Below are positions 1 through 64,000 of a stretch of 64,000 bases of DNA, one piece after another. The notes under the pieces were generated by a model. That model saw only the letters and a list, made by a program, of their open reading frames with translations. It did no database searches and was not told the origin of the DNA. A program made the position numbers and the translations under genes. Within the stretch, counting starts at the first letter, position 1, and each line of letters begins with the position of its first letter. The stretch comes from Fragilariopsis cylindrus CCMP1102 (lineage: Eukaryota; Bacillariophyta; Bacillariophyceae; Bacillariales; Bacillariaceae), in contig FMBT01000137.1 in NCBI GenBank assembly GCA_900095095.1, positions 1-64,000 on the forward strand. Direction: 5' to 3'.

Positions 1-671
1 TTTGTTCTTCTACCGTAGAGAGCAGGAGGAAGAAATGATGTACTAAGGTATAATAAAACAAATAGAAGCGGTTAGTTGTAGGGTGGGGAGGGGGGGGCAA
101 AAACTACTGTATCTTTGATTCGTACAATTTGAATTTCCGCGAATTCCCATTCACGATCACTTTTCCTCTTTACCCCTATTTAATGATCTAGAATAGGGGA
201 CCAGAGAAATACTATAAACTTTGCTCAATTTTTAATCAGAGAAGGCGCGCCAAACATAGAATTCAACGGCTATTTTTAGATTTTTAAATTTACAAAGCAT
301 CAATAACAACATTAAACACAAACAACCACAATAAAATCTAATACAATATTGTTGACGTTGGTTGGATCGAATTGTCATTAATTCTTCTATCCGGTAGCTT
401 CTACCTGTTCTAAACTTTAAATCTATTATAGAATAGACTTCGAAACAACAACTATCTTTGTTAAGAATTCTCAGTGGTGTATCATCTGCATATATTATAT
501 TTACCATAATCTGCAAACATGTTCACATCATCAGCTCCCTCACAGCTACGACGGCGCCAAGCAGTACAAGCAAAATCTTCACGGGTCAATCCGGCAAAGG
601 TGGTCCAAATATTATTTGGATCTTTTATTTATTCATTTTTTATGTCGAAGTTACTCTATTTAACCAGCTAG
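1..671. other. Intergenic, no gene recognised
   Basis: Open frames here are short and show no family signature. A perfect GGCGCGCC palindrome lies at 244-251, followed by AAAC, which resembles an E2F-type site. The 5' part of the gene that follows (leader, first exon or real start codon) may lie in this stretch but could not be placed. Confidence 0.4.
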
Positions 672-2371
672 ATTCAACTCAAGACTACACAGCTGAAGAT
701 TTTAATCAAAATTCATCAGACAGTCATCGTTATATCAGCATCATCAATATCGGATAGTAATGATCTTCCAGCCCATTTAAAACCTATTTTACCAGTTGTG
801 CCTGTATTCAATCATATTCCCGATGAGGAAAATCTTATAGCAAACACATTGAAGGGTAAACCGACAATGGCTGGCATTATAGCTTTGTTACAAAAAAGTA
901 TTTCAGAACAACACGATGCGAACATGAAAATTATGGAAGAGCAAGTAGATGGAAATTATGCGATTAAAACTTTTATGATCTTGCGTCGAAACATTTTATT
1001 CCATTCGATAATGTATATCGAGGAAAATCAATATTTCCTATTCGGGATGATGATTCAATATTTATGTCAATAGCAGCTTTTCGTGAACATTTATTAGCTG
1101 ATACGTTAGCTTATGCCTTTAGTAATGCGAAACATCCAGAAAAGTTGTTTATTGGTGCAGTTGTACAAAATTGCTTTGGAAAGTTTCAAAAGATGGTACT
1201 ATTGATTCCAGTGGTACACCATGTAAGTCAGGTGCTCGGGTGATCGGTAAACGGCCAAATGGGAAAGACAAAATCGGGAAGATTGATTTACCGATTGATA
1301 AGAATGGTATTGAAGATTTTTGTGCAATGTCCGACTATACAAAGTATTGTACGAATGGTCAGATTCGTGTTATATATATGCATGAAAGTGAATCTCTTGG
1401 ACCAGCAATGGCAAGATATTACGCATCAAAACTTTGGGGAGGGGAGACGTTCTTCGTACAAACCGATTCTCATTTGAAATTTGCTGTTGATTGGGATGAA
1501 AAGTATCGTAACGAGATTAAACTAACAAAAAATTATCCAAAATCAATTTTGAGCTCGTATCCGCCAGGATTTGAACAGAAACATTTCATCCCTAAGGGAT
1601 TTAATGGAACTTTATCGGATATCAACAACACAGTCGTCGAATCACCAGGGTGTCGTTTATGTAAATGTAATACACCTCCTGGGGAGCCTAATCCTATGTT
1701 GCGTATTAACCTTGGAACGGTAAGACCCTTATCGTATTGTTCTATTATGCACTACGCTCATCAAAGTTTCTACATTGTAGTAACTCACACAAATTAAAAT
1801 GTGAATTTTTCCATACTATCCCCTATTTCCTCCTATCTTCCTTTAGTCATACCACGGAGGGGAACCCCGACCTTCGCAAATCCCATTTATCGCCGCTGGT
1901 TTCTTTTTCACTCGTTCAGAGATCCTAAAAGATATCCCATTTGACCCCTTCCTACCATGGACGTTCATGGGAGAAGAAATTTCTCTCTCACTTCGTGCAT
2001 GGACGCACGGATGGAATATGTATGCACCACGAAAAAATTTGATAATTCATCAATACCGGCCAGGTAATTTAGGTATTCCTAAGTATTGGGGTACAGTGAA
2101 TGGAATGATGAAGAAAGGATTTGCAAACAATTATCTGCAGGGAAAAATAATAAGAAGAGTGAAAAACTTGGTAGGTTATCCAGGTTCGACGAAAGAAAAA
2201 ATTGAAGAAAATGGATCTAGTATTGTATTAACTGAACTTGAACATTACGGATTAGGATCTGAACGATCATGGGATGACTACATGAAGTTTACAAACATAA
2301 CTGTAAATGAAGAGACTGATACACTAGTTTGTAGTAATATGGAATGGTGTAATAAAGGTTGGAGAGATTGA
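672..2371 (+). CDS. Skp1-hydroxyproline-type GlcNAc-transferase (GT60-like)
   Basis: Predicted glycosyltransferase of Pfam family GlcNAc (PF11397), which in Dictyostelium adds GlcNAc to hydroxyproline of Skp1. The signatures are in order: SIFMSIAAFREH near 1060, a run with IRVIYMHESESLGPAMARYY then KLWGGETFFVQTDSHL (1360-1480, DSH in place of a DXD metal site), SSYPPGF (1555), and in the next exon IPFIAAGFFF, PFDPFLPWTFMGEE and SLRAWTHGW (1870-2010). A 127-nt intron at 1720-1846 (GTAAG..TTTAG) joins cleanly in phase 0. The frame jumps near 975, 1142, 1167 and 1185, each at a T or A run, so the N-terminal half is split over frames. The start codon is not identified: the frame is open from 672 but the first in-frame ATG is near 867. 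Family assignment is firm; intactness is not. Confidence 0.8.
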
Positions 2372-2819
2372 TGGTTTAAAGTAATTGTTTATTGATTGAG
2401 TGATTTGAATACTACTAGTAGTAATAATTTGACTCTCTGCTTGGAGGTCAATGGGAGGCGTTGTAAAAAGTTGTTGTTAAGATCAGAACGAATTTGATAA
2501 AAGACCAAACGGGTATAAACGATTCTGGCAAGTTATTTCTTAATTCGACCTGCTCATCAAACCAGGCCTTTCTGAAATACATTCTTTCTAATATCGTCGT
2601 TGCGTCGTCATCAATTCCATCTTTGGCGTACTTGTACTGTTCACTTGGAAATTTAGTACATAGTCCTTGCCTTCACGGAGCTAACATGAAGGTAGTATGT
2701 AAATTGAATACAAAATTATATGATTCAATCATTGATGGATGTGTATTAGAATGCAGAATAATCTATATATAATTGAAGTTTATAGTTATATTTGTATAAT
2801 ATGTTGTCGTAAATTATTG
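2372..2819. other. Intergenic, nothing recognised
   Basis: AT-rich spacer between the 3' ends of two convergent genes. One 92-codon frame (2494-2772) has no family signature and no coding character that I can see. Confidence 0.5.
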
Positions 2820-5013
2820 TCATCGTTCCAGGTCATTTTTACTCTTGCAAGGAGGAACGATGGCATTGCTTTCGCTTTTACTGCCACTGTAATCTTCTTC
2901 TTGTGTTACAGCAGCAGTAGTAGCAGCAGTAGTAGCAGCAGTAGTAGTGCCGGTCTCGGTGGAATTACTAGTATTGATATTATTATACATCCTTCCCTTC
3001 CGTCGTTGTTCTACTACTCGTTGGGTCAAATACTGAGCCAATAGGGAAGGAAAATTAGGAACTTCTTTATAGGAAGGAAAATAGTTCACATCTACCACGA
3101 AACAGTCTCCATTATTGCTTCCTATTAAAATATCAAATCCAAAAAGTTCCAAACCAAATGCTTTTTTTAGAACATCAACAATCGGCTTAACTTCATGGAC
3201 CGTCACCGGAACATGAACTGGGGCAGACAATGTCGATGATGCTGGTGGATGTTGACCAGAATAGTACAAGAAGCAGTGTTGATGTCCGTACTTTTACTGC
3301 TGGTACATGTATTATTATTGTTAACTTCCATACGTCCAAACCAAAATCCTTTAGTTTAGGATATGGTCTTTGTGAATCAAATTCGACCAAATCGACCGTA
3401 GCATTGGATAGATCAGCTGGTAAATTGGGTAGAGAATGTCGTTCGTACACACTAACAAAGTCACCCAAGACATAAACTTTGTATAAAGTAGCGTCATGAT
3501 TCACAAATTCTTGTACGATCGATCTGGGAGGTAATTTAGATAATGCCGATTCTTTAAGTGCGATGGACAAACAATGAGATTGTTTAGTTCCAGCCGCAAT
3601 GAGAGGTTTTACAATAAGAGGAGTAGATAACATTGACTATCCCCCCCTTGATTGTTATCGTGTAGGGCTTGCTTCAATTCTTGAGTTTGAGTTGATTTTG
3701 TTTTGTTGTTTTGTTTTGTTGTTGTTGTGACGACGGTGGTAAACGTTCGGGGATGACAACGAATCTAGGTGATTTGACGGGAATCCCACTGGTTGTATTT
3801 ACATCCTTTAAACATTGTTTCAAGACATTAGCAATTTCAGATCGACTCATTACGGTCTGTACGTGTTTTGGATCATCAACTAAACAACAATTACGATTTT
3901 GATTGTAACAATAATCTCGAAGGGCATGGACACGTTTCCAAGATGGATCGTCTTTATTTTCTGCTGAAGATTCTGTTGTTGTTGTTGTTGTTGTTGTTGT
4001 ACGTGTGGCTGCTGCTCCGGACATAGACTTTTTTCAATGCTATCTTGCATCAAGGAACAGGACAAAATATCTTCGGTTAATTTATGAAGAATCAAATCAA
4101 AGTGACCACCGTGTTGATCCTCAATTTTTTGATCAGGATCGATCGGAACAAAGGATATCTGGACTGGAAAACGATTCCGTTTTCCTCCCCGACGTCGTTG
4201 TTGTTGTTGTTGTTGTTGATGTTTGCTGTTATTGCTGCTAACATTAGTAGTGTAACTATTTGTTGTGGTCGGTGTCGAAACAGTTGTTTCACTAACACTG
4301 GCAATACTTGTCGATGCCGCCGCTGAAGAACAACTAGAACGAAAGTATCTTACAATGTGTTGTAGATCTGTATCATTCGTATTCCCTAGAGTAATGATTG
4401 TTGATTGAGGTGCGGGACAATGGTCCCGCAAAGCGGCTCTAGTCAATAAGGAAGGAGTTCGCTGATGATGATGCTCACTCCGTGTAAGCGGCGAAGAATC
4501 CATCGTCATACTGTTATTGGTGTTGTTTTTATACAAGTTGCTGCTACTACTATTATTTGCCATTTCATCTTCACCACAAAAGAGTACTTCATCGTGTTGC
4601 TGCTGTTGTTGTTCTTCTTCTTCGGCATCGCCCTCATTGTGGTCGTCGTCATATTTATCTTCTTCAAGTTCTTCGTGGATTACCTTAACTCGACTAGCTT
4701 CCGCCATAACAACACCCATCGATCTCATCTTTTTTGGACCAAACGCGTACCCAACAACGATAGGTTCTTTCCAGTATAAGTAATCAGGATTACACTTGTT
4801 GTTGATACTATTATTAGAACAGGAATCATAATGGCTATTATGATCCGAGTCGACCTCGTTCCAAGCCCCGCCGTCGAAGAATTGTTCTTCAAAACAACAC
4901 GGAGTAGTTGAGGCAATACTACTAGTAGTAGTACCATTACAACTACTAGTTGTATTCATATTACTCAAAATATTAGCAGCACTCGTTTTCGTCGTCGATA
5001 TGCTTTTCATCAT
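2820..5013 (-). CDS. Inositol 1,3,4-trisphosphate 5/6-kinase (ITPK)
   Basis: ATP-grasp inositol phosphate kinase, making higher inositol phosphates on the way to InsP6. Reading down the minus strand: ATG at 5013; VVGYAFGPKK (family N-terminal GYA..PKK, about 4760); VQISFVPIDPDQ and HFDLILHKLTEDIL (about 4140-4060); WKRVHALRDYC, CCLVDDPKHVQTVMSR and SGIPVKSPRF (3940-3770); IVKPLIAAGTKQSH (3610-3570); IVQEFVNHDATLYKVYVLGD (3520-3460); LFGFDILIGSNNGD and FVVDVNYFPSYKEVP, with the metal-binding D.N motif (3150-3060). About 250 extra residues rich in N, Q, S and E separate the first two family motifs, unlike the usual ~320-residue enzyme. The frame shifts at a CAA/ACA run near 3985, a G8 run near 3645 and around 3230; the last may instead be a small intron. 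C-terminal tail is T/A-rich. Confidence 0.85.
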
Positions 5014-5677
5014 GATACGATACGATAGGGGAGAGGATAGCTCAATGGGGGGGCCGGGTAGGCACCGGGAAGGACGATATTTAACCCAATAGTAGTCTTT
5101 TGGTGAAAGGGTATCTCATACAGAAAATGTTTTGTAATGTTGTGTGTGTGTCTATTTTTCTTTTCTTTTTTACTACACATTCTTCTCTCATAGCCGTCTA
5201 ATTTAATTTATTCGATATCGTTAACATTTACGTGCTGTTACACTGTATTGCAATTTCAAATTGGAAAAATCGCACGGTTATAAACACGTACAAAATGTCT
5301 ATAAAGTACTAGAATATTGCCATTGAAATGCTTTTCCGCGCCTTCGCTCTTTTCTTTTATTGGTGGACCTACCGGAAGTTACTAACGTAGTATGTGGCTG
5401 AACTACCGTGAATTAGGACTAAGTATGTACATGTACCACATATTGACTCATCTGATTAATTTGAAATGCATTGAAAGCCGCTACTCTATACACTCATACG
5501 TACAGCAATTCTTGATTTTTGTGACTTCTTTACCGATTACATTATTACTTCTGTCAATGACGACGAAGGTATAGAAACGGGAGGGGTAGAAAAACAGTGC
5601 TATAAAATAGAGCTGTGCGGTATAGTTTCAGAGTAAGTTCAGTCTTCGTTATTTGATACCACTGTTAGTTGTCAACG
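5014..5677. other. Divergent intergenic region between ITPK and CCA enzyme genes
   Basis: Spacer between two divergently transcribed genes, so it should hold both promoters. No other gene is visible. A short GT run occurs near 5145. It starts GC-rich beside the ITPK ATG (GGGGGGGCCGGG at about 5046). Confidence 0.5.
5601..5607 (+). promoter_or_regulatory. TATA-like box before the CCA enzyme gene
   Basis: TATAAAA lies 71 bases before the chosen ATG at 5678, a plausible core-promoter distance. Nothing else in the sequence confirms its use. Confidence 0.3.
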
Positions 5678-7711
5678 ATGACTACTAGCAGCGAAGGATA
5701 TGGAAATATAGTCCAAAACAATAATGACGTTGTTGTTGATGTCGACATGATGATGGCTCATCCTCGTGACGATACTTTGCGGATCGAGAACGACAAATCT
5801 CAACCACCCATTGAAAGGAGTGTCAAGATAATTCCAATTTCATCCGGTAGTAGTAGTAGCACTAATATGAAAACAAATTCCTTCAATGATGAGATATTAG
5901 AAATTGAATTGAATGAAGAAGAGATACACTTATTTGATACTTTGAAAAAGACGGCTAAGGCTTGGGAAGAGGGAAAAATCCAGGTAACAACATCATCATC
6001 ATCATTAATGACTACTAGCAACAACAACAACAACAACAACAACAAAAAGGCAATTCAAATAAGAATCGCTGGAGGTTGGGTCCGTGATAAGATATTAGGA
6101 TTGCAAACTCATGATGTTGACATTGCGCTTGATGCATGTACCGGCGTTGAATTTGCCCACGCTGTAAAAGAATATCACGCGGCTACTGTTGCTGAAGAAA
6201 CACAAGAAACGGGAGGAATAGACGTCAACAACAACAACAACAATAATAATATAATAATAATAGTAATAATAAGGTCGGTAAGATCGGTGTAATTGCAGCA
6301 AATCCATCTCAATCAAAACATTTAGAAACAGCAACCATGAAGATATTTGGCAATGACGTCGATTTTTCAAATCTACGTCAAGAAACATACGCAGAAGATT
6401 CTAGGATACCAGATATTGGTATGGGTACACCACTTGAAGATGCATATCGAAGAGACTGTACAATGAATACTCTGTACTACAATCTAACCACAGAACGAAT
6501 CGAAGATTTTACACATCGTGGTTTAAAAGATTTATTAGAAACAAAAGTTGTAAATACACCCCTAACAGCTTTTCAAACATTTCAAGATGATCCATTACGG
6601 GTATTACGAGTTATTAGATTCGCTGTTCGTTATAATATGGAATTATCAGAAGAAATCAAACAGGCATGCAAACATCCACAAATTCATAGTGAATTACGTC
6701 GTAAAGTCAGTCGCGAACGTGTTGGACTGGAATTAGAGGGGATGATTTCGGGCAGACACTCAGATCCAATCCAGGCTTTGGATTTGATTTGTAGAATGGA
6801 TTTAGCGGACAGTGTCTTCTATCTACCTAGTATTAGTATAGACCTGATAGGAGCAATAGGACAAGCACGGTTAGAGCCTGTCCCTTATTTATTCACCGGT
6901 TCTGATGTTGACGGAGAAGTGATGTTGTCACGTGTTCGAACATCGGTATGGCATGAAAGTCGACAATGCTTACAAGTATTGTCAAAAATATTGGATGCCT
7001 TTAATGTACATCGAAATAATAACGGATCGTCATAGAGATGATAATAAAAACGAGTCTTACGTGCACTACTTATGCTGCTGCTGATGTAGCAGTAACAACC
7101 ATAAATGCAAGACTTGTTTACTTAGCTGTTGTTCTATTGCCCTATAGACAATTGCAATATATCGAAAAGCAAAAGACTAAGAGTGTAGTGGAGTATATGA
7201 TACGAGAAGGGATCAAATTTAAAAATAAGGATGTCGTTTGTTCTATGACCCTTGTAGATAATTTGGATGATATGATTCGACTATTACAACAGACCGTGGA
7301 GGTCACTTCTAGCATGCGATTGCAAGTTGGATTGTTGCTTAGATCGGCAAGGAGATGTGGGTGACAACACTTATAGTTGCAACAGTCGTCATGTTACGAA
7401 AGCATGATGTGTCTCAGGAACTTCACTGGTGTACTCAAGCAAAACAATTATATGAAGCCATCGTCGTTAGGATGGACTTAGATGAATGCTGGAAGACTAA
7501 ACCCCTCATGAATGGTAAGGATTTGATACGAGTTCTTGAGTTAGACAGAGGACCAGAGGTTGGCGTGTATATGCAAGAACAAGTCAAATGGATCTTAACA
7601 AATCCAAAAGGAACGATCAACGATCTCCAGTGCTTTCTCAAAAGTTTCAGAAGCACTCGAGAATTTGAAAATAATCAAGCTGCTACACACGTTTCGAAGA
7701 AAGCTAGATGA
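5678..7711 (+). CDS. CCA-adding tRNA nucleotidyltransferase
   Basis: Adds or repairs the 3' CCA of tRNAs. ATG at 5678 is the first in frame. Class II nucleotidyltransferase head: RIAGGWVRDKILG (6063), then DVDIAL with the two catalytic Asp; KIFGNDVDFSNLRQE (6340); EDAYRRDCTMNTLYYNL, the family RRD..N motif (6440-6490); DDPLRVLRVIRFAVRYN, the ERhxxExxx-type template region (6590); SRERVGLELEGM (6710). The C-terminal body continues through VEYMIREGIKFKN (7185) to CWKTKPLMNGKDLIRVLEL (7490) and VGVYMQEQVKWILTNPKGT, matching the plant/yeast C-terminus. An N-rich microsatellite insert at about 6020-6260 interrupts the head. Frame changes fall in that AAT run, near 7035 and near 7350, consistent with single-base slips. 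Its last 107 codons are tandemly duplicated just downstream. Confidence 0.9.
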
Positions 7712-8076
7712 ATAATAGTCCTTTCCTAGATTCATGTTACGAAAGCATGATGTGTCTCAGGAACTTCACTGGTGTACTCAAGCAAAACAATTATATGAAA
7801 CCATCGTCGTTAGAATGGACTTAGATGAATGCTGGAAGACTAAACCCCTCATGAATGGTAAGGATTTGATACGAGTTCTTGAGTTAGACAGAGGACCAGA
7901 GGTTGGCGTGTACATGCAAGAACAAGTCAAATGGATCTTAACAAATCCAAAAGGAACGATCGACGATCTCCAGTGCTTTCTCAAAAGTTTCAGAAGCACT
8001 CGAGAATTTGAAAATAATCAAGCTGCTACACACGTTTCGAAGAAAGCTAGATGAATAATAGTCCTTTCCTAGATTT
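7391..8076 (+). repeat. Two-copy tandem duplication, 343-bp unit
   Basis: Copy 1 spans 7391-7733 and copy 2 spans 7734-8076. I count about four single-base differences by eye (e.g. YEAIV versus YETIV; INDL versus IDDL), so near 99% identity. The unit covers the last 107 codons of the CCA enzyme, its stop codon and about 20 nt of 3' flank. Confidence 0.95.
7734..8054 (+). pseudogene. Duplicated 3' end of the CCA enzyme gene
   Basis: An open 106-codon frame that repeats the C-terminus of the upstream CCA enzyme nearly residue for residue. It follows the stop codon of copy 1, so it should not be translated as part of the enzyme unless copy 1 is spliced out or read through. It has its own in-frame ATG, but no catalytic domain, so any product would be an orphan C-terminal piece. 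Confidence 0.85.
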
Positions 8077-8707
8077 GTCATTAGACACAAAATATTATGG
8101 AGATAGAATAGGAGATCAAGCAACTCTTTTTGTTTCCTAAATACTGCTTATATATTTTTCTGTATCTATTTATACTTATTTATGCGACCAAACGTTTTGT
8201 CCCCCAAAATAAATAGTACTGCCCCCTTTTTATAAGAATATATAAGACCGATTAAATAGAAATCAGGACGCCTATAGGCGCGCCACAATTTTATCCGATT
8301 GGATGCGGCGTATCTTCATCCATTCGTTGTTCTTTCAACACTACTGCCTGGTGCAACGTCCCCACGTTATAATCCATCCTATATAATATTTGTCCAGTTT
8401 TTTATTTTCAAATTATGTGTATGCGGTATGTGTGTATACGCTATTCTTGTGTCAGTCTCTCTGCTCTCGAACTCGAATGGCAGTCTATGATAGGCAGCAT
8501 ACAGTAAATTGCACAAGCACTTGTCGTGCGTTCTCCCGAGTACGGGATAATCGTCGTTAGTACATGGAGGGAAAAGGGAAAGAGGAACAATACATCTAAA
8601 GTTACAGTAAGGCATGGGCGTTTAATCCATAAGAGAAACAAGTTAGTCCTTAAATAATAATATCCAAGCACCCCATCGTGTAAATTGAACTGGGGGTAGC
8701 AGCAATC
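8077..8707. other. Intergenic, nothing recognised
   Basis: AT-rich at first, with AATAAATA-type sequences near 8205 that could serve polyadenylation. A second GGCGCGCC palindrome is present near 8277. No coding signature. The end holds the promoter of the next gene. Confidence 0.45.
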
Positions 8708-11700
8708 ATGGTATCGCATTATAAACCGTCGTCTGGCCGATGTTTTTATGATGATCAATATGAAAGTGACGACGAAGAGGGTCTGAACAATACCATAGTA
8801 TTTTCTATGGATAATTTTTTTGGTCGGAAAGAGGAAATTCAGTCACTGAAAGAACTATTCGACCAGTTATTTTGTCACGATGACGGCAGCGACGACCCAC
8901 CATCACTATGTCCCGTGGCTATCATACAAGCATCTTCTGGTACTGGTAAATCTGCTTTGGTGCAGAGATTTATTGACAACATACGCAAAGAAGTCAATGA
9001 CTACACGGTGTGTTATATGCACGGAAGATTTGAAAGAACTTGCACAGACCCATTTTCTGCGATCCTCGAAGCGTTGGACGATTTTTTTCGACTTTTGCTA
9101 TTGCAAGGCAAGGACCGAGAGAGCAACCTGGTACGAATCCGAGCTGCAATAAAAGACTCGTTACAGGCAGAGATATCGGCTTTGACGGCTTTGATCCCGA
9201 GCTTGGGAGATGTTCTGAGAGACGACAAAAAAGAAAAGCCCACAGTATTAAGAGGGAGTACCAGTAATGAAAGTGTTGCGTTGACTGACAATGATTCTTT
9301 TGCATGTTGCCCCAACTCTTGGAATCGGATTAGATACCTCTTCAAAGTTTTCTTTTGTGCTATTTGTACGAAAGACTACCCACTAGTCATGTTTCTTGAT
9401 GATTGCCAATGGGTAGATGACGCATCCCTTGGAGTTGTCGAATCACTCCTACAAGATCCAGATATTCGATACTTCATGTTTATTGGAAATGCCACGCAAG
9501 GATTAGCCGAGGACGATAAAACACAGTTTGCCAGAGTTCTTAGAGATATAGAAGTACCGTCTAGAAAAATCACTCGGATTGACTTGATGAACCTATCCAT
9601 TGATGAGGTAGGAGAATTTATAGCTGATACACTAAAGTTGGAAGTTGAAACTACCCGCCCACTTACCGAAATCATATATGGAAAGACAAGAGGGAACATA
9701 TTCTTTTCCATGCAAGCACTTGAAGAGCTACATAGGAGAAATATCCTTTACTTCTCTGTGATAACTTTTCAATGGGAATGGAATCTAGATGGAGTGGAAT
9801 TTGAAAACGCTTTATCTGACAATGTTAGTGAGTATGTTTCGTCTAAGATTGAGAGTTTACCCAGAAAACTCAAGAGGGCACTTGTGATCGCTTCCTACAC
9901 TAAAGCAACGTTCGATGTGGATACACTTCAATCACTAATGAATGAAGATGGTATTGATATAAATCACAAGCAACTCGTTGGACTGTTAGATGTGGGAGTT
10001 TTAGCCGGATTACTTTTGAACACCGTCGGAACCGGTATCTATAAATTGCTCATGATCGTATCCAACAGGCATCGTACTGGATGGTACCTTGTGGAAAAGA
10101 AAGAGACAAGCTAAGAATAATGGTCGGAAGAAAGTTGTATGAATTATACTTCCTGCAAGAAGGAAAGGATTGGATGCTTTTTGTAGCGGCGGATCATCTC
10201 AATTCTTGTATTGGTCATGGTGGAAAAGATGATTTATCTCTTGCAGAATTGAATCTTGCTTGTGGTAAAAAAGCTAGGTTCTTGGCCGCTTTCGTTCCCG
10301 CTTCACTGTACCTGAGATTAGCAGTCAATTATCTTCGAAAATTAAGCAAAGATCCTGGGAATCGCATTACGAGCTGTCGTACCATATATATCGAGAGATA
10401 ACTGATAATGAACTATGCGTAGGAAACTTTGAATCTGGAAATGAATTAGCCCGAATTGTAGTCAATAATGCCCGGAATCTGGGAGATAAACTTCCGACGT
10501 TTCTTGTATTGGCTGAAGCAAAGGGTCGACAACAGAAACATTCTGAATCGCTTCTTCTATGCCAGGAGGCTCTGATAAAAGTCGGAGCTATCCCAAAGAG
10601 GATGCATTTCTTGCACATGAAGAAAGATGTTAGGGTGACTAAGCGTTTTTTCAAGAAATATTCAGATTATGACATTCTGCTGTTACCAATATGTCAAGAT
10701 AAGGCGAAATAATAGTTATGGATTTACTTTCACAGGCTTCGCGTAGGGCACTTTTCTGTGGAGATCAAACAGAATTTTTGTTCTGCATAGCTCGAAAACT
10801 GCGCATGACTTTCGAATATGGATTCACGAGAGGAAGCGCACATGCTTTCGCTTCGTATGGCCAATTCTTGCAGACTTCAGACAGCGACGTAGAAGGTGCC
10901 CTTCGGATGGGTCGACTAGCTCGACAAATATTAGACAAGACAGATCCTATATCAAGACCAATGAAATCTCAGACACTATATGTAATTGCTTATTTTATTG
11001 AGGCGTGGGGTTTCCCCAGAGAACATGTAATGGAAAGCCTTCGGGAAGCTCATACATCTGGAATGGCCAAAGGGAATATTGAGGTCGGATTCCAGTGTAT
11101 GTTTTATGTAACATATTTGCACAGAACACTGGATACCCGTTGTTTACGTGGAAAAAGCCGGGGCCGAATTAATGCAACAACTTCATCTTTTCAAGGTCGA
11201 CTCAGTGTTGGCCCAGCTCAATGCAAGCCGGCTGTCGCTTCTTTGTCTCACCGGGAAGAAGAAAATAGACTGGAAAGAGTTGGAACCGTCTGATGTATCA
11301 TCTGGTGAATCTAATGCTGATGTCTACCGATATGTCTTTGGGTATCTATCGCGACTGGAACTTGGGGTATATTTCGGTAATTTTGAATTTGCGGTGAGGA
11401 TTCTGGACTGCTTCAACCCTACATCGAAACTGATGGCTCGTACATTTGTGTTAGCAGAGAGCATTTTTACTCTGGAATTGCGTACGTTGGACTGACCCGA
11501 GAAACTGGAATGCAGAAATATCGTAACAAGTCTATTGAATATGTGAAGAAGCTGCGACATCTTTGCCGAACTAGAGGACTGAATGTGCATCACAAATGTC
11601 TTTTGATGGAGGCCGAAGTTCTCTCCTTGGATGTAAGGATGTACAAAAAATTGCTGCTGCTTATGACGAAGCAATCATCTCAGCAGTCAAAATGGGTTAC

Positions 11701-12134
11701 AATCATGACGCAGCATTTGGAAGTGAGCTTGCTGGAGCCTCGATGCTATTGCTTAGTGAAGACAGTGGATCCATGCAATACTTGAATCAGGCATGCGATT
11801 TATGGCGTGAACATGGGCCCATGAGAAGGTCCGACATATTTCAGCAAAGCGCAGTATCATGGACGGGGACACCGATTCTGATATCTCAATATCTTTCGAA
11901 CATAATATAATAAGTTCGGTAGATTTGAGCGATTCTCGTGCGTCATTAGATCTTGATCTTCTTGTAGGCATTACTATGCAAACTGCGATTCAAATTGGAC
12001 TATCTGGAGCGGAATCGAAAGAGTTATCAGATGATGATGGCTTGTATGGCACGAGTGATGGTAAACTCGTCACGACGAAGTCCGCAAAAGAGATAACTAC
12101 TACAGTTGATGGTACAGACACATCGGGGACTTGA
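8708..12134 (+). CDS. STAND-type AAA_16 ATPase with helical-repeat C-terminus
   Basis: Large signalling-type ATPase of the group that pairs an AAA_16 domain with TPR-like helices (PknK/MalT-like; abundant in diatoms and sometimes fused to kinase or cyclase domains). ATG at 8708. FFGRKEEIQSLKELF opens the AAA_16 domain; Walker A is ASSGTGKSALV (8932); Walker B is PLVMFLDDCQWVDD (9382-9424). Near 10040 the hallmark HDRIQQASYWM is readable across a T-run slip. Helical-repeat-like sequence follows: RLAVNYLRKLSK, ELARIVVNNARNLGD, GALRMGRLARQILDK, AAAYDEAIISAVKMG, YLNQACDLWREHGP. About seven one-base frame jumps occur, several at homopolymers (10040, 10707, 11472), so the gene is broken as given. 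No cyclase, kinase or histidine-kinase module is visible after the helices; the product may be truncated at about 12.1 kb. Confidence 0.75.
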
Positions 12135-12723
12135 TCTTCCGCACGCAGCACCTCTGCTGGTCTACCGTAGGAATCTGAACGTGATAGAAATAACTATTAA
12201 TCTTTTGAATAGTTCACTAAAGCTTCATCAGCATGAGAGATGTTCGGCATCTGCGCAGTTCACAGAGCCTTGTTATCTTCATGGACCAATTATCTTCCGC
12301 GATATATTTATATCGAACGGAATATCGTAGACTTAGCTATCGGCGCACTGCTGGAATAGTTTGCGACAAAATTTTGAAAAGAATGATTGCAAACCGATCT
12401 GGAAACACAAAACAACACAACAAAGAATGTCTCCGAGCGCAAAGTGAAACACCCAATGATACCATCATCTATTACGTTTAAAGACGTACATTGGCAGAAC
12501 AGAATATCTGTCAAGTTAGTTATATTGAATAAGTGTCTGCAGATAGTATCTCCACAAAGACATTCAAAACGCAGCGAATATACGATCTATCTGGAGATAA
12601 GATAAGCCGACGTAGTGGCGCGGTACTGCTAGACAATTTTATCATGGTCATATTCGCCGGCAGTGGCTACTAAAATTTAATCTACAATATTAAGTTACAA
12701 TTTTAATAATTTATCTACAGTAT
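12135..12723. other. Intergenic or decayed 3' end of the ATPase gene
   Basis: Short frames (e.g. 12233-12481, 12387-12605) retain a coding-like look but no family signature. They may be the decayed continuation of the upstream ATPase, whose relatives usually run on into a further domain. The gene is convergent with the next one. Confidence 0.35.
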
Positions 12724-14707
12724 TCACATAAGATTCATTCGATCCTTCTGACCTGGATCGTGGGAAATCCATATAGCTACAGCCCCAAGTTTTATGCAAC
12801 ATTCTTCTACACTCTTTTCAACTTTCAATTTCGTTTCGAGGTCAAGGGCAGACGTTGACTCATCCAACAAAATGACATCACCGATAGATAAGGAAGCCAA
12901 TGAAATTGCAACTAGCAGTCTCTGCGATTCTCCACCCGACAGTATCTTCCATTCCGAATCAAGGAGATTCGTATTCATACCCCAATTCCTAGCAAGTTGT
13001 CGTGTCGCCGACCTTATATCAGATAGTGAGGGTGATGAATTACTTGAATTTTCACTTTTCCATGTATTGAAAGTGGTGATCATTCTTATGAAGTCATTTG
13101 GAGTACCTGGGATATCAACTTTAGTTTGCGGTACGTAACGGACCTTCTTCCTCCAAAAGGCCATATTTGCATAGCTTTCTTGAGTATTGCCGTATAGTTT
13201 AATTTTTTCTGCATCTGCATCCGTTAAACCAGCAAGGATTCTTAAAAGTGTACTTTTACCGACCCCAGAAGGACCCGTAACAAGAGCCATTTCTCCTGCA
13301 TAGATTTTAAAACTCAGGTTCTCAAATAATATTCGAATTGATTTCTCTTTCTCGCCTTCTTTTTTCTCCCCCTCTTCATCAACTCCAACCTCGAAACCAT
13401 AGGAAAGCTTTTCTGATGCGATAACAACTTTTCCTTGATCTCTTCCATTGTTACTCGCCATCAGCACGCTTAACGCCCCTTGTGGAGCTAGATACGTGGA
13501 TTCGTCATCCAGATGAAGACTAAACGAGGAAGAAATTCGACGGGATCCAATTCTTCTGTGACAGAAGATTCTGCAAAACCCTACACAGGAGGAAGAAATC
13601 ATAGCGAGGACGTTTGGTTTTTTATCACGTTTCGTTAAAAGATCTGTTTGAAGCATAGACCTTGAGTCAAAGCACATATACAAGCCCAAATACATTTCCA
13701 TGAGGACTACACCAAATGAGCACATAGCGATAAAATACATTATAAGTATTTGATATCGAGCCGCTTGCATCACAGAAGTTCCCCCCAGTATCTGGCCAGT
13801 CATCATCCCTATGAGAATAAATATTGTACCAGAAAGGAAAAAATATGTTCCTCCTTAATCAGTGATTTCATTTGTCTAATCATAATGTAGTTGCATCGGG
13901 AAAGAATCCAAGTAACACAGTTATACAAGTGTAGTAGTAGTAGAAACTTACCTGGTATAGAAATGAGACCAATTATGGCCATACTATTGAGTTGAGGCAT
14001 AGTACCATTCCGAACCGCCTCTTGTACCAAACGAGCAGTTGCTTCATAACTCGTAGCGCCGAAGCTCAATAAGAGCTCTACTTCCCTTGAACATTCAACT
14101 AGTGAAGTGAATAGGGAATTCAAAGCCAAGGAAATTCCATTTATACAATTTCCAAGAAGCATACCTGTTTCATGTTAGTTAAGAAATCAGTTAGTAATCA
14201 TCATCAGCATCAGTAACACACATGACATGACATAATCACATAACATGATCACATGACATGATCACATCATACCAGACGAATTAAAAAAGGCCTTACCTAC
14301 AATAGGGATAACATATTGGGGATCCCACCGAGGTTCTGGCTTGATCACCACAAAGAATGCGAATAGAGCAACAACAACAACATTAATAAACATCGGAAAG
14401 AGTACCATCCAAAATTGTCCATCTATATAGTATTTCGATCGAATAGAACCTTCGTATGAGGCTAATAACACCATTAAGCAACAGTACCCAACGACGAGCC
14501 ACCATAATTCTACTCCTTTCGCAAAGATTGGATCCAAAATGTAGGCTAATAAAGAAAGTTGTACAAATGTTCGAATCGTACTAACAATAATCGGACTTTC
14601 AATGCCCAGTTCAATTTATTCGAAATCAAAGCAACAACTAACAATGGTGCCATAGAAATCAAGATTGCTATTGCTGAAACGTTAACGAGAGTTTCGGATT
14701 CCGGCAT
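12724..14707 (-). CDS. FetB/ALS3-like permease fused to FetA/STAR1-like ATPase
   Basis: A single predicted polypeptide carrying both halves of a UPF0014-type ABC exporter (bacterial FetA-FetB; plant STAR1 with STAR2/ALS3, linked to iron or aluminium tolerance). ATG at 14707 (MPESETLV). Permease part: several hydrophobic segments, then MLLGNCINGISLALNSL (14160), LLLSFGATSYEA, LVQEAVRNGTMPQLNSMAII, and across an intron IPGMMTGQILGG and AARYQILIMYF. The ATPase part has Walker A GPSGVGKSTLL (about 13270), signature LSGGESQRL (12950), Walker B DVILLDESTSALD (12890) and H-loop WISHDPGQKDR. Introns 13809-13951 and 14165-14296 have GTAAG donors and restore phase exactly. One slip at a G run near 14610 separates the first membrane segment from the rest. 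Separate subunits are the usual state, so the fusion is notable. Confidence 0.88.
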
Positions 14708-15367
14708 TTTCGATTTTTTTTTAATTCTTATATTCTTCTTCCGATATAATTAATAACCAAATATGATAATAAATTGAAAGAAGATATGGCAACAGCGCTG
14801 CGAAAAGATCGGATAATAGTTATTTGCAGCAGTATCGAATAGGTATTTGCGTCGAAAGAACAATGAATCTGTTGGTACCGTTTCTATTTTTTCGAATATG
14901 ATCGATTATTAGCTAGCATTCTGCTCTATTATTTACTAGTAGCTTGGCTGATGAGAATAGATCTTTAAATCATATCATGTTGTGTACAATTGTATGCGCT
15001 TTGCTGTTTAGCGCGTGCTAAGCGTGCTGTTGGAAAAATATCGGGGGCAGTGGAATTTATCCGCTACCAGTTTAGCGCTACCAGTTTCGCGCTACCAGGG
15101 GCACAACCGTTAATTGAATATTTAAAAACAGTTAATTCGCCGGCTGTCCGTGATTAAGTCGATACGTTTCCTTCCAGAGGGTCATAAATATAAAATGAAG
15201 GTGATGTGCTGGGATTATTCTTTGTTCATCAATTATAACACAATACATATTCAATACATGCTCTACTAGCTAGTAGATTACTAGTAGATACTGTAGATCA
15301 TCCTCATAACTCGTAGAGGAAATATGAAAAATATTGATGACGAACAAATAATGTAATCCACAAGAAG
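14708..15367. other. Divergent intergenic region
   Basis: Between two divergently transcribed membrane-protein genes. It holds a triple GCTACCAG repeat (15061-15100) and a TATAAAA near 15190, but no gene. Confidence 0.45.
15061..15100. repeat. Three short direct repeats (GCTACCAG core)
   Basis: CGCTACCAGTTT occurs twice and CGCTACCAGG once, spaced 13-14 bases apart, about 270 bases before the downstream ATG. Could be a regulatory cluster or a chance micro-duplication. Confidence 0.6.
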
Positions 15368-16758
15368 ATGCCACCTCAACGACAAGAATCTATTCACACT
15401 GAACATGATGATGCCCAAATTGCTCCAAACGATTCAGCAGATCTTGAATTTAAGATCAGTCTCGACTGCAAGAGATTTACATACTTAGCATTCTTTTTGG
15501 CTGTAATATTTCCTTTGTTAGTAAGTTCGTTCGTTCCGACTGATCCTGATCCTGGTGTGGTGCTACGTGTAGTCATTACGTCGTTAAGAGCGCATTTCCG
15601 TTTATTCACTCACCCGTATTTTTATATCGCTTCTCTTCCTCGATTTTTTGATCGTCTTTTGGATCGATTATAAAAAGCCATTCTACTAGCATCTATATTT
15701 GGAGGTTACTGGCACTTGTTGAAGAAGATGCCGACTTTAGGAAAGGATTTCTGTACGTTGTGTCTAATCTTCTAGGTATGGCTAATCCTCTGACATCATA
15801 TAGTCCAAGCGGGGCAACTGCTGCTATAATAATAGATATATATGTTTCGGTCACAGCACTAATTTGCTTCGGTATCATGCTGAATGTAGTGAATCTATTT
15901 CAAATTCCATTGGCGATGAATGATCTCATCAAAAGATGTGTAACAAACCCAATTATCGTCACTGTGGTACGTAATTCCTTCAACATCATATCATGTTCTA
16001 TTACATATGATATACTTTTCTTTGTTTATTTTGCTTGCTCATAATATATAGTATTCATTGTGTATAAATAAATAAATCATATTATACTTTAAAAGATTGC
16101 TTTAGGGATATTGATTCCAGCATTTACCGCAGTGATGTCTGTACTTTTTGGATGTCTATTGGCGTTGGCAGAGGACTGGACAGTTAAGGATGGTATTTTT
16201 TACGTATTTTCAAATGCCCTCGGACTTGGTACGCCTCTTACAGATATGAATCCCACTACAATTGGTGGTGCTTTACTTGATATCATAATTTCAAGTGCGG
16301 CGTTAGGGTAAGTGACGAAGAAAATAATATGCAAATCGATATATCACTTTTATTTTTAAAGGATAATGCATATATAGCATACTTACTGTACTTAATGATT
16401 TCACTTCCCTCCCTCCTTCAAACCTGTGGTCACTTTCTTCTGATGTATTCCAAGTTATTTTGCGATCTTCGCTGATTACGTGACAGTGCTGAACCCTTCG
16501 AAAGCTATACGAGCGAAATTTCGGCAATCCCTGGGGAGAATGGGGGTGATTGATCTTTCAAACACTCCAAGCCTTCACCCGTTGGACTACGACAACGTAC
16601 AGGATCAAGTAGAACATTCTACTTATTCGGATAGTAGTGGAGAAATCGAGACATCTACATATGAAAGCAAACAACTAGAATCATGCCTTGATAATTTGAC
16701 TTTGCCAAGACCGCCGTCGGAAACCAATCTGAACGACAACGACAAGACGGCTATATAG
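15368..16758 (+). CDS. Membrane protein with two divergent pore-like repeats
   Basis: Internal repeat of a helix, a loop and a helix. Repeat 1 (15680-15900): LLALVEEDADFRKGFLYVV, SNLLGMANPLTSYSP, then a hydrophobic helix. Repeat 2 (16110-16500): LLALAEDWTVKDGIFYVFSN, ALGLGTPLTDMNPT, then YFAIFADYVTVLNP. This arrangement matches two-pore (Ion_trans_2) channels, with pore helix and filter position, but the K+ filter TxGYGD is absent; the loops read SNLLGMANPLT and SNALGLGTPLT instead. Introns 15967-16095 and 16308-16454 splice in phase. An intron beginning GTAAGT near 15522 is likely but its acceptor is unclear, and one T-run slip near 15704 breaks repeat 1. The acidic tail (16560-16758) is cytosolic-looking. 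Substrate and ion are unknown. Confidence 0.6.
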
Positions 16759-17134
16759 TAAACTGTCGGCTACACTGTAGTGTAGTCAACGAGGAATTTC
16801 CAAAAAAATACAAATTTAATTATTGATTGTACATAGGAACGATATGGAATAATATGGTAATCAATTTCCGCATCTTAAAAAATATCACGACGAAAGTCTC
16901 ACGAAGTACTACTAGATCCAATTAAATCCTTCTATTCATTTTACCCATGTCGTCGTGCTTAGCTCTTTAATGCACCGAAAGTTTCGACCGACAAGGATAA
17001 GCTAAATAAATGACTATTTTCCAGAATGTTCAATTGTTCAAATCACTGTAATTCCTCTAATTCTTGATTGTACTACCACCAAAAACCACAAAAGTGTGCG
17101 CTGTGTTCTCTTCTATTATATCTATATATTTGCA
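16759..17134. other. Convergent intergenic region, nothing recognised
   Basis: AT-rich spacer between the 3' ends of the pore-like protein gene and the prolyl hydroxylase gene. No coding signature seen. Confidence 0.5.
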
Positions 17135-19380
17135 TTAGGAACAACCTTCTTCGAATACTTTTTTGAATGAGCGCTGATGAATCCATGCGTTGGCTTAAAA
17201 GTAATAATTAGATAATGCGAGGTAGAAAAAATAAATTAAATGAGCGAAGATTTTGTATTACCGTAGTAACGAGGGCGTACGTTTCTTTTTACGCGCTGGT
17301 AGAAACAACATCGCTATATACTTCTTACCTCCATATTTGATGCCCTTTTTCACCGGGAGAGCTTCGTGGCTTGTTCGGGGATCCTTTCTATCAGGAAATT
17401 CGTCCCTTACGCTAGGCCATACAACAGCTCTACCCGTCTTGGGTTGTACAGTGATATCAAGATCTTTGAAGTAAGTTCCCCCTCCCTCCTCGACGTCATT
17501 CAAGTAAAGAAAAACTGTCATGATACGTGCGCCTTGGAATCGGTTGTTGTGGAATGGTATATAGTCATGATGGTTCTAAATAAATATTAAAAAAGTGAGA
17601 GGGCAAAAACAGAATGAAATTAGGGAGCAATAAACATGATTGCATACGAATTGAACTGAATAATATTGTTGCCACATGGTAACCAAGACTAACTTACAGC
17701 ATAAAATTGTGATTCTTCGTATTGTAATAATTGCCAATATTCTGAATTAGTATCAGGAATACCAGTTATGTTTTCGACATTTCGAAGAACATTTTGATGG
17801 ACTTCATCTTCGTAGCATTCTTCCAGGCACCAGGTGTTGTGTGAAGTTCGATCTTTCCCTGTGGTTGAATCAAAGGTACCATCAAATTTTCTGAAGAAAG
17901 AATTAATGACAATTGCGAGCAAAATATTCATATAGGAGAGATCCATTCGTTTGATTGATACGAGGTTAGTTATTATGTTCAAATATCTCAATCTGTTCTT
18001 CAAATCCGTATACTAGTAGTAGCAGTTTGTACTTACTTTGCTCCTACATCCTGACTACGCTCATAACCTCGATCAGCTCCCAATCGGATCATACGCTGAC
18101 ATTCCTCCTCTGTTGCAACATTCTCAAGTGTAATTAACCATGGTCCATCGGGAGGTTGAGAATGTATTGTCGGTTCAAACTGTTTGATATAATATTCGTC
18201 GGTTGTGAGTCGTTCAAACATCGTGTTGAGATCACCGGGACCCCATACTTTTGGTGCATCCCTATCGTATGGACATCGATGCTCAAATGATAGTTGGTGG
18301 CAAGTTTGACAAGCTGGAGCACACTCTAGAAGCATATATTTTGGATTCTGCCACGTACAGTATGATAGTTATTTACTAAAGGTGAGGGGAAGAGTATTGG
18401 AAAGAAAAATAATTTATCAAAACAAAACAAAAAACTAGGCATCGAAACTTACTACTTCGCATTCGCCTGTGGTAAGATGGGTAAAACAAATAGAAAGAAA
18501 CTAGTTAGCAAAAGGAGCAGCAATTTTGTTGCTGTTTTTATATCGTATATGCATTTGATTCGTTCATTGCTGCTATACAATACAATACAATACAATACAA
18601 TACATATTGCGTTTTATCATGTTTCTTCATTCATGGCAAAACATTTCGTTGAACACGTACCAATAGCAGCCCAAAATGCGCCTGACGATTTTTATTAAAT
18701 TATTATAATAGGAAGGAGAGAACACATGTATCATACGGTAGATAATAAATTGGTTAGTGCTTAGTGCTTAGTTCTCATGTTATCGTGGAGCAAAGTGTTT
18801 TCTTTTTGTAATGTGACCAGTATTGTATTTGATGCTTGTTATTATCTATCAACCCTATTTTTCTTTCTTTTTTCTCAAGCAGTCATCACTCTCGTTTTTT
18901 ATCTATCGTTTACTCACATAACTCATTTCTTAATTTACATTCTTTACGGAATGATGCAGTAGTATCATCTTTATATATTTCTATCATATAATCATGAGAT
19001 TTAGAAAGAACTTCAAGTGTTTTTGTGATGTATGATTGTTGTTGATTACTATCCAATGCAATTTCTTGTGCCTCACCAAACTTTGTTGGTTTTCTTATAG
19101 CCATCTTAAATGCTTGTTGATGATCATGATCATGTTTATTCTTATAATCAATTTCAGCTTCCTTAATACCATGAAAACATTTCCCATCTGGGAAACAAAC
19201 ATCATCTTTGCTTTGTTGAGTAGTAGTACTGGCACTGGTAGTAGTAGTTGAATCATCGGTTATACAAGTATTATCACTAGGATCGCATGTTCCTCCTTCT
19301 ACTTCTTGACTTGTCACGACATAATAAGTCGATAAGCAAAGGCATAAGGCTATCAGCAGCAGATGATTTGATATCTTCAT
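17135..19380 (-). CDS. Secreted ShKT-domain prolyl 4-hydroxylase
   Basis: 2-oxoglutarate/Fe(II) prolyl 4-hydroxylase of the secretory pathway. Seven exons: 18918-19380, 18661-18681 (21 nt), 18453-18466 (14 nt), 18037-18347, 17698-17890, 17329-17575 and 17135-17193. Every junction is GT..AG and phases add up to 1308 nt, 435 residues plus stop. N-terminal signal MKISNHLLLIALCLCL. A six-cysteine ShK-type domain is rebuilt only when both micro-exons are used: CKLRNELC, AFWAAIGEC, NPKYMLLECAP, ACQTC. The catalytic domain has VATEEECQRMI, iron ligands in HHDYIP, LYLNDVEEGGGTYF, SHEALPV with the distal His, and KYGANAWIH with the 2OG-binding Lys. This gene is completely free of frame breaks. The substrate is unknown; diatom homologues are candidates for cell-wall or secreted protein modification. 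Confidence 0.92.
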
Positions 19381-19841
19381 TATTAAGAAAATTTTGGGTA
19401 TTAAAAGTCAGCGTTGCTTGTTCGTTGGTGGTGGTGGTCGTTGATGATGGTAGGAACAACTGCGATCGGAAAATTTCTCTGTATAATTATGAATGATTCC
19501 TTTGACGAGACAATACTGACGACCTTAACAACGATGCATTTACCATGACGGGTATCTTGAATGTATATTACTGTGCGGCATCAATACAAACAAATACAAA
19601 AGAGGAAGCGAAGGATAAAAAGGAAGACTTCAAGATGAGAAATGACACAAGAAATTTTAAATTTTAAATTATTTTTCATCAAGTCCCGTGTGAAATCTAG
19701 TCCCGTGTGCGTGAAGCGTGACAACGACGACCAATAGATAATTTAATTTGCTTCTCTCCTCACAAATCACGGGGGGAAACTGTATCTACAATTGAAATAG
19801 AAAGTAATTTAAATAGTGAAGACCAAGCCAATATAATCACG
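19381..19841. other. Divergent intergenic region (promoters of P4H and Sen34 genes)
   Basis: No gene visible. Contains a near repeat of TCCCGTGTG (19684 and 19700) and AT-rich patches. Should contain both start regions. Confidence 0.45.
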
Positions 19842-21592
19842 ATGACAACCACCGATGGTTTCACCATCGATAACAATAGTAATGACGTCGTCATGATTTT
19901 CAAATCCTCTTTGGTACAATATGTAGCTTCACCACAAGTTCGATTACCTTCTAATTTTGTTGGTGTACGATGTGTACGACGTGAACGTGAGTGTAATAGT
20001 AGTAGTAAAAACACAAATACACAATCAACCTCCGATGATCTACTCCCGTCAGCGAAAGATAATAAGAACGATGATGATGATGATGATAATGTCGACGGCG
20101 GCGGCGACGACGAAAATGTTGCTCGTAATAACAAATATGTCAAATTCGTTGTTGTAGATGAAAATGGTAATGAACGACGTATGACAAAAGCCGAAAAGAA
20201 GAAAAAGAAAAGACAACTAGCAAAAGAAAACAAAGAACAAGCCCAACAAAATACAGCAAAAAAACAAAAACTTGAAGAAGGGATTAGTAGTACGATACCA
20301 TCATCCACGGCAACGGCAATGGCAACAGAGGGACAAGAAGGAAAATCGTCGTTGTCATCGTCGTCGTCTTATCATCAATTACCAATCAATCCAACCACTA
20401 TGGATCAGGAACTTGCTGACTTTCAAGGCGAACGAGCTGGTTTGCCAACCGTTTTATTATCACCACCAATGGCATTACAATTTTTCTCAAAAAATCTACA
20501 CGCACTGCCAGAAATAATACCATTAGTTGTTGGTAAAGAAGAAGAACTACTAAACGACGACGAGGAGATTGTCGAAGACGCACACAACAACAACAAAAAC
20601 AACAACAATTATTATGATACTAATGGCGATGGTGCTGTATTGATACATTCACAGTCAATGGCGGAAGATTGGTCGAATCGGTTGAAAGAAAAATGTATCC
20701 TACCCGCTGAATCTGTTCGACAAAAAGAAGATTTAAGACCGCTAGCTTATAGATTACATCCGGAACCATGGCAACGGATGCGACCAACTCCTATCAAGGA
20801 GCAGCCTATGTTAACTACTTCACGTAGTCGTAATCGAAATGATAATCCCGAAAAAGAAGACAAGAAGAAGTCGTTAGTAGCAAAAACATCAGGAGATCAA
20901 ATGATAGTCAATCCGAATCCACGCGATTGGATCACATTAACGTGTCGACCTCGTCTTACATCATCATCATCATCATCATCATCATCGATTCTTCAACATG
21001 ATGATATTCTATCAATTGTATTTGAATACATACACCGAGAAACTCCATTTTATCTATCCTGTGGAGCCAAATTTGGTTCGGACTACCTTATTTATGACGG
21101 TCCGCGCGAGTCTAGACATGCTTTTGCTGGATTACGTGTTCTTTCTCGATTTACAAATTCGATGACATCATCATCATCATCATCATCATCACTATTACCA
21201 ACAACAGATAGGATCGAAACGCATCATCACCACCATCCCCATCATCGGAACTTCAGCTACCACTTCCAACAGCATTTTCTCTTACAAGTTTTGTACGATG
21301 TTTGAATACAGCAGGTAAACTTGCGCTGTTGGCAACAGTAGAAGAAGTTCAAGTAGTAGTTCCGGATAATAATGAAGAACAACAAGAAGGTAGTAATGGG
21401 GAAAATGATATTGATCAGAATGATACAATAACACGCAAAATCAACAACAATAACATCACAACACATTATCGAGTTGCATTCGTTGATGTTGCTCTAGAAA
21501 AAGTTTTAGATGTTCACAAACGAAAGAAAGGATCATCAAAAAAGAAATTACAGAAACGAAGGGATGTTACACAAAACCTCGCAAAGAAATAA
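19842..21592 (+). CDS. tRNA-splicing endonuclease subunit Sen34-like
   Basis: Catalytic-type subunit of the tRNA intron endonuclease. ATG at 19842. N-terminal part is long and low complexity (D, S, N, K runs). A Sen34-like stretch AGLPTVLLSPPMALQFF is near 20440. The endonuclease fold follows: FYLSCGAKFGSDYLIYDG (21050, catalytic Tyr in the final YDG), RHAFAGLRVL (21115, His) and LNTAGKLALLATVEE (21302, Lys). The three members of the Tyr-His-Lys triad are therefore present. The frame slips once in a CAT-rich microsatellite near 21230, between the His and the Lys, joining the 19842 frame to the one that ends at 21592. The C-terminus after the catalytic Lys is longer and more basic than in yeast or human Sen34. 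About 580 residues against the usual ~300. Confidence 0.78.
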
Positions 21593-21963
21593 ATGTAATG
21601 GAAGAGGAGATCATGTTTACTTGTCCCACAAGATGAATGCACAAGCTAGAGTATAGATTAAAATAGACATACTGCCACTTTAAAAACAATATATGTCTTA
21701 ACTTATGATTTATCGGTGATAATGACTGTTTTACGTAGCAAATCTGCATGCTTCTCGAACATAAATATCAAACAACTAAATCCATTGAGGTGCTTCATTT
21801 GAATTACCATGGTATTTTCGTCGTTGTCATTCTCTATGCACACACACGTTTCTTGCTTGTGATGATGAAATCAGCACTACCTGACCGAACCGAAATGTTC
21901 GGAATTATATAAAATTCCGCGTGTAAAATCCGTCCCTAATCGAGAGGGAAAATGTTTACACGC
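21593..21963. other. Convergent intergenic region with stacked hairpins
   Basis: 3' ends of Sen34 (+) and SelO (-) meet here. It carries three adjacent inverted repeats at 21885-21963 directly after the SelO stop. If SelO is a selenoprotein its SECIS element should lie within this interval or just beyond; I could not recognise a convincing core by eye. Confidence 0.5.
21885..21963. repeat. Three consecutive perfect inverted repeats
   Basis: Hairpin A 21885-21902 (CCGAAC, 6-nt loop, GTTCGG). Hairpin B 21900-21919 (CGGAATT, 6-nt loop, AATTCCG). Hairpin C 21919-21963 (GCGTGTAAA with TTTACACGC outside and TCCCT with AGGGA inside). Hairpin C abuts the TAA stop of SelO, so all three would form in its 3' UTR. 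Confidence 0.85.
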
Positions 21964-24417
21964 TTAACTGGATCAGCTCATGGAGGCAACTCCACCTTTC
22001 ACTAGCGAGCTTTCTGGTGCCCGACGGTAGTATAATTCTGTTTGTTGAGGAGTTCCTTCCTCGTATGGGTACTTCGTCAGATCAAACAACTCGTTTAGAG
22101 TGGTAAAATCATCATTGGCGGCCGCCGTGTAAGCCTCAACCAAAATCCATTCTCTAAGTACAAATTTGGGATTATTTGCCTTCATTTGCTCGTATACTTC
22201 CTTCGATGGACGTTTAGTTGCTTTAAGTGCATCTCTCCAACCCACGATCCATTCAATCAAGTCTCTGCGGTTACGTGCGGTTAATGGCTCATAAAATGGA
22301 CTTGTCTGCTACCTTCCTCTCCCTCGAGTTTCTCCATCATAGCTTCATAGTCTGACGAGTCTAAATCATCGATGTCTCTCATCACGTATGTCAATTGTCT
22401 CCAAAATAGAGTCCAATCAGCTCGACTGGTACTCAGCAAAGTCTGGAGACCTTCCACAACTCTACTCCAACATCCGCATCATCCGGCAGACCCAATTTCA
22501 AATTAAATACAGCCTCTGTCTTTTGGTTGAAAATAACTTGTGCTTTCGTCATGAATTCTCCTATTAATTTGGTGGAGATTAATTCTTCTGTACCTTCTTC
22601 GGGGTTTGCTGCTACCCGAGCTGCAGCAATGACAGGCACTACTGATTCGACTAAGACTTGATAATTTACAAATCCTGCTTGTGGCTGATTCAAAAATCCA
22701 AAATGCTGTCCAGAGCCAGTCCATTTGGCAAATAGGGGCGAAAATTCATCCATCCATCCAAAAGGTCCGTAATCCATAGTTTTACCGCCAACTAAACAAT
22801 TGTCGGCATTGAAATTACCCTGTGCGAAGCCAACACGTACCCATCCGTTAACCATATCACTGTAAATGACGAAGAGAAAAGGAAAAAGAACATCAATTTA
22901 GAAATGGACGTGAGTTATGATGTTCATCATTTTTGTGTATTAATTGCTTCATTTGTACCTAATATAAAATCTATCCCATCATCGATGCAAATGTTTACTT
23001 ACGCAAGGTTAATGGCTGCTAAATCCAGAAATTTTTCCGCAGCTTGCTCCAAGTTGTTGGACTCAATGTACGGGTCGTATGCTTCTGTTTTATATTCTCG
23101 CCTGCAGGCATGCCATATGAGTGCTTCTAATTCCTTCCAGGCTGCACGTACGTGTAAGTTTAAAAAGATTGAAAGAAACAAGCATTATAAGAAGATAGTG
23201 TAAAAGGGGAAGCACCGCGTAGTAACCAATGAAAATCACAGGTTGTATATATATATATGTATATATACTTTTAGAAGAAGAAAAAACTTACTGCGATCAG
23301 TTGTATCATATTTATATTTTGGATGCTGTTCCTGCTTCGCGATTACACGTTTGGCGAATAAATCAAGATGTCCAATTCTAATAAAGCTGGAAGCAACACG
23401 ACAGGTTATAGCGCATGGTTCGGTGATCATCATATTTGGATCCATTTTTTGAGTGGTTCGTAATTGTTGAATAATCTCACGACGTTTCTCTTCCGGATAT
23501 TGAGCCAAACGTAAATCATTCATCTCTGGTATCTTGAGCGATGCATCCTCTGAATACCATGGTCGATTCACTGTGTCGGTCTTCGATTGTACTAACGATA
23601 AAGCACGGGTGGTGGCGATTCCTAAATGATGCATGGCCTCGCTGGCCAAGAATTCACGAATACTGGATCGCAAAACGGCTCGTCCATCCGCACCTCGAGC
23701 AAATGGTGTCTTCCCTGCTCCCTTTAATTGTAACTCGTGGCCATTGAATTCCGCAATCGATATCGCTCGTCCATCACCATAACCGTTCCCGGTGCCGTAG
23801 GGGCAATTACTTGTATATCGTGATCCCATGATTGAGAGCGCGTACGGAGTCGCCCATGTTTCAGCCTTCCCATCGTTCAGTATTCGATTCCCTGACACAA
23901 ATTCTAAAAAGTCGTCCGACGCCACTTGTTCCGGAGTTAATTTCAACAAATTATAAGCAACATCATCCGAGACTAAGAGACGTTCTGGCTTGGATAAACC
24001 AGTAGGTTTGACAATAACGTAATGGCCATTAAATACTTGACGTTTCGAACGATTGTCGTTGTCGGTCGACAAGCCTTCCAGTCTGTGAGATTTTTGGAGA
24101 TTTTCGGGTGTTTCAGGTGACAACTCGCGTGGCCAAGAGTTATCGAGCGTTATGGAGGAAAGAGATCCATTAGTTGTGGAAGCTGCGGCTTTGGTAGACA
24201 TTTTTCTGCTGCTGCTGCTGCTGCTGCTGCTGGAGTTCCAAGAAAATGCGTTTGCTGTCGTCGGTGGATTATTAGTATTGTATGTAATGGAAGTGGCAGA
24301 AGAAAAGAAGATACAATAAAACGCAGATGTTCCTTTTGCAATAGAAGATTGAAATCGCATTTTACTCTTCGTCGAATGCAATAATGATGTTGTTGCTAGA
24401 GAAACAATCTTTCCCAT
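21964..24417 (-). CDS. selO: SelO protein adenylyltransferase, probable C-terminal selenoprotein
   Basis: Pseudokinase-fold AMPylase of mitochondria (UPF0061). ATG at 24417, then a Ser-rich probable targeting region. Family blocks: [66 protein letters not shown] (23770-23590), [19 protein letters not shown] (23420), and in exon 3 [20 protein letters not shown] and GWMDEF (22820-22740), with the catalytic Asn and Asp. Introns 23142-23291 and 22860-23002 splice in phase. Frame slips occur at a G run near 22450 and near 22310. The last codons read GGVASMS-TGA-TCC-AGT-TAA: the TGA at 21973-21975 sits exactly where SelO orthologues such as the human protein have selenocysteine (U-S-S-stop). I therefore extend the CDS to the TAA at 21964-21966. 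Confidence 0.88.
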
Positions 24418-24833
24418 TGGTTGTGATTATATTCCTACTGTGTGTGAGAACAACTAGCCAGATAAGGTATGTACCATGGTGTATAAGATGCGATGAGAGA
24501 AAAAACAACTTTTCATTGATTTTCCAGATGATTCATTCATTTTTCATTCACAGAACGTCTGTTCGTCAACTCTCGTACGAAAACAAAATGTAAATTGTGT
24601 GCATGTTCAATGTGACACAAGCAATTCGACGATGGAGACAAAATAACAGGTTGCATTCGACTGTACTACTATTATTGAATTGATTGAAATATACTACCAC
24701 AGCATCTCCATTGAATACAGCCACAAGCAAGCCCGAAGACCACCACTCCAGCCATATCTGATATCAGTACAAATAGAATAAGGTGCTGGTTTTAGGACAC
24801 TCATCCAAACAAACATACTAGTAAATACAAATA

Positions 24834-24865
<32 letters not shown>

Positions 24866-24875
24866 AACAACAAAG
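24418..24875. other. Divergent intergenic region with AAAG microsatellite
   Basis: Promoter region between SelO (-) and TIM50 (+). A clean (AAAG)n tract of about eight units occupies roughly 24833-24866, ending 10 bases before the TIM50 ATG. No gene. Confidence 0.6.
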
Positions 24876-26428
24876 ATGTCATCGAATAAATTCTTCTTCT
24901 CAGTAATATCGTCGTCATCAAGACGTCAACTAGCGCAGCAGCATACGCATACGCATACGCAACAGACGAATAATTGTGTATTACGTCGATTTTCGGATGT
25001 TGTTGCTCGACCAAAACAACCCGTTTCTCAACAAGAACGGGCTATACTTCGAGCAGATCGAAAGGAACGGGCTACACAATTTATACAAAAAAGTAAGGGC
25101 GAGGCTGGATCCTCATCCTCGTCATCATCCTCATCATCTTACACTGCAAATAAATACTTTTGGTATGGTAGTGTTGGTGTACCGTCTGCATTATTAATTT
25201 GGGGATTTAGTGATAGTAATAGTCCACCTGCTAAATTTTGTAATCTAATCGGTTTAAGTGGTTTCGTTCAACAATATACGGATCAAATTGCTAAACCAGC
25301 ACATGAAAAACTCTTACCGGATTGGTCGCAGGTACGTCAATAACTAATGTGTTTCGTAGGGAAAATATGATTAGAACGAAAATGCTACCGAGCAATACAG
25401 ATATAGCATGCACTGTCGTTCGTCAATTTTTCTTTTTCCTTTTTTTTCATGATGCTATATTCCACATAACGGTGTGACCCAATCTAACTAATCTATGATT
25501 TGTTTTACCGTTTCTACCTGATTGAAAATCTTATTAGATGCCAAATGTTCCACACGATATCCCAGTTCCGCATACCTTAGTTTTGGACCTAGAAAATACA
25601 TTGGTGAGTTCTACATGGGATCGTAAATTTGGTTGGAGACATGCGAAACGTCCAGGAGTGGATAAATTTTTACTGGATATGGCACAATACTATGAAATTG
25701 TACTGTATTCTCCTTCGATGGATGCGATTGCCGAACCGGTTGTGAATTCATTAGACAAACAGGGTTGTATCATGCATCGGATTTATCGTGATGGGACATA
25801 TTATCACAATGGTGTACATGTTAAAGATTTAAGTCGACTTAATCGTAACATCAATCGGATGATCGTCATCGATGATGATCTTGCTGAAGTACAATTCAAT
25901 CCTGAAAATGTCGTCCGAGTGAAACCGTACACAGATCCAACTGATCGGACCGATAATACCTTAGCAAGGATTACACCCTTTTTGATCGAAATTGCACGAG
26001 AAAATCATAGTGACATCCCTGTACTGTTATCTCAATATGAAGGTATGGATGCTGATGAAATTGCTGACGAACAAGAACGTCGGATTCAATATTATCGTAG
26101 CTCGAGAGAGGTAGAAATGAGTAGAGGAATAGGTGGATTAGCCAAAATGGCACGAAAATCGGTGGCGATGGAACCAGATATGCCAGCACAAGATCCATCT
26201 TTTCGGCCTGGTGGAGGAGGTACCGGTACTCCGTCACAATTGTCTGCTAAGGATATTGTAGGAGCGGCACCATCCTCATCGTCAATGACTGGTTCCGCAT
26301 CTGGATTGGTAGGATTTTTAAATAGACGTGAAGAAGAAAAGGCTGAAGCTGCACAACGTAAGTTTGAAAAGTGGAACGAGGTTATGCTCAAAAAGCAACA
26401 AGAACGCGAGAGAAGAGCAAACGCATAA
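24876..26428 (+). CDS. TIM50: TIM50-like mitochondrial inner-membrane import subunit
   Basis: Receptor subunit of the TIM23 presequence translocase with an FCP1-like domain facing the intermembrane space. Exons 24876-25331 and 25538-26428 are joined by a 206-nt intron (25332-25537, GTACGT..TTAG) in phase 0, giving about 448 residues with no breaks. N-terminus is basic and Ser/Gln-rich, a mitochondrial presequence type. A hydrophobic segment, YGSVGVPSALLIWGF (25165), is the single membrane anchor. The FCP1-like core is LVLDLENTLVSSTWDRKFGW (25573), RPGVDKFLLDMAQYYEIVLY and IVIDDDLAEVQFNPENVVRV (25862). The phosphatase motif DXDXT appears as DLENT, so the second Asp is lost, as is normal in TIM50. 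C-terminal tail is Ala/Glu-rich and coiled-coil-like. Confidence 0.9.
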
Positions 26429-26736
26429 ATCAACTAAATAAAATTAAATAAGTATTATGTAACGTTAATGTATTCTTGTGTTGATTATTTGATATTTATA
26501 TCGAATCAAATGTAAAAGAGAGGTGATCAGTCTTGTTTGTTCCAACTATGCATATACAAGTACAAGGATTAGAATACACTCTTGGATATACAATAGATTA
26601 GCAGAATAAAGGTATTTCAACTAAGTAAATATAAAATAACGTACCAACGTAATAAGATGCTATAGGTGCAATTATTAATCAATGGTAGTTTTATGTCTCG
26701 TGCATAGCGATAGCTTTTATGTCGCATTTTGCCCTA
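26429..26736. other. Convergent intergenic region, nothing recognised
   Basis: AT-rich spacer between the TIM50 stop and the 3' end of the hydrolase gene, with AATAAA-type sequences near 26436 and 26605. Confidence 0.45.
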
Positions 26737-27087
26737 TCATTTATCGTGCTTTGCTCTTGAAACAGGACCAGTAGGAAGGTCTATAATCAATCCATCGTAA
26801 GCCATCACAATAACACCATTACCATCGTCTCCATCACCATAGAGTTCTCGCAGATAGGTGTTCATTTCGTCATGCGGCAAGAAATAGTCGCAGCTCATCC
26901 CGATTAGAAACGTTCGGATCTTTGGTTTTATCGTTTGCGCAAGTTCCACAGCTTGATCTAAAGTATAATGAACTGGGTGATTCTTTCCCCAGTTGAGTGA
27001 GTCTACGATCAACACATCAGTCGGTGGTAACGTTTTCTGTATATAATCCAATGTTTCCGGAACCATTTTAGATATATCACATTCAAT

Positions 27088-27164
<77 letters not shown>

Positions 27165-28430
27165 TGGTCGATGAAGAGAAAATGCAAAGCCGTGAGAAAT
27201 CAAATCATCTCCATGCCAAACGGGAAGAGGTGTGATTTTGAATCCGTCCTCTTCACCACCACCGAAGATAGTTTCTTCTTTGTAATCTTGAAATATCGTA
27301 ACATCAAAGCTAGCAACATCTCGTTTTACTGTTGGTCGATCCTTCGCTTGTTGTGGCATAATAGACGGTTCAGATTTGTTCGGTAAGAGCCAGGGAAATT
27401 GTGACTGTAAATTAAGATAACAAAATTCGGACATGTACAGCGGTATCGATTCTCGAATATGCATCCCTCGTTTTTTTGATTCTGATCGATTTTCGTCGCC
27501 ATCTATCTTATCGTCTTTTGACGTATTACTGTCTATATTTTTGTCTACATTCTCCTTTTCCTCCTCCTCTTCTACCCATTTTAATCCTTGAAAACCTCTC
27601 ACATCATCTAATCCTGCGCTGGTGTCAATCAAACCATAAATAATAGATGGGTTCAAGGTGAGAACAAGGGCAGAAGTAAACGTAGGCCATGAACGTTTTA
27701 GATACGGTATTGATTTACGATTACATACATAGAAAAATCAACTAACTTACGCAGCATCCATATGATGATGGGTCAGCACAATCGCATCGAGACTGTGAAT
27801 CCCTTCGATGATTGGGAACCATCGTAAAGCAGTCTCTCGAAATGTTTTACCAACATCGATAACAATATTTTTGTATTTTTTCGTATTTCGGTCGTAGTGT
27901 TGAACGAGTAGACTCGGATTATTTCTATAGTTGCGATTACTTTTAGGATCTCCTCCCTCAATAGCTAGATGGGAAACTAGACACGATGTCGAATCCGGTT
28001 TTACCCTCATACCTAATGGTGGCGGCTGTTTTTTTTTGCTGTTGTTCTTACTGTTGTCGTCGGCAATACTAACGTCCTCGTTTCGTTTCTGAAATTTCAT
28101 TGCACAGATTGGCTTCGGGCAACCGGTAGAGGAGCCAGTACCTAGAAATACCAAACGAGGTCGATCATCAACATTATTTTTATGTTGTGGTATGTTAGTT
28201 GCGTTCTGTTGTTCTACCGCCGATTGACAGTATGATGTTGTCGTCGTCGGCGGCGACGAAATCTTCCAATAAGCATTTCGATTCTTGTCATCGTCATAAT
28301 CGTCGTTACTGTGGCCATCACTATCACAAAAACCGTCATTCCCAGCGATATAAAATGATGCTACTACCGAGATGATGGCAGCAGGGTAGAGGGGAGAAAT
28401 GTGGCGTAAACTCCTACGGAAATGGTGCAT
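26737..28430 (-). CDS. Metallo-beta-lactamase-fold hydrolase (PhnP/tRNase Z-like)
   Basis: Predicted Zn phosphodiesterase. ATG at 28430; an N-terminal hydrophobic stretch (AAIISVVASFYIA) suggests membrane anchoring or organelle targeting. RLVFLGTGSSTGCP (28170) is the first beta-strand motif of the family. IVIDVGKTFRE and IVLTHHHMDAA (27780) give the HxHxD-type metal site. After a 132-nt intron (27619-27750) the protein continues GLDDVRGF, GFKITPLPVWHGDD with another metal His (27230-27200), ECDISKMVPE with the bridging Asp (27080), and LIVDSLNWGKNHPVH (27010). A hexamer array (27087-27164) separates the last two parts and puts them in different frames. The final His expected downstream is not obvious: the segment reads FLIGMSCDYFLPHDEM, with H at the expected place. 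Substrate unknown. Confidence 0.78.
27087..27164. repeat. (GATGAC)13 hexamer array inside a gene
   Basis: About 13 near-perfect copies on the plus strand. On the coding (minus) strand it reads as Ser runs in one frame and Ile-Val runs in another. It lies within the metallo-beta-lactamase domain of the hydrolase. Confidence 0.95.
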
Positions 28431-28903
28431 CGTGCCTCGTACTCCTACAAGCAGTGTATCTAAATATTGCAGACTAAAATCTTGTGTATCTTGTCATTAT
28501 TCATTGATTCAATTCCGATTATGATACCGTATATCTTTATTGTGTATGTCATAAAAGCAAAAATACATCATACTTTTTCCTACAGCAGATCTACTAAATT
28601 GCGACCAGACAATCAGCCGAAAAAAACACAAAAACACGCACATTTTATATTCAAATTGTTGCTAGGTATTTCGTCACGTGGATAAATTTTCAATCGTGGA
28701 TGTAACTTGCGCGCACAGACCGCGAAGTTCCGAGTAAAATTCTTACAAATTGAAAAAACAAACGAAATGTAATAATTACTGGTAGAACATCACCAATCAT
28801 ACGGACTGTAGCAACCATAACGAAATGAGGTTGGTAAAATAAACAGCGATAACATATTGTTAGTACCCGACCAACCATATCAGAGCAATCAAAATCAACG
28901 TCG
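28431..28903. other. Divergent intergenic region, nothing certain
   Basis: Between the hydrolase (-) and acyltransferase (+) genes. Because the acyltransferase frame opens near its first beta strand without a good ATG, a short first exon may lie in 28680-28900. No such exon could be assigned. Confidence 0.4.
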
Positions 28904-31234
28904 GTGGATGGCACCGCCAACACAAAAATGCTGCCAATTCTGATTATACCTGGATTTATGAGTACTGGATTAGAAATCGAGGAGTCAAAAATTAATCCAA
29001 CCTGGGAAGGCAAGCGATTATGGCTTAATCTATCTTCTATAGGGATATCTGCAATGTACTTTGGGAATGCTCAAAGAAAGCAAAGATATACGAGAATGCA
29101 TACGATAACGTCGACGACGATGGCAATGAAGAAGACGGCGATGACGACGACGTACAACAGCACAATTATAAATCTGCTTGGCTTAGGCACATGATGTTAG
29201 ATATGAAAGATTTTGAGTCAGATCCAAACGGTATTAAAGTACGAGCTATTTCTGGATTAGATGGCGTGGATTACTTGACACCGGGTGCTGTCACGAGTCA
29301 TATTTCGTATGTCTTTGGACCAGTAATTAAAGCTTTAGAAAAGAAGGGATATAATTCTAACGGAAATATCAATCTTATGGCATCAACATATGACTGGAGG
29401 TTGTCACCATTAGCTATGGAAAAACGGGACAAATACTTTACGACAACATTGGTTATATAGAAGAATTGTACAATGGTAACGCACAAACCCCGGTAGTTAT
29501 TTTAGGTCATTCGTTGGGTTGTAAGGTGGCACACTATTTTCTGAATTTTGCTCTAGATAAGAAGGGCCAAGAATGGATCGATAAGCATGTTCATACCTAC
29601 ATGGTAAGTGATGAAGTTGGTGAAAAATCACATCAGAAGAAAAGAAGATTTATGATTCTTACATAATTCTTTTTTTTTGCGACCCTTCCAGCCAGTTAGC
29701 GGTCCCCATCTTGGTGCAAACAAAGCATGCCGTGGAATGATCTCTGGTGACAAAATGGGTTTGGAATCATTCTTGAACGACGAAGAAGGCCTTAGTCTTG
29801 GTCGTTCTTTTGGATCAGGTGCTTGGTTAATCGTAAGTAGAATACATTTGATATATAATCAGCCCATACTACTCATTCCTTACAGATATTATTCTTTTGT
29901 ACTCTTTTATTGTAAATTTACTCCACGGTCCTCTACTAGCCTTCCGATCTACCGGAAGGCGTCCCCGGGAGTAATTATATCTTACCACACGGTGTTCTAG
30001 AAATATCCTTCACTCACGCTGTCAATACAAATCCTCTCGTTCACAAACGCACAGCAATTAGTAGACCAAAGCGATATCAACTTCTAGTAACTGCCAAGGG
30101 CTTTGATGGCCATAAGGAAAACGACCAACGAGACATCCGTACGCCGTTTCATAGGATTTCTCCTGATCTTGGAGAGAATGTCGTTGTCTTCACTGAACAA
30201 ATCTCGTTCACGACTCATACAAAACCTAATCGTCGTGAGACCTCCAATTTTTGTTGCAGGAACCTGGAATGGCTAGTGCCAAAGAAGAAAAAAAAGATTG
30301 TAAATGTAACCCTTTGGTATGGTGCCTATGCTGCTTATGTATTCCTTGCATGCTCGCGTATAAAATAATTGAGTGGGTGTTGAAAATGCTCGTTCGTAGT
30401 GCAACACTTACAGCTGATACAATTTCTGGTTCGGCTGGGAAAAGTTCCACTCTAGCATTTTCCGAGGGTATTAAAGTCCCAAACTCGGTATGGAATGGAA
30501 ATGCAGTCACTATCAAAGTTCCTATGTATCATAAAGATGACTATGGCCAATACAATGGCGCGTTGTGTTTTATGACGAAGAGAAAATCTCGACAAGTTGA
30601 CTTACTTGTCAAACTGAAATTTGTTGGATTCAATAAATCGAAGTCGTATAGAAGAATTTGTTCGCCCGTTTGTCGTCCAAGCTCAAACGCTGTTCAACTT
30701 CCTATTACAAGAAACAATGACACTTATGAAGAATTTTCAGGGTACGATATTATGGAGAGAGAAGGATTGCAACAGTCATTACAATTCATCAAGGATAATT
30801 ATGACAAAGACAAATACCTTCCGCGTTCTCATTCAGCGATGGACCCACCTCCAGTCAAACGAGTTCACGCAATTTATGGAATAAATTTACCAACAGAAAT
30901 TGGTTGTGTTTACACTCGCCAAGACGCATGCTTATCGGACAACATGTTACAAAGCTTGTACGTTCCGGATAAGAAGGCGATTATTGGTAAAAATACAGGC
31001 TACACGATATCAGGGGGAGTGATTATGGAGACATCCAAGACGAAACAAAAAATTTGGGGTGATCGCGAGGTTTCTGGTGATGGAACTGTTCCATACTGGT
31101 CTCTTGCGCACTCCAAGACCTGGAACAGTGCAGAAAGAAAGGTAACAACAAATGAATTGGACAAGGCGCCACATAGAGAGATACTCGCTGATTCCCGATT
31201 CCATAAAGCTGTATTAGATTATGTGTGCCAATGA
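28904..31234 (+). CDS. LCAT/PDAT-family acyltransferase with inserted beta-rich region
   Basis: Alpha/beta hydrolase of the lecithin:cholesterol acyltransferase family (PF02450), which includes phospholipid:diacylglycerol acyltransferases and phospholipases. LPILIIPGFMSTGLEI (28930) is the first strand and oxyanion region; the next blocks are DYLTPGAVTSH and NINLMASTYDWRLSP (29370-29400). The nucleophile motif GHSLGCKVAHYF is at 29508. An 88-nt intron (29604-29691) leads to PVSGPHLGANK. The catalytic Asp is in SGDGTVPYWSLAH (31080), and PHREIL near 31170 holds the His. Between the Ser and the Asp lie some 350 extra residues (29990-30620) with LPHGVLEISFTHAV, PKRYQLLVTAKGFDG and GKSSTLAFSEGIKV, beta-rich and C2-like in look. 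Slips at a G run (29453) and near 29080, and an unclear junction near 30240, break the frame. The start codon is uncertain (ATG at about 28928). Confidence 0.72.
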
Positions 31235-31530
31235 TGAAATTAAATGGTCATCCCGCGTCAACTGGACCTGTGAAGTACAACATCTACGGGTTTGTTTTCC
31301 TCGTCGTCGCGATTTCGGATCTTCGATTTCTCTAAACTTTGAGAATGAGTAGAATATATGATTAAAACCATACGCTAGCATATATTTTTTCTTTAGAACT
31401 ACCAATTAGGCTTATTATTTCTTCTAGCTAGTAGGCACTACGCATTGATCCAGAGGATGAATACCATCGCTCTCGTAGTAGATCTCGAATTTTCAACGAC
31501 GAAATCTATTCCAGGAAAAGCAAATTTTAT

Positions 31531-34500
31531 TCACATAAATCCTGTCCTCGTTAGAATTCGCGTCATGTCGCTCTGGAAGGAAACTGGTATCATGAAATCT
31601 TGTTTCTCTTGTTTATTTGTCTGTACCTCATTGTCGTCCGCATCGTTACTATCGCCTGATTTATCTTCTCTTGGGACAACCATAGCCCTTGACATTTTCA
31701 TCGTTCCCTGTCCATCTACAGCATCATCTCGGAATCGTCCCTCATATACAGCACCGTTCGTAAAGTGTATTGTTCCTCGACCCTCTCGACGTCCACAGCT
31801 GAACGATCCATCGTAACTTTGTCCGTTCGGATAGATAGCTGATCCCCGTCCTTCCATTGAATTGTTTACCCATTGACCATCGTATCTGAAACCATCAGCA
31901 TTATTCAGTAGACCCGGTCCGTTGCGTTTTCCATCCTTCCAAACACCGTCGTACGTACTTCCATCTGGCCACGTGAATATTCCAAGACCATTCATGGATC
32001 CATCTCTCCATTGACCATCATAGACACTCCCATCTGGCAAAAAGTATCGACCCATACCGTTGCGTAAATTCTCCCTGAATTCACCGATGTACCTAGATCC
32101 AAGATGAATTGGATCTGAGGAACCGTAATAATATGTACCAGTGCCCGCAATTTTTCCGCGTTCCCATTCTCCTTCATACACAATTTTCTTTCGATCTGAT
32201 GTCATGAGTTTGCCATATCCATGTTCCTTATTGCGTTTCCATTCTCCCTCATACAACATCCCATTGTTGTAGAGACATATTCCGCGTCCATCACGTTTGC
32301 TATCGACCATTTCACCTTCGTAAATGACATATCGAGGTTTGGGAGGTGCGACCTTATTGTTGGTATTCGTGGTGGTGGTGATATTGCCGCCATTGCCGCT
32401 AGTACCGGCAATACTACCATTGGATTGCTGCTGCTGGGGTTGCTGTTGTTGTTGTAAGTGATCTGGATCATCTCGTTGGTAGTACAAAAAGTGCGCAGCC
32501 CTCCATCGAGCCTTTTTTGGATCTCCAACAGGAGGTAAACGAATGTACGTTGACGATCCACTACTACTTTTAGAGGACGGGTTCGTTGACGAATCAGCAG
32601 ACTTATGCCGTTTTCTGACACGTACTCCATTACCCCCACCTACAGCCCGTTTTTTCGTACCAGTAACACCCACGGTATTAGTAGTAGCAGTTGACGTAGC
32701 TGCATTTGATTGTGTAGGTAAAGCAATCCTTGACTTTGACACCTTCCCAATTATTGACGTCTTGACGTCTTGTATTGACGCACCTACAATTTGTTGTGAG
32801 GCCATTCCGTTTCCTGCAGACATCGATATTGAGCCAGGAGGAGGTTTTGGTTCCCCCGGTGCTAATGCGGATGAAGTATTCTCCATGGAGGTTGCCGTCA
32901 ACGTGAGCGGGTTCACTCCTGTACCAGGAGATAACGGAATGCTTGTCAACTTCCCTTGCTGCAGTTGCGGCGATGATTTGGGTCGTTTCTTTCTTCGGTC
33001 TTCTTCGGGATCATAAGATTTCCGTTTCCATGTTGGCTGTCGTTTACGGCTTGATGATCGTCCTTCGGTCAAAACGTCGGACGAACTAGACAGTGGTAAT
33101 GATCGTCGTTTTCTAATCTTACTAGTATCAGGAGAGGAAACATCTACTGCAGGTATTTCCGTAACAACATATTGTCTCTGTATCTCCATTTCCATAGTAT
33201 TAAGATCTAAGTAACCCATAATCTCAAATGTCCCGAACTGATTCTTACCACAACCCCGAACTTGAACTAAAGAAATCAATGGTACCGTTGTTGGACGGGA
33301 ATTAGTATTTGACAGTGTTGTAGATGTAGACGCAGACAGCGGCGGCAACGACGTAGACGACGACGACGGTAATAGTTTCTCGGCACGGATGGATGATGAT
33401 GATGGCGCTTTCGCTTCATCTTTTGAGGCTGCAGGGATGATTATTTTTGGAATGTGATTCTGAGTGGCAGTATCGAATGCAAAGAAGCGTTTCGAAAATT
33501 CGTAGTATTGATCATCGTTATTATCATTGCCTTCGTTACTGTATTTTGATGCTGTTGTCGAATCGGAATCAGATGGAGTAGCATTCAAAAAAAGATAAAA
33601 AGTTTCAGCAATTTTTTGTGATGGTGGTGGTGGTTGTGTATTTTTATTGTTGTTGTGTCGACCAGCCTTCTTTGCCACAGTATTTTCAAAATATCCCGAC
33701 CATAATCCACTGGGTGGACAACAATGATCTTTGTTATTGTCGTTAGTGGAAGCCTCAGTAAAATCTGGCATTATAGAAGAAAATGTAACGGGAGGGTCAG
33801 TCGAATAAGTATTAGTATCAGTATCAAATTTGTTTGGTGGCATTTTCGACTCTTTTTCATCTATCGTCATAGTCGTTGTTGCCGCTGCTGCTGCTGTTGA
33901 AGTCATTTCCTTTTTGTTTTGTGCTTCTTCGCTTAAAACAACTATCGCCGTTGAAATTGCGGTGGTGGACGGAGTTCTTTCCTTCTTATCGTTCGACGAC
34001 AACGATGGGAGATGTTGTGCTGTCTCTTTTTTCTTGTCAGCAACAACAGTCGTTTCTTCCTTTTCAGTAATAGTATTACACGACGTAGTCATCTTTGTAA
34101 CAATACTACTATCGGTTTTGGTTATTGAACTTTCTAATGCCTTGTTGTTGGTGGTGGTGGTTTCTTCTCCTATCTTGTCAACACTTTTTTCAATGACTGG
34201 TGAAGATTTTTTTTCTTCTTCTTCTTTTCCTTCTTCTTCTTTCTTTTCAACATCATCTACATTATTATTCGTGATGGTATCATTCGGTTGTTTCACAACA
34301 ACAGGTGATAATGCTGATGATACCGAATCTGTTTGCTGTTCTTTTTTTATAGTTTTTGTCAATGGAATTGGAGTCGATAAGGATTTTACTGCTGCTGCTA
34401 TTTCAATTGCACTACTGACCGGCTGTTCTTTATTGTTGTTTAGTGGACTGGAATCTTTTATTTTTGTATCCTTTTCTTTACTGTCATGATGTGATTTTGA

Positions 34501-35238
34501 TTCTTTTGTTTGGTGTTCATTGAAAATTACACTATCGTGTTCTTTTTTAGCAGCAGCTGTTGTTGTTGTTTTTTCTTTACTTGTATCACTGATATCTGCT
34601 ACTACCGATCCTCCAGCAGGTTGGGCCAATACACCATCTGTGTGTTGTAGTGATGACGCCAACGCCGACGCCGACGACGAATTATTAGTATTATTATTAT
34701 CCTGCTTTTTATCAGTTGTAATAATAACAGGGTCTTCTTGTGAAGTTTCCGTTGCCGCCACTGGTGTTGTTGTTGATGTTGATGATCCTTCTTTCGGTGT
34801 ATCTATTGATCCTTCGGTATTGTTAGGAATAGATTGTTTTTGAGATATTATTTTATTATTACTATGAATAATTCCTTCCGCATTATTTTCTTGTTTGTCA
34901 ACAGATGATGATCTTTCTTCCCCTACATCGACATTGCGTGTTGTTGTTGTTGTTGTTTCTTCTTCGTCTTCTTCTCTTTCTACTACACTATGACTATCAT
35001 CCTGCTCCTGCTCCTGCCCCACAATTCGTACATTTAATGATGGTACAGAAATTTCAGATGGAGTTGATGATTCCTGCCACTTGTATAAAAATGGTTGAGT
35101 TACAACTTTCTTTTTATGACTTCTACTATTCTGATTATCAGACTGTACATTGTCACCAAATACCCATCGTCCATTCCATGACCATTCCTTTACCGTTTCA
35201 TCGTATTTTAATATACCTTTTAATGCAACAGTCGACAT
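31531..35238 (-). CDS. Large MORN-repeat protein with long disordered N-terminus
   Basis: Single-exon, unbroken 1235-residue protein. Residues 1-30 hold a short ordered block (GILKYDETVKEWSWNGRWVF). About residues 70-480 are disordered T/S/E/K-rich sequence. A second ordered block, LWSGYFENTVAKKAG to VQVRGCGKNQFGTFEIMGYL (about 510-710), has a G.G.N.FG.F pattern with paired W/F residues. A basic linker (RKRRSLP, RKKRPKSS) could be a nuclear signal. C-terminal residues about 965-1180 are some eight MORN repeats: YEGEMVDSKRDGRG, YEGEWKRNKEHGYGK, YIGEFRENLRNGMGR, YDGQWRDGSMNGLG, YDGVWKDGKRNGPG, YDGQWVNNSMEGRG, YDGSFSCGRREGRG and YEGRFRDDAVDGQG. MORN repeats bind phospholipids or form rigid scaffolds. 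The function of this protein is unknown. Confidence 0.9.
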   Translation of the reverse strand: MSTVALKGILKYDETVKEWSWNGRWVFGDNVQSDNQNSRSHKKKVVTQPFLYKWQESSTPSEISVPSLNVRIVGQEQEQDDSHSVVEREEDEEETTTTTTRNVDVGEERSSSVDKQENNAEGIIHSNNKIISQKQSIPNNTEGSIDTPKEGSSTSTTTPVAATETSQEDPVIITTDKKQDNNNTNNSSSASALASSLQHTDGVLAQPAGGSVVADISDTSKEKTTTTAAAKKEHDSVIFNEHQTKESKSHHDSKEKDTKIKDSSPLNNNKEQPVSSAIEIAAAVKSLSTPIPLTKTIKKEQQTDSVSSALSPVVVKQPNDTITNNNVDDVEKKEEEGKEEEEKKSSPVIEKSVDKIGEETTTTNNKALESSITKTDSSIVTKMTTSCNTITEKEETTVVADKKKETAQHLPSLSSNDKKERTPSTTAISTAIVVLSEEAQNKKEMTSTAAAAATTTMTIDEKESKMPPNKFDTDTNTYSTDPPVTFSSIMPDFTEASTNDNNKDHCCPPSGLWSGYFENTVAKKAGRHNNNKNTQPPPPSQKIAETFYLFLNATPSDSDSTTASKYSNEGNDNNDDQYYEFSKRFFAFDTATQNHIPKIIIPAASKDEAKAPSSSSIRAEKLLPSSSSTSLPPLSASTSTTLSNTNSRPTTVPLISLVQVRGCGKNQFGTFEIMGYLDLNTMEMEIQRQYVVTEIPAVDVSSPDTSKIRKRRSLPLSSSSDVLTEGRSSSRKRQPTWKRKSYDPEEDRRKKRPKSSPQLQQGKLTSIPLSPGTGVNPLTLTATSMENTSSALAPGEPKPPPGSISMSAGNGMASQQIVGASIQDVKTSIIGKVSKSRIALPTQSNAATSTATTNTVGVTGTKKRAVGGGNGVRVRKRHKSADSSTNPSSKSSSGSSTYIRLPPVGDPKKARWRAAHFLYYQRDDPDHLQQQQQPQQQQSNGSIAGTSGNGGNITTTTNTNNKVAPPKPRYVIYEGEMVDSKRDGRGICLYNNGMLYEGEWKRNKEHGYGKLMTSDRKKIVYEGEWERGKIAGTGTYYYGSSDPIHLGSRYIGEFRENLRNGMGRYFLPDGSVYDGQWRDGSMNGLGIFTWPDGSTYDGVWKDGKRNGPGLLNNADGFRYDGQWVNNSMEGRGSAIYPNGQSYDGSFSCGRREGRGTIHFTNGAVYEGRFRDDAVDGQGTMKMSRAMVVPREDKSGDSNDADDNEVQTNKQEKQDFMIPVSFQSDMTRILTRTGFM

Positions 35239-35826
35239 TGTCCTTTGTTGTTGTTGTTGTCCTTGTTGTTGTTGTTATAATTTCAATTCAAGATGAAAAT
35301 ATACTATTAATTGACTGATTGTGTTAACACTGATGCTCTTGAATGTATGCTGTTCTTAGTTTATGTTATCTATCGTTTCGTGTCAATAAAAGTTTGTTTG
35401 GTACTGTACTAGAAGTATTTGCGGTTAGCTACGACTTATTAGTGGTGGCTGTTTAACTTTCTAGTTGAGTTCTACCGTAAAGACAAGATTTAGTTTCACA
35501 AACTAGTAACAAACATAATTTTAATTGTCCTCGTTGCTTCGCGACAACGCGAGTTTGCACGTGTTTTACAGTTTCTGCCGCGCGTAGAAACAACAACATA
35601 ATCAATAAGTAGAATCGAATCCTAGTATTCTGTGTTATACCAATAATAATCTTGCAATCAACGACAATAAACAATTAAATTCAAAGCAAAATAGATTGAC
35701 ATTGTAAGTCCTACAGTAAACTTACTTCGTCATCTTTCTTATTCATGATAGCATAAATCGATAGAGCCTACTAGTAGGAATACGAGAAGGAGTAAGAGAA
35801 TACAACGAAAAAAGATCATCAAATAA
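35239..35826. other. Divergent intergenic region, nothing recognised
   Basis: Spacer between the MORN (-) and GST (+) genes. It begins with a TTG/CAA microsatellite next to the MORN start (35245-35275). No gene seen. Confidence 0.5.
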
Positions 35827-35949
35827 ATGAAGACTCGCTCGTCGTCGTCCGCAATATCTTTATTGTGTTGGTGTATAATAATATCTTCTCTATCGTCGAC
35901 GAAGAATAAGATCATCAACAACGTCAATTCACTACCATTATCATCGACG

Positions 35950-35985
<36 letters not shown>

Positions 35986-37016
35986 ACTACGGTCCCTAAT
36001 AATCGTTGTCGTCCTGTTCAATATATGGATGCATTACTAGTCGCACAAAAAATATGGAAAGATTCCTATCTATTCGAAACTGATATACATGCAATAATAC
36101 GATGCGGTAATAATAATAATGAAGCCGAAGAAGTCAACAAAGTAGGTGACTACGATAATAAACAATTATCACTCTCACCATCAATACCACTACCACTACC
36201 ACAATTCCATTTAGCTTATATGCCAATGAGGAATCGTGGTGAAATAATCCGTTTAATGTTAGAAGAATCTGGTTGTTTGTATGATTTAGAAATTATTGGA
36301 TTTAAAAATTGGGCAGAAGCTGTAGTCGGTGAGGATGAGGAGACGAGTAATAATACTCGTGGCGGTGGTAATATAGGTATAGGCAATATAAAAGCAACAA
36401 CACCACAAGGGAAATGTCCCGTATTGAGGAATTATGATGGAAAGGATATTGGTAATGATCTTGGACAAGAGGGAGCCATTACACGTTATTTAGCAAAAGA
36501 ATTGAATTTACCGGGAACAAATTCGATAGAGGAAGCAGAGGTGGATGCATTGTATTGTTTTTGGTTTCCACTATGAGAAACAATGGTCTATCACATGATG
36601 GAGAACATTTTTCAATAGCATCTCTTCGGGATGCTCACCAACAATGATCGACCACGATATCAAGATGTCTTCCGATTAAATACATTATCCAAAGCAGATC
36701 GAAGTTTAATGGCACTGGGTTACTTTGAAGAACAACTGGAGAAGTCTAACAGTGGCTACTTACTTCCCAGCGGTTGACGTATATCGATTTTGGTTTATTT
36801 TATATCCTATTTGAACTGGCCGAGGAAGATAATGTACCTGATTTTGTGATGAAATTTAATTTACCAAACCTTGGATTATTTTTAGAATCGATCCAAAACC
36901 GGTCGAAGATAAAGGATTATATCCTATCTCCATCACGTATGCCAAGATATAAACGAGATACTGATGGTACTAGTTTATATACCTACATTGAAGGAAAAGG
37001 CTCTCCACGACGTTAG
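35827..37016 (+). CDS. Glutathione S-transferase-like protein
   Basis: GST with an N-terminal hydrophobic leader (SAISLLCWCIIISSL), so probably secreted or organellar, then a T-run microsatellite (35948-35982). Thioredoxin-like half: FHLAYMPMRNRGEIIRLMLE (36206), TPQGKCPVLRNYDGK (36400) and LGQEGAITRYLAKEL (36460), the conserved glutathione-site ES/EGAI motif. Helical half: VDALYCFWF, NRPRYQDVFRLNTLSKADRS, LGYFEEQLEKSNSGYLLPSG, LTYIDFGLFYILFELAE (36774) and FLESIQNRSKIKDYILSPSR (36880). The helical half is spread over several frames, with slips near 36570, 36645 and 36772 (the last at a T doublet). Family is clear; whether it is an active gene depends on those slips being sequencing errors. 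Confidence 0.78.
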
Positions 37017-37254
37017 TTACTTAGTTAGTTAGTTTGATGGTTATGTTTCCAAAATCTAATATTAACTAATATATACAGCTATTATACATATTACACACTA
37101 TGCTTTGCTATATTTTTCCACGAACAAATGTATCCGGAAGATTGGATCTTAGTATGACATATCAGAACTTTGGGCGAATACAGAAAAATGATTTGTGCAT
37201 CGAACTATAACAATGAGCTATATCGTGTCAAATCGATTCGTCCATTTCGTCTGT

Positions 37255-38156
37255 CTATCGCAGGCTGCAAAGGTTGTGACCAAGACACCAGGTTTTGTGT
37301 GGTTTCTTCTTCCAGCCGATATTCTGACAATCACAGTTACAGTACCAAACAAATTTACCGTGTTTTTTGCAGGCACTACAGCATTTCATGGGTGTTGTCG
37401 ATCCCCATATCTTCGAACTTTTTACACCATTTAAAGCATCGTCGATTGTTTCCTCTACCATAAATCGGAGCTGCTTATCGGATATGTTTGCGCTTGATTC
37501 GTACACGCGTCTTTAGCTCTTCTCGTGGCAAAGTTGAGCCCATCAGTTTTAACTCATTCATTTGAAAAATCATTTGCAGCTGTAATGAGACTCTCTACTG
37601 ATTGCGATGGCACGAGTACTTGTATTGAATCAGTTTTTTTTTCCCTAGCTAGAGAGGATACATTAGTATTGCATCAAATTAGTTCCTTCAAGATAATAGT
37701 GGTAGGAGCGTTGCCAGTACGCACTACACTGAACATGGACAATGAGCACAGAATAATAATGTACACTATTTTCTTCTGCTGATCCTAGTAGGCCATGAGA
37801 TGCTCTAGCAACCGATTGAGGTATCGCTGATGACTGTGGTCTATGATGCATTAGATTTTTTGCTAACGATCGACAATAATCGATTATGGTTGCTGACATC
37901 CATTATCATGGTTTGACACCATCTCATTTTTATACCGGTACAAATGAAAAACCCTAAATTAAAAAATGTAGAAGCAAGAAGGCCTACTTCCTACCGTAAA
38001 CTCCTCGGCAAAAATCAAGAAATTGCTTAGATGGCAGGGGTAATAATCTATACTTGACGGTGGATCTGCTGAAAAAATCTCAGTCGTACTTGTAAGCATC
38101 CGTTGACGTACAGACATCTCGATTTTGATCGGAATATGATACGATGAATACAACAA
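37255..38156 (-). pseudogene. Broken MYND zinc-finger gene
   Basis: The 3' part (37506-37255) encodes CCSACKKHGKFVWYC then CDCQNIGWKKKPHKTWC, a good match to the MYND finger (C-x2-C, C-x3-C, then H and C). Upstream minus-strand frames (38156-37959 and 37899-37663) are coding-like: SVRQRMLTSTTEIFSADPPS, IDYCRSLAKNLMHH and PQSSAIPQSVARASHGLLG. They do not join without several frame changes or unplaced introns. Either an intron-rich small gene hit by sequence slips or a decayed gene. MYND fingers mediate protein-protein contacts; no SET or other domain is visible. Confidence 0.5.
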
Positions 38157-38253
38157 AAGCTATATTTTTGGTCGAAAGGAAAGTTTTACCTGGAGCGAAG
38201 AAGGTGGTATTCAATTTTCATCGACAGAACATTTAAACTTTTAGAAAAAAAGA

Positions 38254-39117
38254 ATGCTGAATTTTTCTTATACTGGACGATTGTTGATACGGCATCATCG
38301 AAGGAGATGGAATTCGTCATCAAAAGCGTCAACCACGGCGACGACAGCGGCGGCGGCGGCGTCGGGGATGCCCTTGTCACGATTTTCATTTTCTTCTTTG
38401 ATATCTTGGTATAGTAATCAACTGGATCGTCGTCCCTTACTGACAAAGATAATATCTAGTGCTCTGATTGCAGCTTCGGGAGATATTATTTGTCAGGTTA
38501 TCGATAGTGGCTCGACAACTGCTGCATGTATTGATGATAACACTATAACTACTGCTACTGTTAGTAAAATTGAAGAAAAAAGGGTACAGACGAATGATAA
38601 TGATACTGATTTTAGAATATCCATCGATAATACAACTGCGCAACAACAACAACAGATAGACTGGTACAGGACGGGAAGATTTTTTTTGATAGGAGCCTTT
38701 TGGGTGGCACCAGCAACTCATGTCTGGTATGGATTTTTATCCACCCGACTTTTAGCTGGAGCGGCGACACCAAAACGTATCCTACAACGACTATTCATTG
38801 ATCAATTCGGTGCGGCACCAATTTTTTGTCCTACCTTCATGGGATTGTTGTGGCTGCTAGAGGGACAACAACCAAGTGTTGTAGTGACCGAGTTGATTGA
38901 CGCGACACCAACACTACTTATCTCTAATTGGACATTATGGTTCCCCGCAATGGCAGTCATGTTTAGCGTCGTTCCGCTGAAATTCCAAGTCCTGTATTCA
39001 AATTGTGTTGGTTTGATATGGAGTGTCTATCTGAGCTATGCCTCTACGCGTTTAACTACACGTTTAACGCAAAGTTCAGATTCAGCTCCAGCTACACCGT
39101 CGTCGTTGTCGTCGTAA
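38254..39117 (+). CDS. Mpv17/PMP22-family membrane protein
   Basis: Intact 287-residue protein. The N-terminus is basic and Ser/Ala-rich (mitochondrial or plastid targeting type). The family core begins WYSNQLDRRPLLTKIISSAL (38402), then ASGDIICQVID, an S/T/D-rich insert, DWYRTGRFFLIGAFWVAPAT, HVWYGFLSTRL (38660-38750), RLFIDQFGAAPIFCP and the signature NWTLWFPAMAVMFSVVPLKF plus QVLYSNCVGLIWSVYLSYAS (38925-39050), equivalent to the W.P.Q..NF..VP...R pattern. Four membrane segments are expected. Family members sit in mitochondrial or peroxisomal inner membranes with debated channel function. It is convergent with the P450 gene, only 159 bases between stops, and its 3' end is duplicated at 53.1 kb. 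Confidence 0.9.
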   Translation: MLNFSYTGRLLIRHHRRRWNSSSKASTTATTAAAAASGMPLSRFSFSSLISWYSNQLDRRPLLTKIISSALIAASGDIICQVIDSGSTTAACIDDNTITTATVSKIEEKRVQTNDNDTDFRISIDNTTAQQQQQIDWYRTGRFFLIGAFWVAPATHVWYGFLSTRLLAGAATPKRILQRLFIDQFGAAPIFCPTFMGLLWLLEGQQPSVVVTELIDATPTLLISNWTLWFPAMAVMFSVVPLKFQVLYSNCVGLIWSVYLSYASTRLTTRLTQSSDSAPATPSSLSS

Positions 39118-39276
39118 TGGTTAAATGTCATAAAAACAAGCCATCTAATTACACAGATGCATATAAACATCTAGAACTTCATATAATAATACGAAGCACC
39201 TCTGTTGTCGAAATCTATATTGTAGTATACATTCGTTTACAAATAATAGGAAACAATTTAAGAAGAAAACTGAAAA

Positions 39277-40967
39277 CTAATATTTTTGTTTGGGTCGTAT
39301 TGACACCATCACCGGTCCATCTCGTTGTGCTAAGGTAGCACGTTCGAAGCACAATGAGGGGATTGGTTTTGGTAACGACACATCAAATTCTGTCAATAAT
39401 ATGGCAACGACTGCTTGCAATTGGATCATTGCCAGTTCTCGACCAGGACATTTATGAACACCGTGTGAAAATGTGGTAAATTTGTAGTCATCCATGTAAA
39501 AGTCTTCGGGACGGCGTAGATTGAAAACAGCTGCATCCTTACCCCAAATGGATGTATCTAAACTTGAGGCGATGTGAGCGAATGCTATTGTGGAACCCTT
39601 TGGAATATTGTAAAGCTTCTCGTTTTTGGTACTATTTCCATCATCAGCTTTCACAGAAACAGTTAATGGTGATTTAGAGATACGAACTCCTCCAATTGAG
39701 TGAGCTGTTAATCGAAGACTTTCAAGACATACACGACGCAAGGTTGGACACGACGATTTAAATTGAGACCACGTGGGACTTGATGTTGAGGAGACTAAGT
39801 TTGCTGATTCCTTTTGACAACGTATAAGAACTTCATCGGATGCATGTTCTTGCATTAATAGGTAACTTTGAGCTGCTCCGATTGCGGGATTTTTATGAGC
39901 TGCAAACAATAATCCTACGATATATTCAGCAATATCGGATGTTTCTATATCTCTATTGCGAACCTCGCGTAGCCAAAATCCAATGTTGTCATCGGTGTTC
40001 TTGTCCACATCGTTTTGTAGTGATTGGTCTTGTTGTAGGACTTTTTCAAGACGTTGTTTTATGATAAGTTGTAATGCTTCACGTCGACGTTGCAGTGGCC
40101 ATAAAATAGCCACAAGTGCCAATCTTTTAGGCAAAACTACCGCCTTTGCGACGACATCTTCAAGAGGAGAGAAATACACAAAAAATGATCATGTTATTAG
40201 TGAAAAAGAAGAAAAACAATCTTGTTCGTGTATTTACGCATCAACATGCAATTCAAGACGAAATTTAAGGATCTTAATGCTTTACCTTCTATCGTGTCTT
40301 GAAGGTCCATGAATTCTTTCATAAAATCATAACTTATCCAATCTTTCAAGAATGCTTTGCCGATTAATACCTCAACCGTTGCACGTAACATTACTCGTCG
40401 AATCGCGTTAAAAAATTCAATCTCTTTGTCGCCTACTGCTGGTAATTCGATATGAAGGGAATCTCGAATTACTATCAACCACGCGCTTAATAGTTTATCT
40501 GCCCTATCAGTGTGTAACAAACCCTTCAAAATGCTTGTGAGGAGTGTTGTTCCCTTGTTTACGTTCTTATATCCAAGTGTTTCTTCAAAGCCGATATCTG
40601 CCATCGCATGTTTCGAAGATAATACCGATTCGGGGACGTTAGCGAGTTGTCTTTGTTCTTCTGGGCCACAAACAAGGAACATGACCTTCCCAGCTAAGTT
40701 TATTCGAAATAATGGTCCACATTGTTTTCGTATATTCATTAAAAATCCTGGTGGATCCACGCGATAAGAAATCCCGTGACCCAATAAAGGTATGGCACCG
40801 GGAGCCCAGGGAAAATTGTCTTTATCATCTGAATCGTCACTACTGTCTGTCGATCTAGAATAGGTAGCGGTAACGGTGACGAAGACGAATATTGCCAAAA
40901 CAGTCGTCGTTATCAATAATATTAACATTGACGGATTCCAATCATTGTTTATGACGATGGCATTCAT
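39277..40967 (-). CDS. Cytochrome P450
   Basis: Intact two-exon P450 of 520 residues: exon 1 40286-40967, intron 40158-40285 (128 nt, GTAAAG..GAAG), exon 2 39277-40157, phases consistent. ATG at 40967 precedes a membrane anchor (MLILLITTTVLAIFVFVTVT), so microsomal. PWAPGAIPLLGHG is the proline hinge. I-helix region FAAHKNPAIGAAQ (about 39900). K-helix ExxR is ESLR (39720). Heme loop FSHGVHKCPGREL has Cys at residue 464. The spacing and the F..H/AHKNP helix recall CYP51-like or fungal/cyanobacterial sterol-type P450s, but the I-helix lacks the usual T-T pair, so no family number is given. Substrate unknown. Confidence 0.88.
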
Positions 40968-41460
40968 GTTTGCCAATACAGTACGTTGTCTTTAAGCGAC
41001 GATATGCTCTCCGTCTCTCTCTTTCTCTCTCGCTAACTTACTGGTCCTTCCGCACTGTAAATATCGTAGGGGCTGGTCGAAAACTAGTATTTGATTTTTT
41101 GAAGAAAAAAAAAGGAAAAAAAAGTAGGCATGCATTGTGCCTACGTTCTGAAGACATTGAAAATATCATCACTCGAATGATTAGTAACGATGACGAGAAT
41201 GTTAATGAATAAGAGAAAATAAAATGGCTTCTTTTAGTCTTTTGTATCGTCTCGTACATTTTGTTTAAAATAAAGTTATAAATTTAATATTTCTATTATT
41301 TCTATTTGTTTATTCCATTTCATATATGAAATGAATTCTGTAATCCAACTAGTTTTTATGGGCTGTCTTCAGAATAAGACCAAGAATCCCATGCATAATT
41401 TCGGATTGAATCACAAAAAAATATCATATTTATTCATGTTGTATGGTATTCTAACATGAA
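40968..41460. other. Intergenic, nothing recognised
   Basis: Spacer upstream of the P450 gene and downstream of the repeat-protein gene. It has a CTCT run (41012-41032) and an A-rich run near 41105, but no coding signature. Confidence 0.5.
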
Positions 41461-42520
41461 TCACAACCCTCCGGAAGACAGACCTTCTGTCCATGTCCAA
41501 CTACGTTGTACTTCAATCCTTGCTGGAGTAATAAGTTGTTTGCAGGAATATTTTGAATCGTTGCATCGTTGACTCCTTTTTAGAAGCGCAACATTGCGTA
41601 CGAACAAGATACCAAGTATTGACACTTGAAGTTGTTTCGAAATGTTTTCCAGAGGGACACGCTTCCAGATTACGTTGTCTATCATCAGGGCCATAATCCC
41701 ACGAGTCCCAGGAATCCCAGGAGTCCCAGGAATCCCAGGAATCAGGTGATCCATCTTCACTCCATGAACCTTCCTCCATCCATCATTAGGAGGAGGACCT
41801 TCAGGACCCCAGTCTTGACGGACCCATCCTTCTGGAGCATCTCGTCCAAAATTGCCACGGAAGTATCGGTTGTTATTTCCAGTTCGGGTCCAATAAGAAT
41901 AACTGTTAAGCTTGCGATCATCAGGGCCATAATCCCACGAGTCCCAGGAATCCAGAGTCCCAGGAATCCCAGGAATCAGGTGATCCATCTTCACTCCATG
42001 AACCTTCCCTCCATCCATCGTTAGGAGGAGGACCTTCAGGACCCCAGTCTTGACGAACCCATCCTTCTGGAGCATCTCGTCCAAAATTGCCACGGAAGTA
42101 TCGGTTGTTGTTTCCAGTTCGGGTCCAATAAGAATAACTGTTAAGCTTGCGATCATCAGGGCCATAATCCCACGAGTCCCACGAGTCCCAGGAATCCCAG
42201 GAATCAGGTGATCCATCTTCACTCCATGAACCTTCCCTCCATCCATCGTTAGGAGGAGGGCCTTCAGGACCCCAGTCTTGACGAACCCATCCTTCTGGAG
42301 CATCTCGTCCAAAATTGCCACGGAAGTATCGGTTGTTGTTTCCATTTCGGGTCCAATAAGAAAGCTTACGATCGTCTTTGTCTGCATCTGCATCAGGATT
42401 CAATTCGGTAGGATAATTCATTCTAGCTACGTCTCCTCCTCGGAGATTAGTAGCCATAGTGGTGGGAGATGCAATGGATCCAAGAATCCAAAGCGCTACG
42501 ATACTATTTTTCATCAACAT
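41461..42520 (-). CDS. Secreted W/D-rich tandem-repeat protein
   Basis: Starts at ATG 42520 (MLMKNSIVALWILGSIASP), a signal peptide. After NLRGGDVARMNYPTELNPD come three tandem units of about 180-210 bp (42365-41690). One unit reads SYWTRTGNNNRYFRGNFGR, DAPEGWVRQDWGPEGPPPND, GWREGSWSEDGSPDSWDSWD, SWDSWDYGPDDRKLNS. Units are nearly identical, and the SWD/DSW sub-repeat varies in number. The last unit leads into a tail containing LEACPSGKHFETTSSVNTWY and CC. The frame changes between units (for example the third copy lacks one C in the CCCTCC run near 41775). No family recognised. The composition (W, D, S, G) and signal peptide suggest an extracellular, perhaps wall-associated protein. Downstream of the tail a Cys-rich end (VCLPEGCDSC) is readable in another frame. 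Confidence 0.65.
41690..42365 (-). repeat. Three tandem coding repeats of about 180-210 bp
   Basis: Units begin near 42365, 42140 and 41915 on the minus strand and share almost identical sequence, including the CCAGGAATCCCAGGA-type 9-bp sub-repeats that encode SWD. High identity points to recent expansion or ongoing gene conversion. Confidence 0.85.
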
Positions 42521-42990
42521 TATAATTTTGATTTTTGTTTGATTGATTGTTTTGTCTTTGTCTGATATTAATTTTATGATAATTGCAAGAATATTTGTTG
42601 TTGCCGTCAAGCGCTGTGCGGTGGGGTTTTTCTTAACCTGTAAGAGCACGATGCATGAGGTGTTTTCTTATTAAAGACCGGTGAGATTTTTGTTACAAGA
42701 GTATTCTCGCGTACGAAATGTTTTTCCGGAACCGGTAACAAGGAATCGAATCAGTGACCGGTGGGGGTTTTCGTAACCTGTAGAGCGCGATGCATGAGGT
42801 GTTTTCTTATTAAAGACCGGTGAGATTTTTGTTACAAGAGTATTCTCGCGTACGAAATGTTTTTCCTGAACCGGTAAGAGATAGAGTGGCTGGAATACAT
42901 TGAAGTAAGACCAAATGCTACACGACTTGGATGGAATGAATGAATGAATGAATCAATCAATCAATCGAATCCAGCATAGCGCATTAGACC
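42521..42990. other. Intergenic with a 140-bp tandem duplication
   Basis: Promoter side of the repeat-protein gene. Holds the duplication described at 42617-42877, and a GAAT/CAAT tetranucleotide tract at about 42934-42965. No gene. Confidence 0.6.
42617..42877. repeat. Tandem duplication, about 120 bp, period 140
   Basis: Copies at about 42617-42737 and 42757-42877 share GATGCATGAGGTGTTTTC, TTATTAAAGACCGGTGAG and ACAAGAGTATTCTCGCGTAC, with only a few differences. ACCGGT occurs repeatedly in and around both copies. Non-coding as far as I can see. Confidence 0.85.
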
Positions 42991-43203
42991 TTAAGGGACC
43001 TTCAGTTCGTCAACAACTTTCCAGTTAGGGTTGGCTTCTAAATCAGGAGAATTTCCACCCCCGGCACCCTGCCGTAGCCGTGGTCCACGCGCACAGTTAC
43101 CATGTAAACCGTAAAAGATCCGCCGTATGGAGGGATACCAATTTTCCTCCATGTGCTACCCTTCGGCATGACACCGTCGGTATTATCGTCATGATATCCA
43201 TTG
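42991..43203 (-). pseudogene. Unassigned coding-like fragment
   Basis: Minus-strand translation gives a protein-like stretch: NGYHDDNTDGVMPKGSTWRK, IGIPPYGGSFTVYMVTVRVD, HGYGR, then in the next frame GGGNSPDLEANPNWKVVDEL and KVP before a TAA at 42991-42993. Composition is that of a folded secreted-type domain and not of repeat noise. No start codon or acceptor was found, and no family is recognised. Possibly the 3' remnant of a host gene cut off by the repeat island next to it. Confidence 0.4.
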
Positions 43204-43484
43204 CGTCAAACAAGGTAATGTTACTGAAGCAGAATTGAATAAAAATGCTCAGAAGAACACATTAAGATACTGCATTTGTACTGGTATCCGAATAGCCGCC
43301 GCGCCCGCATTTTTGTTAAGCCTCCACTCGATAATTCTCAACATAAAAACTAAATCATGCCCAAATTTTAATAAAAACTAAATCATGTCCAAATTTTACT
43401 AGTATTTTGTTAGTCTAGTATGTTATAACAACTTTAGCATCAAATATATACACCTGAAAAGTCATTTTTTTGGAAAATTAAACC

Positions 43485-44669
43485 ATGAAGTTTACAATTG
43501 ACCTATTGGATGTAGTGCTATACCTTCCTATGTGCTTGTGGGACGCAGGTGCGAAGAGAGGACTTTATCCTACAAAGTTTGACAAAGAACGTTGTAGAGA
43601 GATCCTAGAATACGCTCTATCTCCAGTTTACCTTACAGAACTGCATGACAATGGATGGTGTCTATCAAGCAAGTCCTATGCCCAATCAATCACCAAGCTC
43701 AAGGAGATTGAACCAGGTATTCTTAAGCAATTAAAATTTGCAAAAGAACAACTGCAACAAGCTAAAGATATAGCTGAACTGCAGAAAGGAAAAGGGAAAG
43801 CAATTACCCCTTCTCGCGATTGTAAGAATGGTGGAGAGAAGAGGAAGCAAGAGTGTGACACCTGTGGTAAAAGACATACAGGTGAATGTTGGAAGCTCCA
43901 ATCTGGAGGAGGGAACAACAGTGGTCGGAAAGGCAACAATTTCTTTACTAAGAAAGATGCTAAGCAGTACATGAAAAGCATGTTCGCGAAGCAAGGAGCT
44001 AGCTCTGACTCAAGCGACTCTGACAAAGAAGACTCTTGGAAACAAGGGTAGAATCAAGCAGAACAAATGCATGTATTAGCATCTGCTAATATCAATCCTA
44101 ACGAACGCAATATTGAGTTTGATAAGGGTGATCTTAGAAGATACAAGAAGCAAGCTAGAAAATACTTCAAGAAGACATGAGATAGGACTACAACGAAACC
44201 AGGTAAGGTCCTCAACAGACCTACACCGGTACTAGTTGGTACTGTTGATGGTACATTAGATCCAAGCCGAGCAAAGTCACTGCATGGTGCAAGGCGCTTC
44301 TCTGAAGTTCTGCTCTCAATAGTTAACAACAATGGTCAAGAAACTATGGCACGATGTCTTCTAGACACTGGATGTACCAAGTCAATGATACTGAAACAGT
44401 TTACAGATAAGAAGCGGCAAACCAAGCTATCAAAAGAGAACACTATCAAGTATGAAACATACGGTAGTGAGTTGCACTCTTCTATGACAGCTAGCTTGTG
44501 CTTTAAGATGATTGAATTCGAACAGCAGAAGAATCAAACCATCGAATATAAGTTCCAAGCAGGCACTCAAACAACAAGATTTTCGATCAAAATGAACCAC
44601 AATATATCTCATTTGCAAGTGTTGCAGAGGACAACACCTTCTGGGTTGGGTGTACTAGCATCTGCATAG
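43485..44669 (+). mobile_element. Fossil LTR-type element, gag and protease parts
   Basis: Remnant of an LTR-type retroelement on the plus strand. The first part (43485-44051) is gag-like with a CCHC zinc knuckle (CDTCGKRHTGECW). The second (44190-44669) is protease-like, with LLDTGCTKSM around the active-site DTG. No reverse transcriptase or integrase part is seen, so most of the element is gone. It is broken, with at least two or three breaks. It continues past the young Copia insertion: 51413-51525 repeats the end of the protease part. Superfamily not assigned. It is older than the Copia element that split it. Confidence 0.65.
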
Positions 44670-44750
44670 TATACCAAAACATTGTAGTTGCCTCCTACCA
44701 CTTTTTTGTTCCTGTGGTTGTTGAATACATTACAATCCGCTGTTATGGAA

Positions 44751-45002
44751 TGTTATAATCTAAGGTATTCTACAGTGCTAATCCGTAAAGTATCTAGAAG
44801 CAGTTAATAAAAGAAATAAGTTAAATCCTTTATAATGTTAAGTTTATAAATAACAATGATATCAAGTAGATGATATCATTGCAATGATACCACACACGCT
44901 GTTACTGTATCAACTGTACACAGATAGTGTGGCTAGCGTTCGATCGTATAATACGATTCTTAGTAACGCAGTATCGAGTAGGAACTAATTCAGTCCCCAA
45001 CA
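44751..45002 (-). repeat. Copia 3' LTR (left copy)
   Basis: 252 bp, TGTTATAATC to CCCCAACA on the plus strand; identical by eye to the right copy. As read from the element it begins TGTTGGGGACTG. An ATGATATCATT palindrome-like stretch (near 44870) is inside. Confidence 0.95.
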
Positions 45003-48000
45003 CACTCCTACATTGTCATACATGGACCCATGTATGATAATGTAATAACAACTTAGGTTGCATTAGTTTCTGCACTAGCTTTGCTACCAACAGCTTAGAT
45101 GCTTTCTTGGCTTCCTTGTACTGGTCTTCATACCAGTCATAGTCGGCTTGTGATACTCCCATGATAGCATTCCTGTGTAATCTGAACAGCAAACCCTGTA
45201 ATGGCTTGGTGAAATAGTCTGATACCATCTCCTTTGTTGGACAATATGACATAACAACTGTACCATCATTAATCTTATCCGTGATATAAAAATATCTAAT
45301 GTTAATGTGGCGAGTTCTCTGTCCACATGAACGTCGACCATTTCGTGCTAACTTAATGGTGCTGGTGTTGTCCTGCAGTGCAAGGACCTTAGTACCCAAT
45401 AGTTTTAACGGATCACTATCGGGGTAGTGTTTAACCTGACACTTCATGAACAGGCTGATCCACTCAATAAATGTAATGGTATCATCCACACCAACTAGTT
45501 CCGATTCGGTTGAGCTCCTAGTTGTAAGCTTCTGTTTGATGGACCCTGAAACAACAGAACCTCTTCCCATTGTTAAACAGTATCCTGTATGACTCTTCAT
45601 ATCCATGTGGACAGCGAATGAGGCATCAATGCTCCATGTCAGTCTTCCGGACTCATCCCATCCCAATACAAGTGGAAGATGGATGGTTTCCCTGATATAT
45701 CTTATCACCTTGGCTAGCTTCTTGTAGTCGTCCTTATCTGGTGATGCAACTCTTGTGCATAGAAATGCGACAGCTGTCTGCAGATCTGGTCGGGCCCTCT
45801 TGGCTGCAAACAGTAGCCTTGCCACTGTTCGGTGATAGTAGTCTGCAATCTCAGGGTCGAGTTTTTCACACTCTTCATTAACTGTAAACAGGTGATCGCT
45901 TGCTACTGTTACTGATTTACCATCCATATCGTCTGGTGCTTCTATTATGATGTCCTCCAAGTAATCATACATTGTATACTTCACAATACCATCTTCAGAA
46001 TAGTCAATGGTCATGCCCAAATACTCGTGGATCCTTCCATAGCTAGCAGCTATCTTCTTGTTCACTCCGAATTCCTTATTCAACTTGTCAATGATGTCAT
46101 CCAGTACAGACTGTGTTACATGGGACATTTTCAAGTCATCAACATGAAACTGTATGGTGCATTGCTTGCCTTCAATCATGGAGTTGAATGTGCATTCATC
46201 ATAATCATTCACTGTGAACCCAATTGATTCGAGGAAGCCCCTAAGCTTGTCATAAAACAAACGCGCTCCTAGCAACGTTCCATATATGGCCTTGGTGACC
46301 TTACCAACTAACCATCTCTTTCCATTCGTTGTAGTTTTAATGAGCTTTTCATATTCGGGTCTGATTCACAAATCATATCGACCATTATTCCTTCAAACTT
46401 GAGGTAACACTCTTTGCCCTCTTCTTGTGGATAATCAGCCTGTAGGAATGCCCCAGGGATGTCCCCAATCACAACAGCCCTCCCTTCGATCGCATCAATC
46501 AGGGAACTAACCATAAGGGCTTGTGTTTTCACGGTGGGTGAACTTGATTCATCTTTGGTGATGTATCCTCTTTGTGATCGGCCATCTGCGCAGCCGCGGG
46601 CCTTGATCTTTCCACATCTCTTTCTCTTGAGGAACATTAAGTAGCTAAGTGACAACTTGAACATATCATATGTTACTGACTTTGGGTGCAGCATTTGAAT
46701 CACATCCCTACCAATCAGATTTTCATCTAGCTCTTTGAGAGTAGCGTCGTATCCGGGACCACCGAATACAGTTAACCCCTTCTTGAAACCATACTGTGGC
46801 GTTGATAGGGTTGCTTCCAAATTGCCAAATCCTTTTATGATGGACAAGCAGTAGTTTGCTTCCCCTTTTCTATTCCAGTAGTCACCGTCCAATCCTTCCA
46901 TTCTTGGCCGATCTTCTTCTTCTTCTTCGTCTCCTTCAGGTTGGTCCGATCCTTGGTCCGATCCTTCGTCAACTTCATCTACAACATATTCGTTTTGATT
47001 TTCTTCAACGATACTTGTGTTGTCTTCGTCATCTTCTTCAACCACATTGAGCTCTTCAAGCATAGGGTCGACATCGATTGGTTCGTCTGGCGCAGCATCT
47101 TCACCCACTCCTGCTTCCTCATCATCATATTGATTTGGAGCATGTCGTGGTCATCATCATTGGGTACGCTGTCGTCATCTTGTGGTTGGTATGACTGGTC
47201 TGACGCGTCGTCGTCATCGAACTCGGGCGCTTCGCCCTCTTCATTGCTTGGTTCCAGATCAAGGATGGTGGTAAGGTTATCGATATCACCAAAGATTAGT
47301 CCATCTGGTTGACCTTCGGCCCTGCCCTGTTCATTAATCGTATTAATGATATCGTTCGTCATAGGTATTCCTTTTCCTTCCAGCCCAATAACTCTTGGGA
47401 CCGAATTTCGTTGCTTGGTGCTGATGTTGTACACAAAATGGCCACCCCCACCATCATTAGGTCTCAAATACAGTGCATCGAATGTTCTGGATTTTTCGAT
47501 ACTGTTGGTGCTTCCACCGGGAACCCCATACACATACGCACCGGGCATATATGGAGGAATAAGCAGTTTCTTGCCTGTTATGATTTGTCTGGGAGACATA
47601 GTAGGGTGCACTCCCCCTTTCCTATTGACAGCATTCATTAGCTGCACTATAGTGTAGACCACTTCCATAAGCAGTCTCTTCGGAATCTTCGTGAATGGCA
47701 TCATCGATCGGACGCCACGGATCCTTTCCTTGGTGAACCTGATACACCGCTCAATGAAGTGCACATGTGCATTCTTGTCGCAGCATATTAGGTCGATCTC
47801 TTGTTTCCCCAGTGCGTCCTTACAGTGCTGGAATGCCCTGTCGGAATAGATTGATTTGATTTTAAACCCTCTGAGTTTATATATAGTGTCCATCTTTCGA
47901 ATGGCTTCAACATACATGTCGTCCGACTTGTTTCTAATACATATGGCTTGGATAAACTTTATGTGCTTTGATACACAAATTAGGAACGCGACTCCGTTTA

Positions 48001-51000
48001 CATGCATGACATCTATGCCAGCCGTCACTTCTGAATAGTGCTTAAGTATTGATGGCGGGACTCCTAGTACGTAGTCTTCTCTGGGCATATTGTTAGTACG
48101 CTGTACAGTTTTTCCTTGTACTGAATGCTTGTTGGGCCCGAAAATAGCCTTAGCTATATTTATGTTTCTCCGACTTACGCCACACTCCTTAATCGCACCT
48201 GTTTCTAATCCATGTGCAAAGTCCTCATCAGAGGGGAGGCATAAGCAATCTTGAATGTAGCGGGCCATCGTAGCCCTCTTGACGTCTAAAGCTGAAAACA
48301 GTTTCTTCTCTTCTTCAACTGTAGTTAGGAGTGTGGCTGGGGACGATCCGTCGTCCACATGTAAACAGTATAGCCCATTCGGTTCTACTCCGAATCTGAC
48401 ATACTCACCATTGTCTTTGTAGACATAGAAGGCATTATCAACACTAGTGTCAAGGGTGATACGATGGAGCTTAGAAAGCGCGGCGAGCGAGATCAAATTT
48501 GCTACTCCATCTTTATGTAGGTGTAAATCAGCTTGGGGTAGTGGAAGTGTTTTTAGATCATCACAGAGTTCACCGACTTGATTATTAGACCATGATTTAC
48601 CCCCGCAGTGGATGGTTGTTGGACTTGAGCTTGCTGTTACATTTTGAAGCATGTCCGCGTTTGCAAACAGGTGTAGAGATGCTCCACTGTCCAGAACCAA
48701 AGCATTCAGTGAGATATTCCCACGGGAAAGTTTGTTGTACCCACTCCTTACTTCTTTAGATCTCATTGTTGGAAACAATTGGGGATTGGGAAGTACTTTA
48801 ACACTCTCTTCTGCAGACTTGACTGTCGTGAATGCATAGGATGGATTCGGTGTTGCATCGGGGATGTCAAGGATCGATGACTGTTGATCCTCCCCCACGT
48901 TGATTACCATTTTGGGCTGTAGACGCTTGGTAGTATTTAGCGTCCGCCCCTGCAAAAATCCTGATCCTGATAATCAGGGTCAGTCGGATCGAAGTACATA
49001 TACGCATTATCCAAATGAATGACATCTTTTAATGTATCAAACTGATCTGGAAAGATACTTGTTGGTCGTCCTGACCTGTAGAGATATGGCAGCATCTTGT
49101 AGAGCGTGAATTGGGTAGTTGATCGTCCAAGATACTTTGATTCTTTACGATATATTTGAATATTACCACCAAATCTTTGTCTTACATCAACCATATTAGC
49201 AATATTACTGGTCTTTTTGCCATTGATTGCCGCCAGTTTTGGTGGGTCTAACACCGTGGTAACTAGGTACTGCGAACGGATTGCTCCATTCTAATTGGCA
49301 CATTCAGACTGGTGATGTTCATGGACGCACAAGGGTCCAACAAAACATTTAAGTCACCGATATTGGTGATGACACTGTCGTCATGAGAAGTGAATGTTGC
49401 AGCACTGCTGTCTTCATCTGTATCACATACGTATGATGCTTCACATATAACTGTTTGGAAATCCTTATCACCAACCGTGGTACTTGCACTAGATTCGGAT
49501 GATGTCGTTGAAGCGCCATACGTCCTAGGCTGTAGGCCTGGCATTTCACCATCACTGATTGAGTCATCATAAGAGAAATCGTCAGTATCAAAATCCATTG
49601 AGTCATTGGTCATATAAGTTGAATCATCTTGACCGTCGATGTGGACGATATTGAATGGATCATTCGAATCAACGCTTGAACCATCACTTGAACTATCGTC
49701 GGCAGCTCTGTCATGTAGGGACGGCATTCGTTCATCATCATCATCACTGGGGTAATAATGGTCACCAATGATAATACAAGCCACTTCACCAAGATCTTCA
49801 TCATTGAATTCTGCTTCAGTTGTGATTGGTTCGAAGCATTTTGATGAATGATACCATTATCACTCACCGCAGCTAGGACTACTGCTTTGGTGTCGTGTTG
49901 TCAACGACGTGTGCACCAGCCACATTGCCATCATCTTGTTGCTCTCCTGCTGCTTTACGTGCAGCTGCAGCTGCTTTCTTTTGTTTAGCAGTTCGGGGAT
50001 TTTGATCATTAGAGGTTGATGGTCCATCATCTTCGTACTTGTCGATGAGCTCGTAAGCTTTTGATGCTGTTACCGGGTAACAGTCTGCATTCCCCGTAAG
50101 GAATTGGTTCTTGAGGTTAGTCTTGAGGTTCTTGCTCTTGCAGCCTTCAATCATTAGGATTCCTACTATCAAATCATTGACTTTCTTGTCATACACCTTC
50201 TTATCGGATGCGACCATGCCCAAGTACGAGACCAGTGTTTCACCAGCATCAGCTAGGAAGGGCTCGTATAGCTTTGTTCCAAAGACGAAGTCGCCCCTGC
50301 CCTGCAAGCATTGTTAACATACACTGATAGGTGTCTTTTGTACTGCGCCGTGTCGACTGCAGCGGATGCATTCTTGGGCTTCTGCATATAGGTAATGGAC
50401 TTACGAATATGTCTAAGCCTAGCCAATGGTTCCCATGTTGATGTCTCGTTGGTTGAGCATGTTTCTAGGAGAAGCTCGATTAGCTGTACAGGGCATTGGG
50501 ATGCCACTACTGTGGCATACCTTCCGTCGTGCTGTAAATCATCCCAAGCGATTTGTTCGAATTGTCCTTTTAATGCAAGGAAGATGTGGATTGCATTCTT
50601 TTCATATTCAATGAAGTCCTTCAATGTGTGATTGTAGCGTGCCTTCCACATGTCATACGCAATCTTGTACTGTTCTGCGCCAGTTGCGCTGTAGGTGAAT
50701 ACGTTCGCTGTGATAGTACCGTAACTTGATTGTGATGGTGGTGCGCCAACAAAGTCCGCTTCATCAAACCTGTTTAATTCTGTAATTGATTCAGCCCATT
50801 TGCCATATCCTTTTGAGCCACAGTAGGTGACTAATGCGTCGGTTAGATCGACGATCTGTGTGGACTGGTTTGGTCCTACTGTAACTACCTTTTCATACAA
50901 GGCAGTATCACTTCCAGCTAATCCTTTAAACTGGTTTCTTTTTGGCGCGTTACTGTTGTTGTTGTTACGATTTCGGTTACCTTGATAACCCGTTCTACCT

Positions 51001-51160
51001 CCGTTGTTGTTGGTATTGTTGCCTCCCGTAGCAGGGGGGGTGCTGCCACTGGTTGGGGCAGAGGACATTATATCGACCTTGTTGTAGGAATAATGTGTTC
51101 AACAAATTTCTTTTCGATGGTTTCCTCTATCGTATATCTGTTCCGATTGTTATTTATAAA

Positions 51161-51412
51161 TGTTATAATCTAAGGTATTCTACAGTGCTAATCCGTAAAG
51201 TATCTAGAAGCAGTTAATAAAAGAAATAAGTTAAATCCTTTATAATGTTAAGTTTATAAATAACAATGATATCAAGTAGATGATATCATTGCAATGATAC
51301 CACACACGCTGTTACTGTATCAACTGTACACAGATAGTGTGGCTAGCGTTCGATCGTATAATACGATTCTTAGTAACGCAGTATCGAGTAGGAACTAATT
51401 CAGTCCCCAACA
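51161..51412 (-). repeat. Copia 5' LTR (right copy)
   Basis: 252 bp, identical by eye to the left copy. It carries the element's promoter side, as gag begins about 90 bases beyond it on the minus strand. Confidence 0.95.
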
Positions 51413-52100
51413 TGGAAGGCACACAAACGACAAGATTTTTGATCAAAATGAACAACACAATATCTTATTAGAAAGTGTTGCAGAGGACAACACCTTCTGG
51501 GTTGGGTGCACTAGCATCCATTATACCTATACCTACAAGGGCCTCATAATGCTTAGGTTTTTATGGAAATTATGAAAGTGTAGGGCAGCATTAACCACAA
51601 AATAGTTCATTTAGGCCCCAAATCATGCTTTTCCACTTTTGTACGCACCTAAGCTGGATCATACTGCAATTACATCCAAAATAATGGTGGGTTGGGATGG
51701 TGTTGCTTTCCATTCACAAGTAATATGTCCTAGCTAGTATGGACAGTGTATCTATTTTCTGTATTCTAATTTACCTGATGAGTGGTATGTTTAAATAAAT
51801 AATGGTGACAAAGGAAGACATGTGGTTTGGGCTATAATCTTTCTGTGTAGTGTGGGATGGTGTGTTTATTTCTTATTTTGATATATTAATATTTTGATGT
51901 ATTAATATGTATATGGATAATAATAGTAATAATAATAACACAATACCATCTATATCTGTGAATGTTGTGATACCATACATGATATGAATCCAGATACTTA
52001 GAATAATACAGTAAGCATTATTCTATATAATTGTTTATTCTAAATATGTATTCTTCTTTACACTTGATCTCTCACTCCTCTTCCTCCTCACTATCACCCA

Positions 52101-52167
52101 CCACATCCACATCCTCATCCACATCCACATCCACATCCACATCCACATCCACATCAACATCAACATT
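52101..52167. repeat. (CACATC)n hexamer array
   Basis: About ten copies with few differences, changing to CATCAA at the right end. Confidence 0.9.
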
Positions 52168-52279
52168 AACAATCATACCATAGTAATAATAGCTACATGC
52201 ATGCAGGCATGCTAATCAGTTGCATGAGGTTTAACAAGGCTTATAACATGATATTATGTATAGTAACAATTCTTTGTTA

Positions 52280-52740
52280 TATATTTATGTAGTACTTGTC
52301 TATTCCAGGTACACCAGGTATTGTATTCTTCACGAGTCAAACCGTGCAGGTCTGACATAATGCACGGAGTAATAGCTTCAATCTTGGCTTTTTCCCTGCA
52401 GCAATCTTGTTTTCATATCTAGCTTTCCTCTTATTGCCCAAGGCACTGTTTTCATCTTTTGATGCAGCCAGCTCTCTTTGCTTTTACTGTTATGTTATAT
52501 GCAGCCCTTTTCTCCTTGCGGAAGTCACTGTTTGCGTAATTAGCTCTTGTCTCCTTGCGCCCTGGACACTGGTTCCATATCTATCTGTTGACTCCTTGCG
52601 GAAGTCACTGTCTGTGTAGTTAGCTCTTGTCTCCTTGCCCTGGACCATCTTTTCATACCTAGTTGCAGATTTAGCTATTGACTCCTTACCGCTGCCACTT
52701 GCCTGTCATGCAGCTGCACAGTTGCTTTCTTCTCTGTGTA
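52280..52740 (-). pseudogene. Degenerate coding-like block with internal repeats
   Basis: On the minus strand two related units read KETRANYTDSDFRKE and KETRANYANSDFRKE (about 52638-52590 and 52562-52513), followed by GNKRKARYENKIAAG-like sequence and AKIEAITPCIMSDLHGLTRE then EYNTWCTW. This looks like the decayed 3' half of a repeat-containing protein gene. No family recognised and no open frame longer than about 70 codons. Confidence 0.4.
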
Positions 52741-53100
52741 TGTTTTTAGTACTATTTACTAGATCAGAGTGTACTTTAGTTTGTTTCAGACACTCTGGTA
52801 GATCATAGATATTTACAACAACAATGTCATCCTCAAAAACATCAAATTCAGTGAAAGCATATACAGGATGGCATGTACGACACCTGCTTGAACCAGTTTA
52901 TTAGGACCTAGTGAATAGATCCATTTTCAGGTCATAATAAATCTATTTTTGGGTCATCCACCAGTATCATTACAACATGTATATACAGTACACATCCCCC
53001 CAGCTTCCTTCAATACTTTCCCATGTGTGTTCAACACATGATAAGCGCATACCATCAAACAACCATATAATAGTAATGCCCAAACATCTTCCATTGGGTC

Positions 53101-53490
53101 TGGCAGTCATGTTTAGTGTCATTCCGCTTAAATTCCAAGTCTTGTACTCAAATTGTGTTGGTTTGTGTTTGACATGGAGTGTCTATCTTGTTACAATGCG
53201 TCTACATATTTCCAGCAAAGTTCAGATTCAGCTACAGCTTCACTGTCCTCGTTGTAATATAATGGTTAAATGTCATGAAACAAGCCATCCAATTACACAG
53301 ATGCATATAAACATGTAAAACTACATCATATAATAATACGAAGCACCGCTATTGTCGGAATCTACATTGTATCATATTTGTATGTACAAATAATAGGAAA
53401 CAATTTAAGAAGAAAACTGTAGACTAATATTTTTGTTTGGGTTGTATTTACATCATCACTGGTCCATCTCATTGTGCTAAGGTAGCACGT
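53101..53490 (+). pseudogene. Duplicated tails of the Mpv17 and P450 genes
   Basis: About 390 bp matching 38951-39343 at roughly 85-90% identity by eye. It contains the last ~55 codons of the Mpv17-like gene, the whole convergent spacer and the last ~22 codons of the P450 gene in inverted orientation. Both gene pieces are truncated and diverged, so neither is functional. Because the spacer is included, this is a DNA-level segmental copy and not a retrocopy. Confidence 0.92.
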
Positions 53491-53995
53491 CGGAGCCTCC
53501 AGATCTTGGTACTTGTAGTCTCATTCTTATATTTCAAACCGGTAGGGGGCGCCATTTGCTCTGCTGGCATTCCTTCTTTATTACTTTACATTTCTCGCAA
53601 TCTGCTCTCTGTTCGCGCCATTATTTGAATTTGTTTTATTTAGTACATTTTCTACGTCGTAGGAAAATTCAAAGGGAAAAAGAGAAAACCTTTGCCTGCC
53701 GCCGCGTTATCGTCGCGCAATCTACTCTGTCAGAGTTTCTGTAGCATTGGGATTGGTCAAAATGAAAAAAATTGTCGTGATGAACCGTGGAGTTTTGCAT
53801 AAAAATGTCACTTTGCTTGAATAATTGTACGGCAGATTGCACGTCGATACCATCACAACTGTAGAGTTCATAAAAAGAAATTGGCATCAAGTATTTCCTT
53901 TGATTTTGATTTGTACACACATACACAGTAATACACATACATACACAATACTAATCCAATCTAAATTAACCAGATAAACTACAATTCATCACACA
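53491..53995. promoter_or_regulatory. Upstream region of ribonucleotide reductase gene
   Basis: No gene. Contains TTCGCGCC (53612-53619), GGCGCC (53547) and CGTCGCGC (53711), GC-rich islands of the E2F/MBF type in AT-rich DNA, upstream of an S-phase gene. A CACATACACA microsatellite (53917-53950) precedes the ATG. Confidence 0.35.
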
Positions 53996-55344
53996 ATGCC
54001 TATCTCAACGTCTACTCTCGAACAGCATTTCAGCACTCTTTCTACGGAAGATAATGTTGTAGAAAAGGTCAGTCCTGCCTTTATTACACCCACTAAGGCG
54101 GAACGAGACAATTTTTCGGATGACGATGATTCATGTTCCGATGGTTCACCTGTAGCCGTATCTCCTAGTAACGCTGTTCTTCAAGTTATTAAAAAGACAG
54201 ATCACAAGTTACTAGAAGAAAGTGGTGCACTTGTACCGGAACCTCTTCTAGTTGAAAACCCTCACAGGTTTGTTATTTTCCCTATCCAAGACAACGATGT
54301 AAGTTTATTTTATTGTATTCATAATAATCCGTTAGTCTTATCGCGACGCATGCATGCATGTATATTACCATCTGTTTCTGCTATTTCATCTCACATCACA
54401 ACCTGATCTTATCTTTATTATTAAAAAAAACCGTAATAGATGTGGGAAATGTACAAAAAGGCGGAAGCATCCTTTTGGACTGCCGAAGAAATTGATCTTG
54501 GTGCGGATATGACTGATTGGGTAAAACTTTCTGATAATGAACGTCATTTCATTAGTCATATCTTAGCATTCTTTGCGGCATCGGATGGAATTGTGAATGA
54601 AAATCTGGCACAAAATTTCATGACCGAACTTCAATCACCGGAGGCACGATGCTTTTATGGATTTCAAATCGCTGTTGAAAACATCCATTCGGAAACGTAT
54701 TCTCTCTTGATCGATACGTACATCAAGGATACGAGTGAAAAGTTAAGACTTCTACATGCTATTGATACCGTCCCCTGTGTCCGGACCAAGGCAGAATGGG
54801 CACTGCAATGGTGTGATGCGGACAAAGCAAGTTTCGCGGAACGCTGTGTCGCCTTTGGTGTCGTCGAAGGAATTTTCTTTTCTGGAAGTTTCTGTGCCAT
54901 CTTTTGGCTCAAAAAACGTGGTTTGATGCCGGGATTGTCCTTCTCGAATGAACTAATTTCACGTGACGAAGGATTACATTGTGACTTTGCCTGTATGCTA
55001 TACAAGAAGTTGATAAACAAGTTATCGACGGAACGTGTAGTAGAAATCATTACAAATGCTGTTGAAATTGAAAAGGAATTTGTCAGTGATGCATTACCCG
55101 TAGAACTCATCGGTATGAATTCTGGTTTGATGAAACAATACATCGAATTCTGTGCTGATCGTTTGTTTGTTGCATTGGGCTGTCCTAAGTATTATCTAAC
55201 TGTTAATCCATTCGAATGGATGGAAAGTATTTCACTTCAAGGAAAGACAACTTCTTCGAAAAACGTGTTGGGGAATACGCCAAGTCAGGTGTCGGTGGTG
55301 ATGCTGCTGAGAATCACTGCTTTGACCTTGAATGTGACTTCTAA
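53996..55344 (+). CDS. RNR2: Ribonucleoside-diphosphate reductase small subunit (class Ia)
   Basis: Di-iron tyrosyl-radical subunit that supports dNTP synthesis. ATG 53996; exon 1 ends 54298, intron 54299-54439 (141 nt, GTAAG..TAG), exon 2 from 54440. Regulatory-type N-terminus with an acidic Ser-rich stretch. Core: [14 protein letters not shown], then [17 protein letters not shown] (first ligand Asp/Glu region), [39 protein letters not shown] with the radical Tyr and ligands, and [15 protein letters not shown] with the last E..H pair. The C-terminal tail [15 protein letters not shown] ends in [11 protein letters not shown], the peptide that docks on the large subunit. It is read in the next frame after a one-A slip near 55250, and stops at TAA 55342-55344. 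In the unslipped frame the tail would be nonsense to 55369. Confidence 0.93.
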
Positions 55345-55937
55345 ACCTATTACGTACTTTAAAATATAAAACGAGGGTGGTAGTATTTGTATAAAGTTGA
55401 TAACACGATCGACTGTGAAATAAAGCCGGATCAAAACATCACAAAAAAGAATGGGAACATAGAACACGAATTAAAAACATTACTATAACAAAAAAGAACG
55501 AATTGTGGGAAATGAAAGTAACAAATTGTAACACATAAAAATAAAACTATTATATTGTATTATCTTAAAAATTTAATCAGTGTCTAGGTTTTTAGTTATT
55601 AGCGAAGTGATTTTGTGTTAATTCTTTGTTTACGTCTTGTTATCTTTTAGCTGATTCTAAGACTTCATGCGTGCCTTGCAATGTTCACGACATATCCCTG
55701 ATACGAATCATACATTTGCGTCTTCTGATCCTCGTCGTCCTTCAACATATAATATTATATCTGAGATCATAAACATCATTATCTATGAGTTCACAGCCTC
55801 ATTACCAAGTCAAGTACATGCAGTGTCAGTGTCATTGGGCGCTTCAGATCTGCGCTAGGGAAAGAATATATACATGTAGATAGTTTTATTATAGCACCAT
55901 GATCAACAACCTATACCGCAAACAACGAAAGTATATA
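55345..55937. other. Convergent intergenic region, nothing recognised
   Basis: AT-rich, with several A-runs and AATAAA-like sites (near 55540). The open frame at 55667-55858 has no family signature. Confidence 0.5.
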
Positions 55938-56928
55938 TTACGCTGTAGCAATACCAAAACAAGTAGGATTAAGAATCCAAACTTTTCTAATTCCATATAT
56001 TGCAAATCTACGGATTGAAAACCAGCAGAACGAATAACATCTCCTGTTTTTCGATCTAAATGACATCCATCTGCTCTTTTGACCTGTGAAGGAGTCATTT
56101 CAATTTGATAATTTGCTAGTTTACTATCTGTCTGACTAAGAACATGTTCCCAGAATTAAAATTTACCACCAGGTTTCAAAACACGTTTAATTTCAGATAC
56201 GGACCGAATAGGATCAGTAACACTACAAAGTGTTAAGGTACACACAATGGCATCACATGAATTGTCCTCAAGTGGTAATGTTTCGGAAACACCATGAACG
56301 ATTCGAAGACTATTCCCCATATTGTTGGAAAGCAAACCTGCTCGTGAGGCACTATCTTTTGCATAGCCTTCCATACGATCATTGGGGTCGATACCAATGA
56401 TGTCTAATCCATGCTGATCTTTGTAATATAATGCATTCGGAAAGGACCCCATTCCAACTTCCGCAATAACTATTTCCTTCATATTAACATTGTTGTCATT
56501 ATTCCTGTTTGAGGACAATGATTCAAAAAGTTGTCGAAAGAGTTTCTTTTTGGTAGGATACGATTCTTTTTCGTAGTCAATCATCCCGACCGACATCCCC
56601 TGCGCAAAAGCTGCATCCTGCAATAAATTTCTTGGAAGATCGTATTTAGTAAGAGATTCGAGAGGTGGGGATGTAATTGCCGCGAGACCATGCGAAACAC
56701 GAGGGAAACCGCCAATCACAGTTACTGCAGAAACCGATTGACGAAGTATATCGAAGAATACCTGTCGACGGCATTGGCATTGGTTAGAACAATAAGCATC
56801 GTTTTCATCGTCGTCGCCATCGTCGTCGGTACTATCGTTTATTCTTGTTTCCGTTGAAGAAACAAGAGAAAATTGTTGTTTTTGATGTTGTTACTGATTG
56901 GCACCACAACAAATGCCGTGCTCTTCAT
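55938..56928 (-). CDS. Class I SAM-dependent methyltransferase (METTL7-like)
   Basis: Methyltransferase_11-type enzyme. ATG at 56928 starts a targeting-like leader (MKSTAFVVVPISNN). Across a T-run slip near 56865 it continues into an acidic stretch and YCSNQCQCRRQVF, a small Cys cluster. Core: VIAEVGMGSFPNALYY (motif I, 56480), DIIGIDPNDRMEGYA (motif post-I, 56400), IVHGVSETLPLEDNSCDAIV with CTLTLCSV (motif II, 56290-56225), and VSEIKRVLKPGGKF (56175). An in-frame TAA follows directly at 56156, but the family sequence resumes at once: FWEHVLSQTDSKLANYQIEM, ADGCHLDRKTGDVI. A METTL7-like end NPTCFGIATA is readable to 55938 in the next frame. Substrate unknown. The stop may be a base error, a slip, or a true inactivating change. 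Confidence 0.75.
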
Positions 56929-57750
56929 GATGGTAGACTTGAAGTCGAAGAGGATGGACGTTGCAACAGCCAAAAATATCCATATCAACAAATTCGGACT
57001 GAAAGAGATTATGGAGATCATTGTTTTTTTTGTTCTACTTGCTTCTTTCTCTCTGCGTATATCGTTCTTGATCTTGATCTGCCTTGAGTTTTGTGTTTTG
57101 TGTCATGATTTTTTAAGATCCATCAATGACATCAATTCGTATCCGTGCACCCTACTTCAATGCGTATCGCTGGAATTATTATACGATAAAAGCGCTTGAA
57201 CCATCAAAATCTACCACAAATGCGAATGTACGAAAAAATAAAAATAAGCGAATATTTACGATATTTAAGTTCAACACGCTTTATGTTCAATAATTCAAGC
57301 GATAGCCTTCTAAGTTAGGTGCACAGAGGAAGTACGTATGAAGTTTCACTTGTTTTTTGGAAAATCGTGAATCAAAAAATATCGAGACGTGGATATGAAG
57401 TTTCCAAACTAGACTGGCTGTAATTTTTCAGGATTACGGACACCACCTTTCACACTTCTCATTTACCAGCGGGTATGCAAAAATAAAAAATAGTGATCGT
57501 GACTACCCCATCCAATCAACGATGGTGAAGACATCAGCCAAAAAAGAACCACACATCATGTCAAGAATTAATAATCAGCAAAAAGAATCTTATGCCAAAA
57601 AAAGCAGAATACAACAAAAACTGCACGTACTATCTATTCAACAAAAAAACCGTTGACACATTCTTCTAAAACATCAAGAATTCACAAGAATAATAAACAA
57701 GACGGATAACAACAATTCGATCAACGATAACAATCAGTTAATAATACAAG
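56929..57750. other. Divergent intergenic region, nothing recognised
   Basis: Between the methyltransferase (-) and the unknown small protein (+). Frames on the plus strand at 56845-57199 are shadows or noise. A-rich towards the right end. Confidence 0.5.
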
Positions 57751-58398
57751 ATGACAAGAGTTTTATCAGCATTAGGAAAAGCGGCATCATTTACCTTTCG
57801 AGGTGCAGCTGTTACGTTCGGATCTACAGTATTTTCTTGCGTCGTGGCATGTCAAATTGAAAAGGGTGCGAATAGAATGATATATACTTATTTCCCTAAT
57901 AAATTTGCCAATGTAAAAGCTGCCAGTGGTATTACACAGGAAGAACTTGAAATGGCAAATATGAATTACGGTGCTGCTTCTATAATTACTCAACAGCAAC
58001 AAGACGATAATTACGTTCACAATCAAGAAGATCATTCGTCATCGTCGTCGTCGTCGTCGTCGTCAATAACAACAACAACTCCTAAAGTAGACGAACCCAA
58101 ACTATTCTTTCGATACGTCCAGGACGAACAACAACAAGAAAAAGAATCTCTGTCATATTTTGACGACATACGAAATCAGCTATTGTCATTATCAACGACA
58201 ACGTCAACGATATCGACATCGACATCGACAACACAGACGAAGACAACCGAAAAGAATACTGCACTAGAAGAAGAAAACATGAATAATAAGTTCTGGTCAG
58301 AAGAAGCGAATGCGACCGCTAATGAGGCTATCTCAGGTATAATTCCTACAATTATCGTACCGAGTCAAGAAATTATGGCTTGTTCATTGACAGCATAA
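57751..58398 (+). CDS. Small protein of unknown function with one membrane segment
   Basis: Open 215-residue frame with a good ATG and codon structure matching its neighbours. Residues 1-40 (VLSALGKAASFTFRGAAVTF then GSTVFSCVVACQIEKG) form a basic N-terminus followed by one membrane-length segment. A short ordered block, NRMIYTYFPNKFANVKAAS and ITQEELEMAN, follows. The middle is Q, S and T microsatellite sequence (58030-58070, 58195-58230), and a final segment, ISGIIPTIIVPSQEIM, is hydrophobic. I recognise no family. It may be a small mitochondrial or plastid membrane protein. Confidence 0.55.
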   Translation: MTRVLSALGKAASFTFRGAAVTFGSTVFSCVVACQIEKGANRMIYTYFPNKFANVKAASGITQEELEMANMNYGAASIITQQQQDDNYVHNQEDHSSSSSSSSSSITTTTPKVDEPKLFFRYVQDEQQQEKESLSYFDDIRNQLLSLSTTTSTISTSTSTTQTKTTEKNTALEEENMNNKFWSEEANATANEAISGIIPTIIVPSQEIMACSLTA

Positions 58399-59003
58399 TA
58401 ATAAAGAATCTATCTTCTGTTGTATGTATTGAATGATTACTTGAAGGAAAAAACTCTCGTCGAAGTCATAGATATTCGCAAGTGAAAAGAGCCTACGATA
58501 ATAGCTAGATAATACACAGAGAAAAATAATTAGAAATATGTTTTGTGTCCTATTTTCAGTTGGATTTCTTTAATAGATACTACTTGATGGTACATCATCT
58601 GATCTTTAACAATGCATTGTAGAGTTCTTGTTTGATTGAAGCGCACTTAAAAACCGTAGATTATAGTGTAGTGACTAGTGCAATATACGTAGATAATACG
58701 AATCAATTAGAACATACAGAGAGCAGATGTTTCAAAGTGAATCATCCGCATTCGGCGTCGTTGTAAATGTGTGTTGTTCTTATCGGTATCGTGCATACAC
58801 CTGGTGTTATATTGTTCATCGTCGATCCAAATATGAAGTACTTATTTATTAATTTTAAAGAGTGGATCGAACTGAGATTCTTGGGGCGTTTTTTTGTTCT
58901 TGGTTATCACGAGACCGAACTCATTATTATCAGTGCACGAAAATCTCGATTCAGAGCAATTATCAACGAAAACATCCTCAGTAAGTATTGTATTATATTA
59001 GCT
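58399..59003. other. Convergent intergenic region, nothing recognised
   Basis: AT-rich. The frame at 58767-59234 overlaps the antisense of the next gene and lacks any signature. Confidence 0.45.
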
Positions 59004-60830
59004 CTATGTCCAACTGTCTGTTGCTGTAGACGCAACATTCGGAATGCTTTTTCCTTTTGTAGCTTCTACATTGACATTTTCGGATACATTGGCATTTGGA
59101 TCGGATCTAACAGCTTGCCGTTTCCCCCGTATAGTATACCGAATCCAACGGAGATTTTGATCTCCAGTTTGAAGTGGGATCATTCTATCGCGTCTCAATT
59201 TCAAAGTCGCTGTTGCAGTTTTGTCACCCGATAAGATGTAAACCTCTGTCCCACTGGGACATTTATCCCGAACAAAATGTTTGAGACCTTCCCAGCTCTC
59301 TTCAATATCCTCCGTCAATCTAACGCCCCTGTGTTATGGTAAAAAATAATGAAGAGTTGAGTATACATACTGAATAATTTTTCCTGTCACTGCTTTCACA
59401 TAATTAATTGAAATAAAGTTAACAACTTACCATGGTGGATTGGTAGCTACGAAATACTCGATATTATTATTGATGTTGTCGCTGTCGCTGTCGTTTTCGT
59501 CGTCAATATCGTTCGTTTCTAGATCATAACAATCTTTGTTAGATACGGAGACAAAATTTAACAGACCAGCCGAAGACAAGGCTGACTCCATTATGTCCAC
59601 TGCTCGAGGATGAATATCATTACCTGTAATTTGAATTAATGACGGATGTTCTCGCATTAGTTGAATACCTGCCTTAGCACGTTGGGTCGCATCGAGTAGA
59701 ATATTCTTCCAGACAGCAGCTGCATCAACATCATCGATGTCGTCGTCGTCAGATGCTGACTTCCATCTAGTTACCGGAGGCGTGGAATGATTTGGAATTC
59801 CACAACGGATACGCATCAGACCGGGTGCAATATCTGTGGCCATCATACATGCTTCTAAAACCAAAGATCCACTCCCTGCCATTGGATCGATAAATTTGAG
59901 TTGATGCTGCTGCTGCTCCTCCTCCTCATCTTGTTCATTATTAGCTGAGATAATGGCAGCTTCGACTTTCTCCTTCCATCCCGCCTCAATTAGTAGTCCC
60001 GCAGCCATCGACTCCTTCATGGCCGCCTTGTGGATAACACTCCCTTGACGGTATCCACGTTTATGGAGACTCCCTGGTGGGTGTAAGCTTCTAAATATAG
60101 ATAGAGAGGCCGCACCTCCATCGTTATTACTTTCGTCGACGTTAACTCCCCGCAGTATAGCAACCAGTGGCACATCTGGATTTTCTAATTCAACGTTCGG
60201 ACGGTCTCCTCTCATGTCACGAACAACATCACACAACGAATTTTTGATAGTAAGTGCTGTATAATGAGAATGTGAAAGATCCTTTGGAAGCTTTTGTGGA
60301 CTGTTCAAAATGGCTTTTACTGATACCGTCAACATACCACCTTTACCGTCTCCCAATAATTCTTTCACATTGACGCAATCGCGTACGAAATCATGGACGT
60401 CGTGTCGAGTATACAGCAACGAGTTTCTGTCAACATCGTAGCTTCCCTCTGATGCGGATTGGCCGGTAGTTGCAACCAGCTCAAGGAGTTGATGTGCCGA
60501 TCGTAACCAGCACAATGCGTATAGAGATGCCTCTCTTGTTGCTTCAAAAGTCACAGCAGCCTTTCCCGACAAATCAATATCAATAATATCATCCGGATGA
60601 TTTATTTTCATTCGCATATCTTCCAACTCTCGTTGTAAAACGTGGGCCAATCCTGGACCACAAGTTGCAAGGTATGTCGCTCTCGTCGGCGAAGAAGAAT
60701 CATTTTCGTTTCCTCTTTTGGCGAACAATGATATCAGATTCCTAGTAGGAAATGTGACGGTATTTGGTTGAAAGCAACACCCCACTTGCAGGAACACAAG
60801 CGATACAGTTATACCGAAAAGAAGTGACAC
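59004..60830 (-). CDS. THUMP-domain RNA methyltransferase (RlmL/UPF0020-like)
   Basis: Predicted guanine-N2 methyltransferase acting on rRNA or tRNA. Exon 1 59431-60830, intron 59329-59430 (102 nt, GTAAG..ACAG), exon 2 59004-59328. An N-terminal hydrophobic segment, LLFGITVSLVFLQVGCCF, may be a plastid or ER signal. YLATCGPGLAHVLQRELEDM opens the ferredoxin-like/THUMP region; HSHYTALTIKNSLCDVVRD is the THUMP end; RSLHPPGSLHKRGYR is a typical RlmL motif; KAAMKESMAAGLLIEAGW leads to motif I, FIDPMAGSGSLVLEACMMA (about 59880). ITGNDIHPRAVDIMES is the acidic loop. YFVATNPPW is the catalytic motif IV, split by the intron inside Trp. The frame begins at GTG 60830; the nearest ATG pair (60855) is in another frame, so the true start is probably there with a slip at an A run. 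Confidence 0.85.
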
Positions 60831-61546
60831 CCATCGATATTGCTTTGTGCATCATCTTGATGATAGTGGTTATTGTGGTATGATATTTTGCTTCGCCGTT
60901 GCCTTGCTGTACTCATTGTTGGTACATTATAATACCGTGAAAAACACAACAGAATTTTAAATTAAGTTTTATTTTTTGATGTGCAGCTAAGATGAAGATT
61001 GGTTGGTCCATCGAGTGAATCGAATAATCGAATGAATCACGAGTAGTACACCAATGTCCTGTAAGAAAAACAGCAGCACGTGTGACCCAACATACTTTGA
61101 ACTTCGAAGTACATCAGTTAGTAATTTCACACATACAGTACGGCTAAATTTTGTAATTCCCATAATCGGGACTCCGAATCGAATCGAATGAATGAATCGA
61201 ATGAATCAATCAATCGATTGGCGGATTTTCTAAATCGAATCGAAGACATCGATATTATCGAAGCACGGGGTTAAGCGCTATAATATCTTCGCGCGTAATA
61301 ACACGTTCAACGCTCAATCCAATCCCATGAATGAAAATTCAACTCAAGCTTTTTTTCCATCGCGCTTGAATTGAAAATTCTACTCAAGCTTTTTTTCCAT
61401 CGCGCTTCTAACAAGATTATCCTAAAGTTACTATTTAATTGACGCTTCCCAAAAAAATACTGTGAAGTATCATAATAAATAATATGAGTGGATAGTCCTG
61501 TTGATCTTTCGTCCGAATATCTACTCTCAATTGATTCACTATCAAC
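60831..61546. other. Intergenic with short repeats
   Basis: Between the methyltransferase (-) and the repeat surface protein (+). Holds GAATGAAT/CAATCAAT tetranucleotide tracts at 61185-61220, like those at 42934-42965, and the 36-bp direct repeat listed separately. No gene. Confidence 0.55.
61332..61407. repeat. 36-bp direct repeat
   Basis: Copies 61332-61367 and 61372-61407 differ at one base and share CTCAAGCTTTTTTTCCATCG. Located about 140 bases before the next ATG. Confidence 0.9.
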
Positions 61547-62691
61547 ATGAGACTTCCCGTCCTAAACACTCTGTTTGCAACAACTATCACTTGGTGCTTT
61601 GTTCTGGACGCAGCTTCTTCGAGCGCTGTCAGCACTTCCTTTAATGACAATATTGTCTCGACGCAGCAAGATTTGTCAACTAGACAATTCACTGACAATT
61701 TGTGCGCTTGCTTCACCGATCGTTCTGAGCTCAGAAGAGCCATCATACAGTTTTTGAAGGATGGTTGTTCGGACGATAACAACTGCGACAACACAGTTGT
61801 GCAAAATTATGGTTGGCCCATCGGATCATGGTGTGTGTCCAATGTCACTGACATGACTAATATGTTCGATATGACTAATATGTTCGATTTAAGATCGTTC
61901 AATGAAGACTTGTCATCCTGGGATGTTTCACAAGTGACTGACATGAATTATATGTTCTCTGATGCATCATCATTCAATCAAGATTTGTCATCCTGGGATG
62001 TGTCACGAGTGATGCATGTTTATATGTTCGGGTCGCATCATCTTCAATCAAGACTTGTCATCCTGGGATTTTCACAAGTGACTGATATGATTTTATGTTC
62101 TCTAGTGCATCATCTTCAATCAGACTTGTCATCCTGGGATGTGTCACAAGTGACTAATATGAGTATCGATGTTCCTTGATGCATCATCGTTCAATCAAGA
62201 CTTGTCATCCTGGGATGTTTCACAAGTGACTAGCATGAATTGGATGTTCTCATATACACATCATTCAATCAAGACTTGTCATCCTGGATGTGTCACAAGT
62301 GACTGGCATGAATAGTATGTTTGAGTTCGCATTATCGTTCAATCAAGACTTGTCATCCTGGGATGTGTCACAAGTGACTGCATGACTGAGTTGATGTTCC
62401 TTGATGCATCATCGTTCAATCAAGACTTGTCATCATGGGATGTTTCGACAAGTCACTTATGGAGACGAGATGTTTGGGGGTACTGCTGCTTTAGATGACA
62501 GTATCTTCTGCAGTTGGAGCGCTACTTGGAAAAGGCTTGTTGACTGTACTGAAAGAACAAGCGCGGCGCCCACCCCAACGATATCTACAGCTCCCTCCAA
62601 TGGTGAAAGAACAAGTGCAAGTGCAACACTTTCAATCTTGTATGGAGCTTCCCTTTCGTTGCTGCTGGTACATTTGCTCATTAACTATTAG
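61547..62691 (+). CDS. BspA-like (DUF285) repeat surface protein
   Basis: ATG 61547, signal peptide LPVLNTLFATTITWCFVLDA. A short head, RSELRRAIIQFLKDGC and YGWPIGSWCVSNVTDM, leads into tandem repeats of about 22-25 residues, SFNQDLSSWDVSQVTDMNYM, repeated some eight times to about 62450. This is the DUF285/BspA-like leucine-rich pattern, found in bacterial adhesins and in diatom and other protist surface proteins. The C-terminus ends ATLSILYGASLSLLLVHLLI, a hydrophobic tail that could be a membrane or GPI signal. Many one-base slips inside the repeats scatter the frame, so only the first ~160 residues and the last ~90 are open as they stand. Either a decayed array or sequence error in repeats. 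Confidence 0.7.
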
Positions 62692-63064
62692 ATTTTTGCA
62701 CTGTATACTAGTCGCTTTCATCAAACAAATGTCGTTTCGTGCGTAGAGAAGTTGAACCAAATGTTTTGGCTTTCCTTTCGCTTTGTGTGTCCCAATTTTT
62801 CAATGCAATGCAACAACCAACTATTTTTGATCCTAGTCGTTTTTTTACACCGAAAATGATCACTGGTGACGACAAGGAAGAAGGAAAAGGAACAGTTGCA
62901 TGAAAATATGATGGGAATGTGTGAAAAAGTTAAGGCCTTCTGGACACTGTAGATATCGAGCCAAAAAAAAAGTCTGCGAAGTCAAAAATATTTATTGTCA
63001 AATAATACCCATGAGAAAATATCAGTCATCGATTTACTTGTCTTTTGTAGGACTAGCATTCTGA
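62692..63064. other. Intergenic, nothing recognised
   Basis: AT-rich spacer, no family signature. Confidence 0.4.
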
Positions 63065-64000
63065 TTGATCGTCGTCGATCAACCTGCTGCCCGTTTAATC
63101 AAAGATGAGGCCATAGCTGGTTCGCATGCGACAACGAACGAATTATTGTCGTCGTTATCATTTTCGTTGCGTCGGGAGGAGGATGAGTTAGGAAGAAGAA
63201 GAAAAAGGAAAAAAAAGTATCCGAAGAATATTGAAAACATCATCTGGAACAGCCCCGACTGATAATAATACTAAGGCAACGAAGGAAGAAAAATCATCCA
63301 CCGATGATAACTTTACGTCTCCCTTATCTACATCGCCGAAGAAAGGGAGCAGCAACAATGGTGATGCATCATCATCATCAGCAGCAACGATAACACCTAA
63401 AGATCCTGTATCGATTGCTAGCCGAACTACCTCTATTGAACTTAGTATAGAATCGACTCTATCACCAGAAGAAAGGGGTATTCATTTCGTGGAACCTCAG
63501 ACTGCATTTCCTAGTGCAATGCCAACAGCTAAAGATGTAACGACGAACTCGTCATCGTCGTTGGGAAGTGGTAGTAGCAGCAACAACAGCACGAATACGA
63601 GTACATTATCATCATCGACTGCTCCATCCTCAAAAACAACAAGAACGAAAGCCGTATTGACGACGAATTCTACTAGTACTAGTGGTAGCAGTAGCAGAAG
63701 TAGTAGCAGTAGTAGTAGCAGTAGCAGTGGTACCACTAGCATTGACACACCAACAGGTAAGAGTTACTGTTTCATTTGAGCGATATCGCAATCCGAAAAG
63801 AAGAAGAAAAAACGACACTGTATCTCACCGATTGTATTTTTTATCTCTAATTTTTAATCAATGAATACTATGTATCGACCAATACATCACTTGCAACGTA
63901 GATGATGAGGGCAAAGATGATTATGATGATTCTATTGCGTCGCCACAAAAATTGAATTCAACTACCGGTACGAAACCATCATCATCATCATCATCATATT
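63065..64000 (+). CDS. Partial Ser/Thr-rich gene running off the window
   Basis: Two overlapping frames, 63065-63262 and 63231-63779, read as one low-complexity protein if a slip in the A8 run near 63212 is allowed: RLIKDEAIAGSHATTNELLS, SLSFSLRREEDELGRRRKRK, then TSSGTAPTDNNTKATKEEKS and long S/T runs. The block ISASRTTSIELSIES-like (63410-63450) with GIHFVEPQTAFPSAMPTAKD is the only ordered-looking part. An intron probably starts at GTAAGAG (63758) and ends near 63899 (ACGTAG), followed by DDEGKDDYDDSIASPQKLNS to the window end. The first codon is not found. No family recognised; disordered regulatory proteins look like this. Confidence 0.45.

Follow-up and report, generated by a model that had tools for sequence, protein, structure and literature searches.

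A terminal UGA codon in a diatom SelO gene and its probable reading as selenocysteine

In the SelO gene carried by the stretch of diatom DNA analysed here (the window, 64,000 nucleotides in all), an in-frame UGA stands three codons before the stop codon, and the question raised by this locus is whether that UGA ends the protein or is read as selenocysteine (Sec). The codon itself is plain: minus-strand positions 21981–21964 read ATG AGC TGA TCC AGT TAA in the frame of SelO, with the UGA at 21973–21975 and the UAA stop codon at 21964–21966, in agreement with an earlier note on this DNA, which had given the last codons as M-S-U-S-S-stop. Judged from the sequence, this UGA is very probably a Sec codon, specifying the third residue from the end. 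We put at about 93% the probability that the gene is a SelO gene whose UGA is read as Sec by the cell's machinery, under the direction of a SECIS element in the 3′ untranslated region (UTR). Ordinary gene prediction would drop the last three residues of this SelO, Sec included.

The SelO gene and its C-terminus

By its likeness to known members of the family, the minus-strand gene would encode the diatom's SelO, a kinase-fold protein of an adenylyltransferase family; protein AMPylation is given as the activity of SelO enzymes in passages of one study (PMC12409994). Two of its three pieces exceed the curated cut-off of the Pfam SelO family (PF02696; 22.8 bits), namely the open piece of exon 1 used in the search (23338–24417, 112.4 bits), beyond which the exon can be followed as far as its GTAAGT donor, near 23290, and exon 3 (22439–22855, with a start at about 22859; 59.5 bits). 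The latter encodes the kinase-like core with its GNFNADNC and DYGPFG motifs and is 36–44% identical to bacterial SelO. Between them lies exon 2 (23003–23141), which follows an AG acceptor, ends at a GTAAGT donor and joins in frame; two introns, both with GTAAGT donors, were thus read from the sequence. The C-terminal piece (21967–22308), which ends MSUSS, scores 19.2 bits against Pfam SelO, below the cut-off, and was placed by structure matches and by alignment with bacterial proteins. With the TGA read as U it counts 114 residues, and in comparisons with solved SelO/YdiU chains its best match has an E-value of 2e-4; three distinct solved sequences were matched, over residues 14–84 only, the tail lying outside the match.

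The tail itself was compared with bacterial relatives. A search of genome contigs with the exon 3 piece retrieved four of them among 35 pattern matches, and the C-terminal piece aligns end to end with all four SelO C-termini, the U standing opposite a Cys in every case. In two relatives, a Sulfurimonas metagenome-assembled genome (MAG) and Alteromonas sediminis, the protein ends SCSS-stop (diatom GGVASMSUSS versus bacterial AGISHISCSS and GGISHYSCSS), and in the other two, both Wenzhouxiangella MAGs, it ends FCGT. Bacterial SelO/YdiU (solved chains PDB 6k20, 6iii, 9jym and 6eac) belongs to the same Pfam family and differs in having Cys where the diatom would have Sec. The comparison of C-termini that the earlier note proposed thereby places the UGA at a conserved Cys/Sec position, with the Ser-Ser-stop shared by half of the relatives.

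Could the UGA nevertheless be a true stop, and the Ser-Ser-stop beyond it a product of chance? UGA is a standard stop codon, and the Rfam SECIS model finds nothing at this locus. However, as the earlier note had anticipated, such a tail is rare by chance: only 6 of the 2604 TGA trinucleotides of the window (both strands, that of SelO counted in) are followed by Ser-Ser-stop. Moreover, relatives carry Cys at the very same place, followed by Ser-Ser-stop in two of four, and the genome encodes a Sec machinery, so that termination at this UGA has next to no probability.

A further alternative is that the gene is a decaying pseudogene, its single-base shifts being real and its UGA tail a relic. Indeed, the window copy offers no single open frame reaching the tail, and the core can be joined to the C-terminal piece only across two shifts of a single base, one close to 22455 and the other close to 22308. 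The region is covered a second time by nearly the same DNA on another contig (C439, the window's contig being C213). There the frame is restored after 22455, but a TAG is present at that place; the shift near 22308 is common to both copies, and an intact open frame exists in neither contig. Against decay, the two contigs show no substitution over the 3.2-kb SelO region and three gaps of one base each, which fall at 22882, 22455 and 21897 of the window. Over 39,570 aligned columns, counted in alignments of 1500 or more, there are 77 gap openings, 49 of which span a single base, for 90 substitutions, and since gap openings rival substitutions, errors of the consensus are suggested. The similarity to bacterial SelO proteins also extends through the last residue. 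The sequence comparison thus indicates that the frame shifts are probably consensus or assembly errors, and a decaying pseudogene is improbable. More generally, there are many small gaps between C213 and C439, and reading frames in this assembly need care.

In E. coli SelO, the activation loop probably provides a Cys with which the one at the C-terminus pairs. The diatom protein has no Cys at the position of the Cys in the 6iii chain; the Cys of its NADNC motif is common to the two bacteria ending SCSS and is missing in the two ending FCGT. From this pattern in the sequences, the NADNC Cys may be the residue with which the terminal Sec forms a redox pair.

In human SELENOO, Sec is the third residue from the end. 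Passages of two studies place it near the C-terminus (PMC3628699, PMC12409994), and the diatom and human proteins, likened here by these descriptions, would share a C-terminal Sec. Among diatoms, the SelO of Thalassiosira and that of Phaeodactylum were listed in 2012 by Dudkiewicz et al. among likely misannotated Sec cases, and diatom SelO was assigned to a branch usually ending Uxx (PMC3281104). As far as described there, these proteins have, like the present one, a UGA at the Uxx-stop position and show no difference in kind; SECIS elements and UGA-adjacent hairpins of diatoms do not figure in that description. Sec-containing diatom SelO is thus already published, and the present finding is ordinary in kind. 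An earlier report had a partial T. pseudonana SelO that was without the Sec region, as given in an excerpt (PMC2375036), and a survey of algal selenoproteomes counts SELENOO among the algal families, with 20–44 selenoprotein genes in diatoms in the portion concerned (PMC7539508).

Sec machinery and other selenoprotein genes

The earlier note had suggested that genes for the Sec machinery be sought, and four of its components, tRNA-Sec, SepSecS, SelD (on two contigs) and domain III of eEFSec, are found in the genome. The active-site residue of SelD was not found in the SelD locus. For tRNA-Sec, 13 of 15 matches lie above the Rfam cut-off, distributed as three each on contigs C69, C547, C56 and C138 and one on C678. 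ARAGORN, to which four of the eight tRNA loci were submitted, called 11 tRNA-Sec genes, every one with the anticodon TCA. A comparison of C69 with C547 over 3.1 kb gave 99.97% identity, so the true number of genes must be lower than 13; the 12 copies extracted (of the 13) represent six distinct sequences, with the D-arm region in two versions. These genes (loci L001–L008) stand in tandem clusters, and some of the contigs are duplicates. Such multiplicity is reminiscent of the diatom Fragilariopsis cylindrus, for which Santesmasses et al. give eleven non-identical tRNA-Sec predictions (PMC5330540).

Other selenoprotein genes accompany this machinery. A TGA lies inside five of nine GPx matches (two of the five on duplicate contigs), and GPx17 is an additional UGA-containing GPx, with the TGA at an exon end. 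One of three SelT matches contains CVSU, and a UGA-containing TrxR ends GGCUG-stop. A search for Sep15/SelM returned two matches, both below the cut-off and neither with a TGA. The thioredoxin-family search gave 75 matches, with a TGA inside in five rows; inspection of these covered one gene, present on two contigs (L058 and L059), which was left uncounted, its TGA falling outside any CxxU motif. A scan of the collected loci for extra Sec sites, judged by eye, found nothing convincing besides the GPx genes, the scan demanding 35 open codons on either side and being therefore blind to terminal sites of the SelO type. That the genome belongs to a diatom is indicated by its 27 silicon transporter matches.

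Under the proposed mechanism, this machinery would decode the third-last codon of SelO as Sec, guided by a SECIS element of the 3′ UTR with a core starting about 145 nt downstream.

The SECIS-like element

A candidate for this element was obtained at 21759–21839 (minus strand) by a folding scan combined with a rule derived from the genome itself. In the predicted structure, helix I is formed by GCATAGA and TTTATGT, the 5′ core ATGA occupies 21830–21827 and the 3′ core TGA 21770–21768. A first, stricter scanner, which required an unpaired AA or CC, gave no SECIS candidate for the SelO region, and this requirement was dropped in the later folding scan. That scan covered the 3′ regions of seven selenoprotein genes, namely SelO, SelT, TrxR and four GPx, and its top candidate in every one has the form AATGA[CT] ... 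[CT]GA around a long helix. The resulting rule holds for all seven regions versus 4 of 182 tiles of 700 nt in the window, including SelO's own tile (3 of the 181 others); it was drawn after viewing all seven elements, SelO's included, with limits set by the element of TrxR. When the SelO region was shuffled, 19 of 1000 sequences fitted the rule and none of 1000 attained the score of SelO.

The SelO candidate is less distinctive by other measures. On folding score alone it ranks below at least 15 of the 847 ATGA candidates of the window, and it comes third of 61 once the core letters are required. The 106-nt element gains only modestly in stability over its shuffles, 19 of 200 of which fold as stably (z −1.31). 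Of the seven candidate elements, the scan detected an unpaired AA near the tip in one, that of SelO being among the six without it. When six SECIS candidates were aligned with MAFFT, their cores did not line up. A possible second SECIS, at 49768 on the plus strand, was judged from its surroundings to be a chance occurrence.

The Rfam models were silent throughout. No SECIS family matched between 20500 and 22500 of the window, and SECIS_1 had no match in the whole genome, 133 of 1400 first-look candidates being scored. A scan at six loci with other selenoprotein genes found none either, and because the model also misses these six loci, its silence at SelO says little. It may be that the SECIS elements of this genome differ from the Rfam model. 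The search for a SECIS that the earlier note had called for thus had a divided outcome, with a SECIS-like element recovered by the genome's own rule and nothing by SECIS_1. On this moderate evidence, a SelO SECIS is likely, short of proof. Together with the Cys-aligned UGA, the Ser-Ser-stop of two of four relatives, the Sec machinery and the other selenoprotein genes, the SECIS-like element lends support to the Sec decoding that the earlier note had advanced.

Stem-loops beside UGA codons

A second predicted RNA structure, a strong stem-loop that is a possible Sec redefinition element, occupies 21918–21963 (minus strand). Its first nucleotide adjoins the stop codon, 9 nt beyond the UGA, and its minimum free energy was not equalled in either of two shuffle runs (z −4.0, 0 of 200; z −3.7, 0 of 300). 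Such a hairpin may tilt the UGA towards Sec insertion over termination, with lower odds than the decoding itself. TrxR (L025, reverse strand of contig C64), the other gene found here with a near-terminal Sec, has a stronger hairpin (z −6.2), equalled by 0 of 300 shuffles; its first pair lies at +5, and it overlaps the stop codon. In the first 50 nt beyond their stop codons, SelO and TrxR reach −19.0 and −22.4 kcal/mol, respectively; the lowest value among 53 mechanical ORF ends (frames of 220 codons or more, some of them not genuine gene ends) is −15.8. Of 1320 window positions, 3 are as stable over 50 nt as SelO and none as TrxR.

Three GPx genes (GPx14, GPx15 and GPx16, loci L014–L016) have a stem that begins 6–7 nt past the UGA, within the coding sequence. 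The z-scores are −2.4, −2.1 and −2.1, with 7, 11 and 12 of 300 shuffles as stable, and 13, 22 and 0 of 2000 synonymous recodings reach the stability of the respective genes. A UGA-adjacent hairpin was thus seen at five of the eight UGA sites examined, starting 4–7 nt past the UGA in TrxR and the three GPx; the number of independent cases is below five, given the close paralogy of GPx14 and GPx15. No such hairpin was found at SelT (z 0.1, 1866 of 2000 recodings as stable), at the spliced GPx17 or at GPx20 (z −0.4), the last analysed unspliced with its second exon not located. Across the three GPx paralogues, one of eight pairs shows a two-sided change that preserves the pairing (A-U to G-C), which is not significant alone (155 of 500 shuffles reach it).

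These structures recall signals described elsewhere. The element of SELENON lies 6 nt past its UGA, and Sec insertion is promoted by stem-loop 1 of SELENOS, which starts at a distance of 3 nt from the beginning of the 3′ UTR (both PMC3628699, PMC8704476); in another study, every eukaryotic SPS gene with a UGA is reported to carry a stem-loop at that codon (PMC4561486). As described there, the SELENOS stem-loop 1, at the start of the 3′ UTR, is much like the SelO and TrxR hairpins, and all three types stand at the Sec UGA or a few nucleotides 3′ of it, as here, in other genes, the present ones being predicted folds in a diatom. A limited literature search met no Sec redefinition elements of diatoms. 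By analogy of anatomy, the hairpins possibly belong with such elements. It can be proposed, tentatively and at somewhat less than even odds, that diatoms widely use UGA-adjacent stem-loops as second recoding signals beside SECIS, setting Sec efficiency; in SelO and TrxR, with Sec close to the C-terminus, the stem-loop would lie at the stop codon and where the 3′ UTR begins, and in GPx inside the coding sequence.

Alternatively, the SelO hairpin may have nothing to do with the UGA and be a 3′-end or termination structure between convergent genes, or chance, a reading whose probability comes close to one half. The hairpin and the SECIS-like element both lie in the 371-bp gap that separates the SelO stop from the stop of a convergent frame (21590–21592, plus strand), and the hairpin is palindromic, so either strand could form it. 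Its absence at SelT, GPx17 and GPx20 points the same way, as do several window-wide counts. Among 2603 TGA sites of the window, 18 equal the stability of the SelO site over the following 55 nt, and 2 that of TrxR; sliding windows around the genes, overlapping ones included, are as stable in 7 of 634 cases for SelO and 6 of 634 for TrxR. Over 45 nt the SelO site is unremarkable, with 608 of 2604 TGA sites as stable, because that length cuts its hairpin; the corresponding counts for the three GPx are 18, 37 and 2 of 2604. Against this reading stand the stronger hairpin of TrxR and the in-coding stems of three GPx, 6–7 nt past the UGA, which few or no synonymous recodings equal; moreover, none of the 53 mechanical ORF ends matches the stability found after the SelO stop. 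If the hairpins do act on the UGA, diatoms would have a two-signal recoding, by SECIS and UGA-proximal stem-loop, and the idea that stem-loops of this kind belong to the old parts of eukaryotic Sec decoding would become testable outside animals.

As to the gene on the other side of the gap, its 487-residue ORF has no match in Pfam, and at 19842–21592 (plus strand) it seems to pass from one frame into another, through either an intron or a shift of the frame.
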